Of a stretch of DNA of 39,815 bases, positions 1 through 39,815 are shown piece after piece. The stretch comes from Candidatus Moraniibacteriota bacterium (lineage in GTDB: Bacteria > Patescibacteriota > Minisyncoccia > Moranbacterales > UBA2206), in contig JAAXWW010000001.1 in the NCBI GenBank assembly GCA_013334765.1, forward strand, positions 1 through 39,815. The letters run 5' to 3'. The notes beneath the pieces are model-generated. The model made no database searches. It worked only from the letters and a program-made list of their open reading frames with translations, and was not told the origin of the DNA. The position numbers were made by a program, and so were the translations under genes. Numbering within the stretch: the first letter of the stretch is position 1; the number at the start of each line of letters is the position of its first letter.

Positions 1-44
1 GTTGAGTTCGGCAATGAGGTAATACCCGATTTCTTTGGCTTTCA
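1..44 (-). CDS. 5' end of a minus-strand CDS running off the window (MKAKEIGYYLIAELN...)
   Basis: Reverse complement of 1-44 opens with ATG and stays open to the edge; only 15 codons visible. Confidence 0.35.
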
Positions 45-251
45 TGGGAGAGATAGATATTGGTTAATTCGACTCCCTAGCCTAGCATAGGGGTGTCCAA
101 TATGTATCTCATCTTATTCAATTATCACTAAACATAAAGGAAAAACAGTCTCGACAGCTTCCCTCCGGCGTGCTAAATTATATGCAGCAAGTTTTGCGCA
201 GTTTTTAATCAATAAGACTGATAGATACTATCCGGTCCAACACAAAAACCT

Positions 252-911
252 ATGAATATCCAATATTACGGACATTCCTGTTTCAAATTGACAGTAAAGC
301 CGGCAGGCCGCGGACAAAATGACGTATCCGTGTTCATAGACCCGTTCGACAAATCGATCGGTCTCCGCCCGCCTCAAGGGCAGGCTGATCTGGTGCTCAT
401 AACCCATGACCATCCTGATCATAACAACAGCGCCGCGATCAAAGGCGACCCGAAAGTGGTCGATATTCCAGGCGAATATTCCATAAAAGGCATAAATATC
501 GTCGGAGTGGACTCCTTCCATGATGCGACTGACGGCAAAGAGCGCGGCAAGAACACCATATATGTACTGGAATCCGAAGACATAAAAGTCTGTCATTTGG
601 GAGATCTGGGTTCGGATCTTACGGAAAAGCAGCTGGAGGCGCTGACCGATATCGACATACTCATGGTTCCGATTGGTGGAAAATACACGATAGATTACAA
701 GAAAGCCATTGAAATAACCAAGAAGATAGAGCCGAAAATCATTATCCCGATGCACTACAAAATGGCAGGATCGACTCTGGACGCGGATGATGAGAAGAAA
801 TTCTGCCTGGAAATCGGAAACTGTTCCCCAGAAAGGCCTTCGAAAATGAACATAAAGAAAAAGGATCTAGAAGGAAAGAAGATGGAAACCGTCGTTATGA
901 GCATAGAATAA
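252..911 (+). CDS. Metallo-beta-lactamase-fold metal-dependent hydrolase (UPF0173-like)
   Basis: MNIQYYGHSCFKL, HDHPDHNN, HLGDLG, MHYKM motifs. Confidence 0.85.
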   Translation: MNIQYYGHSCFKLTVKPAGRGQNDVSVFIDPFDKSIGLRPPQGQADLVLITHDHPDHNNSAAIKGDPKVVDIPGEYSIKGINIVGVDSFHDATDGKERGKNTIYVLESEDIKVCHLGDLGSDLTEKQLEALTDIDILMVPIGGKYTIDYKKAIEITKKIEPKIIIPMHYKMAGSTLDADDEKKFCLEIGNCSPERPSKMNIKKKDLEGKKMETVVMSIE

Positions 912-944
912 CGCTTCATTCTCTCTTTTTATCCTGATACTTAT

Positions 945-1238
945 ATGAATATCAAAAACAAAATAGAAGAAATACGCCAAAAGCCGGAGCATATCCGCCT
1001 TCGCTATGTCTGGGCGATGATGGCTATTTCCATGCTTTGCATACTGTTCGTCTGGTTTTTTTCGTTTCTGGCAGAGGAAAAAAGCATATCCCCTTCGATT
1101 TCAGCCGAGAGCGATCCGAACATCGAGAATATGAAGCAGTCCCAGCAGGAAATCCAGGGCGCTGCTTCAGGAATGAAGCAGACGTTGGACTCAGCCAAGA
1201 ACCAGATCCAGTCCGGATTGCAGGAACAGGGGCAATAA
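945..1238 (+). CDS. Small single-TM membrane protein, function unknown
   Basis: 97 aa ORF with one hydrophobic helix and Gln-rich tail, between two well-supported genes. Confidence 0.6.
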   Translation: MNIKNKIEEIRQKPEHIRLRYVWAMMAISMLCILFVWFFSFLAEEKSISPSISAESDPNIENMKQSQQEIQGAASGMKQTLDSAKNQIQSGLQEQGQ

Positions 1239-1434
1239 TCGCTAGCAGCATTTTGCGTGTTCATATCTGGCGGCCGGATTCCGGTCGCTATGCATGAGTT
1301 CGTAAAACTCAATAATTCAAGGAGGTTTCCAGGGCCGAATCGTTGCGGTTCTGGCTTATTGTAATGGTATTATTTGCAGCTTGGGCAAAAGCCGGCATCT
1401 GAAGCGGGCGTGTGCTGACAAGCAATAAAAGAAA

Positions 1435-3879
1435 ATGGAAGAGAAACTGCAGTTCGAAAATATCAGCAGGCGCGAAATAACCGAAGAGATCCAGCAGTCA
1501 TATCTTGACTATGCGATGAGCGTGATCGTTGCCCGCGCCCTTCCGGATGTCCGCGACGGGCTCAAGCCGGTTCACCGGAGGATCCTCTATTCCATGTGGA
1601 ATTCAGGGCTTCGCGCCAATTCCAAATTCAGGAAATCGGCCACTGTCGTCGGAGAAGTGCTTGGAAAATATCATCCGCACGGAGACATGGCGGTATATGA
1701 CTCGATGGTGCGCATGGCACAGGATTTTTCCCTTCGCTATCCCCTAGTCAAAGGCCAGGGAAACTTCGGTTCGATGGATGGCGACGGCGCTGCCGCCTAT
1801 CGTTATACCGAAGCCAAGCTCTCAAGCATAGCCGAGGAGATGCTTTTCGATATCGAGAAGGATACTGTCGATTTTGTGCCTAATTTCGATGGCCAGCACA
1901 AAGAGCCGACTGTTCTTCCTGCCAATCTTCCGCAGCTGCTCCTTAACGGTTCCATGGGAATCGCGGTCGGAATGGCGACCAATATCCCTCCTCACAATCT
2001 GACTGAGCTTATCGATGGGGTGAATCATCTGATTGATAACCCAGAGGCTTCCGTTGAGGACCTGGCAGAATTCGTCAAAGGCCCTGATTTCCCTACCGGA
2101 GGCATGATATACAACAAGAAAGACATCGTTGAGGCTTATCGTACCGGACGAGGGAAGATCCTTACCCGCGCTAAAGCCGAAATCTTCGAAACGAAAGCCG
2201 GCATGTTCCAGATCATCGTTTCTGAGATGACATATGCCACGAACAAATCCACCCTTATCGAAAAGATGGCGGATCTTGTGAAAGAAGGAAAAATCCTCGG
2301 AATCAAGGATATCCGCGATGAATCCGACAAAGAAGGCGTCCGACTGGTAATCGATCTCAAAAAGGATGCCTATCCGCAGAAAGTCCTCAACAAGCTGTAT
2401 TCCCTTACTGATCTCCAGAAGAATTTCGGAGTCAACATGCTGGCTTTGGTTGATGGGATCGAGCCGACCGTCCTTAACCTGAAATCCATCCTGGAGCAGT
2501 ATATCGCCCACCGGAAGATCGTTATCGTGAGGCGCACTCAGTTTGATCTGGAAAAAGCCAAAGACCGCGCCCATATCCTGGAAGGACTCAAAAAAGCCCT
2601 TGATCATATCGATGAAGTCATAGAAACCATCAAGAAATCGAAAACCAAAGAGGATGCCCACATAAACCTGATGAAGAAGTTCGGCCTTTCTGACAGGCAG
2701 ACGACGGCTATCCTTGAAATGAGGCTGCAGACCCTTTCCGGACTTGAAACGAAGAAAATCGAAGACGAACTGGCAGAAAAGAAGAAGCTGATTGCGGAGC
2801 TGGAAGCGATTCTCGCAAGCGAAAAGAAGATCCTGGGAATCGTTAAGGATGATCTTTCAAGAGTCAAAGAGAAATTCGGAGATGAAAGAAGGACTAAGAT
2901 CATAAAGTCAGGAGTAACCGAATTCCGTCAGGAAGATCTCGTTCCGAATGAAGAAGCGATCATCACTATTTCCAAGGAGGGCTATATCAAGCGCATGAAT
3001 CCGGACGTATACAAAGTCCAAAAGCGCGGCGGCAAAGGCGTCATAGGCGCAACGACCAGAGAGGGAGACGAAGTCGAGAAGCTCCTTGGCATAATGACTC
3101 ATGACAATCTCCTATTCTTCACCAATACTGGAAAGGTTTTCCAGACCAAGGCCTACGAGCTTCCGGAATCGACCCGTATCTCCAAGGGGCAATCGATCGT
3201 CAATTTCCTCCAGCTTTCGCAGGATGAGAAAGTGACCGCGATCATCACGCTCAACAAGGATGATGATTACAAATATCTCTTCATGGCTACCGTTTCCGGA
3301 ACAGTCAAGAAGACCGAAATAGGCGAATTCGACAACGTCAGGCGTTCCGGGCTCATAGCCATAAAGCTTGAAAAAGGCGATGAGCTTTCCTGGGTCAACG
3401 CGACTACCGGAACAGACGAAGTCGTCATATCGACTTCAGGCGGACAGGCGATCCACTTCAAGGAAAGCGATGTGCGCCCCATGGGAAGATCAGCAACCGG
3501 AGTCCGCGGAATAAAACTCAAAAAAGACGACACGGTTGTCGGAATGGATGTCGTTTTCAAAGGTCAGAAAGGCAATCAGCTGCTCATAATTACCGAAAAC
3601 GGCTATGGAAAGCGATCGGACCTGAAAGCCTATAAGATCCAAAAGCGCGGCGGCTCGGGAATCAAGACTGCAGCGGTGACCGCGAAGACCGGAAAGCTTA
3701 TCGGAGCCAATATCATCAATCTGGATGCTCTTGAAGCCGATCTTATCCTTACATCCGAGAAAGGGCAGATAATCCGCATCCCTCTTAAAAGTGTCTCATC
3801 CTTGGGACGGGCCACTCAGGGCGTCAGGGTTATGAAGCCTCAATCCGGCGACAAAGTAGCCGCTTCCACAGTTCTATAA
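1435..3879 (+). CDS. gyrA: DNA gyrase subunit A
   Basis: 814 aa; [61 protein letters not shown]-terminal GyrA-box repeats (KRGGKG, KRGGSG). Confidence 0.98.
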
Positions 3880-3900
3880 CAGAATCAGAAACAAAATAAT

Positions 3901-3941
3901 AAAAACAAGACCTAACGAATAACATTAGGTCTTGTTTTTAT
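3901..3941 (+). terminator. Rho-independent terminator after gyrA
   Basis: AAACAAGACCTAA...TTAGGTCTTGTTTTT hairpin with T-run. Confidence 0.85.
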
Positions 3942-4025
3942 TTCGGAAATATAAAAGCTAAGAGATAGAACAATATTTATATTATAAAATAAAACTAGTA
4001 TATTGTAAAGTATACTGCAAGACAG

Positions 4026-5642
4026 CTAATTGTTCCACGTGGAACAATTAGTCTTAGGTCGTTCTTTCCTAAATAGTGAAAGCAGGAATAATGCAAATAA
4101 GATAAACCCAAATATGCCAAGCTCATTGTATACCAACAAGAATACATTATGGACTGGCTGATATTGCCAATCAGGAAGATTCGGAAGCATTTTATGAAAG
4201 CTATCTATGAACTCCCCCACGCCTACACCCAGTATCGGATGTTCGGAAATTGTTCCACGTGAAACATTCAAATATAATCCCCTTTCATCTAGTGATTTTG
4301 TGAATAAGGAATAAAGATCAACTTTCAATAAGAACAGTGTCACGATAATTGCGCTGCAAATCCCCGCAATCTTTATAAATGTTCCACGTGGAACATTTAT
4401 AAAGAATAACGCGACAATCAGTCCTATTATGGCTGATTTGGATACCGTCAATAGTAGAGCGATTGTTTGAAGGATAATTATGATTTTCAGAATTGCGATT
4501 GTTCCACGTGGAACAATTGTCTTATTGGGTGAAAGCGACGTTTTTTGGGAGGATTCAATAGCGGATATGTGTGATATTAGTTCTTTTGCTTGTTTTGGGT
4601 CTTGTAATTGTTCCACGTGGAACAATTGTTTGTAAAGCAGGGTTGTTATTATCGAAAAAAGAAGGAACCCGCCAAGGATATTAGGATGCGGCATAAAGCC
4701 ATAGGCTCTTATAATGCTGTGCGAATTCACGATGATTTTAGCAACTCCTGGAATAGCTGGTGAAATCAGGCTTTCTTTCAATTGAAACAATCCAAGTGAA
4801 TGCTGAAGAAAAACCTGTAATATGCCTGCTAAGGAGTTTATGATTCCTATGAGGATCATGATGATTAGGAATGGCTTCATGATATCCGTAATTGTTCCAC
4901 GTGGAACAATATTGCGATTGGTCTGAATATCAGCTCCGATCGTTTTTCTGTCGTAATTGTTCCACGTGGAACAATATAATCCCGAAGTAAACGCGCATGT
5001 TATCCAAAACAAGACTTGGCCTTGCCATATATCCCAAAAATAATGATCGAAAAACATTATGAAGATAAAACCAAGCAATATAGCCTTGAAATACCGAGCG
5101 ATGGTTTGTAACTGTTCCACGTGGAACAAGTCACTATACTTGACAATATAAGGAATAAATGACCTAATAATATAGGCGTATATCAAGAACAGCTCCGCTA
5201 GCCGTATGGATCTATAGATGGATACTGTCTTGTTTTCCGACCAGGATATGGAAACGAATGACAACAGGACTATGAGAAAGGGGATTATCAGCAGGATAAT
5301 CCCTTGCTTGATATCAAAAAAAGCTGCAGAACTTGTGGATAAGTCGCTATTCGGGAGTTGTCCACAGGTTTTAGGGTCATATTTCGGCTTAAATATAGCT
5401 ATATTTGACAAGTAATCTTTATTGTTATTTAATACAACAAGGATCCATGAAAGAATAGCCGCTACGAAAAGGATATCTGACATATAAACATATATGCCAG
5501 TGTATTCGTTGAATGTTCCTTGGATCGGGAAGTAGAACCATACTTTCCTGATATTGAAAGGGAAAGCAAAAAGAAAACCGAAAAAGAACCAAATGTCCGG
5601 TCTGTTTTTGATTTTGCCTGAAATGCTAAGAATGCTTCTCAT
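4026..5642 (-). CDS. O-antigen ligase/polymerase-like (Wzy_C/WaaL) membrane protein containing embedded parS-like palindromes
   Basis: 538 aa, about 10 or more TM segments; ISEHPILGVGVGEF...QPVHNVFLLVYNELGIFGFILF ligase-type C-terminal motif. Confidence 0.85.
   Translation of the reverse strand: MRSILSISGKIKNRPDIWFFFGFLFAFPFNIRKVWFYFPIQGTFNEYTGIYVYMSDILFVAAILSWILVVLNNNKDYLSNIAIFKPKYDPKTCGQLPNSDLSTSSAAFFDIKQGIILLIIPFLIVLLSFVSISWSENKTVSIYRSIRLAELFLIYAYIIRSFIPYIVKYSDLFHVEQLQTIARYFKAILLGFIFIMFFDHYFWDIWQGQVLFWITCAFTSGLYCSTWNNYDRKTIGADIQTNRNIVPRGTITDIMKPFLIIMILIGIINSLAGILQVFLQHSLGLFQLKESLISPAIPGVAKIIVNSHSIIRAYGFMPHPNILGGFLLFSIITTLLYKQLFHVEQLQDPKQAKELISHISAIESSQKTSLSPNKTIVPRGTIAILKIIIILQTIALLLTVSKSAIIGLIVALFFINVPRGTFIKIAGICSAIIVTLFLLKVDLYSLFTKSLDERGLYLNVSRGTISEHPILGVGVGEFIDSFHKMLPNLPDWQYQPVHNVFLLVYNELGIFGFILFALFLLSLFRKERPKTNCSTWNN
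4031..4046. promoter_or_regulatory. parS-like site 1 TGTTCCACGTGGAACA (extended 26-bp perfect palindrome 4026-4051, includes the ORF stop codon)
   Basis: Exact 16-bp palindrome matching ParB/Spo0J parS-type consensus. Confidence 0.85.
4251..4266. promoter_or_regulatory. parS-like site 2 TGTTCCACGTGAAACA
   Basis: Matches TGTTNCACGTGAAACA. Confidence 0.85.
4380..4395. promoter_or_regulatory. parS-like site 3 TGTTCCACGTGGAACA (36-bp perfect palindrome 4370-4405)
   Basis: Exact palindrome. Confidence 0.85.
4500..4515. promoter_or_regulatory. parS-like site 4 TGTTCCACGTGGAACA (20-bp palindrome 4498-4517)
   Basis: Exact palindrome. Confidence 0.85.
4609..4624. promoter_or_regulatory. parS-like site 5 TGTTCCACGTGGAACA (22-bp palindrome 4606-4627)
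   Basis: Exact palindrome. Confidence 0.85.
4893..4908. promoter_or_regulatory. parS-like site 6 TGTTCCACGTGGAACA (20-bp palindrome 4891-4910)
   Basis: Exact palindrome. Confidence 0.85.
4958..4973. promoter_or_regulatory. parS-like site 7 TGTTCCACGTGGAACA (20-bp palindrome 4956-4975)
   Basis: Exact palindrome. Confidence 0.85.
5113..5128. promoter_or_regulatory. parS-like site 8 TGTTCCACGTGGAACA
   Basis: Exact 16-bp palindrome. Confidence 0.85.
5334..5366. promoter_or_regulatory. Two DnaA-box-like 9-mers: TGTGGATAA (5334-5342, = TTATCCACA on minus) and TTGTCCACA (5358-5366, one mismatch)
   Basis: Consensus DnaA box TTATCCACA; function uncertain. Confidence 0.4.
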
Positions 5643-5764
5643 GCATCAATCTTACTATAACTTGAGGATTTGCATAATAGCTGGGTCGTTATTGACTAAG
5701 TTTTCCTAGTTGCTATTATTTATTTTGTCAGGTATTGTTATATCTGTCATAGATAAATCCGCTA

Positions 5765-5837
5765 GGGCCATTAGCTCATCTGGTAGAGCGCATCCATGGC
5801 ATGGATGAGGTGGCCGGTTCGAGTCCGGCATGGTCCA
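5765..5837 (+). tRNA. tRNA-Ala(GGC)
   Basis: GGGCCAT/ATGGTCC acceptor; loop ATGGCAT; GGTTCGAGTCC T-arm. Confidence 0.93.
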
Positions 5838-5870
5838 CTATATAAATTCTATTTCGGCTATTTGAAAAAT

Positions 5871-5944
5871 GGACGATTAGCTCAGTTGGTTAGAGCGCTA
5901 CATTCACACTGTAGAGGTCACTGGTTCGAGTCCAGTATCGTCCA
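5871..5944 (+). tRNA. tRNA-Val(CAC)
   Basis: Cloverleaf GGACGAT/ATCGTCC; loop TTCACAC. Confidence 0.93.
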
Positions 5945-5951
5945 CGAATAA

Positions 5952-6025
5952 GGGCCTATAGTCTAGTGGTACGACGCCACATTCGCATTGTGGAGGCGGC
6001 AGTTCGATTCTGCCTAGGTCCACCA
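5952..6025 (+). tRNA. tRNA-Ala(CGC), encodes CCA
   Basis: GGGCCTA/TAGGTCC acceptor; loop TTCGCAT; 3' ACCA. Confidence 0.88.
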
Positions 6026-6591
6026 TGAAAACAATGAAAAACAGAATCTTCTATATCCCAGGTTGGATGAATACTCTCGGCACATACGGCAATCCTTCCG
6101 GGATGGAGATATGGGATGGTGGGTTCGATTTGGATGCTGATATTGATTCAGTGTGTGTTGTGGGACACAGTATGGGAGCTAATTTCACCTTGATAAACAG
6201 GGCCAGAAGAGGGGAAGGCAAGATCATATTGGTAAATCCGTTGTTTCCAAGGAGAAATCTATTTGTTTGGTATATAAGATTGAAACTGTTTCATCTGAAA
6301 GAGGGGAAGAATGGGAATGCTGAGCATGCGAAAGGCTGGAGGAATTTTTTCTGCGGAATCAGGAATGCAGCGAGAATATTGTCTTTTGATCCGCGTGATT
6401 TATTGGAAAAAATTCCTAAAGAGGATATCGTTGTAGTCAGGGGCAGAGGGGATGAATTCCTTTGCAACGAGAAGGCAGTTGATTTTATTCGTGGTTTTGG
6501 TATAGAATTGATTGAGGTTGATGGTTCCGGCCATAGGTGGGACGGCAATATTCAAAAAACAGTGGATAAGTTGTTGGAAAGCTGGATTTAG
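6025..6591 (+). CDS. Alpha/beta hydrolase (RBBP9/YdeN-like serine hydrolase)
   Basis: VVGHSMGAN nucleophile elbow; GSGHRW near C-terminus; start may be 6025 or 6034. Confidence 0.75.
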   Translation: MKTMKNRIFYIPGWMNTLGTYGNPSGMEIWDGGFDLDADIDSVCVVGHSMGANFTLINRARRGEGKIILVNPLFPRRNLFVWYIRLKLFHLKEGKNGNAEHAKGWRNFFCGIRNAARILSFDPRDLLEKIPKEDIVVVRGRGDEFLCNEKAVDFIRGFGIELIEVDGSGHRWDGNIQKTVDKLLESWI

Positions 6592-6603
6592 GGATAATTA
6601 TCT

Positions 6604-6675
6604 GTCTCCATAGCTCAATGGATAGAGCAAATCCGTCCTAAGGATGAGATGTAGGTTCGATTCCTACTGGGGACA
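6604..6675 (+). tRNA. tRNA-Arg(CCT)
   Basis: GTCTCCA/TGGGGAC acceptor; loop GTCCTAA. Confidence 0.9.
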
Positions 6676-6724
6676 CACCGTGTTTTTTCTTGAAAAAATA
6701 GGCTTTCCGGGTTATGGTTAGCTT

Positions 6725-8323
6725 ATGGCAGAAGGTATGGAAAATGAAAGGGCATATATCCCAGAGAGCGTTCTGGGTGTCATAAGCGGCCTCAAAGCTG
6801 GCGGTTTTGAGGCATATGTCGTGGGCGGTTGCGTGCGTGATTTGATATTGGAACGTGTGCCGAAGGATTGGGACGTTGCGACCGATGCCAAACCGGACGA
6901 AGTGAAGGGGATTTTCCCTGACAGCGTCTATGAGAATCAATTCGGGACAGTGGGCGTGAAAGTGAGAAATGGGGAAATCAGGAAAGAGGCTCCTTTTGAG
7001 GAAGATAGTGCTGACGGATTGCCAGCGGATAAGGATGCGGTCGAGATTATCGAGGTTACGACATACCGCATCGAATCGAAATATAGCGATAAACGCCGAC
7101 CGGATGAGGTGAAATTCGCCAAAACGCTCGAAGAAGATCTTTCACGGCGTGATTTTACCATAAACGCCATGGCGTTCGATCCGACAGTCTCGGAATCGAA
7201 AGCGCTTTCTAAGGAACCTAAAGAAAATAAAACGATCACAATCGGTGGCAAGCAGTATGCGGTTATTGATTTTTTCGGCGGGCTTCAGGATATCCGGCAG
7301 AAAACTATCCGGGCAGTAGGGAACGCGCATGAAAGATTCGATGAGGATGCTCTTCGCATGATGCGGGCGATCCGTTTTTCCGTGCAGCTCGGTTTCGAAA
7401 TCGAGAAGGGCACCCTTTTGGCTATCAGGAACAATTCGAAACACATAGTGCATGTTTCATATGAGAGGATTCAGGATGAATTTTCCAAAATAATCCTTTC
7501 CGATGCTCCGGCCAGAGGGGTGGAGCTTCTTCACGAAGCCGGCATATTGGATGTGATAATCCCGGAAATAGGAGCGGGATACGACGTGACACAGAGCCAT
7601 CATCACTATTATGGCCCGTATAATACGGTCTATAAGCATCTGCTTGCGAGCCTTGAAAAATGCCCGTCCGAAAAGCTGGAAGTGAGGCTGGCAGCCATGC
7701 TGCATGATATCGGAAAGCCGAAATCCAAAAGAGGGGAAGGGGAGAATGCGACTTTCTATAATCACGAACATATCGGGGCAAGGATGGCGAGGAATATCCT
7801 TGAGCGTTTGAAATATTCCAGGAAGATAATCGACAAGGTAGAGCTTTTGGTGAAGAACCACATGTTCTATTATAATGTCGATGAAGTTGGGGAGTCCGGC
7901 GTGAGAAGGGTAGTGAAAAAGGCTGGATTGGAAAACATCAAAGATCTTATAGATGTCAGGATTGCGGATCGTCTCGGATCGGGCGTTCCCAAGGCTGTTC
8001 CATATAAGCTGAGGCATTTCCGTTTCATGGTAGATAAGGTGTCAAATGATCCGATCTCAGCGAAACAGTTGAGAATCAATGGGAATGACTTGATGAGGGA
8101 GCTTGGTATTGAACCGGGACCGAAAATCGGAGCTATTCTGGATGTCCTTTTGGCGAGAGTGATCGATGATCCGGCTTTAAATGAAAAGGAAAAGCTGCTT
8201 AATCTTGCCAAAGAACTTGCCAGGAACAATCCTGAGCAGTTGCGGGAAATGGCTAAGGAGAAAATAGAGGAAGAACGGGAGAAGGAGGAGAAGAATATCA
8301 AAAAGAGGTATCATGTAGGATAA
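6725..8323 (+). CDS. cca: tRNA nucleotidyltransferase (CCA-adding) with HD domain
   Basis: YVVGGCVRDLILERVPKDWDVAT, RRDFTINAMAFD, HDIGKP. Confidence 0.93.
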   Translation: MAEGMENERAYIPESVLGVISGLKAGGFEAYVVGGCVRDLILERVPKDWDVATDAKPDEVKGIFPDSVYENQFGTVGVKVRNGEIRKEAPFEEDSADGLPADKDAVEIIEVTTYRIESKYSDKRRPDEVKFAKTLEEDLSRRDFTINAMAFDPTVSESKALSKEPKENKTITIGGKQYAVIDFFGGLQDIRQKTIRAVGNAHERFDEDALRMMRAIRFSVQLGFEIEKGTLLAIRNNSKHIVHVSYERIQDEFSKIILSDAPARGVELLHEAGILDVIIPEIGAGYDVTQSHHHYYGPYNTVYKHLLASLEKCPSEKLEVRLAAMLHDIGKPKSKRGEGENATFYNHEHIGARMARNILERLKYSRKIIDKVELLVKNHMFYYNVDEVGESGVRRVVKKAGLENIKDLIDVRIADRLGSGVPKAVPYKLRHFRFMVDKVSNDPISAKQLRINGNDLMRELGIEPGPKIGAILDVLLARVIDDPALNEKEKLLNLAKELARNNPEQLREMAKEKIEEEREKEEKNIKKRYHVG

Positions 8324-8351
8324 AAAGGCGAGTATTATTGCGCCTTTTTTA
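8322..8351 (+). terminator. Rho-independent terminator after cca
   Basis: AAAAAGGCG...CGCCTTTTTT. Confidence 0.8.
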
Positions 8352-8467
8352 TTTTTCAAGGGTGCTCTATAATTAAGTAATAACAAGTTGTTTCTTTCAG
8401 CCCACCCACCCTTTGATGATTTTGATGATAATGTGAAGGAGATAATAAATTCCTAAAAAACAAGAAA

Positions 8468-9130
8468 ATGGCATCGCAGGTTTCCCATATCGTTTATGCT
8501 AAAAGGCTTTTCGATGCTCTCGAAGATAGCGAAAAGATAAGCTCTTTGCGCAATGAAAGGAATCTCCAGATCCCTGACGGTTTCGATAAGGACCTATTCC
8601 TTTTGGGGTGTACATTTCCAGATATCAGGAGGATCGATCGAAAGATTAAGAGAAAAGATACGCATCTTCGATTCGAGCCGTTGGATTTGGATTTTTCATC
8701 TCTCGGCTCTTTCGAGGCCGGATGGAAGTTCCATCTTTATTGCGACATGCGGCGGGAAGAAATCCTCAATGGGCACGGCTTCTATTCCTTGAAAGGCACG
8801 ACTGATTTTTTTTGTGGGCCAGCCAAATTATTGGAAGATGAGCTGATTTATAATGATTACAATAATTGGGAAAAGATAATTTCCTATTTCAGGAATGTTC
8901 CTTCTATTGAAATCGGTATTGATGTGGACAAGGAAACTTTTTCGCTTTGGTATGCTATTTTGGCTAAATATATGGAAGAGCAGCCGACCACTAAGACTAT
9001 GCGTGTTTTTATGAGCAAACAGTTCGGAATAGGTGGGGATTTGAACGATATAATGGAAACTGTCGACAATCTCAGGAAAAACAAGAAAGCGGTGGAAATC
9101 ATTTTGAAAATAAATAACGAGATAATCTAG
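8468..9130 (+). CDS. Conserved hypothetical, zinc-dependent phospholipase C-like
   Basis: N-terminal QVSHIVYAKRLFD and LLGCTFPDIR; family call by eye. Confidence 0.5.
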   Translation: MASQVSHIVYAKRLFDALEDSEKISSLRNERNLQIPDGFDKDLFLLGCTFPDIRRIDRKIKRKDTHLRFEPLDLDFSSLGSFEAGWKFHLYCDMRREEILNGHGFYSLKGTTDFFCGPAKLLEDELIYNDYNNWEKIISYFRNVPSIEIGIDVDKETFSLWYAILAKYMEEQPTTKTMRVFMSKQFGIGGDLNDIMETVDNLRKNKKAVEIILKINNEII

Positions 9131-9161
9131 ATAGTTGCTTCTAATAATTAAACCCAAAAAA

Positions 9162-9605
9162 ATGAAGGTAATAAATCACGTCATCAAACTGACTACTTCC
9201 GCAACGCTCGATTTCATCGATATCACGGAAAAGGTCAAAAGGATCGTCAAGGATAAAGGAGTGAAAAACGGGGTCATCAATATCCAATCCCTCCATACCA
9301 CTATGGCAGTCATTGTTCAGGAAGCTGAGCCTCTGCTCTTGGGCGACCTCAAAAAGGTGCTCGAGAAGGCGGCGCCGAGAACGATGCGCTATATGCATGA
9401 CAATTTCAAAGTCAGGACGGTCAATATGCACCCGAATGAACCGGTCAATGGTCACAGCCATTGCAAGGCGCTCTTCCTGACGCCGGGAGTTTTCCTGAAC
9501 GTGCTCGATTCGAAGCTGCAGCTCGGGCAGTGGCAGCACATTTTCGCAGTCGAGCTGGACAATTCCAGGCCAAGGAAGATTGCGATTCAGATAATGGGGG
9601 AATAA
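9162..9605 (+). CDS. yjbQ: YjbQ/UPF0047 family protein
   Basis: LHTTMAVIVQE, NGHSHCKALFL, LGQWQHIFAVELD; ATG at 9162. Confidence 0.88.
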   Translation: MKVINHVIKLTTSATLDFIDITEKVKRIVKDKGVKNGVINIQSLHTTMAVIVQEAEPLLLGDLKKVLEKAAPRTMRYMHDNFKVRTVNMHPNEPVNGHSHCKALFLTPGVFLNVLDSKLQLGQWQHIFAVELDNSRPRKIAIQIMGE

Positions 9606-9613
9606 GAACATAG

Positions 9614-9767
9614 GGCTTTGCGCAGTTGCATATGCCAACTAATGTTCCGGCCTGTTAGTTTGTAGCGGCAGCATAGTTGGCTCCACTTGCGGTGAGGCCT
9701 TCTTATGATTTAAGAGTTTGTCGATTTGCCTCCATTGATTAGTTGCCATATGCAACTGCGCAAAGCC
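9614..9767. repeat. Inverted-repeat element: 30-bp arms (9614-9643 / 9738-9767, one mismatch) with 94-bp spacer
   Basis: GGCTTTGCGCAGTTGCATATGCCAACTAAT vs ATTAGTTGCCATATGCAACTGCGCAAAGCC. Confidence 0.85.
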
Positions 9768-9781
9768 TGCAAATGAAAAGT

Positions 9782-10963
9782 TTATAGATATCTTCTTCCT
9801 TTGAGCTTTTCAGGTAAATAAGTTTGTTCAGAACTGTCTTCCATGGGCGTGTACTTGTATCCTTTGCCATAATCTAGCTCTTTCATGAGCTTGGTCGGGG
9901 CATTTCTCAGATGGAGAGGGACGGGAAGATTGGTGAATTCAATGGCATCTTTCTTGGCTTTCTGGTAAGCGGCATAGGCGGTGATGTCCTTTTTCGATTT
10001 GGCAAGATATATGACGCATTGGGCGAGGTGGACGTTGCACTCGGGATATCCGAGCTTATGGCAGGCATCGAAGACGGCATTGGCGAGGATGAGGGCGGTG
10101 TTGTTGGCAAGTCCGATGTCTTCGGATGCGAAACGCACCAGGCGCCTGGCGATATATTTCGGGTCCTCTCCGCCTTCGACCATTCTGGCCAGCCAATAAA
10201 GCGCCGCGTCAGCATCGCCGCCACGCATGGATTTGTGAAGAGCTGAGATGATGTTGTAGTGTTCTTCTCCCATCTTGTCATAGAGTAGGTGCGCCTTCTG
10301 AAGCGCCTTCTGAATGAGTTCCGGGGTTATGTTCCGGTTCTGTTCCAGGCATGCCTCAAGGGTGTTGAGCGCCATCCTGGCGTCCCCGTTGGCGGACAGC
10401 GCCAAGAGCTTCAAGGCTTCTTTCGATATCTTGGCTTTCGGCTTCTTGTTTTCGCTATTGATTATTTCCAGCGCCCGTTCGATGATCGACTCCAGATCTT
10501 TTTCCTGGAGCCTTTCCAAAACGAAAACGCGCGTCCTGGAAAGAAGGGCGCTGTTGACTTCGAAGCTCGGGTTTTCGGTGGTGGCGCCGATGAGGGTGAG
10601 TGTTCCGTTTTCAACATAGGGGAGAAGGGCGTCTTGCTGCGCTTTGTTCCAACGGTGGATCTCGTCTATGAACAGGATGGTTTTCTTTCCGGCAGACTTG
10701 CTCTTTTGGGCCTCCGCGATTATTTCCATTAGCTGTTTCTTGCCGGAAGAGACAGCGCTTAGTTTTATGAAGGCGGATTGGGTTTCTGAGGCGATGATGT
10801 TGGCGATGGTGGTTTTTCCTGTTCCGGGAGGCCCCCAGAGGATCATTGATGGGACGGAATCGCTTCTGATGGCACGAAGAAGATAGGAATCTTTTCCGAT
10901 CGTTTTTTCTTGTCCGATGAATTCATCGATTTTTTTGGGGCGGATGAAGTCCGGGAGAGGCAT
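9782..10963 (-). CDS. rarA: Replication-associated recombination protein A (RarA/MgsA AAA ATPase)
   Basis: WGPPGTGKTTIANIIA, FIDEIHRWNKAQQDALLPYVE, GATTENPSFE. Confidence 0.95.
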   Translation of the reverse strand: MPLPDFIRPKKIDEFIGQEKTIGKDSYLLRAIRSDSVPSMILWGPPGTGKTTIANIIASETQSAFIKLSAVSSGKKQLMEIIAEAQKSKSAGKKTILFIDEIHRWNKAQQDALLPYVENGTLTLIGATTENPSFEVNSALLSRTRVFVLERLQEKDLESIIERALEIINSENKKPKAKISKEALKLLALSANGDARMALNTLEACLEQNRNITPELIQKALQKAHLLYDKMGEEHYNIISALHKSMRGGDADAALYWLARMVEGGEDPKYIARRLVRFASEDIGLANNTALILANAVFDACHKLGYPECNVHLAQCVIYLAKSKKDITAYAAYQKAKKDAIEFTNLPVPLHLRNAPTKLMKELDYGKGYKYTPMEDSSEQTYLPEKLKGRRYL

Positions 10964-11034
10964 ATATGAAAAAATTTGTTCTTATAGTGATATTGTATCA
11001 CTTTATATTATGAAAGCAAGAACTTTTTTTTGGG

Positions 11035-11096
11035 AAATAAAAAAGCCCCCGGGAGAACTCTTGGTCGCATGTTGGCGATTGAGTTCTCCGTGGGGG
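11035..11096 (-). terminator. Strong Rho-independent terminator (minus strand)
   Basis: On minus: CCCCCACGGAGAACTC...GAGTTCTCCCGGGGGCTTTTTT. Confidence 0.85.
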
Positions 11097-11383
11097 TGGA
11101 TTCGCTCAGGGGCATCACCGGCAGCTAGTTAGCTGCTAGTAAAGGTGATTGCCCCTACATAGGCTGAAATAGTTTCCGGCAGGGCATTTTTTGTCTCCTT
11201 TTTTCGGCGCTGCCTCGCGATCGATGGCGAGGCAGCCGCCGGCGCAGGGTTAGACCAAGGACAGGGCGGCACAGCGATGATCCCGATGATCCTCCAGGTT
11301 GGGGGCGGCGTGCGGGCTGAAATTGGGCATTTGTCCTCCAGATGTTATCCATCAGCGCAACGCATGATTGCATCACGCTGACT
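11035..11383 (-). ncRNA. Candidate autonomous small transcription unit (structured RNA with two micro-ORFs)
   Basis: Own promoter, several strong hairpins, terminator; SD-ATG micro-ORFs MPNFSPHAAPNLEDHRDHRCAALSLV and MPCRKLFQPM. Confidence 0.5.
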
Positions 11384-11388
11384 TGATT

Positions 11389-11416
11389 GTATAGCATGCC
11401 TGAAAATATTGTCAAG
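11389..11416 (-). promoter_or_regulatory. Sigma70-type promoter TTGACA-16-TATACA
   Basis: Minus strand: TTGACA (11411-11416), 16 bp, TATACA(AT) (11389-11394). Confidence 0.7.
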
Positions 11417-11539
11417 CGTTTGTTCAAGCTATTTTTCACGAAATCGATATTTTGCTTAATTTCAGCCAAAAAACAAAAGCATAAAATCACATTTTTTAGG
11501 CTAATAATTTTTTTGTGGTATACTTGAGCAGTAAAAATC

Positions 11540-12415
11540 ATGATGATGAAAACTATGTCCGGAAAGGTAATCGATGGCAGGAAAATAGCTCGGGAAGTCG
11601 GTGGGGGTCTCAAAAAAGAGGTGGAAACCCTGGGGAAAAGGGGGATTGTTCCGCGTGTTGCTGTCATTCTGGCAGGGAACGATCAGGCTTCCGAGATATA
11701 TGTCAGGAACAAACGGCGGAAAGCCGGGACTCTCGGAATCGAATCGGAGCTCTTTCGTTTCGGGTCCGATGCTTCTCAGGAAGAAATCGAAGATTGTATC
11801 AGGAAATTGAATAATGACAAGAATGTGCATGGAATCCTGGTGCAGCTGCCGCTTCCGGGACATATCGACAGGAACAAGATAGTGAGCCTGATCGATCCGG
11901 GAAAAGATGTTGATTGCTTTCATCCCGAGAATGTCGGCAAAAACACCATCGGAGGAATGAATTCGACAATGGTTCCGGTGACGGCGACAGGAATAATGAA
12001 GCTGCTTGAATTTTCAGGAATCCCAATAGAAGGAAAAAAAGCGGTCGTGGTCGGGAGGAGCAATGTGGTCGGGAAACCGACAGCGATCCAGCTGCTTCAT
12101 GCCGGTGCTACTGTCACGGTTTGTCATTCCAAGACGGAGGATCTCAAAAAAGAATGTCTCGAGGCGGATATTTTGGTTGTTGCGACAGGACACGCCGGTC
12201 TCGTGACGGCGAATATGGTCAAAGACGGCGCGGTTGTCATTGATGTTGGCATAAGCGCGCTTCCGGAGGGCGAAATGGTCGGGGACACTGATTTTGAAAA
12301 AGTGAAAGAGAAGGCGAGCTTCATCACTCCGGTTCCGGGAGGCGTGGGACCGATGACGATCATTATGCTTATGAGAAATGTTGTTGAAGCAGCAAAGGCA
12401 CGAGAACAGGAATAA
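11540..12415 (+). CDS. folD: Bifunctional methylenetetrahydrofolate dehydrogenase/cyclohydrolase
   Basis: GILVQLPLPGHID, VVGRSNVVGKPTAIQLL, ITPVPGGVGPMTI. Confidence 0.96.
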   Translation: MMMKTMSGKVIDGRKIAREVGGGLKKEVETLGKRGIVPRVAVILAGNDQASEIYVRNKRRKAGTLGIESELFRFGSDASQEEIEDCIRKLNNDKNVHGILVQLPLPGHIDRNKIVSLIDPGKDVDCFHPENVGKNTIGGMNSTMVPVTATGIMKLLEFSGIPIEGKKAVVVGRSNVVGKPTAIQLLHAGATVTVCHSKTEDLKKECLEADILVVATGHAGLVTANMVKDGAVVIDVGISALPEGEMVGDTDFEKVKEKASFITPVPGGVGPMTIIMLMRNVVEAAKAREQE

Positions 12416-12425
12416 CAAATATGCT

Positions 12426-12719
12426 ATGCAAATAAAAATCGATAATTTTCTTGGAAATCCGGTCAATGCTTTCCGTCGGGCGGGATATTCTTTTCAGAGG
12501 CAAGCTGGGGACGAGATGAGTTTCGCGAGACCTCTTGCGGCACAGGGTTATCCGAGGTTTCATATATATTCCAAAATAGAAAACGGAAGCCTTATCGCGA
12601 ATATTCATCTGGATATGAAAAAGGAAACATACGGCGACAACACCAGGCATCATGGGGAGTATGGGGATGAAGGGGCTTTGAAAGATGAGGTCAGAAGATT
12701 AGGAGCGGTGTTGGGGTAG
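12426..12719 (+). CDS. Conserved hypothetical protein
   Basis: ORF from ATG 12426: MQIKIDNFLGNPVNAFRRAGYSFQ... Confidence 0.6.
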   Translation: MQIKIDNFLGNPVNAFRRAGYSFQRQAGDEMSFARPLAAQGYPRFHIYSKIENGSLIANIHLDMKKETYGDNTRHHGEYGDEGALKDEVRRLGAVLG

Positions 12720-12732
12720 GATTTATTCGAAG

Positions 12733-13494
12733 TTGCATTATATATTTTGCGTGAAAAAACTCCCTGAAAACAAGAAAATAAAATCTATTGTAGTCCTTCC
12801 TGCATATAACGCTGAGAAGACATTACAGAGAACTATTGATGATATTCCTGCGGATTGTGTAGACGAGATCATCCTAGTGGATGATTTTAGCAGTGATAGG
12901 ACGGCTCAATTAGCAGAAGATTATGGGTTGATTGTATATAAACATCAATCAAATAAGGGATATGGGGCTAATCAAAAGACTTGTTATCGCTTAGCATTGG
13001 ATCATGGGGCGGATATTGTCGTTATGTTGCATCCTGACTATCAATATGATCCGAAACTTATAAAATATTTCATAGAATTCATTCGTGACGGATATTTTGA
13101 TGTGATGCTTGGCTCTCGTATACGGACACGCAGGGAAGCGATTCAGGGAGGAATGCCGAAATATAAATATTATGCGAATAGGTTTCTCACTTTCATTGAA
13201 AATGTGCTGAGCGGTCAGAATCTGTCAGAATGGCATACAGGGATGAGGGCTTATAAACGGGAAGTTCTTGAGAGTGTTGATTTTATGAAAAACTCTGATG
13301 ATTTTGTGTTTGATACTCAAATATTATTTGGAATCATAGAAAAGGGGTATCGGATAGGAGAGATACCTGTTCCGGTGAGATATTTTCCAGAGGCATCCAG
13401 CATTAATTTCAGAAGAAGTTTTAGATATGGATGTTTTACATTATTTGTAGCGTTTAGGTTTTTCATTAAAAGAGTGAAGAATAAATTGATATGA
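12733..13494 (+). CDS. Glycosyltransferase family 2 (dolichyl-phosphate hexosyltransferase-like)
   Basis: IVVLPAYNAEKTLQRTI, DEIILVDDFSSDRT, MLHPDYQYDP. Confidence 0.88.
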   Translation: MHYIFCVKKLPENKKIKSIVVLPAYNAEKTLQRTIDDIPADCVDEIILVDDFSSDRTAQLAEDYGLIVYKHQSNKGYGANQKTCYRLALDHGADIVVMLHPDYQYDPKLIKYFIEFIRDGYFDVMLGSRIRTRREAIQGGMPKYKYYANRFLTFIENVLSGQNLSEWHTGMRAYKREVLESVDFMKNSDDFVFDTQILFGIIEKGYRIGEIPVPVRYFPEASSINFRRSFRYGCFTLFVAFRFFIKRVKNKLI

Positions 13495-14714
13495 TATCGG
13501 GAATATTCAAAAAGCGGTTGAGTGAACTGTTCAGAAATATCCCGATATATTATGCAGGATTATTTTTCTTGCTGGTGGTTTTTGTTTTGGATTATGCCCC
13601 AGGAGGGGAGCATCAATTTTCTTTTCTTGCGGAATCTTTTTTGAAGGGAAAGCTGTATTTTTTGTCGCAACCGGGTTCATGGCATGATGCCGTTTTTTTC
13701 AGCGGAAATTATTATTGGCCATTGGGACCGTTTCCTGCTGTCTTGTTGATGCCATTTGTTTATGTTTTTGACTTGATGGGAAGATTTTTTTATCAGGGAT
13801 ATTTGCAATTCTTCCTAGTAATAATGGTTTTCATGGGATGTTTCAAGATTTCAAGGAGGATCAGTTATTCAAAAAGTGATTCCATTTATCTTGCATATGC
13901 ATTCTGTTTTTCATCTGTATTTTTGGGAGTGGCATTGGTTCCTTCGGGTTGGCAATTCGCGCAAGTTGTTGCTACGCTTCTTTTATTTCTCTCTATTTTG
14001 GAGTTCTTTGGGAAAAAGCGATATTGGTTGTTGGGGATTATTATGGGACTAGTCGCTGCAACGAGGGCGACCGCAGGACTTGGAATAATATTATTTGCAC
14101 TGGAAATAATATTATCAAAAAAACATCTTAAAATAAAAGCGAAAGATATGTTGAGATTATCTATTCCTTTTGGCTTAGCTATAGCAGGTCTTCTTTTATA
14201 TGATTATTTTAGATTTGGAAATATTTTCGAACAAGGCTATGCATATCAACTGCTGAACGGAGAACTTGAAAAAGCGAGGAGCTATGGGATGTTCAGTTTT
14301 TCACATTTTCTTTCTAATATTTACTATTCTTTTTTAAGTATGCCATCTCCAGTATTCAAAGACAGTACCTCGGTTTTGATTTATCCCTTTATTCAAGCAA
14401 ATCCATGGGGTATGAGTATATTTCTAACATCCCCATATTTGCTGACTGTTTTTTTCTTGAAAAATAATGATAAGTTATCAAAGATATTGTTAATAGCTAT
14501 ATTTTTTATAGCGTTTCCGATCATGATGTATTATGGAATAGGGTGGTATCAGTTTGGATACAGATATGCGCTAGATTTCATGCCGTTTCTATTTCTGTTG
14601 TTCATGCTTAATTATCACAAAGAGAATAAGGTTTTGTCATGGAAAATCAAAGTAGTTATTTTGTTGTCATCTTTTCTGAATCTGCATTTGTTTTTTACTA
14701 TCTTTCATGGATAG
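13491..14714 (+). CDS. Multi-TM membrane protein, putative glycosyltransferase C/ArnT-like
   Basis: About 10 TM segments; 4-bp ATGA overlap with upstream GT2. Confidence 0.65.
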   Translation: MISGIFKKRLSELFRNIPIYYAGLFFLLVVFVLDYAPGGEHQFSFLAESFLKGKLYFLSQPGSWHDAVFFSGNYYWPLGPFPAVLLMPFVYVFDLMGRFFYQGYLQFFLVIMVFMGCFKISRRISYSKSDSIYLAYAFCFSSVFLGVALVPSGWQFAQVVATLLLFLSILEFFGKKRYWLLGIIMGLVAATRATAGLGIILFALEIILSKKHLKIKAKDMLRLSIPFGLAIAGLLLYDYFRFGNIFEQGYAYQLLNGELEKARSYGMFSFSHFLSNIYYSFLSMPSPVFKDSTSVLIYPFIQANPWGMSIFLTSPYLLTVFFLKNNDKLSKILLIAIFFIAFPIMMYYGIGWYQFGYRYALDFMPFLFLLFMLNYHKENKVLSWKIKVVILLSSFLNLHLFFTIFHG

Positions 14715-14758
14715 CTTTGCTTTTTGGTGATAGATTATTAGTGGTTTGAATTCATGTT

Positions 14759-15493
14759 ATGAAAAAAATTTCCCTAATTATTCCTGCTCATAATGAACAG
14801 GAATATATAGAAAATACAGTACTGTCTTTTAATCATGAGTTGAAAAAGGAAAATATTCCTCACGATATTTTAGTGATAAATGATAATAGCTGCGATGAGA
14901 CAGAGGACGTGTTAAAAAGAATAGCTGTTAATATTCCCGAACTACGTTATATTAATAATTGTTTCCCAAGCGGCTTTGGCTTAGCGGTTCGCAGGGGATT
15001 GGATGAATTTAGGGGTGATTATGTCTCAGTAGTTATGGCTGATTTATCGGATCGGCCCGAGGACCTGGTCGCATATTATCGAAAATTGGAGGAGGGGTAT
15101 GATGCAGTTTTTGGTTCACGCTTTTCTATGGGCGGAAAGTCTCTTGGTTATCCAAAAACTAAATACGCACTAAATCGTTTCACGAATAATTTGATAAGGT
15201 TGTTTTTCGGTATTCGATATGACGATGTTACAAATGCTTTCAAGGCTTATAGCCGAGAAGCTGTTGATGGTTTGCGTCCATTTTTAAGTTCACATTTTAA
15301 TTTAACTGTAGAATTGCCGCTTAAGATAATTGTGCGAGGGTATTCATATGCCGTCGTTCCAAATCAATGGGTTAATAGAAGAAAAGGCAAATCGAAATTG
15401 AAAATTAAAGAAATGGGCAGCCGATATTTTTTTATTATTCTCTATTGCTTATTGGAAAAGTGGCTATCGAGAGGAGATTACAAGAAGAGGTAA
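14759..15493 (+). CDS. Glycosyltransferase family 2
   Basis: ISLIIPAHNEQEYIENTV, ILVINDNSCDET, VVMADLSDRPED. Confidence 0.88.
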   Translation: MKKISLIIPAHNEQEYIENTVLSFNHELKKENIPHDILVINDNSCDETEDVLKRIAVNIPELRYINNCFPSGFGLAVRRGLDEFRGDYVSVVMADLSDRPEDLVAYYRKLEEGYDAVFGSRFSMGGKSLGYPKTKYALNRFTNNLIRLFFGIRYDDVTNAFKAYSREAVDGLRPFLSSHFNLTVELPLKIIVRGYSYAVVPNQWVNRRKGKSKLKIKEMGSRYFFIILYCLLEKWLSRGDYKKR

Positions 15494-15514
15494 TTTAATT
15501 TTTGTTCTCATGAT

Positions 15515-16172
15515 ATGAAAAAAGATTTGTCAAATATCTATCGGAATCGCTTCGGGGGGGGGTATTGATCACAAAAATAAAATCTGGAAAATTTTGTGCG
15601 AGGAATATTTTCAGAGATTTATTGATAGGGACAATGATACCATTTTGGATATTGCCGCTGGATACGGTGAGTTTTTGAATAATATATCGGCTAAGAAAAA
15701 AATCGCAGTTGATCTTAATGAGGATATAAAAAAATTTGTCGGGAAGGATGTTGAAGTTGTTATCTCAGACTGCAAAAAGATTGAGCAGCTAGGTAACGGC
15801 TCGGTTGATAAGATTTTTATCAGTAATTTTCTCGAACATCTCAATAATACGGACGAGGTTATAACAGTTCTAGATGAGTGTTATAGGATATTGAGAAAGG
15901 GCGGGAAAATAATGATATTGCAACCGAATATTCTTTATGTGAAAGAAAAGTATTGGTTTTTTATAGATCACAAAACACCGTTGACGCATAAAAGCCTCGC
16001 TGAGGCGCTTGAGGTTTCCGGTTTTAGGATCGTTATGATGAAAAATAAATTTCTCCCGTATTCCACAAAATCAAATCTTCCTCAGTCTGATTTCGTCATT
16101 AGGATATACTTGAAAATTCCATTGTTGCAGTTTGTTTTTGGAAAACAAACTTTTGTTATAGGAGTAAAATAG
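15515..16172 (+). CDS. Class I SAM-dependent methyltransferase, interrupted by a frameshift at a G9 tract (15554-15562)
   Basis: ILDIAAGYGEFLNNI, ILRKGGKIMILQPN; the first 13 codons MKKDLSNIYRNRF are in a different frame and rejoin if one G is removed. Confidence 0.75.
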
Positions 16173-16198
16173 ACAGTCTTTAAAAATATTTAAAAATA

Positions 16199-17755
16199 GT
16201 GAAAGATTTATTCATAGTTAAGGCAGTGAAAAATAATGCGATTATCCCGTTGTTTGTTATTGCTTTTTTTGTTCATGTTTTCTGCTCTTTTATCGGATGG
16301 AACAATAATTTGATAGATATTCATGGATTCAGGCAGACCCAAACGGCAATCTCTGTTTATTACTTAATTCAAGAAGGTTTTAAGATAAATTACATTACTC
16401 CCGTCCTGGGTGCTCCATGGTCGATTCCATTTGAGTTTCCTATTTACCATTGGGTGGTTGCTTTAATAGTTGTAATTTTTCATTTCCCCGTTGATCAATC
16501 CGGAAGGTTTGTTTCGTTATTATTTTTTTATTCATCCCTACTGACGTCCTATGCTTTTCTTAGGCTCTTCATAAAAAATAGGAATAAAGTTCTCTTGATT
16601 CTGATATTTGTATTATTGAATCCGATATATTTATTTTGGTCCAGGACTTTTCTTATGGAATCAACAGCTCTTTTTTTCGGAATTTCCTATTGTTATTTTT
16701 CGACAAAATTCTTTATAAGTAAAAAAAAGATCTTTCTTGTATTGGCCGCGTTTTTCGGAATTTTTGGAATCTTGACTAAAATAACAACATTTTCTATATT
16801 TCTCATACTTAATGGAATTTTATTTGTTGTTTTTTATCGGACAGCTTTTGGAGATGTATGCAAATCTTTGAATATAAAAAAAATAAAGGTCGTGTCTCTG
16901 ATCGTATATGTCATTTTCCTGACTCCTATTGTTTGTGGTTTGTCGTGGACAAAATTTGCCGATGTTCAAAAACAAACGAATCCCTTAGCAAGAAATTTTA
17001 TTGATTCGAAAAGTCTTAGTGTTTGGAATTTCGGCACAATTAATCAAAAAATTGACCCAAAGGTATGGGAGGGAATATTTAAGAACGCGACTCTGGCTTA
17101 TTTTCCATTGGGATCAATAGATTTTTTTGGATTGTTTGGTATTCCTAGTCTATTGATAATATTGTTGTTATTTTCCATAATAAAAAATAAATATCGTAAG
17201 GAAATCGGAATATCGCTAGCGCTGTTTCTTTCGGGACCATTAATATTCACTAATCTGTATTTCGTACATAACTATTATTCCTATGCCAATAGTATATTCC
17301 TCTCAGTGGCAGTTGGCTTGGCTTGTGCCTCATTATTGGAATCAAAAATAAAATATAAAAATACAATATCGCTTGTTATCATTGTTTTCTTTGGGTTATC
17401 AAACTTATATTCTTATGGAAACACTTACTATTATTCTCAAAAAAATGGTACAAGCCAATATATAATTAAGCTGGCAGATTTTATAAGGAAAAATACTAAT
17501 GAAGACGATGTGATTATGATTTTCGATATGGACTGGGATCCGTCATTATCATATTATTCTGAAAGAAGATCGATAATGGTCAGGGGAAGCTTTTCAGAAA
17601 AGCAGGTTGATGAATCATTAGCTAATCTTGGAGGTAGAAAAGTTTCTGCCATTGTAAAAGGGGTGATAACTCCTCCTGCTTTTGGCAACAAAAGGTATGC
17701 GTGTGATGACCCGGACTTTGTCGATGGAGGATATTCGGTCTGCTTGGTAAAATGA
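16199..17755 (+). CDS. Multi-TM glycosyltransferase (GT39/ArnT/PMT-like)
   Basis: GTG start; GFRQTQTAISVYYLIQEG...PFEFPIYHWVV; many TMs. Confidence 0.7.
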   Translation: MKDLFIVKAVKNNAIIPLFVIAFFVHVFCSFIGWNNNLIDIHGFRQTQTAISVYYLIQEGFKINYITPVLGAPWSIPFEFPIYHWVVALIVVIFHFPVDQSGRFVSLLFFYSSLLTSYAFLRLFIKNRNKVLLILIFVLLNPIYLFWSRTFLMESTALFFGISYCYFSTKFFISKKKIFLVLAAFFGIFGILTKITTFSIFLILNGILFVVFYRTAFGDVCKSLNIKKIKVVSLIVYVIFLTPIVCGLSWTKFADVQKQTNPLARNFIDSKSLSVWNFGTINQKIDPKVWEGIFKNATLAYFPLGSIDFFGLFGIPSLLIILLLFSIIKNKYRKEIGISLALFLSGPLIFTNLYFVHNYYSYANSIFLSVAVGLACASLLESKIKYKNTISLVIIVFFGLSNLYSYGNTYYYSQKNGTSQYIIKLADFIRKNTNEDDVIMIFDMDWDPSLSYYSERRSIMVRGSFSEKQVDESLANLGGRKVSAIVKGVITPPAFGNKRYACDDPDFVDGGYSVCLVK

Positions 17756-17820
17756 ATTCCTTATTGCAGATAAACAAACAATTTGCAAAAATCATCCCAG
17801 TAGGATATCCTGATTATTGC

Positions 17821-17904
17821 GGGGATATGGTGAAATTGGTATACACGCTAGCTTCAGGTGCTAGTGGCAGCAATGCCGTGAGAGTTCGAGTCTCTCTATC
17901 CCCA
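17821..17904 (+). tRNA. tRNA-Leu(CAG)
   Basis: Class II cloverleaf; GGGGATA/TATCCCC; loop TTCAGGT. Confidence 0.93.
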
Positions 17905-17932
17905 CAGTATCCTCATAGTTTTTAGAAAATAT

Positions 17933-18015
17933 GCCTTGGTGGCGGAATGGTATACGCGCTAGTCTTAGGAACTAGTTCCCGGAAGGGATTGAGAGTTCGA
18001 GTCTCTCCCAAGGCA
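17933..18015 (+). tRNA. tRNA-Leu(TAG)
   Basis: GCCTTGG/CCAAGGC; loop CTTAGGA. Confidence 0.93.
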
Positions 18016-18020
18016 CCGAT

Positions 18021-18983
18021 ATGAAAATACTGACAGACGAAAAAAGCGCTGGAAAGCGCATCGATAAAGTTCTCTCCTCATACGCCAAAGTCACGGCGGA
18101 CAAAAAGGAGGGTGTTTTTTTTAATGGAGGCATTTCCAGGGTGGAGATAGCTGATTATATAAAAGAGGGAAAGGTTTTAGTGAATGGCAAGACTATAAAG
18201 CCAAGTTATATTCTCAAAGAGGGCGATCAGATCGAAATAACCTTTGATCTTGAAAAGAATGTCATTGTCAGTCCGAATCCAAATCTTAAAATAAGAATTA
18301 TTCACGAAGATGATGACATTATCATCATCGATAAGCCCGCAGGAATCAGGTCTCACGTTGATCTGCAGGATCAAGAAAACACCCTGGTCAATTTTTTGGT
18401 TGCTAGGTATCCAGAAATAGCTAGCATACATGATGGTTCAGAAGGTTCATGGATGCGGCCTGGAATAGTGCATAGATTGGATATGGACACGAGCGGAATA
18501 ATGGTTGTCGCTAGGAATGAAAAAACTCTTCGTGAGCTCAAGCGGAAATTTCAGGACAAGGAAATAGAAAAAAAATATTGGGCGCTGGCTATTGGGAGAT
18601 TCGAAGAAAAAGAGGGGATAATAGAAAAACCGTTAGCGCGCTCGTCTAGTTATAGAAAACAGGTCATAGCAACAAAAAGGACTAAGACGAAAATAAGGGA
18701 AGCCATAACCCACTATAAAGTTATTCAGGAATTTGACGGGTATGCGCTTTTGGAAGTCAGTCCGAAAACCGGAAGGATGCATCAGATAAGGGTTCATCTG
18801 GCTTCAATCGGACATCCGATTATCGGGGATGAGAAGTATTTGCCTAAGAATATGGAATCTGGCATCTCGCGTGCCGCTTCCCGGCATCTTCTTCACGCGA
18901 AAAGCATCCGTTTCTCCCTTTTCGGGCGGGATTATTTTTTCGATTCTGCCATTTCTGACGATTTTCGCGTTTTTCTTGACTAA
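18021..18983 (+). CDS. rluD: RluA/RluD-family pseudouridine synthase with S4 domain
   Basis: IIHEDDDIIIIDKPAG, PGIVHRLDMDTSGIMVVARN, GRMHQIRVHLASIGHPIIGD. Confidence 0.9.
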   Translation: MKILTDEKSAGKRIDKVLSSYAKVTADKKEGVFFNGGISRVEIADYIKEGKVLVNGKTIKPSYILKEGDQIEITFDLEKNVIVSPNPNLKIRIIHEDDDIIIIDKPAGIRSHVDLQDQENTLVNFLVARYPEIASIHDGSEGSWMRPGIVHRLDMDTSGIMVVARNEKTLRELKRKFQDKEIEKKYWALAIGRFEEKEGIIEKPLARSSSYRKQVIATKRTKTKIREAITHYKVIQEFDGYALLEVSPKTGRMHQIRVHLASIGHPIIGDEKYLPKNMESGISRAASRHLLHAKSIRFSLFGRDYFFDSAISDDFRVFLD

Positions 18984-19136
18984 AAGCCGATAAAGCGGTA
19001 GTATGGGTAAAGTCAAAAAGGAAGCTCTAAAGAGCTTGGTTTTGGGACTAGCCGCAAGGCTTTTTGCTTTTAAATAACTATTTCGTGGTATAATTACAAA
19101 GCTTTCGGTGCCAAGCGCGCCTTAGGGAAAAAATAT

Positions 19137-19631
19137 ATGGACAAGAAGATTATCGAATTCAACAAGACTGAAAGAGGAGACAAGAAGATGGATTTTCAAG
19201 CCGGAGATGTCGTGAAGGTCTCGCTCAGGATCAAAGAAGGCGGAAAAGAAAGGATCCAGAACTTCGAAGGACTAGTCATTGCTGTCAAAGGCGGACAAAG
19301 CTCATCGCCGAAAATAACTGTTAGGAAAGTTTCCAACGGAGTGGGAGTGGAAATGATAATCCCCATCCTTTCAAAGAATGTCGAAAAGATCGAACTTATC
19401 AAGCGCGCCAAAGTGAGACGCGCCAAGCTTTATTATGTCAGAGGACTTACTACCAAGCAGAGCCGCATGAAATACAAGGATCTTTCCAAATATGCCGCAA
19501 CAGAGGAAGAGGAAGTGAAGGAAGAAGAAAAGGAAGAAGCGGCTGAAGAGAAGGCTGTGGAAGCTAAGGCTCCTTCTGAAGAAAAGAAAGCGGCTCCGAA
19601 AAAAGCAGCTGCCAAGAAGAAAGCCGAATAA
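19137..19631 (+). CDS. rplS: 50S ribosomal protein L19 with low-complexity C-terminal extension
   Basis: FQAGDVVKVSLRIKEGGKERIQNFEGLVIA...VRRAKLYYVRG; tail EEKKAAPKKAAAKKKAE. Confidence 0.93.
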   Translation: MDKKIIEFNKTERGDKKMDFQAGDVVKVSLRIKEGGKERIQNFEGLVIAVKGGQSSSPKITVRKVSNGVGVEMIIPILSKNVEKIELIKRAKVRRAKLYYVRGLTTKQSRMKYKDLSKYAATEEEEVKEEEKEEAAEEKAVEAKAPSEEKKAAPKKAAAKKKAE

Positions 19632-19727
19632 CCATTCGGCCGTGTGCTATAATGTTTTTATTGATTTGGGAATTTTGCATATGTGCGGGTCGCTTTCGTC
19701 CCGCTTAGCGGGACTACGGCGGATCGA

Positions 19728-19812
19728 GGGCGGATGGCGGAATTTGGTATACGCGCAAGCTTGAGGTGCTTGTGGGAGCAATCCCTTGGAGGTTCGAGTC
19801 CTCTTTCGCCCA
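19728..19812 (+). tRNA. tRNA-Leu(GAG)
   Basis: GGGCGGA/TTCGCCC; loop TTGAGGT. Confidence 0.92.
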
Positions 19813-19826
19813 CAATTTTTGTTTCG

Positions 19827-19902
19827 GGATCCTTAGCTCAATGGCTAGAGCACCTCGTTTACACCGAGGGGGTTATAGGTTCGAGTCCTATAGGATCCAC
19901 CA
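19827..19902 (+). tRNA. tRNA-Val(TAC), encodes CCA
   Basis: GGATCCT/AGGATCC; loop TTTACAC; ACCA end. Confidence 0.93.
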
Positions 19903-19917
19903 CGCAAAGCGATGAAT

Positions 19918-20288
19918 GCCAGACTAGCTCATCGGTAGAGCGAAGGACTGATTTTCGGTCCGCTTAGCAGCAATGCTAAGTTGAAATTGGGTGAATTCGA
20001 GGAAGCCTAAAGTCGTAGCCGAAAAATGACCAAGGTAATCTCGAGCCAATCCTTCGCCGGGAGGCTACGGATTGCAAGCAAGTCTTGAATTGAAAAAAGG
20101 CTTTGCCTGCAGTAGCTTTAGCGGAGGCAGGTGTAGAGACTAGCAAGTGAGTCCCAACGATAATCTTGCGCTAGCGCCCAACTCCCTTGATTATATCCAG
20201 GGATGAAGAAATAGTCCGATCCTTGGGGAAACCCAAGAAAAGAAGAAGGAAAATCCTTGCGTGCCCAGTTCAACTCTGGGGTCTGGCA
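19918..20288 (+). tRNA. tRNA-Phe(GAA), split gene: exon 1 19918-19949, exon 2 20249-20288
   Basis: Joined exons give GCCAGAC...AAGGACTGAAAATCCTT...CCCAGTTCAACTCTGGG-GTCTGGC-A. Confidence 0.9.
19950..20248 (+). other. Group I self-splicing intron (299 nt) between U33 and G34 of tRNA-Phe
   Basis: P1 GGACU/GGUCC with U.G at the 5' splice site; terminal G; core-like segments GGTAATCTCGAGCCAATCC, GGTGTAGAGACTA, GATGAAGAAATAGTCC. Confidence 0.9.
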
Positions 20289-20291
20289 CAG

Positions 20292-20344
20292 TTGAAGAAA
20301 GATTGAACCCATGATATGATTTATCCATCTATCATGGGTTCAAT
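20292..20344 (+). promoter_or_regulatory. Promoter TTGAAG-17-TATGAT overlapped by a 14-bp inverted repeat (20302-20315 / 20331-20344)
   Basis: ATTGAACCCATGAT...ATCATGGGTTCAAT perfect IR. Confidence 0.6.
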
Positions 20345-20349
20345 TGTTT

Positions 20350-21030
20350 ATGAAAAAGCAAAAAGCAATAAAACTGAGAAAGCAAGGCAATAGCTATAAA
20401 CAGATTTCTGATAAACTGGATGTGGCCAAAAGCACCCTTAGCTATTGGCTCGGCAACATTGAAATTTCCAAAGAGGCTCAGGAAAAAATTTCAAAAAGAG
20501 CCAGTAAGATAAGCGCGGAGGCTCTTTTGAAAAGAAATAAGAAACAGACTGCTCTAGCTGCTGGAAGAGCTGAAAAGATAAGAGATGATTCTAGAAAGGA
20601 ATTTTCAAAACTCAAAGGCAACAAACTTTTTCTTGTTGGCGTGTCGCTATATTGGGCTGAAGGATATAAGAAAGGAGCCGAGGGTAGCAAATGGAAAAGT
20701 GTTGATTTTGCTAATTCTGATCCGGAGATGGTTATGATCATGATGAGATTTTTCCGGGAGATATGTGAAGTTGGAAATGAGAGAATAAAGATCCAATTGA
20801 TGACACATCCCAATGTTGAAATGGAAGAAGCGCTAAGATATTGGTCTGAAATAACCGAAATTCCTAAAAATCAATTCATGAGAACTTGTTGCGCCATAAG
20901 CAAAGCAAGCAATGGTAAAAGGCCGAATAGATTGACTTATGGGACAGTTCATATTAGGATAAATGATGTAAAATTATTCTTCAGGATTATCGGTTGGATT
21001 GATGGATTGAAAGAAATGATGAAGATATAA
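20350..21030 (+). CDS. HTH-domain protein with a possible LAGLIDADG-like C-terminal region
   Basis: N-terminal YKQISDKLDVAKSTLSYWLG HTH; GVSLYWAEGYKKG...FANSDPEMVMIMMRFFRE; family assignment tentative. Confidence 0.6.
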   Translation: MKKQKAIKLRKQGNSYKQISDKLDVAKSTLSYWLGNIEISKEAQEKISKRASKISAEALLKRNKKQTALAAGRAEKIRDDSRKEFSKLKGNKLFLVGVSLYWAEGYKKGAEGSKWKSVDFANSDPEMVMIMMRFFREICEVGNERIKIQLMTHPNVEMEEALRYWSEITEIPKNQFMRTCCAISKASNGKRPNRLTYGTVHIRINDVKLFFRIIGWIDGLKEMMKI

Positions 21031-21125
21031 GAATTTTAAAGTGAAGGTCGCTTCGGCGGCTGAATCCATCCTGCGTTTGCTTCAGCGGGCTTTGCCCGCC
21101 GAAGCCAAACTACGGCTTGGCGAAG

Positions 21126-21197
21126 GCGGGTATCGTATAGCGGCTATTATATTACCTTGCCAAGGTAGAGATACGGGTTCGACTCCCGTTACCCGCT
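21126..21197 (+). tRNA. tRNA-Gly(GCC)
   Basis: GCGGGTA/TACCCGC; loop TTGCCAA; discriminator T. Confidence 0.92.
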
Positions 21198-21205
21198 CAG
21201 GCACA

Positions 21206-21236
21206 AAACAGGCTTTGTTTGAAGCCTGTTTTTTTA
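21206..21236 (+). terminator. Terminator after tRNA-Gly
   Basis: AACAGGCTTTGTTTGAAGCCTGTTTTTTT. Confidence 0.8.
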
Positions 21237-21329
21237 TAACAAAAGATAATTGGAGTATGGAATTTGACATATCTGATAGCTGGTATATACTCAAATGTTC
21301 TACAATGTTAGAAAAAAAGGAGCGTCGTT

Positions 21330-21569
21330 ATGACAAGTATGAGGGACAAACTGATTGACTTGAAGGGAAAGATGCTGGCGGTTCAGAATCTTGACGATGG
21401 ATTGTACATCAAAGCTCCAATGGCAAAAACTTGGCATGAAAAGATAATCGAGGTGGGAGACGATTACTTCATTGTCGAGCATGTGTGGACGCCACCAAGG
21501 CAAAATGATCCAAGGAAACCAATCATCTGGGCTATAAGTGCAGTCAAAAAGATTAGTGGAGAAATATAG
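21330..21569 (+). CDS. Small hypothetical protein
   Basis: SD AAGGAG upstream; 79 aa; hairpin terminator at about 21599-21630. Confidence 0.6.
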   Translation: MTSMRDKLIDLKGKMLAVQNLDDGLYIKAPMAKTWHEKIIEVGDDYFIVEHVWTPPRQNDPRKPIIWAISAVKKISGEI

Positions 21570-21640
21570 TCAAGATTCTAGTTTGTTTTCTTAAATTCAA
21601 AGAGCTTCTTCATAAAAGAAGCTCTTTATATTTAAAACTG

Positions 21641-21727
21641 GTTCTAATCGTATTAACTAACCAGCTCAGATAAAAACAGGCTTTGTTTGAAGCCTGTTTT
21701 TTGTACCCGTAAAGTTGGGTTAGAACC
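21641..21727 (+). repeat. Structured direct repeat copy A (GTTCTAATC...GGGTTAGAAC)
   Basis: Aligns with 25793-25880; paired helices change compatibly. Confidence 0.75.
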
Positions 21728-21769
21728 GGAAGGGAACGGCTGCTGGACAGTTGACTTTGAGGAGCGATT

Positions 21770-22267
21770 ATGCTATTGTTTAAAGTCCATATTCAAAGGA
21801 CATCCATCTTTAACAACCAAATTCTACCGGAGGATGCCATGAACGCAATATCTTCCTATCTTTTTTCCGTAGTCTTGATCGCTCTCGCCTTCGTGGCCTG
21901 GCAAGCTCTTGCCAAGTTTTCGGAAGCGCCGAGCGCTTGGCTTGGTCCGATCGTCCTGTTCGGTTCACTTATCGGCGCGCTTGTGTTCGGTTGGCGCGAC
22001 ATGGCGACAACAAATCCTGACGTTACCTGGAGCTCGGTATTTATCCTTCTTGGTCTCGGACTCATTAATGGAGTGGCAATCTATTATAATGCCATCAATC
22101 TGACGAATGAGTCGATCAATGTCGGGACTTACCTCATGATCCTGACCGTTCTCATGGCGGTTTTCGCACCATTCATAAACGCGGTGTTCACGCGAACGCT
22201 TCCGAGCCTGTGGCAATTCGCTGCTATCGGTACGGGTGCGCTTACCATTTACCTCGCTGGCAAGTAG
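21770..22267 (+). CDS. Small multi-TM protein (EamA/DMT half-transporter-like)
   Basis: About 5 TM helices; alternative start at 21839 with GGAGG SD. Confidence 0.65.
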   Translation: MLLFKVHIQRTSIFNNQILPEDAMNAISSYLFSVVLIALAFVAWQALAKFSEAPSAWLGPIVLFGSLIGALVFGWRDMATTNPDVTWSSVFILLGLGLINGVAIYYNAINLTNESINVGTYLMILTVLMAVFAPFINAVFTRTLPSLWQFAAIGTGALTIYLAGK

Positions 22268-22316
22268 CTGGCCGCGAAGTTCTGAAAAAACACAAGGGCA
22301 TAAAACGGAGGCTCCA

Positions 22317-22556
22317 ATGCCAATCGAAGTCTTAGGTCAGGAAGCGGTCAAGAAGATGCTTGAACTCGGTCGAAACCCCTATCGTCCGCCCGAAATCACC
22401 AAGCTTCAGGAGGAAATCCAGGGTGAAATGCGTGTTGCGGGGCTCCGCATGTCCGTTTACGGGATCATGAATGAGGAAGCGGTCGAAAGGATAACGCGCA
22501 TGAAGTTCGAGCTTGATGCGCTTTATGCGGCATGGTTTGAGGGAAGAATAGAATAG
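22317..22556 (+). CDS. Small hypothetical protein
   Basis: GGAGG SD then ATG 22317; MPIEVLGQEAVKKMLELGRNPYRPPEI... Confidence 0.65.
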   Translation: MPIEVLGQEAVKKMLELGRNPYRPPEITKLQEEIQGEMRVAGLRMSVYGIMNEEAVERITRMKFELDALYAAWFEGRIE

Positions 22557-22586
22557 AATATCCCAAAAACGCGAAGGAGCGAAAAA

Positions 22587-23078
22587 ATGAGCAGGATCAT
22601 CACCGAAGAGATGGTGCGTGAAGGCGTCCGTCTCGCAATGCCGGCTATCGACGCTATTCTGGCCAAGGAAGGGACGACCTGGGGTCCCAAGCTGGTGATG
22701 TGGTGCGTTAAAATTCCCGGGTCGGAAAACGATATCCACGGCGAGTCCTTCGGGGAGTCCGCCCGGTGGACCGACAAGAACTGGGAAGAAGGATGGGAAA
22801 GCACGGGCAAATTCCTCGCCATCGCCAGAAAGAAATTGGCCGTGGCCGAGCGGGAACGGATCGCGACCAGTGTTGTCGCCGCCACTCGTCCGTGGTGCCT
22901 GGAAGAAGGGGAATTCCTCTACCCCGGCGGTGTCTACTGTGACGGCGTTTCGGTAGCCGTGTCCGGTGCCAAGGGCGAGACCGACGAGGCGATAGCCTGG
23001 CTCATCCTCAATGCCATCCTGATGTTGACCAATCTCGACGCGAGGAAGCGCATTGAGGAGAAACAGATGGAGATTTAA
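22587..23078 (+). CDS. Hypothetical protein
   Basis: SD AAGGAG; 163 aa, followed by a terminator. Confidence 0.65.
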   Translation: MSRIITEEMVREGVRLAMPAIDAILAKEGTTWGPKLVMWCVKIPGSENDIHGESFGESARWTDKNWEEGWESTGKFLAIARKKLAVAERERIATSVVAATRPWCLEEGEFLYPGGVYCDGVSVAVSGAKGETDEAIAWLILNAILMLTNLDARKRIEEKQMEI

Positions 23079-23100
23079 AGCTCGCAACGCGGGCAGCAAA

Positions 23101-23143
23101 GGCGGCAGATCCGTGATTCATGGGTCTGCTGCTATTTTTTTTT
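23101..23143 (+). terminator. Rho-independent terminator
   Basis: GCGGCAGATCC...GGGTCTGCTGC then T-run. Confidence 0.75.
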
Positions 23144-23199
23144 ATTCAGAAATCATAATTGGATTCTAACGGCATACGGCTAAATAGCTTAAGTATATG

Positions 23200-23231
23200 A
23201 AAAAAACGGATCAGAATTGATCCGTTTTTTT
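23200..23231. terminator. Bidirectional terminator
   Basis: AAAAAACGGATCAGAATTGATCCGTTTTTTT. Confidence 0.85.
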
Positions 23232-23264
23232 GTTTTATTTTATCGATGATAACTAATAACGATT

Positions 23265-24002
23265 CTATTTTTCAGCACCATCCCACATTACTTCGAATAT
23301 GGATTTCAGGGTGTTAAAGATGCTTTGGCTTGATATGACAACTCCGAATTTGTCTTTGTAGGAAATTATGCCGATTTGACTGCTTCCATAAAGGCAAATC
23401 TCGCATTCTATTTTGAATTTGTCGCTTGTGATGAAGCGGGATTGTCTTAGATGCTCAATGTTGTTATTAGCCAGCTCTCGCATCGATGGGTCATCCGGGT
23501 AAATAGAACGCAACCATATTTTCTTCGCTTTTCGCTGGGGGATGAAATATTCAAAGAAAAACTTTTCATCGAAATATCCCTTGTAGTCATTGGAATACCA
23601 AGACAGCATTTCAGAGTTCGGAACTCTGAGGATATCATTATAAATTTCCTTGATGCCACCTTCGCCTTCAAAGAATTTTACGTCAGGCTTTTTATCGATA
23701 AAGGCGAAACTGGCCAAAAGATTCGGCATTGCGTGCTGCAAAACTTCTTTTTTCTTCTCTAAATCATTCAGCATTTCTCTTGGATCCTCAGCATAATACA
23801 AAGTCTTGTTTTTCTTTGCTGTTAATAATAGCCTCCTATTTTTTAGCGATTTAATCGCTAGATATACCGTGCTTCTATTGATCCCTGATCGGTTGCTTAT
23901 TTGAGCTATATTGGCTTCTCCCATTTCAAGAATGGCTATATACACCTTGGCTTCTTTTTCTTTCAGGCCCGCTTCCTGGAGGTCTTTATAAAGTGTTTTC
24001 AT
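23265..24002 (-). CDS. TrmB-family transcriptional regulator
   Basis: LQEAGLKEKEAKVYIAILEMGEANIAQISNRSGINRSTVYLAIKSLKNRRLL. Confidence 0.88.
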   Translation of the reverse strand: MKTLYKDLQEAGLKEKEAKVYIAILEMGEANIAQISNRSGINRSTVYLAIKSLKNRRLLLTAKKNKTLYYAEDPREMLNDLEKKKEVLQHAMPNLLASFAFIDKKPDVKFFEGEGGIKEIYNDILRVPNSEMLSWYSNDYKGYFDEKFFFEYFIPQRKAKKIWLRSIYPDDPSMRELANNNIEHLRQSRFITSDKFKIECEICLYGSSQIGIISYKDKFGVVISSQSIFNTLKSIFEVMWDGAEK

Positions 24003-24218
24003 ATAATGATATTATTTATGTCACTATTTGCATAATAACATTACAAAGGTTATTTGTCCAATTATAAGCCATAATTTGTTATTTGTGACATACTAACTTA
24101 ATATATATGACAATATTATAACCATTTTTATATAGATGTGGCATAATTCAACGTTATGACAGGATTGGCCTGTCCTAGCGAAGATCCTTAAAAATCGGCA
24201 CAAAAAAGGAACGCTGTC

Positions 24219-24575
24219 ATGACACATTCCGATCTTCTTATTGGTTTGATGATCGATATGGTTCGAGACGGAACTCTTGAAGCGACAAGGAGGGAGGATA
24301 TCCTTTTAATGAGAGCTGTATTCCTTCGGTCCGGCTACTTCCTTGAAGCATTCATCAGGATTCCTATGCTATTGATGCAGCCGGCCGGCGAATCCCATTG
24401 GTATTTCCTTAGGATATTGTTTGGAAATAAGAGGGCCGAGGAACTCTTTCAAAGAGTAAACGACGGAGAGCCAAAGATCGGTGCGGAAGGAAAAAAGGAG
24501 ATAATCAAGCAGATTGAAAAGATGAGTCTAGAGCATTTTCTCAGAAGTCCGTTAGCACTGACGGACTTCGAGTAA
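24219..24575 (+). CDS. Small hypothetical protein
   Basis: 118 aa with structured leader; terminator-like hairpin downstream. Confidence 0.6.
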   Translation: MTHSDLLIGLMIDMVRDGTLEATRREDILLMRAVFLRSGYFLEAFIRIPMLLMQPAGESHWYFLRILFGNKRAEELFQRVNDGEPKIGAEGKKEIIKQIEKMSLEHFLRSPLALTDFE

Positions 24576-24787
24576 AAAATCAAAAGGCTGAATGTTCAAG
24601 CCTCCTTGCTGAATAGTAGGGAGGTTTTTTATTTAATATATTGTAAATCACAAACCACCAAAAGATGGTCTTTTTTCATAAGCCCAAGTCTAAATGCATC
24701 CACCAAGGAAATTAGATAAAAAGCAGGCTTTATTTGAAGCCTGTTTTTTCGGTATCTGTGTATGTAACTTTATAAAGATACATGGTA

Positions 24788-24816
24788 TTTACAAACTTTA
24801 TAAAGTTTGATATAAT
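24788..24816 (+). promoter_or_regulatory. Promoter TTTACA-17-TATAAT with 18-bp palindrome CAAACTTTATAAAGTTTG (24792-24809) in the spacer
   Basis: Direct read; second half-copy CTTTATAAAG at 24768-24777. Confidence 0.8.
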
Positions 24817-24822
24817 CAGAAC

Positions 24823-25746
24823 ATGAATGCATCGGACAAGTTAAAACTTATAAAAGACCTTTCCGAATTGACTCAGGAAAAACTAGCCAAAGAATTGGGC
24901 GTGTCTTTTGTGACGCTCAACAGTTGGATTAATGGACGCTCTGTCCCTCGCAAAAAGAAGCAGATTCAAATAGACGAGCTATATGCCAGATATTCTGGGA
25001 CGAAAATAATTCCTGAAACCGTATTGGAGGCAAAAAAGAAAGTCCTTGAAAAGAAAAGCCGAAGTTATAGGAATATAGCGGCAACTATTTCGAACAATTC
25101 TGATATATATGATCAATTCGTTTTGTCATTGACATACAATACTAACAAGATTGAGGGGAGCACTCTTACTGAAGATGAGACGGCAGCTATTTTGTTTGGC
25201 AATGCTTCATTGCCCAATAGGACGCTGATTGAACAATTGGAGGCCAAAAATCATCAGACAGCTTTCAATTTCATGTTCGATTGGTTGAAAGAAAAAAAAG
25301 CTATAGATGAAGATCTTATCTTAAGACTTCACTCCATCCTCATGAACAGCATTCGGCCGGATGCTGGAACTTATCGCAGTCACGGAGTGCGTATCATGGG
25401 AACAAATATGCCGACAGCCAATTATTTGAAAGTGCCCGAGCTGATGAAAAAAATAATTAAAGATATCAATGTTAAAAAGGCTGATTTCATCTCTAAGCTG
25501 TCCAATATCCATAGCCGTTTTGAGCAGATCCATCCGTTTTCAGACGGGAATGGACGAATCGGCAGGCTTCTTATGCACGCGATGCTTTTGAAACAGAATT
25601 TTCCCCCAGCAATGATCCAGCAAAAAGACAAGCGGATTTATATGAAATACTTGAACAAATCCCAAATGACAGGGGATCTAAGCTTGTTGGAGGATTTTCT
25701 TTGCGACGCGATAATGTTGAGTTTCTCCGTCATGGAAAGAAGATAA
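24823..25746 (+). CDS. Fic-domain protein with N-terminal XRE-type HTH
   Basis: LTQEKLAKELGVSFVTLNSWING; TNKIEGSTLT; HPFSDGNGRIGR Fic motif. Confidence 0.93.
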   Translation: MNASDKLKLIKDLSELTQEKLAKELGVSFVTLNSWINGRSVPRKKKQIQIDELYARYSGTKIIPETVLEAKKKVLEKKSRSYRNIAATISNNSDIYDQFVLSLTYNTNKIEGSTLTEDETAAILFGNASLPNRTLIEQLEAKNHQTAFNFMFDWLKEKKAIDEDLILRLHSILMNSIRPDAGTYRSHGVRIMGTNMPTANYLKVPELMKKIIKDINVKKADFISKLSNIHSRFEQIHPFSDGNGRIGRLLMHAMLLKQNFPPAMIQQKDKRIYMKYLNKSQMTGDLSLLEDFLCDAIMLSFSVMERR

Positions 25747-25792
25747 AATTGGCAAGGCACTTTATCTTGTTAGGCCTTTTTTCATGAACTCA

Positions 25793-25880
25793 GTTCTGAC
25801 CGTATTAACTAGCCAGCTCATAACAGCAGAAACAGCCTCGTGTTTGGGCTGTTTTTGATACCCGTAAGGCGGGTTAGAAC
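25793..25880 (+). repeat. Structured direct repeat copy B
   Basis: GTTCTGACCGTATTAACTAGCCAGCTCA...TACCCGTAAGGCGGGTTAGAAC. Confidence 0.75.
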
Positions 25881-25901
25881 TTAAGCCATTTTCCGACCGG
25901 C

Positions 25902-25930
25902 TTGCAATAAAATAATGTTTTTGCTAGTAT
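25902..25930 (+). promoter_or_regulatory. Promoter TTGCAA-17-TAGTAT
   Basis: Upstream of the structured RNA at about 25933. Confidence 0.5.
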
Positions 25931-25932
25931 AA

Positions 25933-26182
25933 GGCTGATGACAACATGAAAGTCTTATCATCAGGGTCTGCGAATTAGTGGTACGTAAGCAAGTTTGCAG
26001 GATAAACCCGAGACTAAAGGGAAATAGGCCATCGAGCCTATGAAGCCCAGACTGGCAGCTAAGGTCAAAAACAAAAGCGAGCATGTTGCTTGCTTACCGA
26101 AGCTCCGGGCGCGGCGGTACCACGGCGCGGTAGTGCTGTCATCATTTTTATGGGACCGATGCTAACGCAAAGGTCCCTTTTT
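25933..26182 (+). ncRNA. Candidate structured ncRNA or cis-regulatory leader with terminator
   Basis: End-closing TGATGACA/TGTCATCA; long-range GTAAGCAAG/CTTGCTTAC; terminator GGGACC...GGTCCCTTTTT. Confidence 0.55.
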
Positions 26183-26217
26183 CGATGGCAATTTATAGCA
26201 CAAGGGAGGATAATCTC

Positions 26218-26394
26218 ATGAATCGGGATGCGATCTCAAAGAAAAATCGCGCTTTTTTCTTTACTACGATCGGGATGGCGCTGAATGACTCATCCTTCAG
26301 GCAAGCTCTTCTGCGCAGTCTTTCCAATGATGGTTCTGCTTTTTCCTTTTGCAATAAATACGAATATTCGATGATCAGAAAAGCCAAAATATGA
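26218..26394 (+). CDS. Small hypothetical protein (58 aa)
   Basis: GGGAGG SD then ATG 26218. Confidence 0.5.
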   Translation: MNRDAISKKNRAFFFTTIGMALNDSSFRQALLRSLSNDGSAFSFCNKYEYSMIRKAKI

Positions 26395-26436
26395 TACAAT
26401 CTAAGCATATTAATCTTATCCGATATATAAAATAAA

Positions 26437-27585
26437 ATGAATAAGAAAACAGGGCTGGCCATATTGGGTGTCTTGATGGTCCTTGGCATCGCAACGGTTT
26501 ATAAGATCAAAGGGAATAAGGCTCTGAAAGAGCAGGAAATGGCGGATCAGCAGCTGAAACAGGAAATCGGTCAAATGCTGATGATCGGTTTTCGCGGAAC
26601 GGAAGCTTCTGATGATTCATATGTGGCGAAGACGATAAGGGATCTGGGAGTGGGCGGGGTGATCCTCTTCGACATCGATGTGCCTGGCGGGCGGGCTTTT
26701 CCTAGGAATATTACCGAACCGGAACAGGTCAGGAACCTGGTCGGTGAATTGAAATCATTTTCCGCAACCCCGCTTTTGGTCGCGGTGGATGCCGAAGGTG
26801 GAATGGTGAACAGGCTTAAGGAAAAATACGGTTTCATTCCTGTGCCAAGCGCAAAGGAGTTGGGAGATGCCAATGACGCGGAAAAAACGAAAGAGGTTGC
26901 CAAGGGTCTTTCTGCTGAACTTAAAGATTTAGGGATAAATGTCGATTTTGCGCCGGTGGTGGATGTGAATGTCAATCCGGAAAACCCGGTCATCGGTTCG
27001 ATCGGCAGATCTTTCTCAAGCGACCCGGAAAAAGTAACCCAGCAAGCCGAAGCTTTCCTGGATGGCTTGCATGAAAATGGAGTGCTTTCTTCCCTAAAAC
27101 ACTTTCCAGGACACGGCAGTTCTGCTGCCGACAGCCATCTAGGACTTACGGATGTTACTAGCACCTGGAGCGATAAAGAGTTTATTCCCTATGAAAGGAT
27201 AATCAAGGACGGCAAGGCTGACATGATCATGACTGCTCATATCATGAATATGAATATCGACCCTGACTATCCGGCTACCTTGTCCTCCCGCTATATCCAA
27301 GAAATATTGCGTGACAAATTGGGGTTTCAAGGCGTGGTGGTTTCGGATGATATGCAGATGGGCGCGATTATGGAAAACTACGGATTCAAAGACGCGGTCA
27401 TCCGGGCAGTCAACGCCGGATGCGATATCCTGATCCTTTCCAATAATGGCAAGGAATATAGTGAAGAGATGCCTCAGGAAGCCCGTGATATCATTTTCGA
27501 AGCAGTCAAAAGCGGCGCGATCGCGAGGGAAAAGATTCAGAAGTCATACGGGAGGATAATGGAGATGAAAAGCGAGACGCAGTGA
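26437..27585 (+). CDS. Glycoside hydrolase family 3 (NagZ-like beta-N-acetylhexosaminidase)
   Basis: KHFPGHGSSAADSHLGL, IMTAHIMN, VVVSDDMQMGAI; N-terminal TM anchor. Confidence 0.92.
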   Translation: MNKKTGLAILGVLMVLGIATVYKIKGNKALKEQEMADQQLKQEIGQMLMIGFRGTEASDDSYVAKTIRDLGVGGVILFDIDVPGGRAFPRNITEPEQVRNLVGELKSFSATPLLVAVDAEGGMVNRLKEKYGFIPVPSAKELGDANDAEKTKEVAKGLSAELKDLGINVDFAPVVDVNVNPENPVIGSIGRSFSSDPEKVTQQAEAFLDGLHENGVLSSLKHFPGHGSSAADSHLGLTDVTSTWSDKEFIPYERIIKDGKADMIMTAHIMNMNIDPDYPATLSSRYIQEILRDKLGFQGVVVSDDMQMGAIMENYGFKDAVIRAVNAGCDILILSNNGKEYSEEMPQEARDIIFEAVKSGAIAREKIQKSYGRIMEMKSETQ

Positions 27586-27648
27586 AGCTGTTGAAAAACG
27601 ATCGGTTCCGTGTTATTATATAGTCCCTTGATTTGTTAAGATGAAGCC

Positions 27649-28935
27649 GTGGATATATATACGGACAACAATTTTCACAACAAAAAACCGGAAAATCCCT
27701 TTTCTAGGATATCGGGATCCCTACTGCGTTTTCTGGGCGTGTTCTTCTTCTATTTCAAGGGGACTTTTTTCAGCACCAAAAGAAGGCGGGCTGTTTTTGT
27801 CCTCATTATCTCTATTCTATTGGCTTGGCAGCTCGGACCGTACGGAGCACTCAGAAGAAAAAACACGGCACTGATTATCCCGGAACGGGTTTATCATGTT
27901 CCTGAACCATCCGGGCACAATCTGGAAGAGGATGACTATTATACATATATTCCGGGCCCGATATCGATGGATAAGATGAAAAAACAAGGCTGCGTAGCGG
28001 ACGGACTGCTTTCCGGGTATGGAAGCGACACCAAAGAATCAATTGCTATGGTTAACCGTTCCAACTGCATGTATCTTCATAGGGCGCTTGAAACTTGGGC
28101 GGCTCCGCCGGATATGGAAAAGACCAGGGGAATAATGCGCGAAATCGACAGGCCAGGCATAATATACGGCATGTTTATCGCGGAGGCTTTGAAAAAGAAT
28201 GCCAACTATTTCTATCCGGATGAAAATCGCAATTTCGATTTTCGGGATATGTGCTTGCCTAGTTCGGATAATCGCTGGGGTGAGCACACTTGCATTCCCA
28301 GCTTCAAAAGAAAAGAATACCGCAAATACGTGGAATACATAACCAGCCAGGCAATGGATCTTGGAATCCAGAGCTTCCTATTCGGTCAGATCTATTATCA
28401 AGACGATCCGGATGATGCCAATGTCAGCGAGGTATTGAAGCATATGCGAGCATACGCTAAGAAAAAAGGGATCCAAATAGCGATCGGGGCGCAAACCGGG
28501 AGCATCACCAATGAGAAGTATCTGAAGATGTTTGACTATATCGAAGGCGGAGCCGGAATCGGCGATGACGGGACCGTCGAATCAGGTCCATGCTGGAGCC
28601 AGCTTAGCGGGTGCTGGGGGCTTCTTTGGAATGATACGTTCAGGTCCAAGGCCAATAATGTCCTGATTCATCTCGATTGGAGCGGTCTCAAATTCGATGA
28701 CATGAGTTCATTCGCCCGCATGGATAGCAGTGATAGAGCGGCAACGCTCAAGAATCTCTATTCCTATTTCACATCGAAAAACGTCGGGTTCCTGCTGCCG
28801 CTTATGGCAACCGTCAATAAGGACAATGGGGGATGTTTCGGCCACAAGAAGAACTTCTATTCTGCCAGCAATATCCATGGCTGCAAGGATGAAGGAGTCA
28901 TAAACGATTTGCTGAAGCTAAAAGGCAAGAGCTAG
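27649..28935 (+). CDS. Membrane-anchored hypothetical protein, possible TIM-barrel glycosidase-like
   Basis: N-terminal TM, extracellular domain with many Cys and aromatic residues; fold by inference. Confidence 0.55.
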   Translation: MDIYTDNNFHNKKPENPFSRISGSLLRFLGVFFFYFKGTFFSTKRRRAVFVLIISILLAWQLGPYGALRRKNTALIIPERVYHVPEPSGHNLEEDDYYTYIPGPISMDKMKKQGCVADGLLSGYGSDTKESIAMVNRSNCMYLHRALETWAAPPDMEKTRGIMREIDRPGIIYGMFIAEALKKNANYFYPDENRNFDFRDMCLPSSDNRWGEHTCIPSFKRKEYRKYVEYITSQAMDLGIQSFLFGQIYYQDDPDDANVSEVLKHMRAYAKKKGIQIAIGAQTGSITNEKYLKMFDYIEGGAGIGDDGTVESGPCWSQLSGCWGLLWNDTFRSKANNVLIHLDWSGLKFDDMSSFARMDSSDRAATLKNLYSYFTSKNVGFLLPLMATVNKDNGGCFGHKKNFYSASNIHGCKDEGVINDLLKLKGKS

Positions 28936-29022
28936 GCGGTATCCTTGTTTACATGTCATGCCGCATGACCTATAATTCAGGCATGGGGTGTTTTTTGTTT
29001 TCGCAACATAATTCCAAATCGA

Positions 29023-29694
29023 ATGCGCATATTGGTAGTTGAAGATAATAAGGAAATCGCCAGCTTTTTAAAGACTAGTTTGGAGGCGGAGTGCTTCGCT
29101 GTCGATGTCGCTGAAGACGGCGAGCAGGGAACATATCTGGGGCGCATAAACGCTTATGACGCCATAATCCTGGACAATATCCTTCCCAAGAAGCTGGGGA
29201 AGGACGTTTGCATTGCCATAAAGGAAAAAAACAAAGACGTCCCGATCCTGATGCTTTCCGTTAAGGCCGATGTGCCGACCAAGGTGGAAATGCTTAATAT
29301 CGGAGCGGATGACTACATGGCTAAGCCGTTTTCATTCAGTGAGCTGCTGGCTAGGATAAAGGCTATTCTGCGGCGTCCGAAAGGAGCGGTTTCCGAGATA
29401 ATGAGCATTGGTGACATCGCTCTCGATACCACGAAGCATCAGGTGAAAATCAAGGATGAGGAGATCCATCTTACGAGAAAGGAGTTCATGCTTCTCGAGC
29501 TCCTCATGAAGCGGAACGGAGAGGTCGTTTCAAGAGGAGAGATTTCCGAGCATGTGTGGGACATGAACCTTGATCCTTTTTCCAACACCATCGAGGCTCA
29601 CGTGAGAAATTTGAGAAAAAAGCTGAGCCTGGATTGCGACAACAAGGATTTTCTTTTGACGGTTCCCGGCAGAGGATATAGGATAAAGTGCTGA
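29023..29694 (+). CDS. OmpR/PhoB-family response regulator
   Basis: MRILVVEDNKEIASFL, AIILDNILP, KPFSFSELLARI; winged-helix EAHVRNLRKKL...TVPGRGYRI. Confidence 0.95.
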   Translation: MRILVVEDNKEIASFLKTSLEAECFAVDVAEDGEQGTYLGRINAYDAIILDNILPKKLGKDVCIAIKEKNKDVPILMLSVKADVPTKVEMLNIGADDYMAKPFSFSELLARIKAILRRPKGAVSEIMSIGDIALDTTKHQVKIKDEEIHLTRKEFMLLELLMKRNGEVVSRGEISEHVWDMNLDPFSNTIEAHVRNLRKKLSLDCDNKDFLLTVPGRGYRIKC

Positions 29695-29705
29695 TAAGAC
29701 CGGAT

Positions 29706-29749
29706 TTTATTTTTTCTTTATCAAAACTTTATTATTTTTTTATTACAAT
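29706..29749 (+). promoter_or_regulatory. Four tandem TTTAT repeats at 11-bp spacing, with TACAAT -10-like element
   Basis: TTTAT starts at 29706, 29717, 29728, 29739; TACAAT at 29744-29749. Confidence 0.6.
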
Positions 29750-29804
29750 TAGTTCAGAACCGGGGTCGACGAGTTCCTTTAATAAAAAAACAGAATAAAG
29801 AAAC

Positions 29805-29912
29805 ATGAAAAAGGTTATCAAGAAAGTCCTCATGAGCAAGAAGGCAAGAAACGCTTCTGCTGTCGCTTCGTTGGCAGTCGCTGTGTCAGTCGTGAACGCT
29901 CCATGGGGCTAG
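29805..29912 (+). CDS. 35-aa cationic/hydrophobic peptide MKKVIKKVLMSKKARNASAVASLAVAVSVVNAPWG
   Basis: Open frame between regulator box and terminator; leader-like Lys-rich N-terminus, C-terminal NAPWG. Confidence 0.6.
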   Translation: MKKVIKKVLMSKKARNASAVASLAVAVSVVNAPWG

Positions 29913-29958
29913 TTTCCGCCTAGGATTGGGATGTTCATTGTGCGTTTGAGTTATTTAT

Positions 29959-29994
29959 GCCATCCTGGTATTGTATGCCAGGATGGCGTTTGTT
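29959..29994 (+). terminator. Terminator-like hairpin between peptide and kinase
   Basis: GCCATCCTGG-N9-CCAGGATGGC then GTTTGTT. Confidence 0.65.
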
Positions 29995-30011
29995 ATATAA
30001 GTATCTTGTCT

Positions 30012-31442
30012 ATGCTATCAAAAATAAAAAACTTGTTGGCGCTTATTTTCGAGCCGAAAAACAAGAGCAATGAGGATTTGGCGCGAAGGGAGTTCATTTT
30101 GAACGTGCTTCTTTCTGGGACGATCATTCTTTCTGTCGTGTGTGCCGTTGTTTCCGTTCTTCTCCTGCACATATATTATCAGGAAGCCCATGCGACTCCT
30201 TTTCCTATGCTGATAGGGACCATCATTTTCTTCGCTGCTCTTTATTATTTATCCAAGACTGGCAAGGCTAACATATCCGCGTATTTTTTTATCGGGCTTT
30301 ATTTGCTGTTTTCCGTATATACTTCTTACCGATGGGGCGCTTATGCTCCTCAGGCTCTCTTGATTTTCGCTCTGACCGTGGTTATGTCAGGGATATTGAT
30401 CAGCACGAGGTTTGCTTTTTTCCTGGTCATTTTTTCTTCGATTTGCATCTTCTCACTGTTTGATCTGCAGTCCAATGGAAGCATCAAGGCAGATCTGTAT
30501 TGGATGAACCCGGGAGGAATCAGCCGGGGGGATATAATAGTGTATGTGGCAACCCTTTTCGTTATTGCTGTCGTTTCATGGCTTTCGAATCGCGAGATTG
30601 AAAAATCCCTTCATCGTGCCAGAAAATCCGAGGCTGAACTCAAAAAAGAGCGTGACATGCTGGAAATCCGCGTTGAAGAAAGGACTGAGGAACTTAAGCG
30701 CGAGCAATATGAGAAGATGAGGCAGATGCATAAGTTCGCTGAATTCGGACGCATTTCTTCCGGGCTGTTCCATGACATCACTAATTATCTGACGGCGCTG
30801 TCTCTCAATCTTGAAATGGCCAAGGAGAATGGGAAAAAAGAAGTCGACAAGACGCGCAGCTATTTGGAACAGGCGCTCAAGACTTCTTCGAAGATGGAAA
30901 ATTTTGTTGAGGCCATACAGAAGCAGTTGAAAAATCAGGACAAGCTGGAGCGTTTTTCCCTGATTCAAGAAATCGAACAATCTATCCAAGTTCTCGGATA
31001 CAGGTCGAAATCTCAGAATGTTGAAATAGCTTTCCCTCACAAGGGGGAGTATTTCCTTGTCGGAAACAATTTCAAGTTCAGCCAGATAATAACCAATGTC
31101 ATTTCCAATGCTATCGATTCTTATTCTGGCATAGGAGAAGGCGTGAATAAGCAGGTGCTTATAAATATAGGAAAAGAGAATGAGGCGATCATGATAAGCG
31201 TTCAGGATCGAGGTTGCGGGATTTCGAAGGAGAATATGGAAAATATATTCACTCCTTTCTTCACTACGAAAAACGGAAATGACGGCACTGGAATCGGGCT
31301 TTCGACCATGCTGGAAATTCTCAAGAATGATTTTTCCGGCGAGATCGACGTCAGGAGCGAGGAGGGCAAAGGCACGACAATGAAACTGTATTTCCCGATA
31401 GCGAAAGGACTTGTGCAATCGCACAAGTCCTGGAATAAATAA
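30012..31442 (+). CDS. Multi-TM sensor histidine kinase
   Basis: About 6 TM helices; GLFHDITNYL H-box, NVISNAIDSY N-box, DRGCGIS, GTGIGLS. Confidence 0.9.
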   Translation: MLSKIKNLLALIFEPKNKSNEDLARREFILNVLLSGTIILSVVCAVVSVLLLHIYYQEAHATPFPMLIGTIIFFAALYYLSKTGKANISAYFFIGLYLLFSVYTSYRWGAYAPQALLIFALTVVMSGILISTRFAFFLVIFSSICIFSLFDLQSNGSIKADLYWMNPGGISRGDIIVYVATLFVIAVVSWLSNREIEKSLHRARKSEAELKKERDMLEIRVEERTEELKREQYEKMRQMHKFAEFGRISSGLFHDITNYLTALSLNLEMAKENGKKEVDKTRSYLEQALKTSSKMENFVEAIQKQLKNQDKLERFSLIQEIEQSIQVLGYRSKSQNVEIAFPHKGEYFLVGNNFKFSQIITNVISNAIDSYSGIGEGVNKQVLINIGKENEAIMISVQDRGCGISKENMENIFTPFFTTKNGNDGTGIGLSTMLEILKNDFSGEIDVRSEEGKGTTMKLYFPIAKGLVQSHKSWNK

Positions 31443-31455
31443 AAAAAATATTCGA

Positions 31456-33426
31456 ATGAAAAGAAAAACAGACTCTGCCATAAGGCGCGGCTTGATTTTT
31501 CTGTCCAGGGAACAGCGCGCGAATGGCAGTTTCTTCAGCTTGACCTCTGAAAAGAAGAATAATCTGGAAAATGGGACACACCACCGGTCGACATTCCCCG
31601 CCAGCTTGATCCTGTCTTGCCTTAGCGGATTGGCTGATTTCAAAGAAGTTGGAATCGTCCGCAAGAAGGCGGCAGGATTTCTGCTTGGACAGAAAAGCGA
31701 TTTCTGGTCTTTTAATTATTGGGAACGCGGTTCTTCGGATGAAAAGGAGGCTCCTTATCCGGATGATCTGGATGACACTTTTTCGGCGCTTTTTGCCATC
31801 CATGGGTATGATCAGAAGATCATAAAAGGCCGCGATATGGGCAAGATAGTCACTTTGCTGACGGCGACCGAGAAAAAGGAAGGCGGTCCTTATGCTACTT
31901 GGCTTGTCCCGAGGAATGCTGATAAGAAGTGGAGAGATATCGATTTGGCCGTTAATAGCAATGTCGCTTCTTTTCTGGCTAGTCAGGATGTGCATCTGGA
32001 TAGCATGGATTCGCTGGTCGAATCAGCTGTCAGGAAAAACGAATTCATTTCGCCATATTATTATTCTCAGCATTCGGTTATTTATTTCATTTCCAGATTC
32101 TATAAAGGGAAATACGTTAAAAAAATAGTAGACGATATTATTTCAAAAAAGCGCAGAGATGGCGGATGGGGGAATGTCCTTGAGACCGCTTTTTGCGTTT
32201 CCGCTCTTTTTAATTTCGGATGCGATTTGGAAATCGTCGAAGCAAGCATCGCATATCTTTTGAAAAATGAAAGCAAATGGAAGAAGGCCTATCCTTTCAT
32301 CATTGAATTAGTGAAAGGCGGAAATAATCACTATTCCGGCGCTCCAGCTCTGACAGCGGCCTTTGTCCTGGAGGCGCTTGGAAAAGCGAGAAGCAGCAGG
32401 ATCAGGAATGATTCTTTCAAGTCAGCTAATAGAAACAGCGAAACGAAAAGGGAAATGATCCATGAGAGGATCATAAGGAAGACGACTGATATTTTTCCGC
32501 AAAGCAAGGGATGTGCCTATAGCGCCCTTTCCAAACAAGCAAAAAAAATGAGCGAATCCTATTATGCTAAGAATATAACCCTTCTTCCTTATGAATTTCA
32601 TAAATCGCTAGACATTGCGATATCTTCTCGCATTGGGTCTTATGCAATTGAAGAATTCGGAGTTGCCAATCTTTTAGGCTGGATCGCTTATTCTGCTTAT
32701 GATGATTTTTATGATGGAGAAGGAAAAGCGTCTGAATTGCCTGCAGCTAATCTTTGCTTGCTTGAGCTGACGGCTATTTTCATGAAACATGCTGCTGGTA
32801 ACAAGGATTTTCTCTCCCTTTTCCATGAGATAATGATTTCGATAGAGGACGCTAATTTGTGGGAAATGGAAAACTGCAGAGCCTCTTTGTCTGGAAACGG
32901 TTTTCATTTGCCAAAAAGGCTTCCGGCCTATTCTGATTATTCGAGGTTGGCTGATCGCTCCATGGGTCATGCGCTTGGTCCGATTGCGATCGCTTCCATG
33001 CTCGGTTTCAAGAAAAGATCATCGGCAATGAACGGAATCGTAGGGATGTTCCGTTGCTATATAATAGCCAAGCAGCTTAATGACGACGCGCATGACTGGG
33101 AAGAGGATATCAGAAACGGGAGCTTGACGCCGGTAGTCTGCATGATTTTGAAGATTTGGCGCAAAAAAAATAAAAACAGAACGGAAATAAATCTCAGCAA
33201 AGACATCAGGACTTTCCAGGAGATTTTTTGGTATCAGGTTATCGGAATTGTTTGTAAGGACATTCTTTCCTATGCGGCTAAGGCCCGGGAACAATTGGGT
33301 CGCCTGGATATGGTGGAAAATAAGGATTTTTTTGATCGTATGATTGAAAAAGAGGAAAATTCGGCAAAAAAGGCAATCGAGGAGCGGAGCAACACTTTGG
33401 ATTTCATCAGATCTTTCGATAGCTGA
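31456..33426 (+). CDS. Terpenoid-cyclase (toroid) plus isoprenoid-synthase-like two-domain protein
   Basis: N-terminal DLDD (31765-31776) in an alpha-toroid-like region; C-terminal DDFYD (32701-32715) and QLNDDAHDWEED (33073-33108). Confidence 0.7.
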   Translation: MKRKTDSAIRRGLIFLSREQRANGSFFSLTSEKKNNLENGTHHRSTFPASLILSCLSGLADFKEVGIVRKKAAGFLLGQKSDFWSFNYWERGSSDEKEAPYPDDLDDTFSALFAIHGYDQKIIKGRDMGKIVTLLTATEKKEGGPYATWLVPRNADKKWRDIDLAVNSNVASFLASQDVHLDSMDSLVESAVRKNEFISPYYYSQHSVIYFISRFYKGKYVKKIVDDIISKKRRDGGWGNVLETAFCVSALFNFGCDLEIVEASIAYLLKNESKWKKAYPFIIELVKGGNNHYSGAPALTAAFVLEALGKARSSRIRNDSFKSANRNSETKREMIHERIIRKTTDIFPQSKGCAYSALSKQAKKMSESYYAKNITLLPYEFHKSLDIAISSRIGSYAIEEFGVANLLGWIAYSAYDDFYDGEGKASELPAANLCLLELTAIFMKHAAGNKDFLSLFHEIMISIEDANLWEMENCRASLSGNGFHLPKRLPAYSDYSRLADRSMGHALGPIAIASMLGFKKRSSAMNGIVGMFRCYIIAKQLNDDAHDWEEDIRNGSLTPVVCMILKIWRKKNKNRTEINLSKDIRTFQEIFWYQVIGIVCKDILSYAAKAREQLGRLDMVENKDFFDRMIEKEENSAKKAIEERSNTLDFIRSFDS

Positions 33427-33446
33427 CGCGCGTTGAAAATCTGGCA

Positions 33447-33478
33447 TAAAAAACCGGAACTTCATCTCCGGTTTTTTG
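33447..33478. terminator. Rho-independent terminator
   Basis: AAAAAACCGGA...TCCGGTTTTTT. Confidence 0.8.
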
Positions 33479-33753
33479 TTTTTTGGCTTAGGCATAGTAT
33501 TTTTGGATGATTTTAGAAAATAATCCCTTATTTAGGCTTTAGATTGGAATAGCCTGAAATATTAATGGCTTAAATCAGCCAATAATCGGAATATATGCTT
33601 GACTATTTGCTGTTTATTTGCTAGAATGGTCAGTTGATTAGTGAGGAAGCGCCTCCGTCAACGATTAACAGCTAAGTCCCGCTTGCAGAAGAGGAATTAT
33701 CAGTGGCTTCCATTTTCGGCTCAAAACCGGCATGAAAGCTCATTGACGGGAAG

Positions 33754-34317
33754 ATGAATTTGCGAATGCGTATCATTAGCACGGGATCCGCTCTTATGAC
33801 ACTGGTTGCCATCCTGATCGTTTCAAGCATGGTGGCAGTAAAAGAAGCTGCGGCTAAGGAGTCTAATGAAATAAAAATAAAGTTCGAAGCCGAGAATGAC
33901 AGGATAATGCTTTCGGAGTCCGAAGATAGTAATTCCTTGCCTTTGTCTGCGGACGAGGGTCAGGAAGGTGACTCAGTGGAAGATGAACATTCCCAGAAAA
34001 ACAACAAGACAGAGCACAGCAATATTCCTAGCGGTCGATTCGTCATCAATGTTTCCGCATATACGGCTGCTGCTGATGAATGTGGAAAAAGTGACGGAAT
34101 AACTGCTTCAGGAGCTCGCGTGAAGGAGAACGAGACTATCGCATGCCCTAGGCAGTTCCCTTTCGGAACCAAATTGTTTATCGAAGGTTTCGGAACATAT
34201 ATCTGTCAGGATCGCGGAGGTGCGATCAAGGGAAACAAGGTTGACATGTATATGAAAACGAAAGCTCAGGCTTTCGCTTTCGGAAGACGCAATCTGTTGG
34301 CCCATGTAGTCGAATAG
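33754..34317 (+). CDS. Secreted 3D-domain (RlpA/MltA-like barrel) protein
   Basis: Signal/TM N-terminus; VSAYT...TASGARVKENETIACPRQFPFGTKLFIEGFGTYICQDRGGAIKGNKVDMYM. Confidence 0.85.
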   Translation: MNLRMRIISTGSALMTLVAILIVSSMVAVKEAAAKESNEIKIKFEAENDRIMLSESEDSNSLPLSADEGQEGDSVEDEHSQKNNKTEHSNIPSGRFVINVSAYTAAADECGKSDGITASGARVKENETIACPRQFPFGTKLFIEGFGTYICQDRGGAIKGNKVDMYMKTKAQAFAFGRRNLLAHVVE

Positions 34318-34331
34318 TCAGATATTTCGAT

Positions 34332-34358
34332 CAAAAAGCGCTCCAGGGCGCTTTTTGA
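34332..34358. terminator. Rho-independent terminator
   Basis: AAAAAGCGC...GCGCTTTTTG. Confidence 0.75.
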
Positions 34359-34444
34359 TTGCTTTTGGAAATTGACTTTGCTTTCCTGGTCTGATAGGAT
34401 TGATACATTGAAAAGCGTTTCAGAAGGTGTTTCCCGCCAAAAAC

Positions 34445-34515
34445 GGTCCGGTGGCCGAGTGGTTAGGCAAGGGTCTGCAAAACCCTGTACGACGGTTCAA
34501 TTCCGTCCCGGACCT
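34445..34515 (+). tRNA. tRNA-Cys(GCA)
   Basis: GGTCCGG/CCGGACC; loop CTGCAAA. Confidence 0.92.
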
Positions 34516-34531
34516 CATCTTGCACAAATTT

Positions 34532-34615
34532 GCCGCGGTGGTGGAATTGGTAGACACAAGGGACTTAAAATCCCTCGACCGCAAGGTCATGCGAGTTCGA
34601 TTCTCGCCCGCGGTA
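34532..34615 (+). tRNA. tRNA-Leu(TAA), no intron
   Basis: GCCGCGG/CCGCGGT; loop CTTAAAA. Confidence 0.92.
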
Positions 34616-34654
34616 CGAGGTTTGCATGCGAAAAACAGCCCGAAGGCTGTCTTT

Positions 34655-35239
34655 TTATTTCCCGTTTTCTATTTTTTCCAGTATCTTGGGTATTCTCCTG
34701 AAATCCTTGATGAGCGTTTCCCGCATGCTGCCGTTATAAAGGGCGGCGGCGGGGTGATAAAGGGCATAGAAGACGCGCTTGCCGATATTCGGAAGCTCTT
34801 TCCTGAAGGCCTTGCCGTGCGTTTCGGAAATCTTCATGTTTGGGAAAAATCTTCCAAGCGAATGGCGTCCAAGAGTGACGATTATTTCAGGGTCGATTAT
34901 TTCGATCTGCTGTTCGAGCCACGGCCAGCAAGTCTCGATTTCTTCTGGGGTTGGGTCGCGATTTTCCGGCGGGCGGCATTTGATGACGTTGGCGATATAG
35001 ATGTCTTCTCGTTTCAGTTTGACGGTTCCAAGCATTTCGTCTAGGAATTTTCCAGCGGCTCCGACGAAAGGCCGTCCGGTCTCATCTTCTTTTTTCCCCG
35101 GAGCTTCCCCGATAAGCATGATTTTGGCTTCCGGATTTCCTTCTCCAGGAACGACTCTCAAGCAGCTTGAGCGAAGGGCGCAATTGGAGCACATGCTCAT
35201 GAGCGCGTCGAGCTGATCTAACTGTTCTTTCTTTGTCAT
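34655..35239 (-). CDS. Uracil-DNA glycosylase, type 4 (Fe-S)
   Basis: CSNCALRSSC, GEAPGKKEDETGRPFVGAAGKFLDEML, NVIKCRPPENRDP. Confidence 0.93.
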   Translation of the reverse strand: MTKKEQLDQLDALMSMCSNCALRSSCLRVVPGEGNPEAKIMLIGEAPGKKEDETGRPFVGAAGKFLDEMLGTVKLKREDIYIANVIKCRPPENRDPTPEEIETCWPWLEQQIEIIDPEIIVTLGRHSLGRFFPNMKISETHGKAFRKELPNIGKRVFYALYHPAAALYNGSMRETLIKDFRRIPKILEKIENGK

Positions 35240-35243
35240 AGGG

Positions 35244-35750
35244 TTATTTCAGGCTATTGAGCCGCACTAGTTTGAATAGATCATTTTTTGTGTTCCAGAT
35301 GGCGAATGTCGGCGGATAGTGTTGGTTGGCGACATTCCCCGGATTCAATACCTTGCAATTTCCTATCATTTCTTCCCAAGGTTTATGGGTATGTCCATGA
35401 AAAACGAAATCGTATTTCCCAGTTTCGGCAAGTTCTCTCGCGGCTTCTGGAAAATGAACGAAGGCGACTCTTTTTCCATCGAATTCTTCTTCTCCGAAAC
35501 TTTCTAAAACTTTCGTTTTTCCGTATGCGTGATTCTTGAAGAGCTCTTCCGGGAAATGTCTTTGGTCGGCGTTTCCGAGCGCGAAGAATATCTCTCCTGA
35601 AAAGTTCTCGTTGAGATGGCCAAGCGTTTCAACTGTCATCAGGTCTCCGCAGCAGATCATCTTTCCTATTTTTTCTTTACGACAATAGTCCAATACTTTT
35701 TCAAGATTAGGGATATTGTCGTGGATGTCCGAGATTATGGCGATATGCAT
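35244..35750 (-). CDS. YfcE/MJ0936-family metallophosphoesterase
   Basis: ISDIHDN, CCGDLMT, GNAD, FHGHTHKP. Confidence 0.92.
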   Translation of the reverse strand: MHIAIISDIHDNIPNLEKVLDYCRKEKIGKMICCGDLMTVETLGHLNENFSGEIFFALGNADQRHFPEELFKNHAYGKTKVLESFGEEEFDGKRVAFVHFPEAARELAETGKYDFVFHGHTHKPWEEMIGNCKVLNPGNVANQHYPPTFAIWNTKNDLFKLVRLNSLK

Positions 35751-35754
35751 GGGT

Positions 35755-36582
35755 TTATTTCTTATGGCGGATTCCTTTCAAAAGGGCGATATCTTCTTTG
35801 ACCGCGTCATGTTCGGTTTCCAGGATCATGGAAATATCATGTTCTTTGGCGAACGCTATTATTTTTTCAAAAGCTCCAAGGCCGATTTCGCCTTTCCCGA
35901 TATGTTCGTGGCGGTCTTTTTTCGAAGCGAACGCGGTTTTGGAATCATTGGCATGAATGAGTTTTATTTTTTCCAGGCCGATTTCTTCGCCTATTTTCCC
36001 CAGTGTATTTTCAGTATCGCGCCAATCGTATCCCGAGGCGAACGAATGCTGCGTGTCAAGGCATGTTCCTGTCAGCTTCGGGTGAGCGACGCCTTTCAGG
36101 ATGCGACTTATTTCCAAAAAATTATCGCCGATTATTTTCCCGGCACCGGCGCTGTTTTCGATGAGAAGCTCAGCGCTTCCGGCATATCCGTCGAGGGATT
36201 TTCTGAACATCTCGATGGTCTTTTCTATGGCGGCGTCCTTTTCCATTTCTCCGGCTGATCCGAGATGGGTCATGACATATCTGGCGCCGAGAAGGGATGC
36301 GCGCTCCAGTTCTTCGCGGATGACTTTTGCTGAACCATAGCGGATGCGGTTGTTTTCGGAGGCCAGGTTTATATAATAGGGGGTGTGAACGACAGTAAGT
36401 CTGATTTTATATTCGGATATGTTGCGCTGAAAGGATTCTAAAAGGCCGTCAGTGATTTCAGGCGCATTCCCGCCGCGAGGCGAGCGGGTGAATATCTGCA
36501 TCGCTTCAGCCCCAAGCGAAGACGCGCGTTCAGGCGCCTTGTCTATTCCTCCAGCAATTGAAACGTGGCAGCCGATCAGCAT
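35755..36582 (-). CDS. nfo: Endonuclease IV (AP endonuclease)
   Basis: GCHVSIAGGIDKAPERA, CLDTQHSFASGYD, HANDSKTAFASKKDRHEHIGKGEIG. Confidence 0.95.
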   Translation of the reverse strand: MLIGCHVSIAGGIDKAPERASSLGAEAMQIFTRSPRGGNAPEITDGLLESFQRNISEYKIRLTVVHTPYYINLASENNRIRYGSAKVIREELERASLLGARYVMTHLGSAGEMEKDAAIEKTIEMFRKSLDGYAGSAELLIENSAGAGKIIGDNFLEISRILKGVAHPKLTGTCLDTQHSFASGYDWRDTENTLGKIGEEIGLEKIKLIHANDSKTAFASKKDRHEHIGKGEIGLGAFEKIIAFAKEHDISMILETEHDAVKEDIALLKGIRHKK

Positions 36583-36694
36583 AGCATTTAAAGTTTCTTA
36601 TTATATGTTTGCGTATGCCATCCTTTGCCTAAAAGGCGCAAAAAACATGACGCGCGACATATACAAAATACCATATTTCGATGGCAAAATACAG

Positions 36695-37681
36695 CTATTC
36701 TATTCTCCAGCCGTCTTCTGTTTCGACTATCTTTCCTTTGATTTCGAATCCTGAAGCAAGCTTGTGCCCGCCGCCTCCGAATTGGGCGGCTATCTTGGAA
36801 ACATCCATGTCTTTGTATTTCTCGCTCCGGAGGCTTCCTTTTATGATGCCGTTATCGCGTTCGGAAAGGATGAGAGCGAATTTCGTTCCAGGAACGGTAT
36901 TCAGGATGCTCGCGACCTGAGCGATATCTTCAGAAGTCGCTTCGCATTCCTCAAGGTCGTTTTTGGTGAGAGCGGAAACTATCATTCCGTTTTTGGGGTT
37001 TATTTTGGCCTTGTCAAAAGCCCTTCCCCAAAGCTTGAGAGTGGATATCTTCTTATTGCTGAAAGAAGTTTCGACTATTTTCGATATTTGCGCGCCTTCT
37101 TTCATCAGGCTTGAAACTGCGTCGAGAACCTCAGGCGTAGTGTTGGAATGCTGGAGCATGCCTGTGTCGGAAAGGATCCCAAGCATGAGAGCCGTCGCGC
37201 CTTTCCTGCTGATTTTGACCTCGCTGAATCGGAACAAGTCATATATGATCTGACAGACAGAGGAATACGCGGGATCTATTATGTTTATGTCTCCGCGGAT
37301 GCTGATGTCAGGATGGTGGTCGATAAGGGCCGTTATCTGATCCGGTCCCAAAGAAGGAATCAGTTTTTCGAAACCTCTTTCAACGCTATCGGTTGCGATC
37401 AGGAGCTTGTATTTGCCGATTTCGAGCTGATCCGGATGGATGAATTCTTCTTGGAAAAGAGGCAGGAAGAAAGAAGGGAACTGGTCGAAGCAGCAGATGT
37501 CGGAGCGTCCGCCCAGAGCCTGGATATATTCCTTGAGCGCGACAACCGATCCTACGGTGTCGCCGTCCGGAGACGAGTGCGCGAAAAGAAGGATTCTTTC
37601 GGAACCTTTTATGGCATAGTTGAGAGTATGGAAATCTTTGGCGAATTTGTGCATCTGGTTGGGTCTAGCCGGCTTTATCAA
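36695..37681 (-). CDS. DHH-family phosphoesterase (NrnA/RecJ-like)
   Basis: HSSPDGDTVGS, DHHPD, GGGGHKLASGFEI. Confidence 0.92.
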   Translation of the reverse strand: MIKPARPNQMHKFAKDFHTLNYAIKGSERILLFAHSSPDGDTVGSVVALKEYIQALGGRSDICCFDQFPSFFLPLFQEEFIHPDQLEIGKYKLLIATDSVERGFEKLIPSLGPDQITALIDHHPDISIRGDINIIDPAYSSVCQIIYDLFRFSEVKISRKGATALMLGILSDTGMLQHSNTTPEVLDAVSSLMKEGAQISKIVETSFSNKKISTLKLWGRAFDKAKINPKNGMIVSALTKNDLEECEATSEDIAQVASILNTVPGTKFALILSERDNGIIKGSLRSEKYKDMDVSKIAAQFGGGGHKLASGFEIKGKIVETEDGWRIE

Positions 37682-37739
37682 AAAAAGCGACCGGGATATG
37701 GCCGCACCGAACGATCTTATAGCTGCCCTTGCCGGGCCT

Positions 37740-38069
37740 TTATAATTCCTTTAGGATATCTTCCACTTTCTGCGCTTCTGACTCGGTCGAGTCGATGAGG
37801 AAAGTGACGCGGGGAATCGGCTTCATATTCAGTTTTTTGTTGAGATTCCCCTGGATGCGGTAGATTTCATTCTGGAGGGCTTTTTTCGCGTATCCCGTCT
37901 CTTTTTCCGGGAAAATACTAACGAATACACGAGTATAGCGAAGATCAGGACTCGTGTCAACCTTGGAAATCGTGATGAAAACACCCGATTTCATATTGAG
38001 TTCCCGGGAGATGATTTCTCCCAGATGATTTTTTATAAGTTCGTTTATCTTTTCAACTCTAAGAGACAT
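37740..38069 (-). CDS. rbfA: Ribosome-binding factor A
   Basis: MSLRVEKINELIKNHLGEIISREL; adjacent to infB. Confidence 0.9.
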   Translation of the reverse strand: MSLRVEKINELIKNHLGEIISRELNMKSGVFITISKVDTSPDLRYTRVFVSIFPEKETGYAKKALQNEIYRIQGNLNKKLNMKPIPRVTFLIDSTESEAQKVEDILKEL

Positions 38070-38080
38070 GTGGCGTTTTG

Positions 38081-39815
38081 TTAGAGGGTTTTCTTCTTAA
38101 GCTCCTCTTTGTATGAAGTGAGGATATCATCTTCTTTTATCTTGGTTTCTCCTAGGAACGTTATGCCGCATTCCTTGTTTTTGGCGCATTCATCCACGTT
38201 GACCTTGTTTTCCTGGAGATTTCCTAGTTTTCCCTTGCCGATCACGCGGTCTTCGCGAACGACTTCAATAAGCGAATCATTCACGATCTTGCCGCTCAAT
38301 ATCTTTCCTCCGACGATCATATCTTTCTTGCCGGTCTTGAATACGGCGAGCACTTTCAATTTTCCGAACTCGGTGCGCTCATATTCTTCAGGAAGGAGGG
38401 CAGTGAGCCTGGCTTTGATATCCTCAACCAGCTCATAGATGATCTTGTATGTCTTGATTTCGACTTTGCTGGCTTCGGCCATTCTCTTGGCGACAGGCGT
38501 CGTCTCGACATTGAAGCCGAAAACGACCGAATTGGAGCTTGATCCGAACCGGATGTCCGACTCGGTGATGTTCCCGATTCCGAGCGAGACGTAGTCGATA
38601 GCGACCTCGTCTGATTTTATTTCGCTAAGAATCTGCTGGATGGCTTCAAGAGAACCTTGAACGTCTGATTTCAATATCACGTTGAGCTTTATGGTCTTCT
38701 CGTTTTCGATCGATTTGTATATGGTTTTCGCCGTGACTGAATTCAGCTTATCCTCCGTCGATCCCTTCATGTGTTCCATCTGTGTTCTGGCTTGCGATTT
38801 GCTGCTGGCGACCTGGAGGATGTCGTTCGTGTTGGGGGTGGCGTTGAGTCCGATCAGGCTTATCGGCATCGATGGTCCGGCCTGGAGGACTCTTTTTCCA
38901 GTGAAGTCCTCGATTCTTCGCACGCGTCCGAAAGTTTCCCCGGCGATGATGTCCTGCCCTTCCTTGAGCGTGCCGGTCTTCACGAGAATAGTCGAAACCG
39001 GGCCTTTATTAGGATCAAGATGCGCTTCCAGAACCACGCCGAGCGCATCGCGTTCGTGGATTGCTTTGAAATCCTCCACTTCCGAGAGAAGCAGGATGTT
39101 GTCCAAAAGCTCATCGATCCCGATGTTCTGCTTGGCGCTTATTTTCGAACTCAGGACTTGTCCGCCCCATTCTTCGAGGAGGATTCCGTTTTCAGCCAGT
39201 TCCTGCTTGACGCGCTGAACATTGGCTTCGGGTTTGTCTATCTTGTTTATGGCGACAACGGTCGGTATTTTCTTAGCAAGCAGGTATTCGATAACTTCCT
39301 TGGTCTGAGGCCTTACTCCGTCGTCTGCCGCTACGACCAGGACCGCGATGTCAGCGATGGATACCCCGCGTTCACGCATGGCACTGAAGGCTTCATGTCC
39401 CGGAGTGTCGATGAAGGTTATGAGCTCTCCTTTCTTCCTGACCTGATAGGCGCTTATGTGTTGGGTTATTCCGCCGCTTTCTCCTAGGGCAACGCTGGTT
39501 TTCCTGATGGTGTCGAGAAGGGTTGTCTTTCCGTGGTCGACATGGCCGAGAATAGTGACGATTGGTGGGCGCTTTTTCAGATTCTCGTCAGACGCTCTTT
39601 CTTTCTTGACGATTTCCAACAGTTTCTCAAGCGTCATCCTGGTTTCAGCTTCTCTCACTTCCTCTTCCACTTTGTATCCGAGATCCTGGGCTATTATAGA
39701 GGCGGTTTCGAAATCTATGCGTTCGTTGATAGTGGCCAAAATGCCGTTTTTCATGAGTTCGGTTATGACGATGTTGACCGGCATGTCCAAAACCTCGCTG
39801 AATTTCTTCACGGTG
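38081..39815 (-). CDS. infB: Translation initiation factor IF-2 (5' end at or beyond window edge)
   Basis: [48 protein letters not shown]. Confidence 0.96.

Follow-up and report, generated by a model that had tools for sequence, protein, structure and literature searches.

The peptide gene of a conserved two-component cassette is preceded by four 11-bp direct-repeat units (29705–29748), which are very likely (probability roughly 0.82) the operator through which the adjoining OmpR/PhoB-family response regulator (RR) acts on the peptide promoter. Binding of the RR and activation of the promoter are inferred; sequence shows the array itself, its constant position relative to the −10 element, its conservation, the single candidate OmpR-type RR found and the conserved cassette. 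The window (the whole stretch analysed, 39,815 nucleotides) is the start of a contig in a genome of 969 kb (10 contigs, completeness score 100%), whose size and relatives point, by inference, to Patescibacteria. The gene order is RR, peptide, histidine kinase and enzyme, and the genes, promoters, array, leader element and hairpins located below are all on the + strand.

The word TTTAT begins at 29706, 29717, 29728 and 29739, in exact 11-bp steps, within the 110 nt separating the RR gene from the 35-codon peptide gene. The units are TTTTATTTTTT (29705–29715), CTTTATCAAAA (29716–29726), CTTTATTATTT (29727–29737) and TTTTATTACAA (29738–29748), with 7-bp cores TTTTATT, CTTTATC, CTTTATT and TTTTATT. 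The predicted operator, which has the consensus yTTTAwy followed by 4 bp, meets the criterion for an OmpR/PhoB-type site (at least two units of 7 conserved and 4 less conserved bp at an 11-bp period). It is the sole place in the window where a non-homopolymer 5-mer occurs four times with one fixed period of 6–22. Among 20,000 dinucleotide-preserving shuffles of 29695–29760, none contained TTTAT four times at 11 bp and 11 contained any non-homopolymer 5-mer four times at any period of 6–22 (about 5e-4 locally). The array thus exceeds chance even when word and period may be freely chosen. By a generic self-alignment score the window alone is marginal (lag 11, p = 0.078; best lag, family-wise p = 0.093), because conservation is confined to some 5 bp within a T-rich sequence, and the case for the array therefore rests on comparison with other loci.

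The −10 element of the peptide promoter, TACAAT (29744–29749), lies 16 bp downstream of the third TTTAT start and is overlapped by unit 4 (29738–29748). There is no recognisable −35, the best candidate at 16–18 bp spacing matching in 3/6 positions; the array occupies the expected −35 place and so meets the further criterion of a site directly upstream of the −10 in place of the −35. A terminator is rejected as the explanation of the T-rich stretch, as no GC-rich hairpin precedes it. The preliminary description, made before any comparison, is borne out on these points: the four TTTAT positions and their period hold exactly, as do the overlap of the last unit with a TACAAT −10-like element and the absence of a good −35. 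The 7 + 4 bp layout it likened to PhoB/OmpR-family direct repeats also holds, on sequence and comparison, with binding itself inferred.

Phasing was compared across 22 loci. Each footprint region ended at the peptide start and either began at the RR stop or covered 150 nt; for L092, where no peptide ORF is recognised between RR and kinase, the kinase start served as the endpoint. In a model-free test the best ungapped self-alignment at each lag from 6 to 25 was set against 1000 shuffles. With the window excluded, the remaining 21 loci give their highest Fisher χ2 values (42 df) at lag 11 (86.8) and lag 22 (67.1), and no other lag exceeds 53.2. A matrix test used a 7-bp unit matrix from other loci, scoring three tandem units plus a −10 with the test locus held out; the units of the other loci had been picked by eye, so independence is given only in the held-out sense. 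The held-out window scores 14.3 at period 11 versus at most 3.0 at periods 9, 10, 12 and 13. At period 11 the window, L036, L037, L079 and L092 all reach the shuffle-floor p (1/401), L056 gives p = 0.0175 and L077 is not significant.

The register to the −10 is also kept. Indexed on TTTAY, boxes stand at −38, −27 and −16 relative to the −10 in the window, L056, L079 and L092, where the last full unit starts 16–17 bp upstream of the −10, and 1 bp closer in L036 and L037; the distance from array to −10 is thus constant within 1 bp across five diverged genomes. For the window and five orthologous promoters alike, the best −35 candidate matches at only 1–3 of 6 positions. The array and promoter of L079 read TTTTGATTTTA TTTTACCTTTT CTTTGACAAAA TTTTACCTTAA TTTTGCTATTAT (boxes include TTTTACC and CTTTGAC), those of L092 GTTATCCCGCG TTTAACTTTTT GTTAACTTTTT GTTATCCGCCC TTTGTTATTAT (boxes GTTATCC, TTTAACT, GTTAACT and GTTATCC).

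These comparisons bear on the simplest alternative, that the array is a chance periodicity of T-tracts, or an UP-element or DNA-bending tract contacted by RNA polymerase alone. In its favour, the region is 74% A+T, 11 bp is near the helical repeat of DNA and the generic test on the window by itself gives only a marginal result. Against it, orthologous promoters show a distinct lag-11 signal without any contribution from the window, the register to the −10 is fixed, the signal is lost at periods 9, 10, 12 and 13, and the boxes of L092 and L079 are repeats rather than plain T-tracts. We consider this explanation very unlikely. The preliminary description had allowed for chance and had proposed two checks, the expectation in matched AT-rich sequence and phylogenetic footprinting; both are positive, the array being rare in shuffles and its 11-bp phasing and placement relative to the −10 being conserved in orthologous loci.

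About half of the loci lack a recognisable TTTA-type array, which is therefore a lineage feature of the circuit, not a universal one. In L080, L083 and L087 the RR–peptide gap is only 25–37 nt, which leaves no room for an array. L086 carries a different 11-bp pair, TTGTAAGGTTA TTGTAAGGTTC, possibly reflecting a diverged regulator. In L092 a strong four-unit array accompanies cassette-like RR and kinase genes, with no recognised peptide ORF between the two genes. The genomes are probably mostly metagenome-assembled.

The proposed array binder is the RR encoded immediately upstream (29023–29694). It consists of a receiver (PF00072, 2.2e-23) and a Trans_reg_C winged helix (PF00486, 2.1e-25), thus meeting the domain criterion for the OmpR/PhoB family, and its probable phospho-acceptor is D51. 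Querying the genome with the RR identifies four other loci, every one receiver-only, so the one OmpR-type RR found, that of the gene adjoining the array, is the natural cognate factor; the query is blind to stand-alone winged-helix proteins. The RR gene has a separate promoter (TTTACA-17-TATAAT, 28948–28976, 11/12 matches) without boxes. An inverted repeat, GTCATGCCGCATGAC (28954–28968), lies inside the spacer of that promoter and is a possible site for another regulator.

That some other DNA-binding protein owns the array might be argued from the occurrence of boxes away from the RR locus, and from L079, where the RR gene is downstream of the enzyme gene on the opposite strand and the peptide promoter nevertheless keeps its array. 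Against this, OmpR/PhoB regulators characteristically use direct repeats with an 11-bp period, only one regulator of that type was identified in the genome, and array and RR-containing cassette occur together from genome to genome; we judge this alternative very unlikely. The earlier suggestion that the adjoining RR controls the peptide is in this sense supported, with physical binding and the direction of control inferred.

As to direction, the array could be an RR operator and act as a repressor site for the peptide gene, since unit 4 covers the −10 and could block polymerase. This is unlikely. The lack of a usable −35 in the window and in five orthologous promoters fits dependence on an activator, and the units sit at the position that a PhoB-type activator takes in class II activation.

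The preferred reading, an activator operator, finds its closest parallel in the PhoB/PhoP operators (E. coli PhoB, M. tuberculosis PhoP, S. coelicolor PhoP), which are likewise head-to-tail tandem units of 7 + 4 bp with an 11-bp period. PHO boxes are 11-nt units (PMC4415409), and such operators are bound by OmpR/PhoB winged-helix regulators (PMC4415409, PMC4832192); the array shares their placement before the −10 and the lack of a good −35. For M. tuberculosis PhoP, the spacer separating the 7-bp motifs must be exactly 4 bp, and binding is tighter on three or four motifs than on two (PMC4832192). The base sequences are different: the window units, yTTTAwC/T, do not meet the canonical PHO-box core criterion (CTGTCAT-like) and differ from the CTGTCAT, GTTCACC and TCACAGC of PHO-box-type operators. 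Unlike those operators, the window array overlaps the −10, and its predicted target is a signal-like peptide gene whereas theirs are phosphate genes. By analogy, and with no binding data, the geometry of the array fits the PhoP/PHO-box mode while its base sequence is its own.

The peptide gene (29805–29912) encodes 35 residues, MKKVIKKVLMSKKARNASAVASLAVAVSVVNAPWG. At 20 further loci, a kinase gene, an enzyme gene or both are accompanied by a peptide ORF of 35–57 residues, and the leader M..(L/I)...LTdK..R is common to all 21 peptides. All of them also have a Trp 2–7 residues from the end, as PW in 19/21. No Pfam or NCBIfam family matches the window peptide, and no dedicated exporter or protease gene is seen beside its gene. 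The membrane histidine kinase (30012–31442; PF02518, 5.4e-22) has at least four hydrophobic N-terminal segments and a conserved H254; its kinase domain matches only HisKA (weakly) and HATPase_c-type families.

The enzyme (31456–33426, 656 residues) is terpene-synthase-like. Its N-terminal domain is class II cyclase-like (DDLDDT) and matches drimenol synthase (PDB 9mhs, E = 9e-15); the C-terminal domain is class I/prenyl-synthase-like (DDFYD and NDDAHD), with weak family matches to Terpene_syn_C_2 (0.0012, two members) and polyprenyl_synt (E = 0.07, one member). The window enzyme itself has no Pfam family above cut-off. The second motif, QLNDDAHD, is largely invariant and fits either NDxxx or an intact DDxxD. 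In L047, L048, L084 and L085 homology to the enzyme is limited to the C-terminal part, so the N-terminal domain seems exchangeable. L036 has a NUDIX gene after the enzyme gene, whose assignment as IPP-isomerase-like is inferred from sequence alone.

Searches with the enzyme find relatives in 7/131 genomes of the order, 6/384 of the class and 18/380 of the phylum (query genome included in each count); a plasmid search gives a single weak match. A kinase search of the family adds two more cassette copies, and order and class searches centred on G611, G582 and G076 add one new locus only, L092. The RR adjoins the cassette in most loci and is inverted downstream in L048 and L079. The cassette of peptide, sensor, regulator and enzyme recurs in about 20 distantly related small-genome bacteria.

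Two further elements flank the peptide gene. In the 5′ leader, GGTCG (29764–29768) lies in a short hairpin (GAAC/GTTC, 29757–29776). The motif is present in 12/22 leaders versus a shuffle mean of 1.5 (max 6), namely in the window, L036, L037, L045, L046, L048, L056, L077–L079, L081 and L084; as GGTCG(A) it lies 36–56 nt upstream of the peptide start codon, often in a short hairpin loop. An Rfam search of 28900–30100 returns no credible match, and the leader motif is likewise without one. Between peptide and kinase genes is a terminator-like hairpin (29957–29989), which, as inferred from sequence alone, would favour peptide transcripts over kinase transcripts. Most orthologous loci have comparable hairpins, judged by eye, in the corresponding position.

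Control by the same regulator may extend to a small regulon, with a RadC paralogue and proteins resembling cell-wall hydrolases among its members; the evidence is suggestive and does not demonstrate it. A pattern search for three boxes with at most one mismatch gives 17 genome matches (14 distinct sites) versus 7 for the reversed-pattern control, a modest excess. Outside the window, five sites combine a −10 at +15 to +17 with an ATG ORF, 47–78 nt downstream, of at least 157 codons; a −10 is at the right place in only 5/13 other sites, against a background of about 15%. The five predicted targets are G000:C7:1734 (RadC), C2:17039, C6:127693, C9:11283 and C10:7884. The five ORFs encode RadC (PF04002, 9.8e-40), a PF07486 cell wall hydrolase, its N-terminal relative and two unknowns. 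Sites L097, L098, L102, L103, L106, L109 and L111 have the box pattern and no −10 at the right distance, and the −10 of L100 matches in just 3/6 positions; none of these is claimed. The box-array-bearing loci L101 (G000:C2:17039) and L104 (G000:C6:127693) encode proteins with a common N-terminal region, GIYLIEI.ASA..WWQNF, one of them with the PF07486 domain.

An N-extended RadC subfamily (L126, L127, L120, L122 and L123) is present in 5/16 cassette genomes tested versus 0/10 genomes without a detected cassette. In G076 it adjoins the enzyme gene, and in G196 the RadC promoter has four 11-bp units followed by TAGCAT. RadC as a universal target is rejected, a clear box array being present upstream only in G000 and G196.

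In the mechanism we propose, the kinase encoded downstream would phosphorylate the adjoining OmpR-type RR, which would bind head to tail on three or four 7 + 4 bp units at the position of the missing −35. The array-bound RR would then recruit RNA polymerase to TACAAT and turn the peptide gene on, activation rather than repression being inferred. With less confidence we infer that the peptide is exported, that its near-C-terminal Trp is modified by the terpene-synthase-like enzyme and that the kinase senses the modified peptide, whereby the array would close a positive feedback loop. The same RR would also switch on the small regulon.

The regulators of agr and ComCDE activate the promoters of their own peptide signals via direct repeats, a likeness to the proposed circuit; AgrA and ComE belong to the LytTR type, have differently arranged repeats and differ in this from the OmpR-type RR. 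By analogy, with Trp modification and kinase activation inferred, the closest functional analogue of the cassette is Bacillus ComQXPA, where ComX has an invariant prenylated Trp near its C-terminus and ComQ retains a DDxxD and an NDxxx motif (PMC5331326). Both systems link a short precursor, an isoprenoid-enzyme-like DDxxD protein, a membrane kinase and an RR, and the peptide criterion, an invariant near-C-terminal Trp, is met by 21/21 cassette peptides. ComQ is defined as FPP/GGPP-synthase-like with a FARM DDxxD and a pseudo-SARM NDxxx; the window enzyme has DDFYD and the doubly readable QLNDDAHD, so the comparison speaks neither for nor against a ComQ-type enzyme. Other criteria are not met: ComA is LuxR/NarL-type whereas the window RR is OmpR-type (PF00486), and ComP is a HisKA_3 NarL-partner kinase whereas the window kinase is of HisKA/HATPase_c type. 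As the regulator and kinase classes differ, the cassette is not a ComQXPA member. It differs further in its enzyme, a class II plus class I terpene-synthase-like fusion with DDAHD, in its order (RR-peptide-kinase-enzyme) and in the peptide gene having its own RR-box promoter.

It remains possible that the operator is correctly assigned and that the peptide is a modified antimicrobial or membrane-active product, controlled by a two-component system that merely senses stress. In favour of this, the peptide of the window has a net charge of +7 and a hydrophobic stretch, and box sites in the genome include cell-wall-hydrolase-like proteins. Against this, the 21 peptides vary in net charge from −5 to +9 whereas all retain the Trp, and a closed signal circuit is the better fit to four linked genes for kinase, RR, peptide and enzyme. 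The cassette as a whole looks like a cell-to-cell signalling circuit, an inference made with less confidence than that of the operator.

A bolder reading, which we offer tentatively and think slightly more apt to fail than to hold, is an undescribed family of peptide quorum sensing in reduced-genome bacteria. A terpenoid-modified Trp peptide would be made via the fused class II and class I terpene-synthase-like enzyme and auto-induced through the 11-bp OmpR-type operator, with RadC-like and cell-wall-hydrolase genes in the regulon (a competence- or lysis-like programme). We found no description of this cassette in the open-access literature searched, and a survey of quorum-sensing proteins in CPR/DPANN makes no mention of ComX or ComQ (PMC7567580).

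With the array, a two-component system from a very small genome gains a concrete predicted operator, and genes that were merely listed as neighbours can be read as one wired circuit. If the circuit does serve peptide signalling, bacteria regarded as host-dependent and sparsely regulated would possess dedicated cell–cell communication, possibly with terpenylation of a Trp peptide outside Bacillus.

Follow-up and report, generated by a model that had tools for sequence, protein, structure and literature searches.

The ComQ/ComX and PalQ/PalX systems each pair an isoprenyl-type enzyme with a Trp-containing peptide and a histidine kinase (PMC4008528, PMC10853753), and a 2014 census recorded ComQXPA-like loci in Firmicutes only (PMC4008528). 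All characterized trans-IDS-like peptide prenyltransferases act on Trp (PMC13290415). As far as the description in the same source goes, ChrPC and NctPC also act on a peptide Trp, the P domain of ChrPC is trans-IDS-like, and cyclization is reported to follow transfer (PMC13290415). For Patescibacteria, or the candidate phyla radiation (CPR), we found no report of peptide quorum sensing in the open-access literature, ComX/ComQ included. These bacteria are mostly uncultured, have tiny genomes and often depend on a host.

We analyzed a 39,815-nucleotide stretch of DNA from a Candidatus Moraniibacteriota bacterium, referred to as a whole as the window, in which a first-pass annotation had proposed a 35-aa peptide gene at 29805-29912. 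Exactly this frame is present, and it lies in a row of four genes, all on the forward strand, in the order OmpR-type response regulator (RR), peptide, six-helix histidine kinase (HK) and fused enzyme:

29023..29694, + strand: OmpR/PhoB-type response regulator (Response_reg E 2e-23, Trans_reg_C E 2e-25), located 5' of the peptide in most loci
29805..29912, + strand: precursor peptide gene, 35 aa (ORF, homologues, codon usage, shuffle test)
30012..31442, + strand: histidine kinase with six membrane-length helices (HATPase_c E 5e-22; predicted model with pLDDT 88.7; two alignments)
31456..33426, + strand: fused enzyme with an N-terminal class II terpene-cyclase-like and a C-terminal class I prenyltransferase-like domain (predicted model, AsDMS profile, fold matches)

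The first-pass annotation overlooked the RR, HK and terpene-cyclase/prenyltransferase neighbors, and it is these genes that lend the peptide its meaning. We propose that the four genes probably encode a pheromone circuit, in which the fused enzyme modifies the peptide to carry a terpene on Trp and the kinase senses it together with the OmpR-type RR. No description of a CPR system of this kind was found in the open-access literature; a prior account may exist elsewhere.

The peptide gene and its conservation

The frame runs from ATG at 29805 to TAG at 29910-29912, encodes the 35-aa peptide MKKVIKKVLMSKKARNASAVASLAVAVSVVNAPWG and occurs once in the 0.97-Mb genome. It contains no Cys and a single Trp codon, the TGG that had been noted at 29904-29906. 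Two short elements recur in the family:

29829..29849, + strand: leader motif LMSKKAR (family consensus LTxKxAR), proposed enzyme recognition site; Arg in 58/58 loci
29901..29906, + strand: Pro-Trp of the core, with Trp as the proposed acceptor; Trp invariant in the peptide alignment, Pro before Trp in 48/58

A homologous peptide of 33-57 aa is encoded in the gap 5' of the kinase in 58 loci, the window counted. In the 57 further loci the peptide keeps the same orientation and is placed between RR and HK or immediately 5' of HK. One of these (L038) has a peptide that overlaps the called RR end, and in several the RR sits elsewhere or on the opposite strand with the peptide still directly 5' of the kinase. 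The family shares the layout M-(K/N)-x-(hydrophobic)2-x2-(I/V)-L-T-(D/N/S)-K-x-A-R, usually followed by a variable stretch of 17-19 residues, (P)W and a tail of 1-7 residues. Pfam and NCBIfam contain no model that covers any member, and the ComX model PF05952 gave zero matches in the window's own genome or among 54 peptides.

Our first peptide listing demanded a Trp near the end; a second search used the leader motif alone, and Trp was present in 50 of the 50 peptides found in this way. The first-pass annotation had suggested looking for synonymous-biased substitution in relatives. Across the family, each of the six Arg codons occurs at the invariant leader Arg and each of the four Pro codons at the Pro preceding Trp, which shows that selection acts on the protein. 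An ORF of the form L-x5-R ... W is found in 56 of 57 loci, compared with 1.2% of dinucleotide shuffles. Relatives with a disrupted frame next to intact flanking genes were also looked for, with the opposite outcome, as only L017, a locus with an assembled gap, lacks the start codon and keeps the remainder of the frame. The peptide ORF is far beyond chance expectation and the gene is confirmed as real; a chance ORF is refuted.

The peptide had also been described as having either a leader/core or a signal-peptide layout. The leader/core part stands, with an important C-terminal Trp, whereas the signal-peptide part does not, as the Ala/Val stretch is only local: hydropathy between Arg and Trp is at most 0.5 in 34 of 58 loci, and this segment is charged or polar in many. 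An attenuation leader, a signal or membrane peptide, or a chance ORF would fit the Lys-rich start, the hydrophobic middle and the downstream terminator-like hairpin seen in the window, but we regard this group of explanations as very improbable. A signal or membrane peptide was rejected because the hydrophobic segment is unconserved across the family, and a Trp attenuation leader because of the one Trp codon, the lack of trp genes and the conservation at the protein level. The terminator-like hairpin occurs in just 7 of 58 loci, and cross-lineage conservation of the protein together with a chance rate of 1.2% per locus argues against the whole group.

Distribution and neighborhood of the module

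A scan with the enzyme alignment against 85,462 species genomes, revealed 67 enzyme loci. The scan used two conserved peptide patterns and may therefore have missed distant relatives elsewhere. All titles that name a lineage belong to Patescibacteria/CPR, while several read just "bacterium". The lineages are Moranii-, Levyi-, Shapiro-, Davies-, Roizman-, Colwell-, Nomura-, Taylor-, Kaiser-, Doudna-, Uhr-, Magasanik-, Falkow-, Berkel-, Dojka- and Saccharibacteria, and others. RR, HK and enzyme are co-stranded in most of the 67 loci. Among sampled Patescibacteria genomes the enzyme occurs in 19 of 380 (about 5%), and among 94 related genomes in five, counting the window's own. Three of the other four show the order RR - gap - HK - enzyme, with the gap peptides MKKKIIKKILMSKKTRKAVALSAFVMSIVSVANPWTDVA, MKKKIIKKILTDKKMRKAATLSSFALVVVPGSPWA and MDKLIKEILTKKATRNSAALVALIAAVMVAGSPWNAPQI; in the fourth, the locus is broken off by the contig end. 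A complete RR-peptide-HK-enzyme module with the peptide MKKIIKEILTNKAVRNSSALMALIVTVMGVGVPWVDK was also found on a held-out contig (L148, IMG/VR UViG_3300025012_001675). This contig is filed as viral; the module on it is either mobile or part of a CPR contig filed in the wrong place. No homologues of the class I domain were found on plasmids.

Among the neighbors of the loci, no gene beyond RR, HK and enzyme is conserved, and this includes export, leader-peptidase and immunity genes. In the window, the region just 3' of the enzyme (33754-34317) encodes a secreted-like protein that contains a 3D domain (PF06725); upstream of the module, a GH3-family glycosidase (26437-27585) is followed by a 428-aa protein without a Pfam match (27649-28935).

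The modified peptide could alternatively be an antimicrobial or lytic RiPP directed against neighbors or host cells, with the two-component pair sensing another cue or regulating itself. The peptides of the window and of the other Moraniibacteriota are cationic and hydrophobic, antimicrobial activity is known for some lipopeptides, and ABC transporter-like neighbors are present at some loci. We nevertheless consider this quite unlikely, given that many family peptides are neither cationic nor hydrophobic, that neither immunity nor dedicated export genes are conserved and that the constant partner of the peptide is a kinase-regulator pair.

The kinase start was set by alignment to ATG 30012, the ORF itself opening at 29931. 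The protein also has a weak HisKA (PF00512) match, and PF07730, the ComP-type model, does not match the kinase of the window. In a fold search, kinase cores alone were matched and nothing on the sensor. Conservation is 0.32 in the sensor half compared with 0.39 in the kinase half; a less conserved sensor half is expected for a receptor of a variable ligand, the difference being modest.

A predicted fusion of terpene cyclase and prenyltransferase

No Pfam or NCBIfam model scores above cut-off with the 656-aa enzyme, and none of 60 family enzymes is hit by PF00348 at E 0.01 or better. Three motifs were located in the 656-aa enzyme:

31765..31776, + strand: DLDD (DxDD) motif, residues 104-107; kept in 49/60 members, with the last position varying between D, T, S and C
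32701..32715, + strand: first Asp-rich motif DDFYD, residues 416-420 (family alignment)
33073..33108, + strand: QLNDDAHDWEED with the second Asp-rich motif, residues 540-551; Q540, D543, D544, D547 and D551 invariant in 60

The structure predicted from 60 sequences has a pLDDT of 94.7. Enzyme profile positions 28-309 resemble the TCbeta domain of AsDMS (profile E 1e-20; Foldseek E 1e-8), and PDDLDDT of the window aligns with PDDLDTT of AsDMS. The C-terminal half is predicted to adopt a class I polyprenyl-synthase fold, matching 3aqb (TM 0.70 by target length), and Ord1, a Trp farnesyltransferase (PMC13290415), is also among the fold matches. Little or no variation is seen in the two Asp-rich motifs, or in the Gln located three residues ahead of the second. 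A Gln upstream of the second Asp-rich motif is part of Trp recognition (PMC13290415), but Q540 does not discriminate Trp prenyltransferases, since the canonical synthases in L014 and L015 carry such a Gln too.

DxDD is absent from eleven of the 60 members, a difference that takes two or more independent changes on the tree. These eleven retain E-GGPY...N, the class I site and the Trp peptide, which suggests that Trp modification is the core activity and cyclization an added step. Judged by these motifs, we take the class I domain to be what would modify Trp, with terpene cyclization as an extra in most members, the window's probably among them. As ten members lack the Pro before Trp and eleven lack DxDD, the exact chemistry must vary. 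E139, GPY144-146 and N167 (window 31870-31893 and 31954-31956) are invariant even in short DxDD-less enzymes and perhaps contribute to peptide or diphosphate binding.

These motifs also bear on another explanation, namely that the enzyme releases a free terpenoid that is sensed by the kinase while the peptide serves as a small regulator or as a docking partner of kinase or enzyme. Like makers of free terpenes, the enzyme combines class II (DxDD) and class I motifs, and its cyclase relative AsDMS yields free drimenol. Such a scheme leaves the near-invariant Trp and the short variable tail unexplained, and the DxDD-less enzymes nevertheless retain peptide and Trp; we consider it unlikely.

A prenyl donor for modification of the peptide could be supplied from nearby. 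A canonical polyprenyl synthase adjoins the module in 9 of 67 loci, where by our own estimate chance would place about one in 67 flanks of such size, assuming one synthase gene per genome of about 1 Mb. In five of them (L015, L025, L033, L061, L077) the synthase start overlaps the enzyme stop, and the four of the nine checked against Pfam gave E 1e-49 to 1e-59. The genome of the window contains one PF00348 and one PF01255 gene, adjacent to each other.

Promoter and RNA elements around the peptide gene

Both the regulator-box-like promoter and the terminator-like hairpin that the first-pass annotation placed around the peptide gene were found:

29716..29731, + strand: 11-bp direct repeat CTTTA-N6-CTTTA, candidate RR binding site; exact repeat at 11-bp spacing in 13 loci compared with 0-1 at other spacings
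29744..29749, + strand: candidate -10 element TACAAT, 12 nt after the boxes; the 11-12 nt geometry also in L012, L029, L046, L051, L052 and L054
29757..29776, + strand: GGTCGA element in a small inverted repeat (GAAC...GTTC), weak in the window and strong in several relatives
29957..29989, + strand: terminator-like hairpin with 15 pairs (folding z -6.4), one in just 7/58 loci

PhoB-family regulators have 11-bp direct repeats as their binding sites. Ahead of the peptide genes, pairs of identical 6-mers were counted 66 times at 11 bp and 31 times at 22 bp, compared with 0-11 times at other tested spacings, and the recurring unit is CTT(T/G/A)A. Repeats of the PhoB type at this position suggest that the peptide promoter is likely autoregulated by the RR of the module. 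When we scanned the genome, without the last 883 bases of contig C9, for the exact boxes, 4 promoter-like sites were found compared with 2-3 at control spacings. A second CTTTA-N6-CTTTA promoter-like site lies outside the window at C1:162104 (L096 about 2104), 5' of genes for a DKNYY-family secreted-like protein and a CHAP/CARDB protein, and is a candidate further RR target. Several lineages, chiefly from Microgenomates and Saccharibacteria, have the peptide directly after the RR, with a strong Shine-Dalgarno-like run ahead of it instead.

GGTCG occurs in 27 of 58 leaders compared with 2.8 expected. GGTCGA is located 25-60 nt 5' of the start codon, often in a hairpin loop whose arms differ by lineage, and such hairpins were found in 10 leaders compared with 0 for control motifs. 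In the window, the GGTCGA hairpin is no more stable than shuffles (z 0.69). An Rfam search around the peptide gave a sub-threshold match at most (E 0.12). The hairpin at 29957-29989 would, in the window, favor the peptide over the kinase transcript.

Proposed signaling circuit

In the circuit that we consider probable, the downstream fused enzyme would recognize the 35-aa precursor via the LTxKxAR leader, and its class I domain would prenylate the Trp in the C-terminal PW core, using a C10-C20 diphosphate as donor. Where a member has an intact DxDD, as in the window, the N-terminal class II domain would cyclize the terpene before or after transfer. Cyclization before transfer is possible because AsDMS cyclizes free farnesyl diphosphate (PMC12365925). 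The leader would then be removed and a short lipidated C-terminal peptide would leave the cell. The six-helix kinase may sense this exported peptide and phosphorylate the OmpR-type RR, which would bind the 11-bp direct repeats at the peptide promoter; we infer that this feedback is positive and results in autoinduction.

Several lines of evidence favor this circuit. Peptide, RR, HK and enzyme occur together in many CPR lineages, with the same module on the held-out contig. Trp is present in 50/50 leader-motif peptides, and Arg and Pro are kept through synonymous codons. The enzyme combines a predicted class I fold and both Asp-rich motifs with a class II domain related to drimenol synthase, polyprenyl synthase genes exist in the host and adjoin the module in 9/67 loci, and the 11-bp repeats are located at the peptide promoter. 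Characterized trans-IDS-like peptide prenyltransferases act on Trp, and ComQ/ComX and PalQ/PalX provide precedents. Against it we counted the lack of a match to the ComQ (PF00348) and ComX models, the lack of a conserved export or leader-peptidase gene, the deviations in PW and DxDD and the modest gap in conservation between sensor and kinase halves.

In its widest form, the proposal is that quorum sensing is widespread in Patescibacteria and uses, as autoinducer, a short peptide with a cyclized (drimane- or labdane-like) terpene on Trp; a single cyclase-prenyltransferase would make this peptide, which would control its own promoter. For this version we see the chances as evenly balanced. We found a signal with a cyclized terpene on Trp for no other cell-cell signaling system in the open-access literature. 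If correct, Patescibacteria coordinate their behavior through a dedicated, self-regulated peptide signal whose chemistry is new, and the compact enzymes that terpenylate the peptides form a family directly testable in E. coli.

Comparison with known systems

The enzyme shares with class II terpene cyclases a DxDD-type motif in its TCbeta domain, present in 49/60 members. AsDMS (HAD-TCbeta) is its homologue over this domain by profile (E 1e-20) and fold, including the DxD(D/T) region, but there the TCbeta domain is fused to a HAD phosphatase and not to a class I prenyltransferase-like domain. With the trans-IDS-like Trp prenyltransferases ComQ, PalQ and the ChrPC P domain, the enzyme shares the isoprenoid-synthase fold, as predicted, and the DDxxD first Asp-rich motif. 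ChrPC and NctPC, with which the comparison is by description only, also join prenyltransferase and terpene-cyclase domains in one enzyme (PMC13290415), as is predicted here. As far as that description extends, the module differs from them in its N-terminal cyclase domain, its short LTxKxAR precursor and its obligate two-component linkage.

AgrBDCA requires the AgrB peptidase and a thiolactone or lactone peptide, whereas the peptide of the module has no Cys and its loci no conserved AgrB-like gene. PalQ/PalX/PalP of Paenibacillus alvei resembles the module in having a Trp prenyltransferase of the isoprenoid-synthase superfamily, a precursor peptide and a histidine kinase (PMC10853753). PalX, however, has an NHLP leader and a strictly C-terminal Trp, while the peptide described here has a 14-residue LTxKxAR leader, a Trp that is never the last residue and no Pfam match; PalQ, furthermore, is without the cyclase domain of our enzyme.

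ComQXPA, like the module, clusters an isoprenyl-synthase-fold enzyme, a short precursor with Trp near the C-terminus, a polytopic HK and an RR (PMC4008528), and its Trp, within about 5-10 residues of the C-terminus, is matched by the 1-7 residues that follow Trp in the module peptides. ComQXPA comes from Firmicutes and has a ComA-type (LuxR/NarL) RR and a kinase of the ComP type, which carries PF07730 and has many membrane helices, whereas the module comes from Patescibacteria and has an OmpR-type RR (Trans_reg_C) and a kinase with six membrane-length helices that lacks PF07730. The order RR-peptide-HK-enzyme and the fusion of the enzyme to a class II terpene-cyclase domain are also unlike ComQXPA. 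Because the ComX and PF00348 models, kinase type, RR type and gene order all fail to agree, the module is not a ComQXPA member, yet it would work like ComQXPA and PalQXP.
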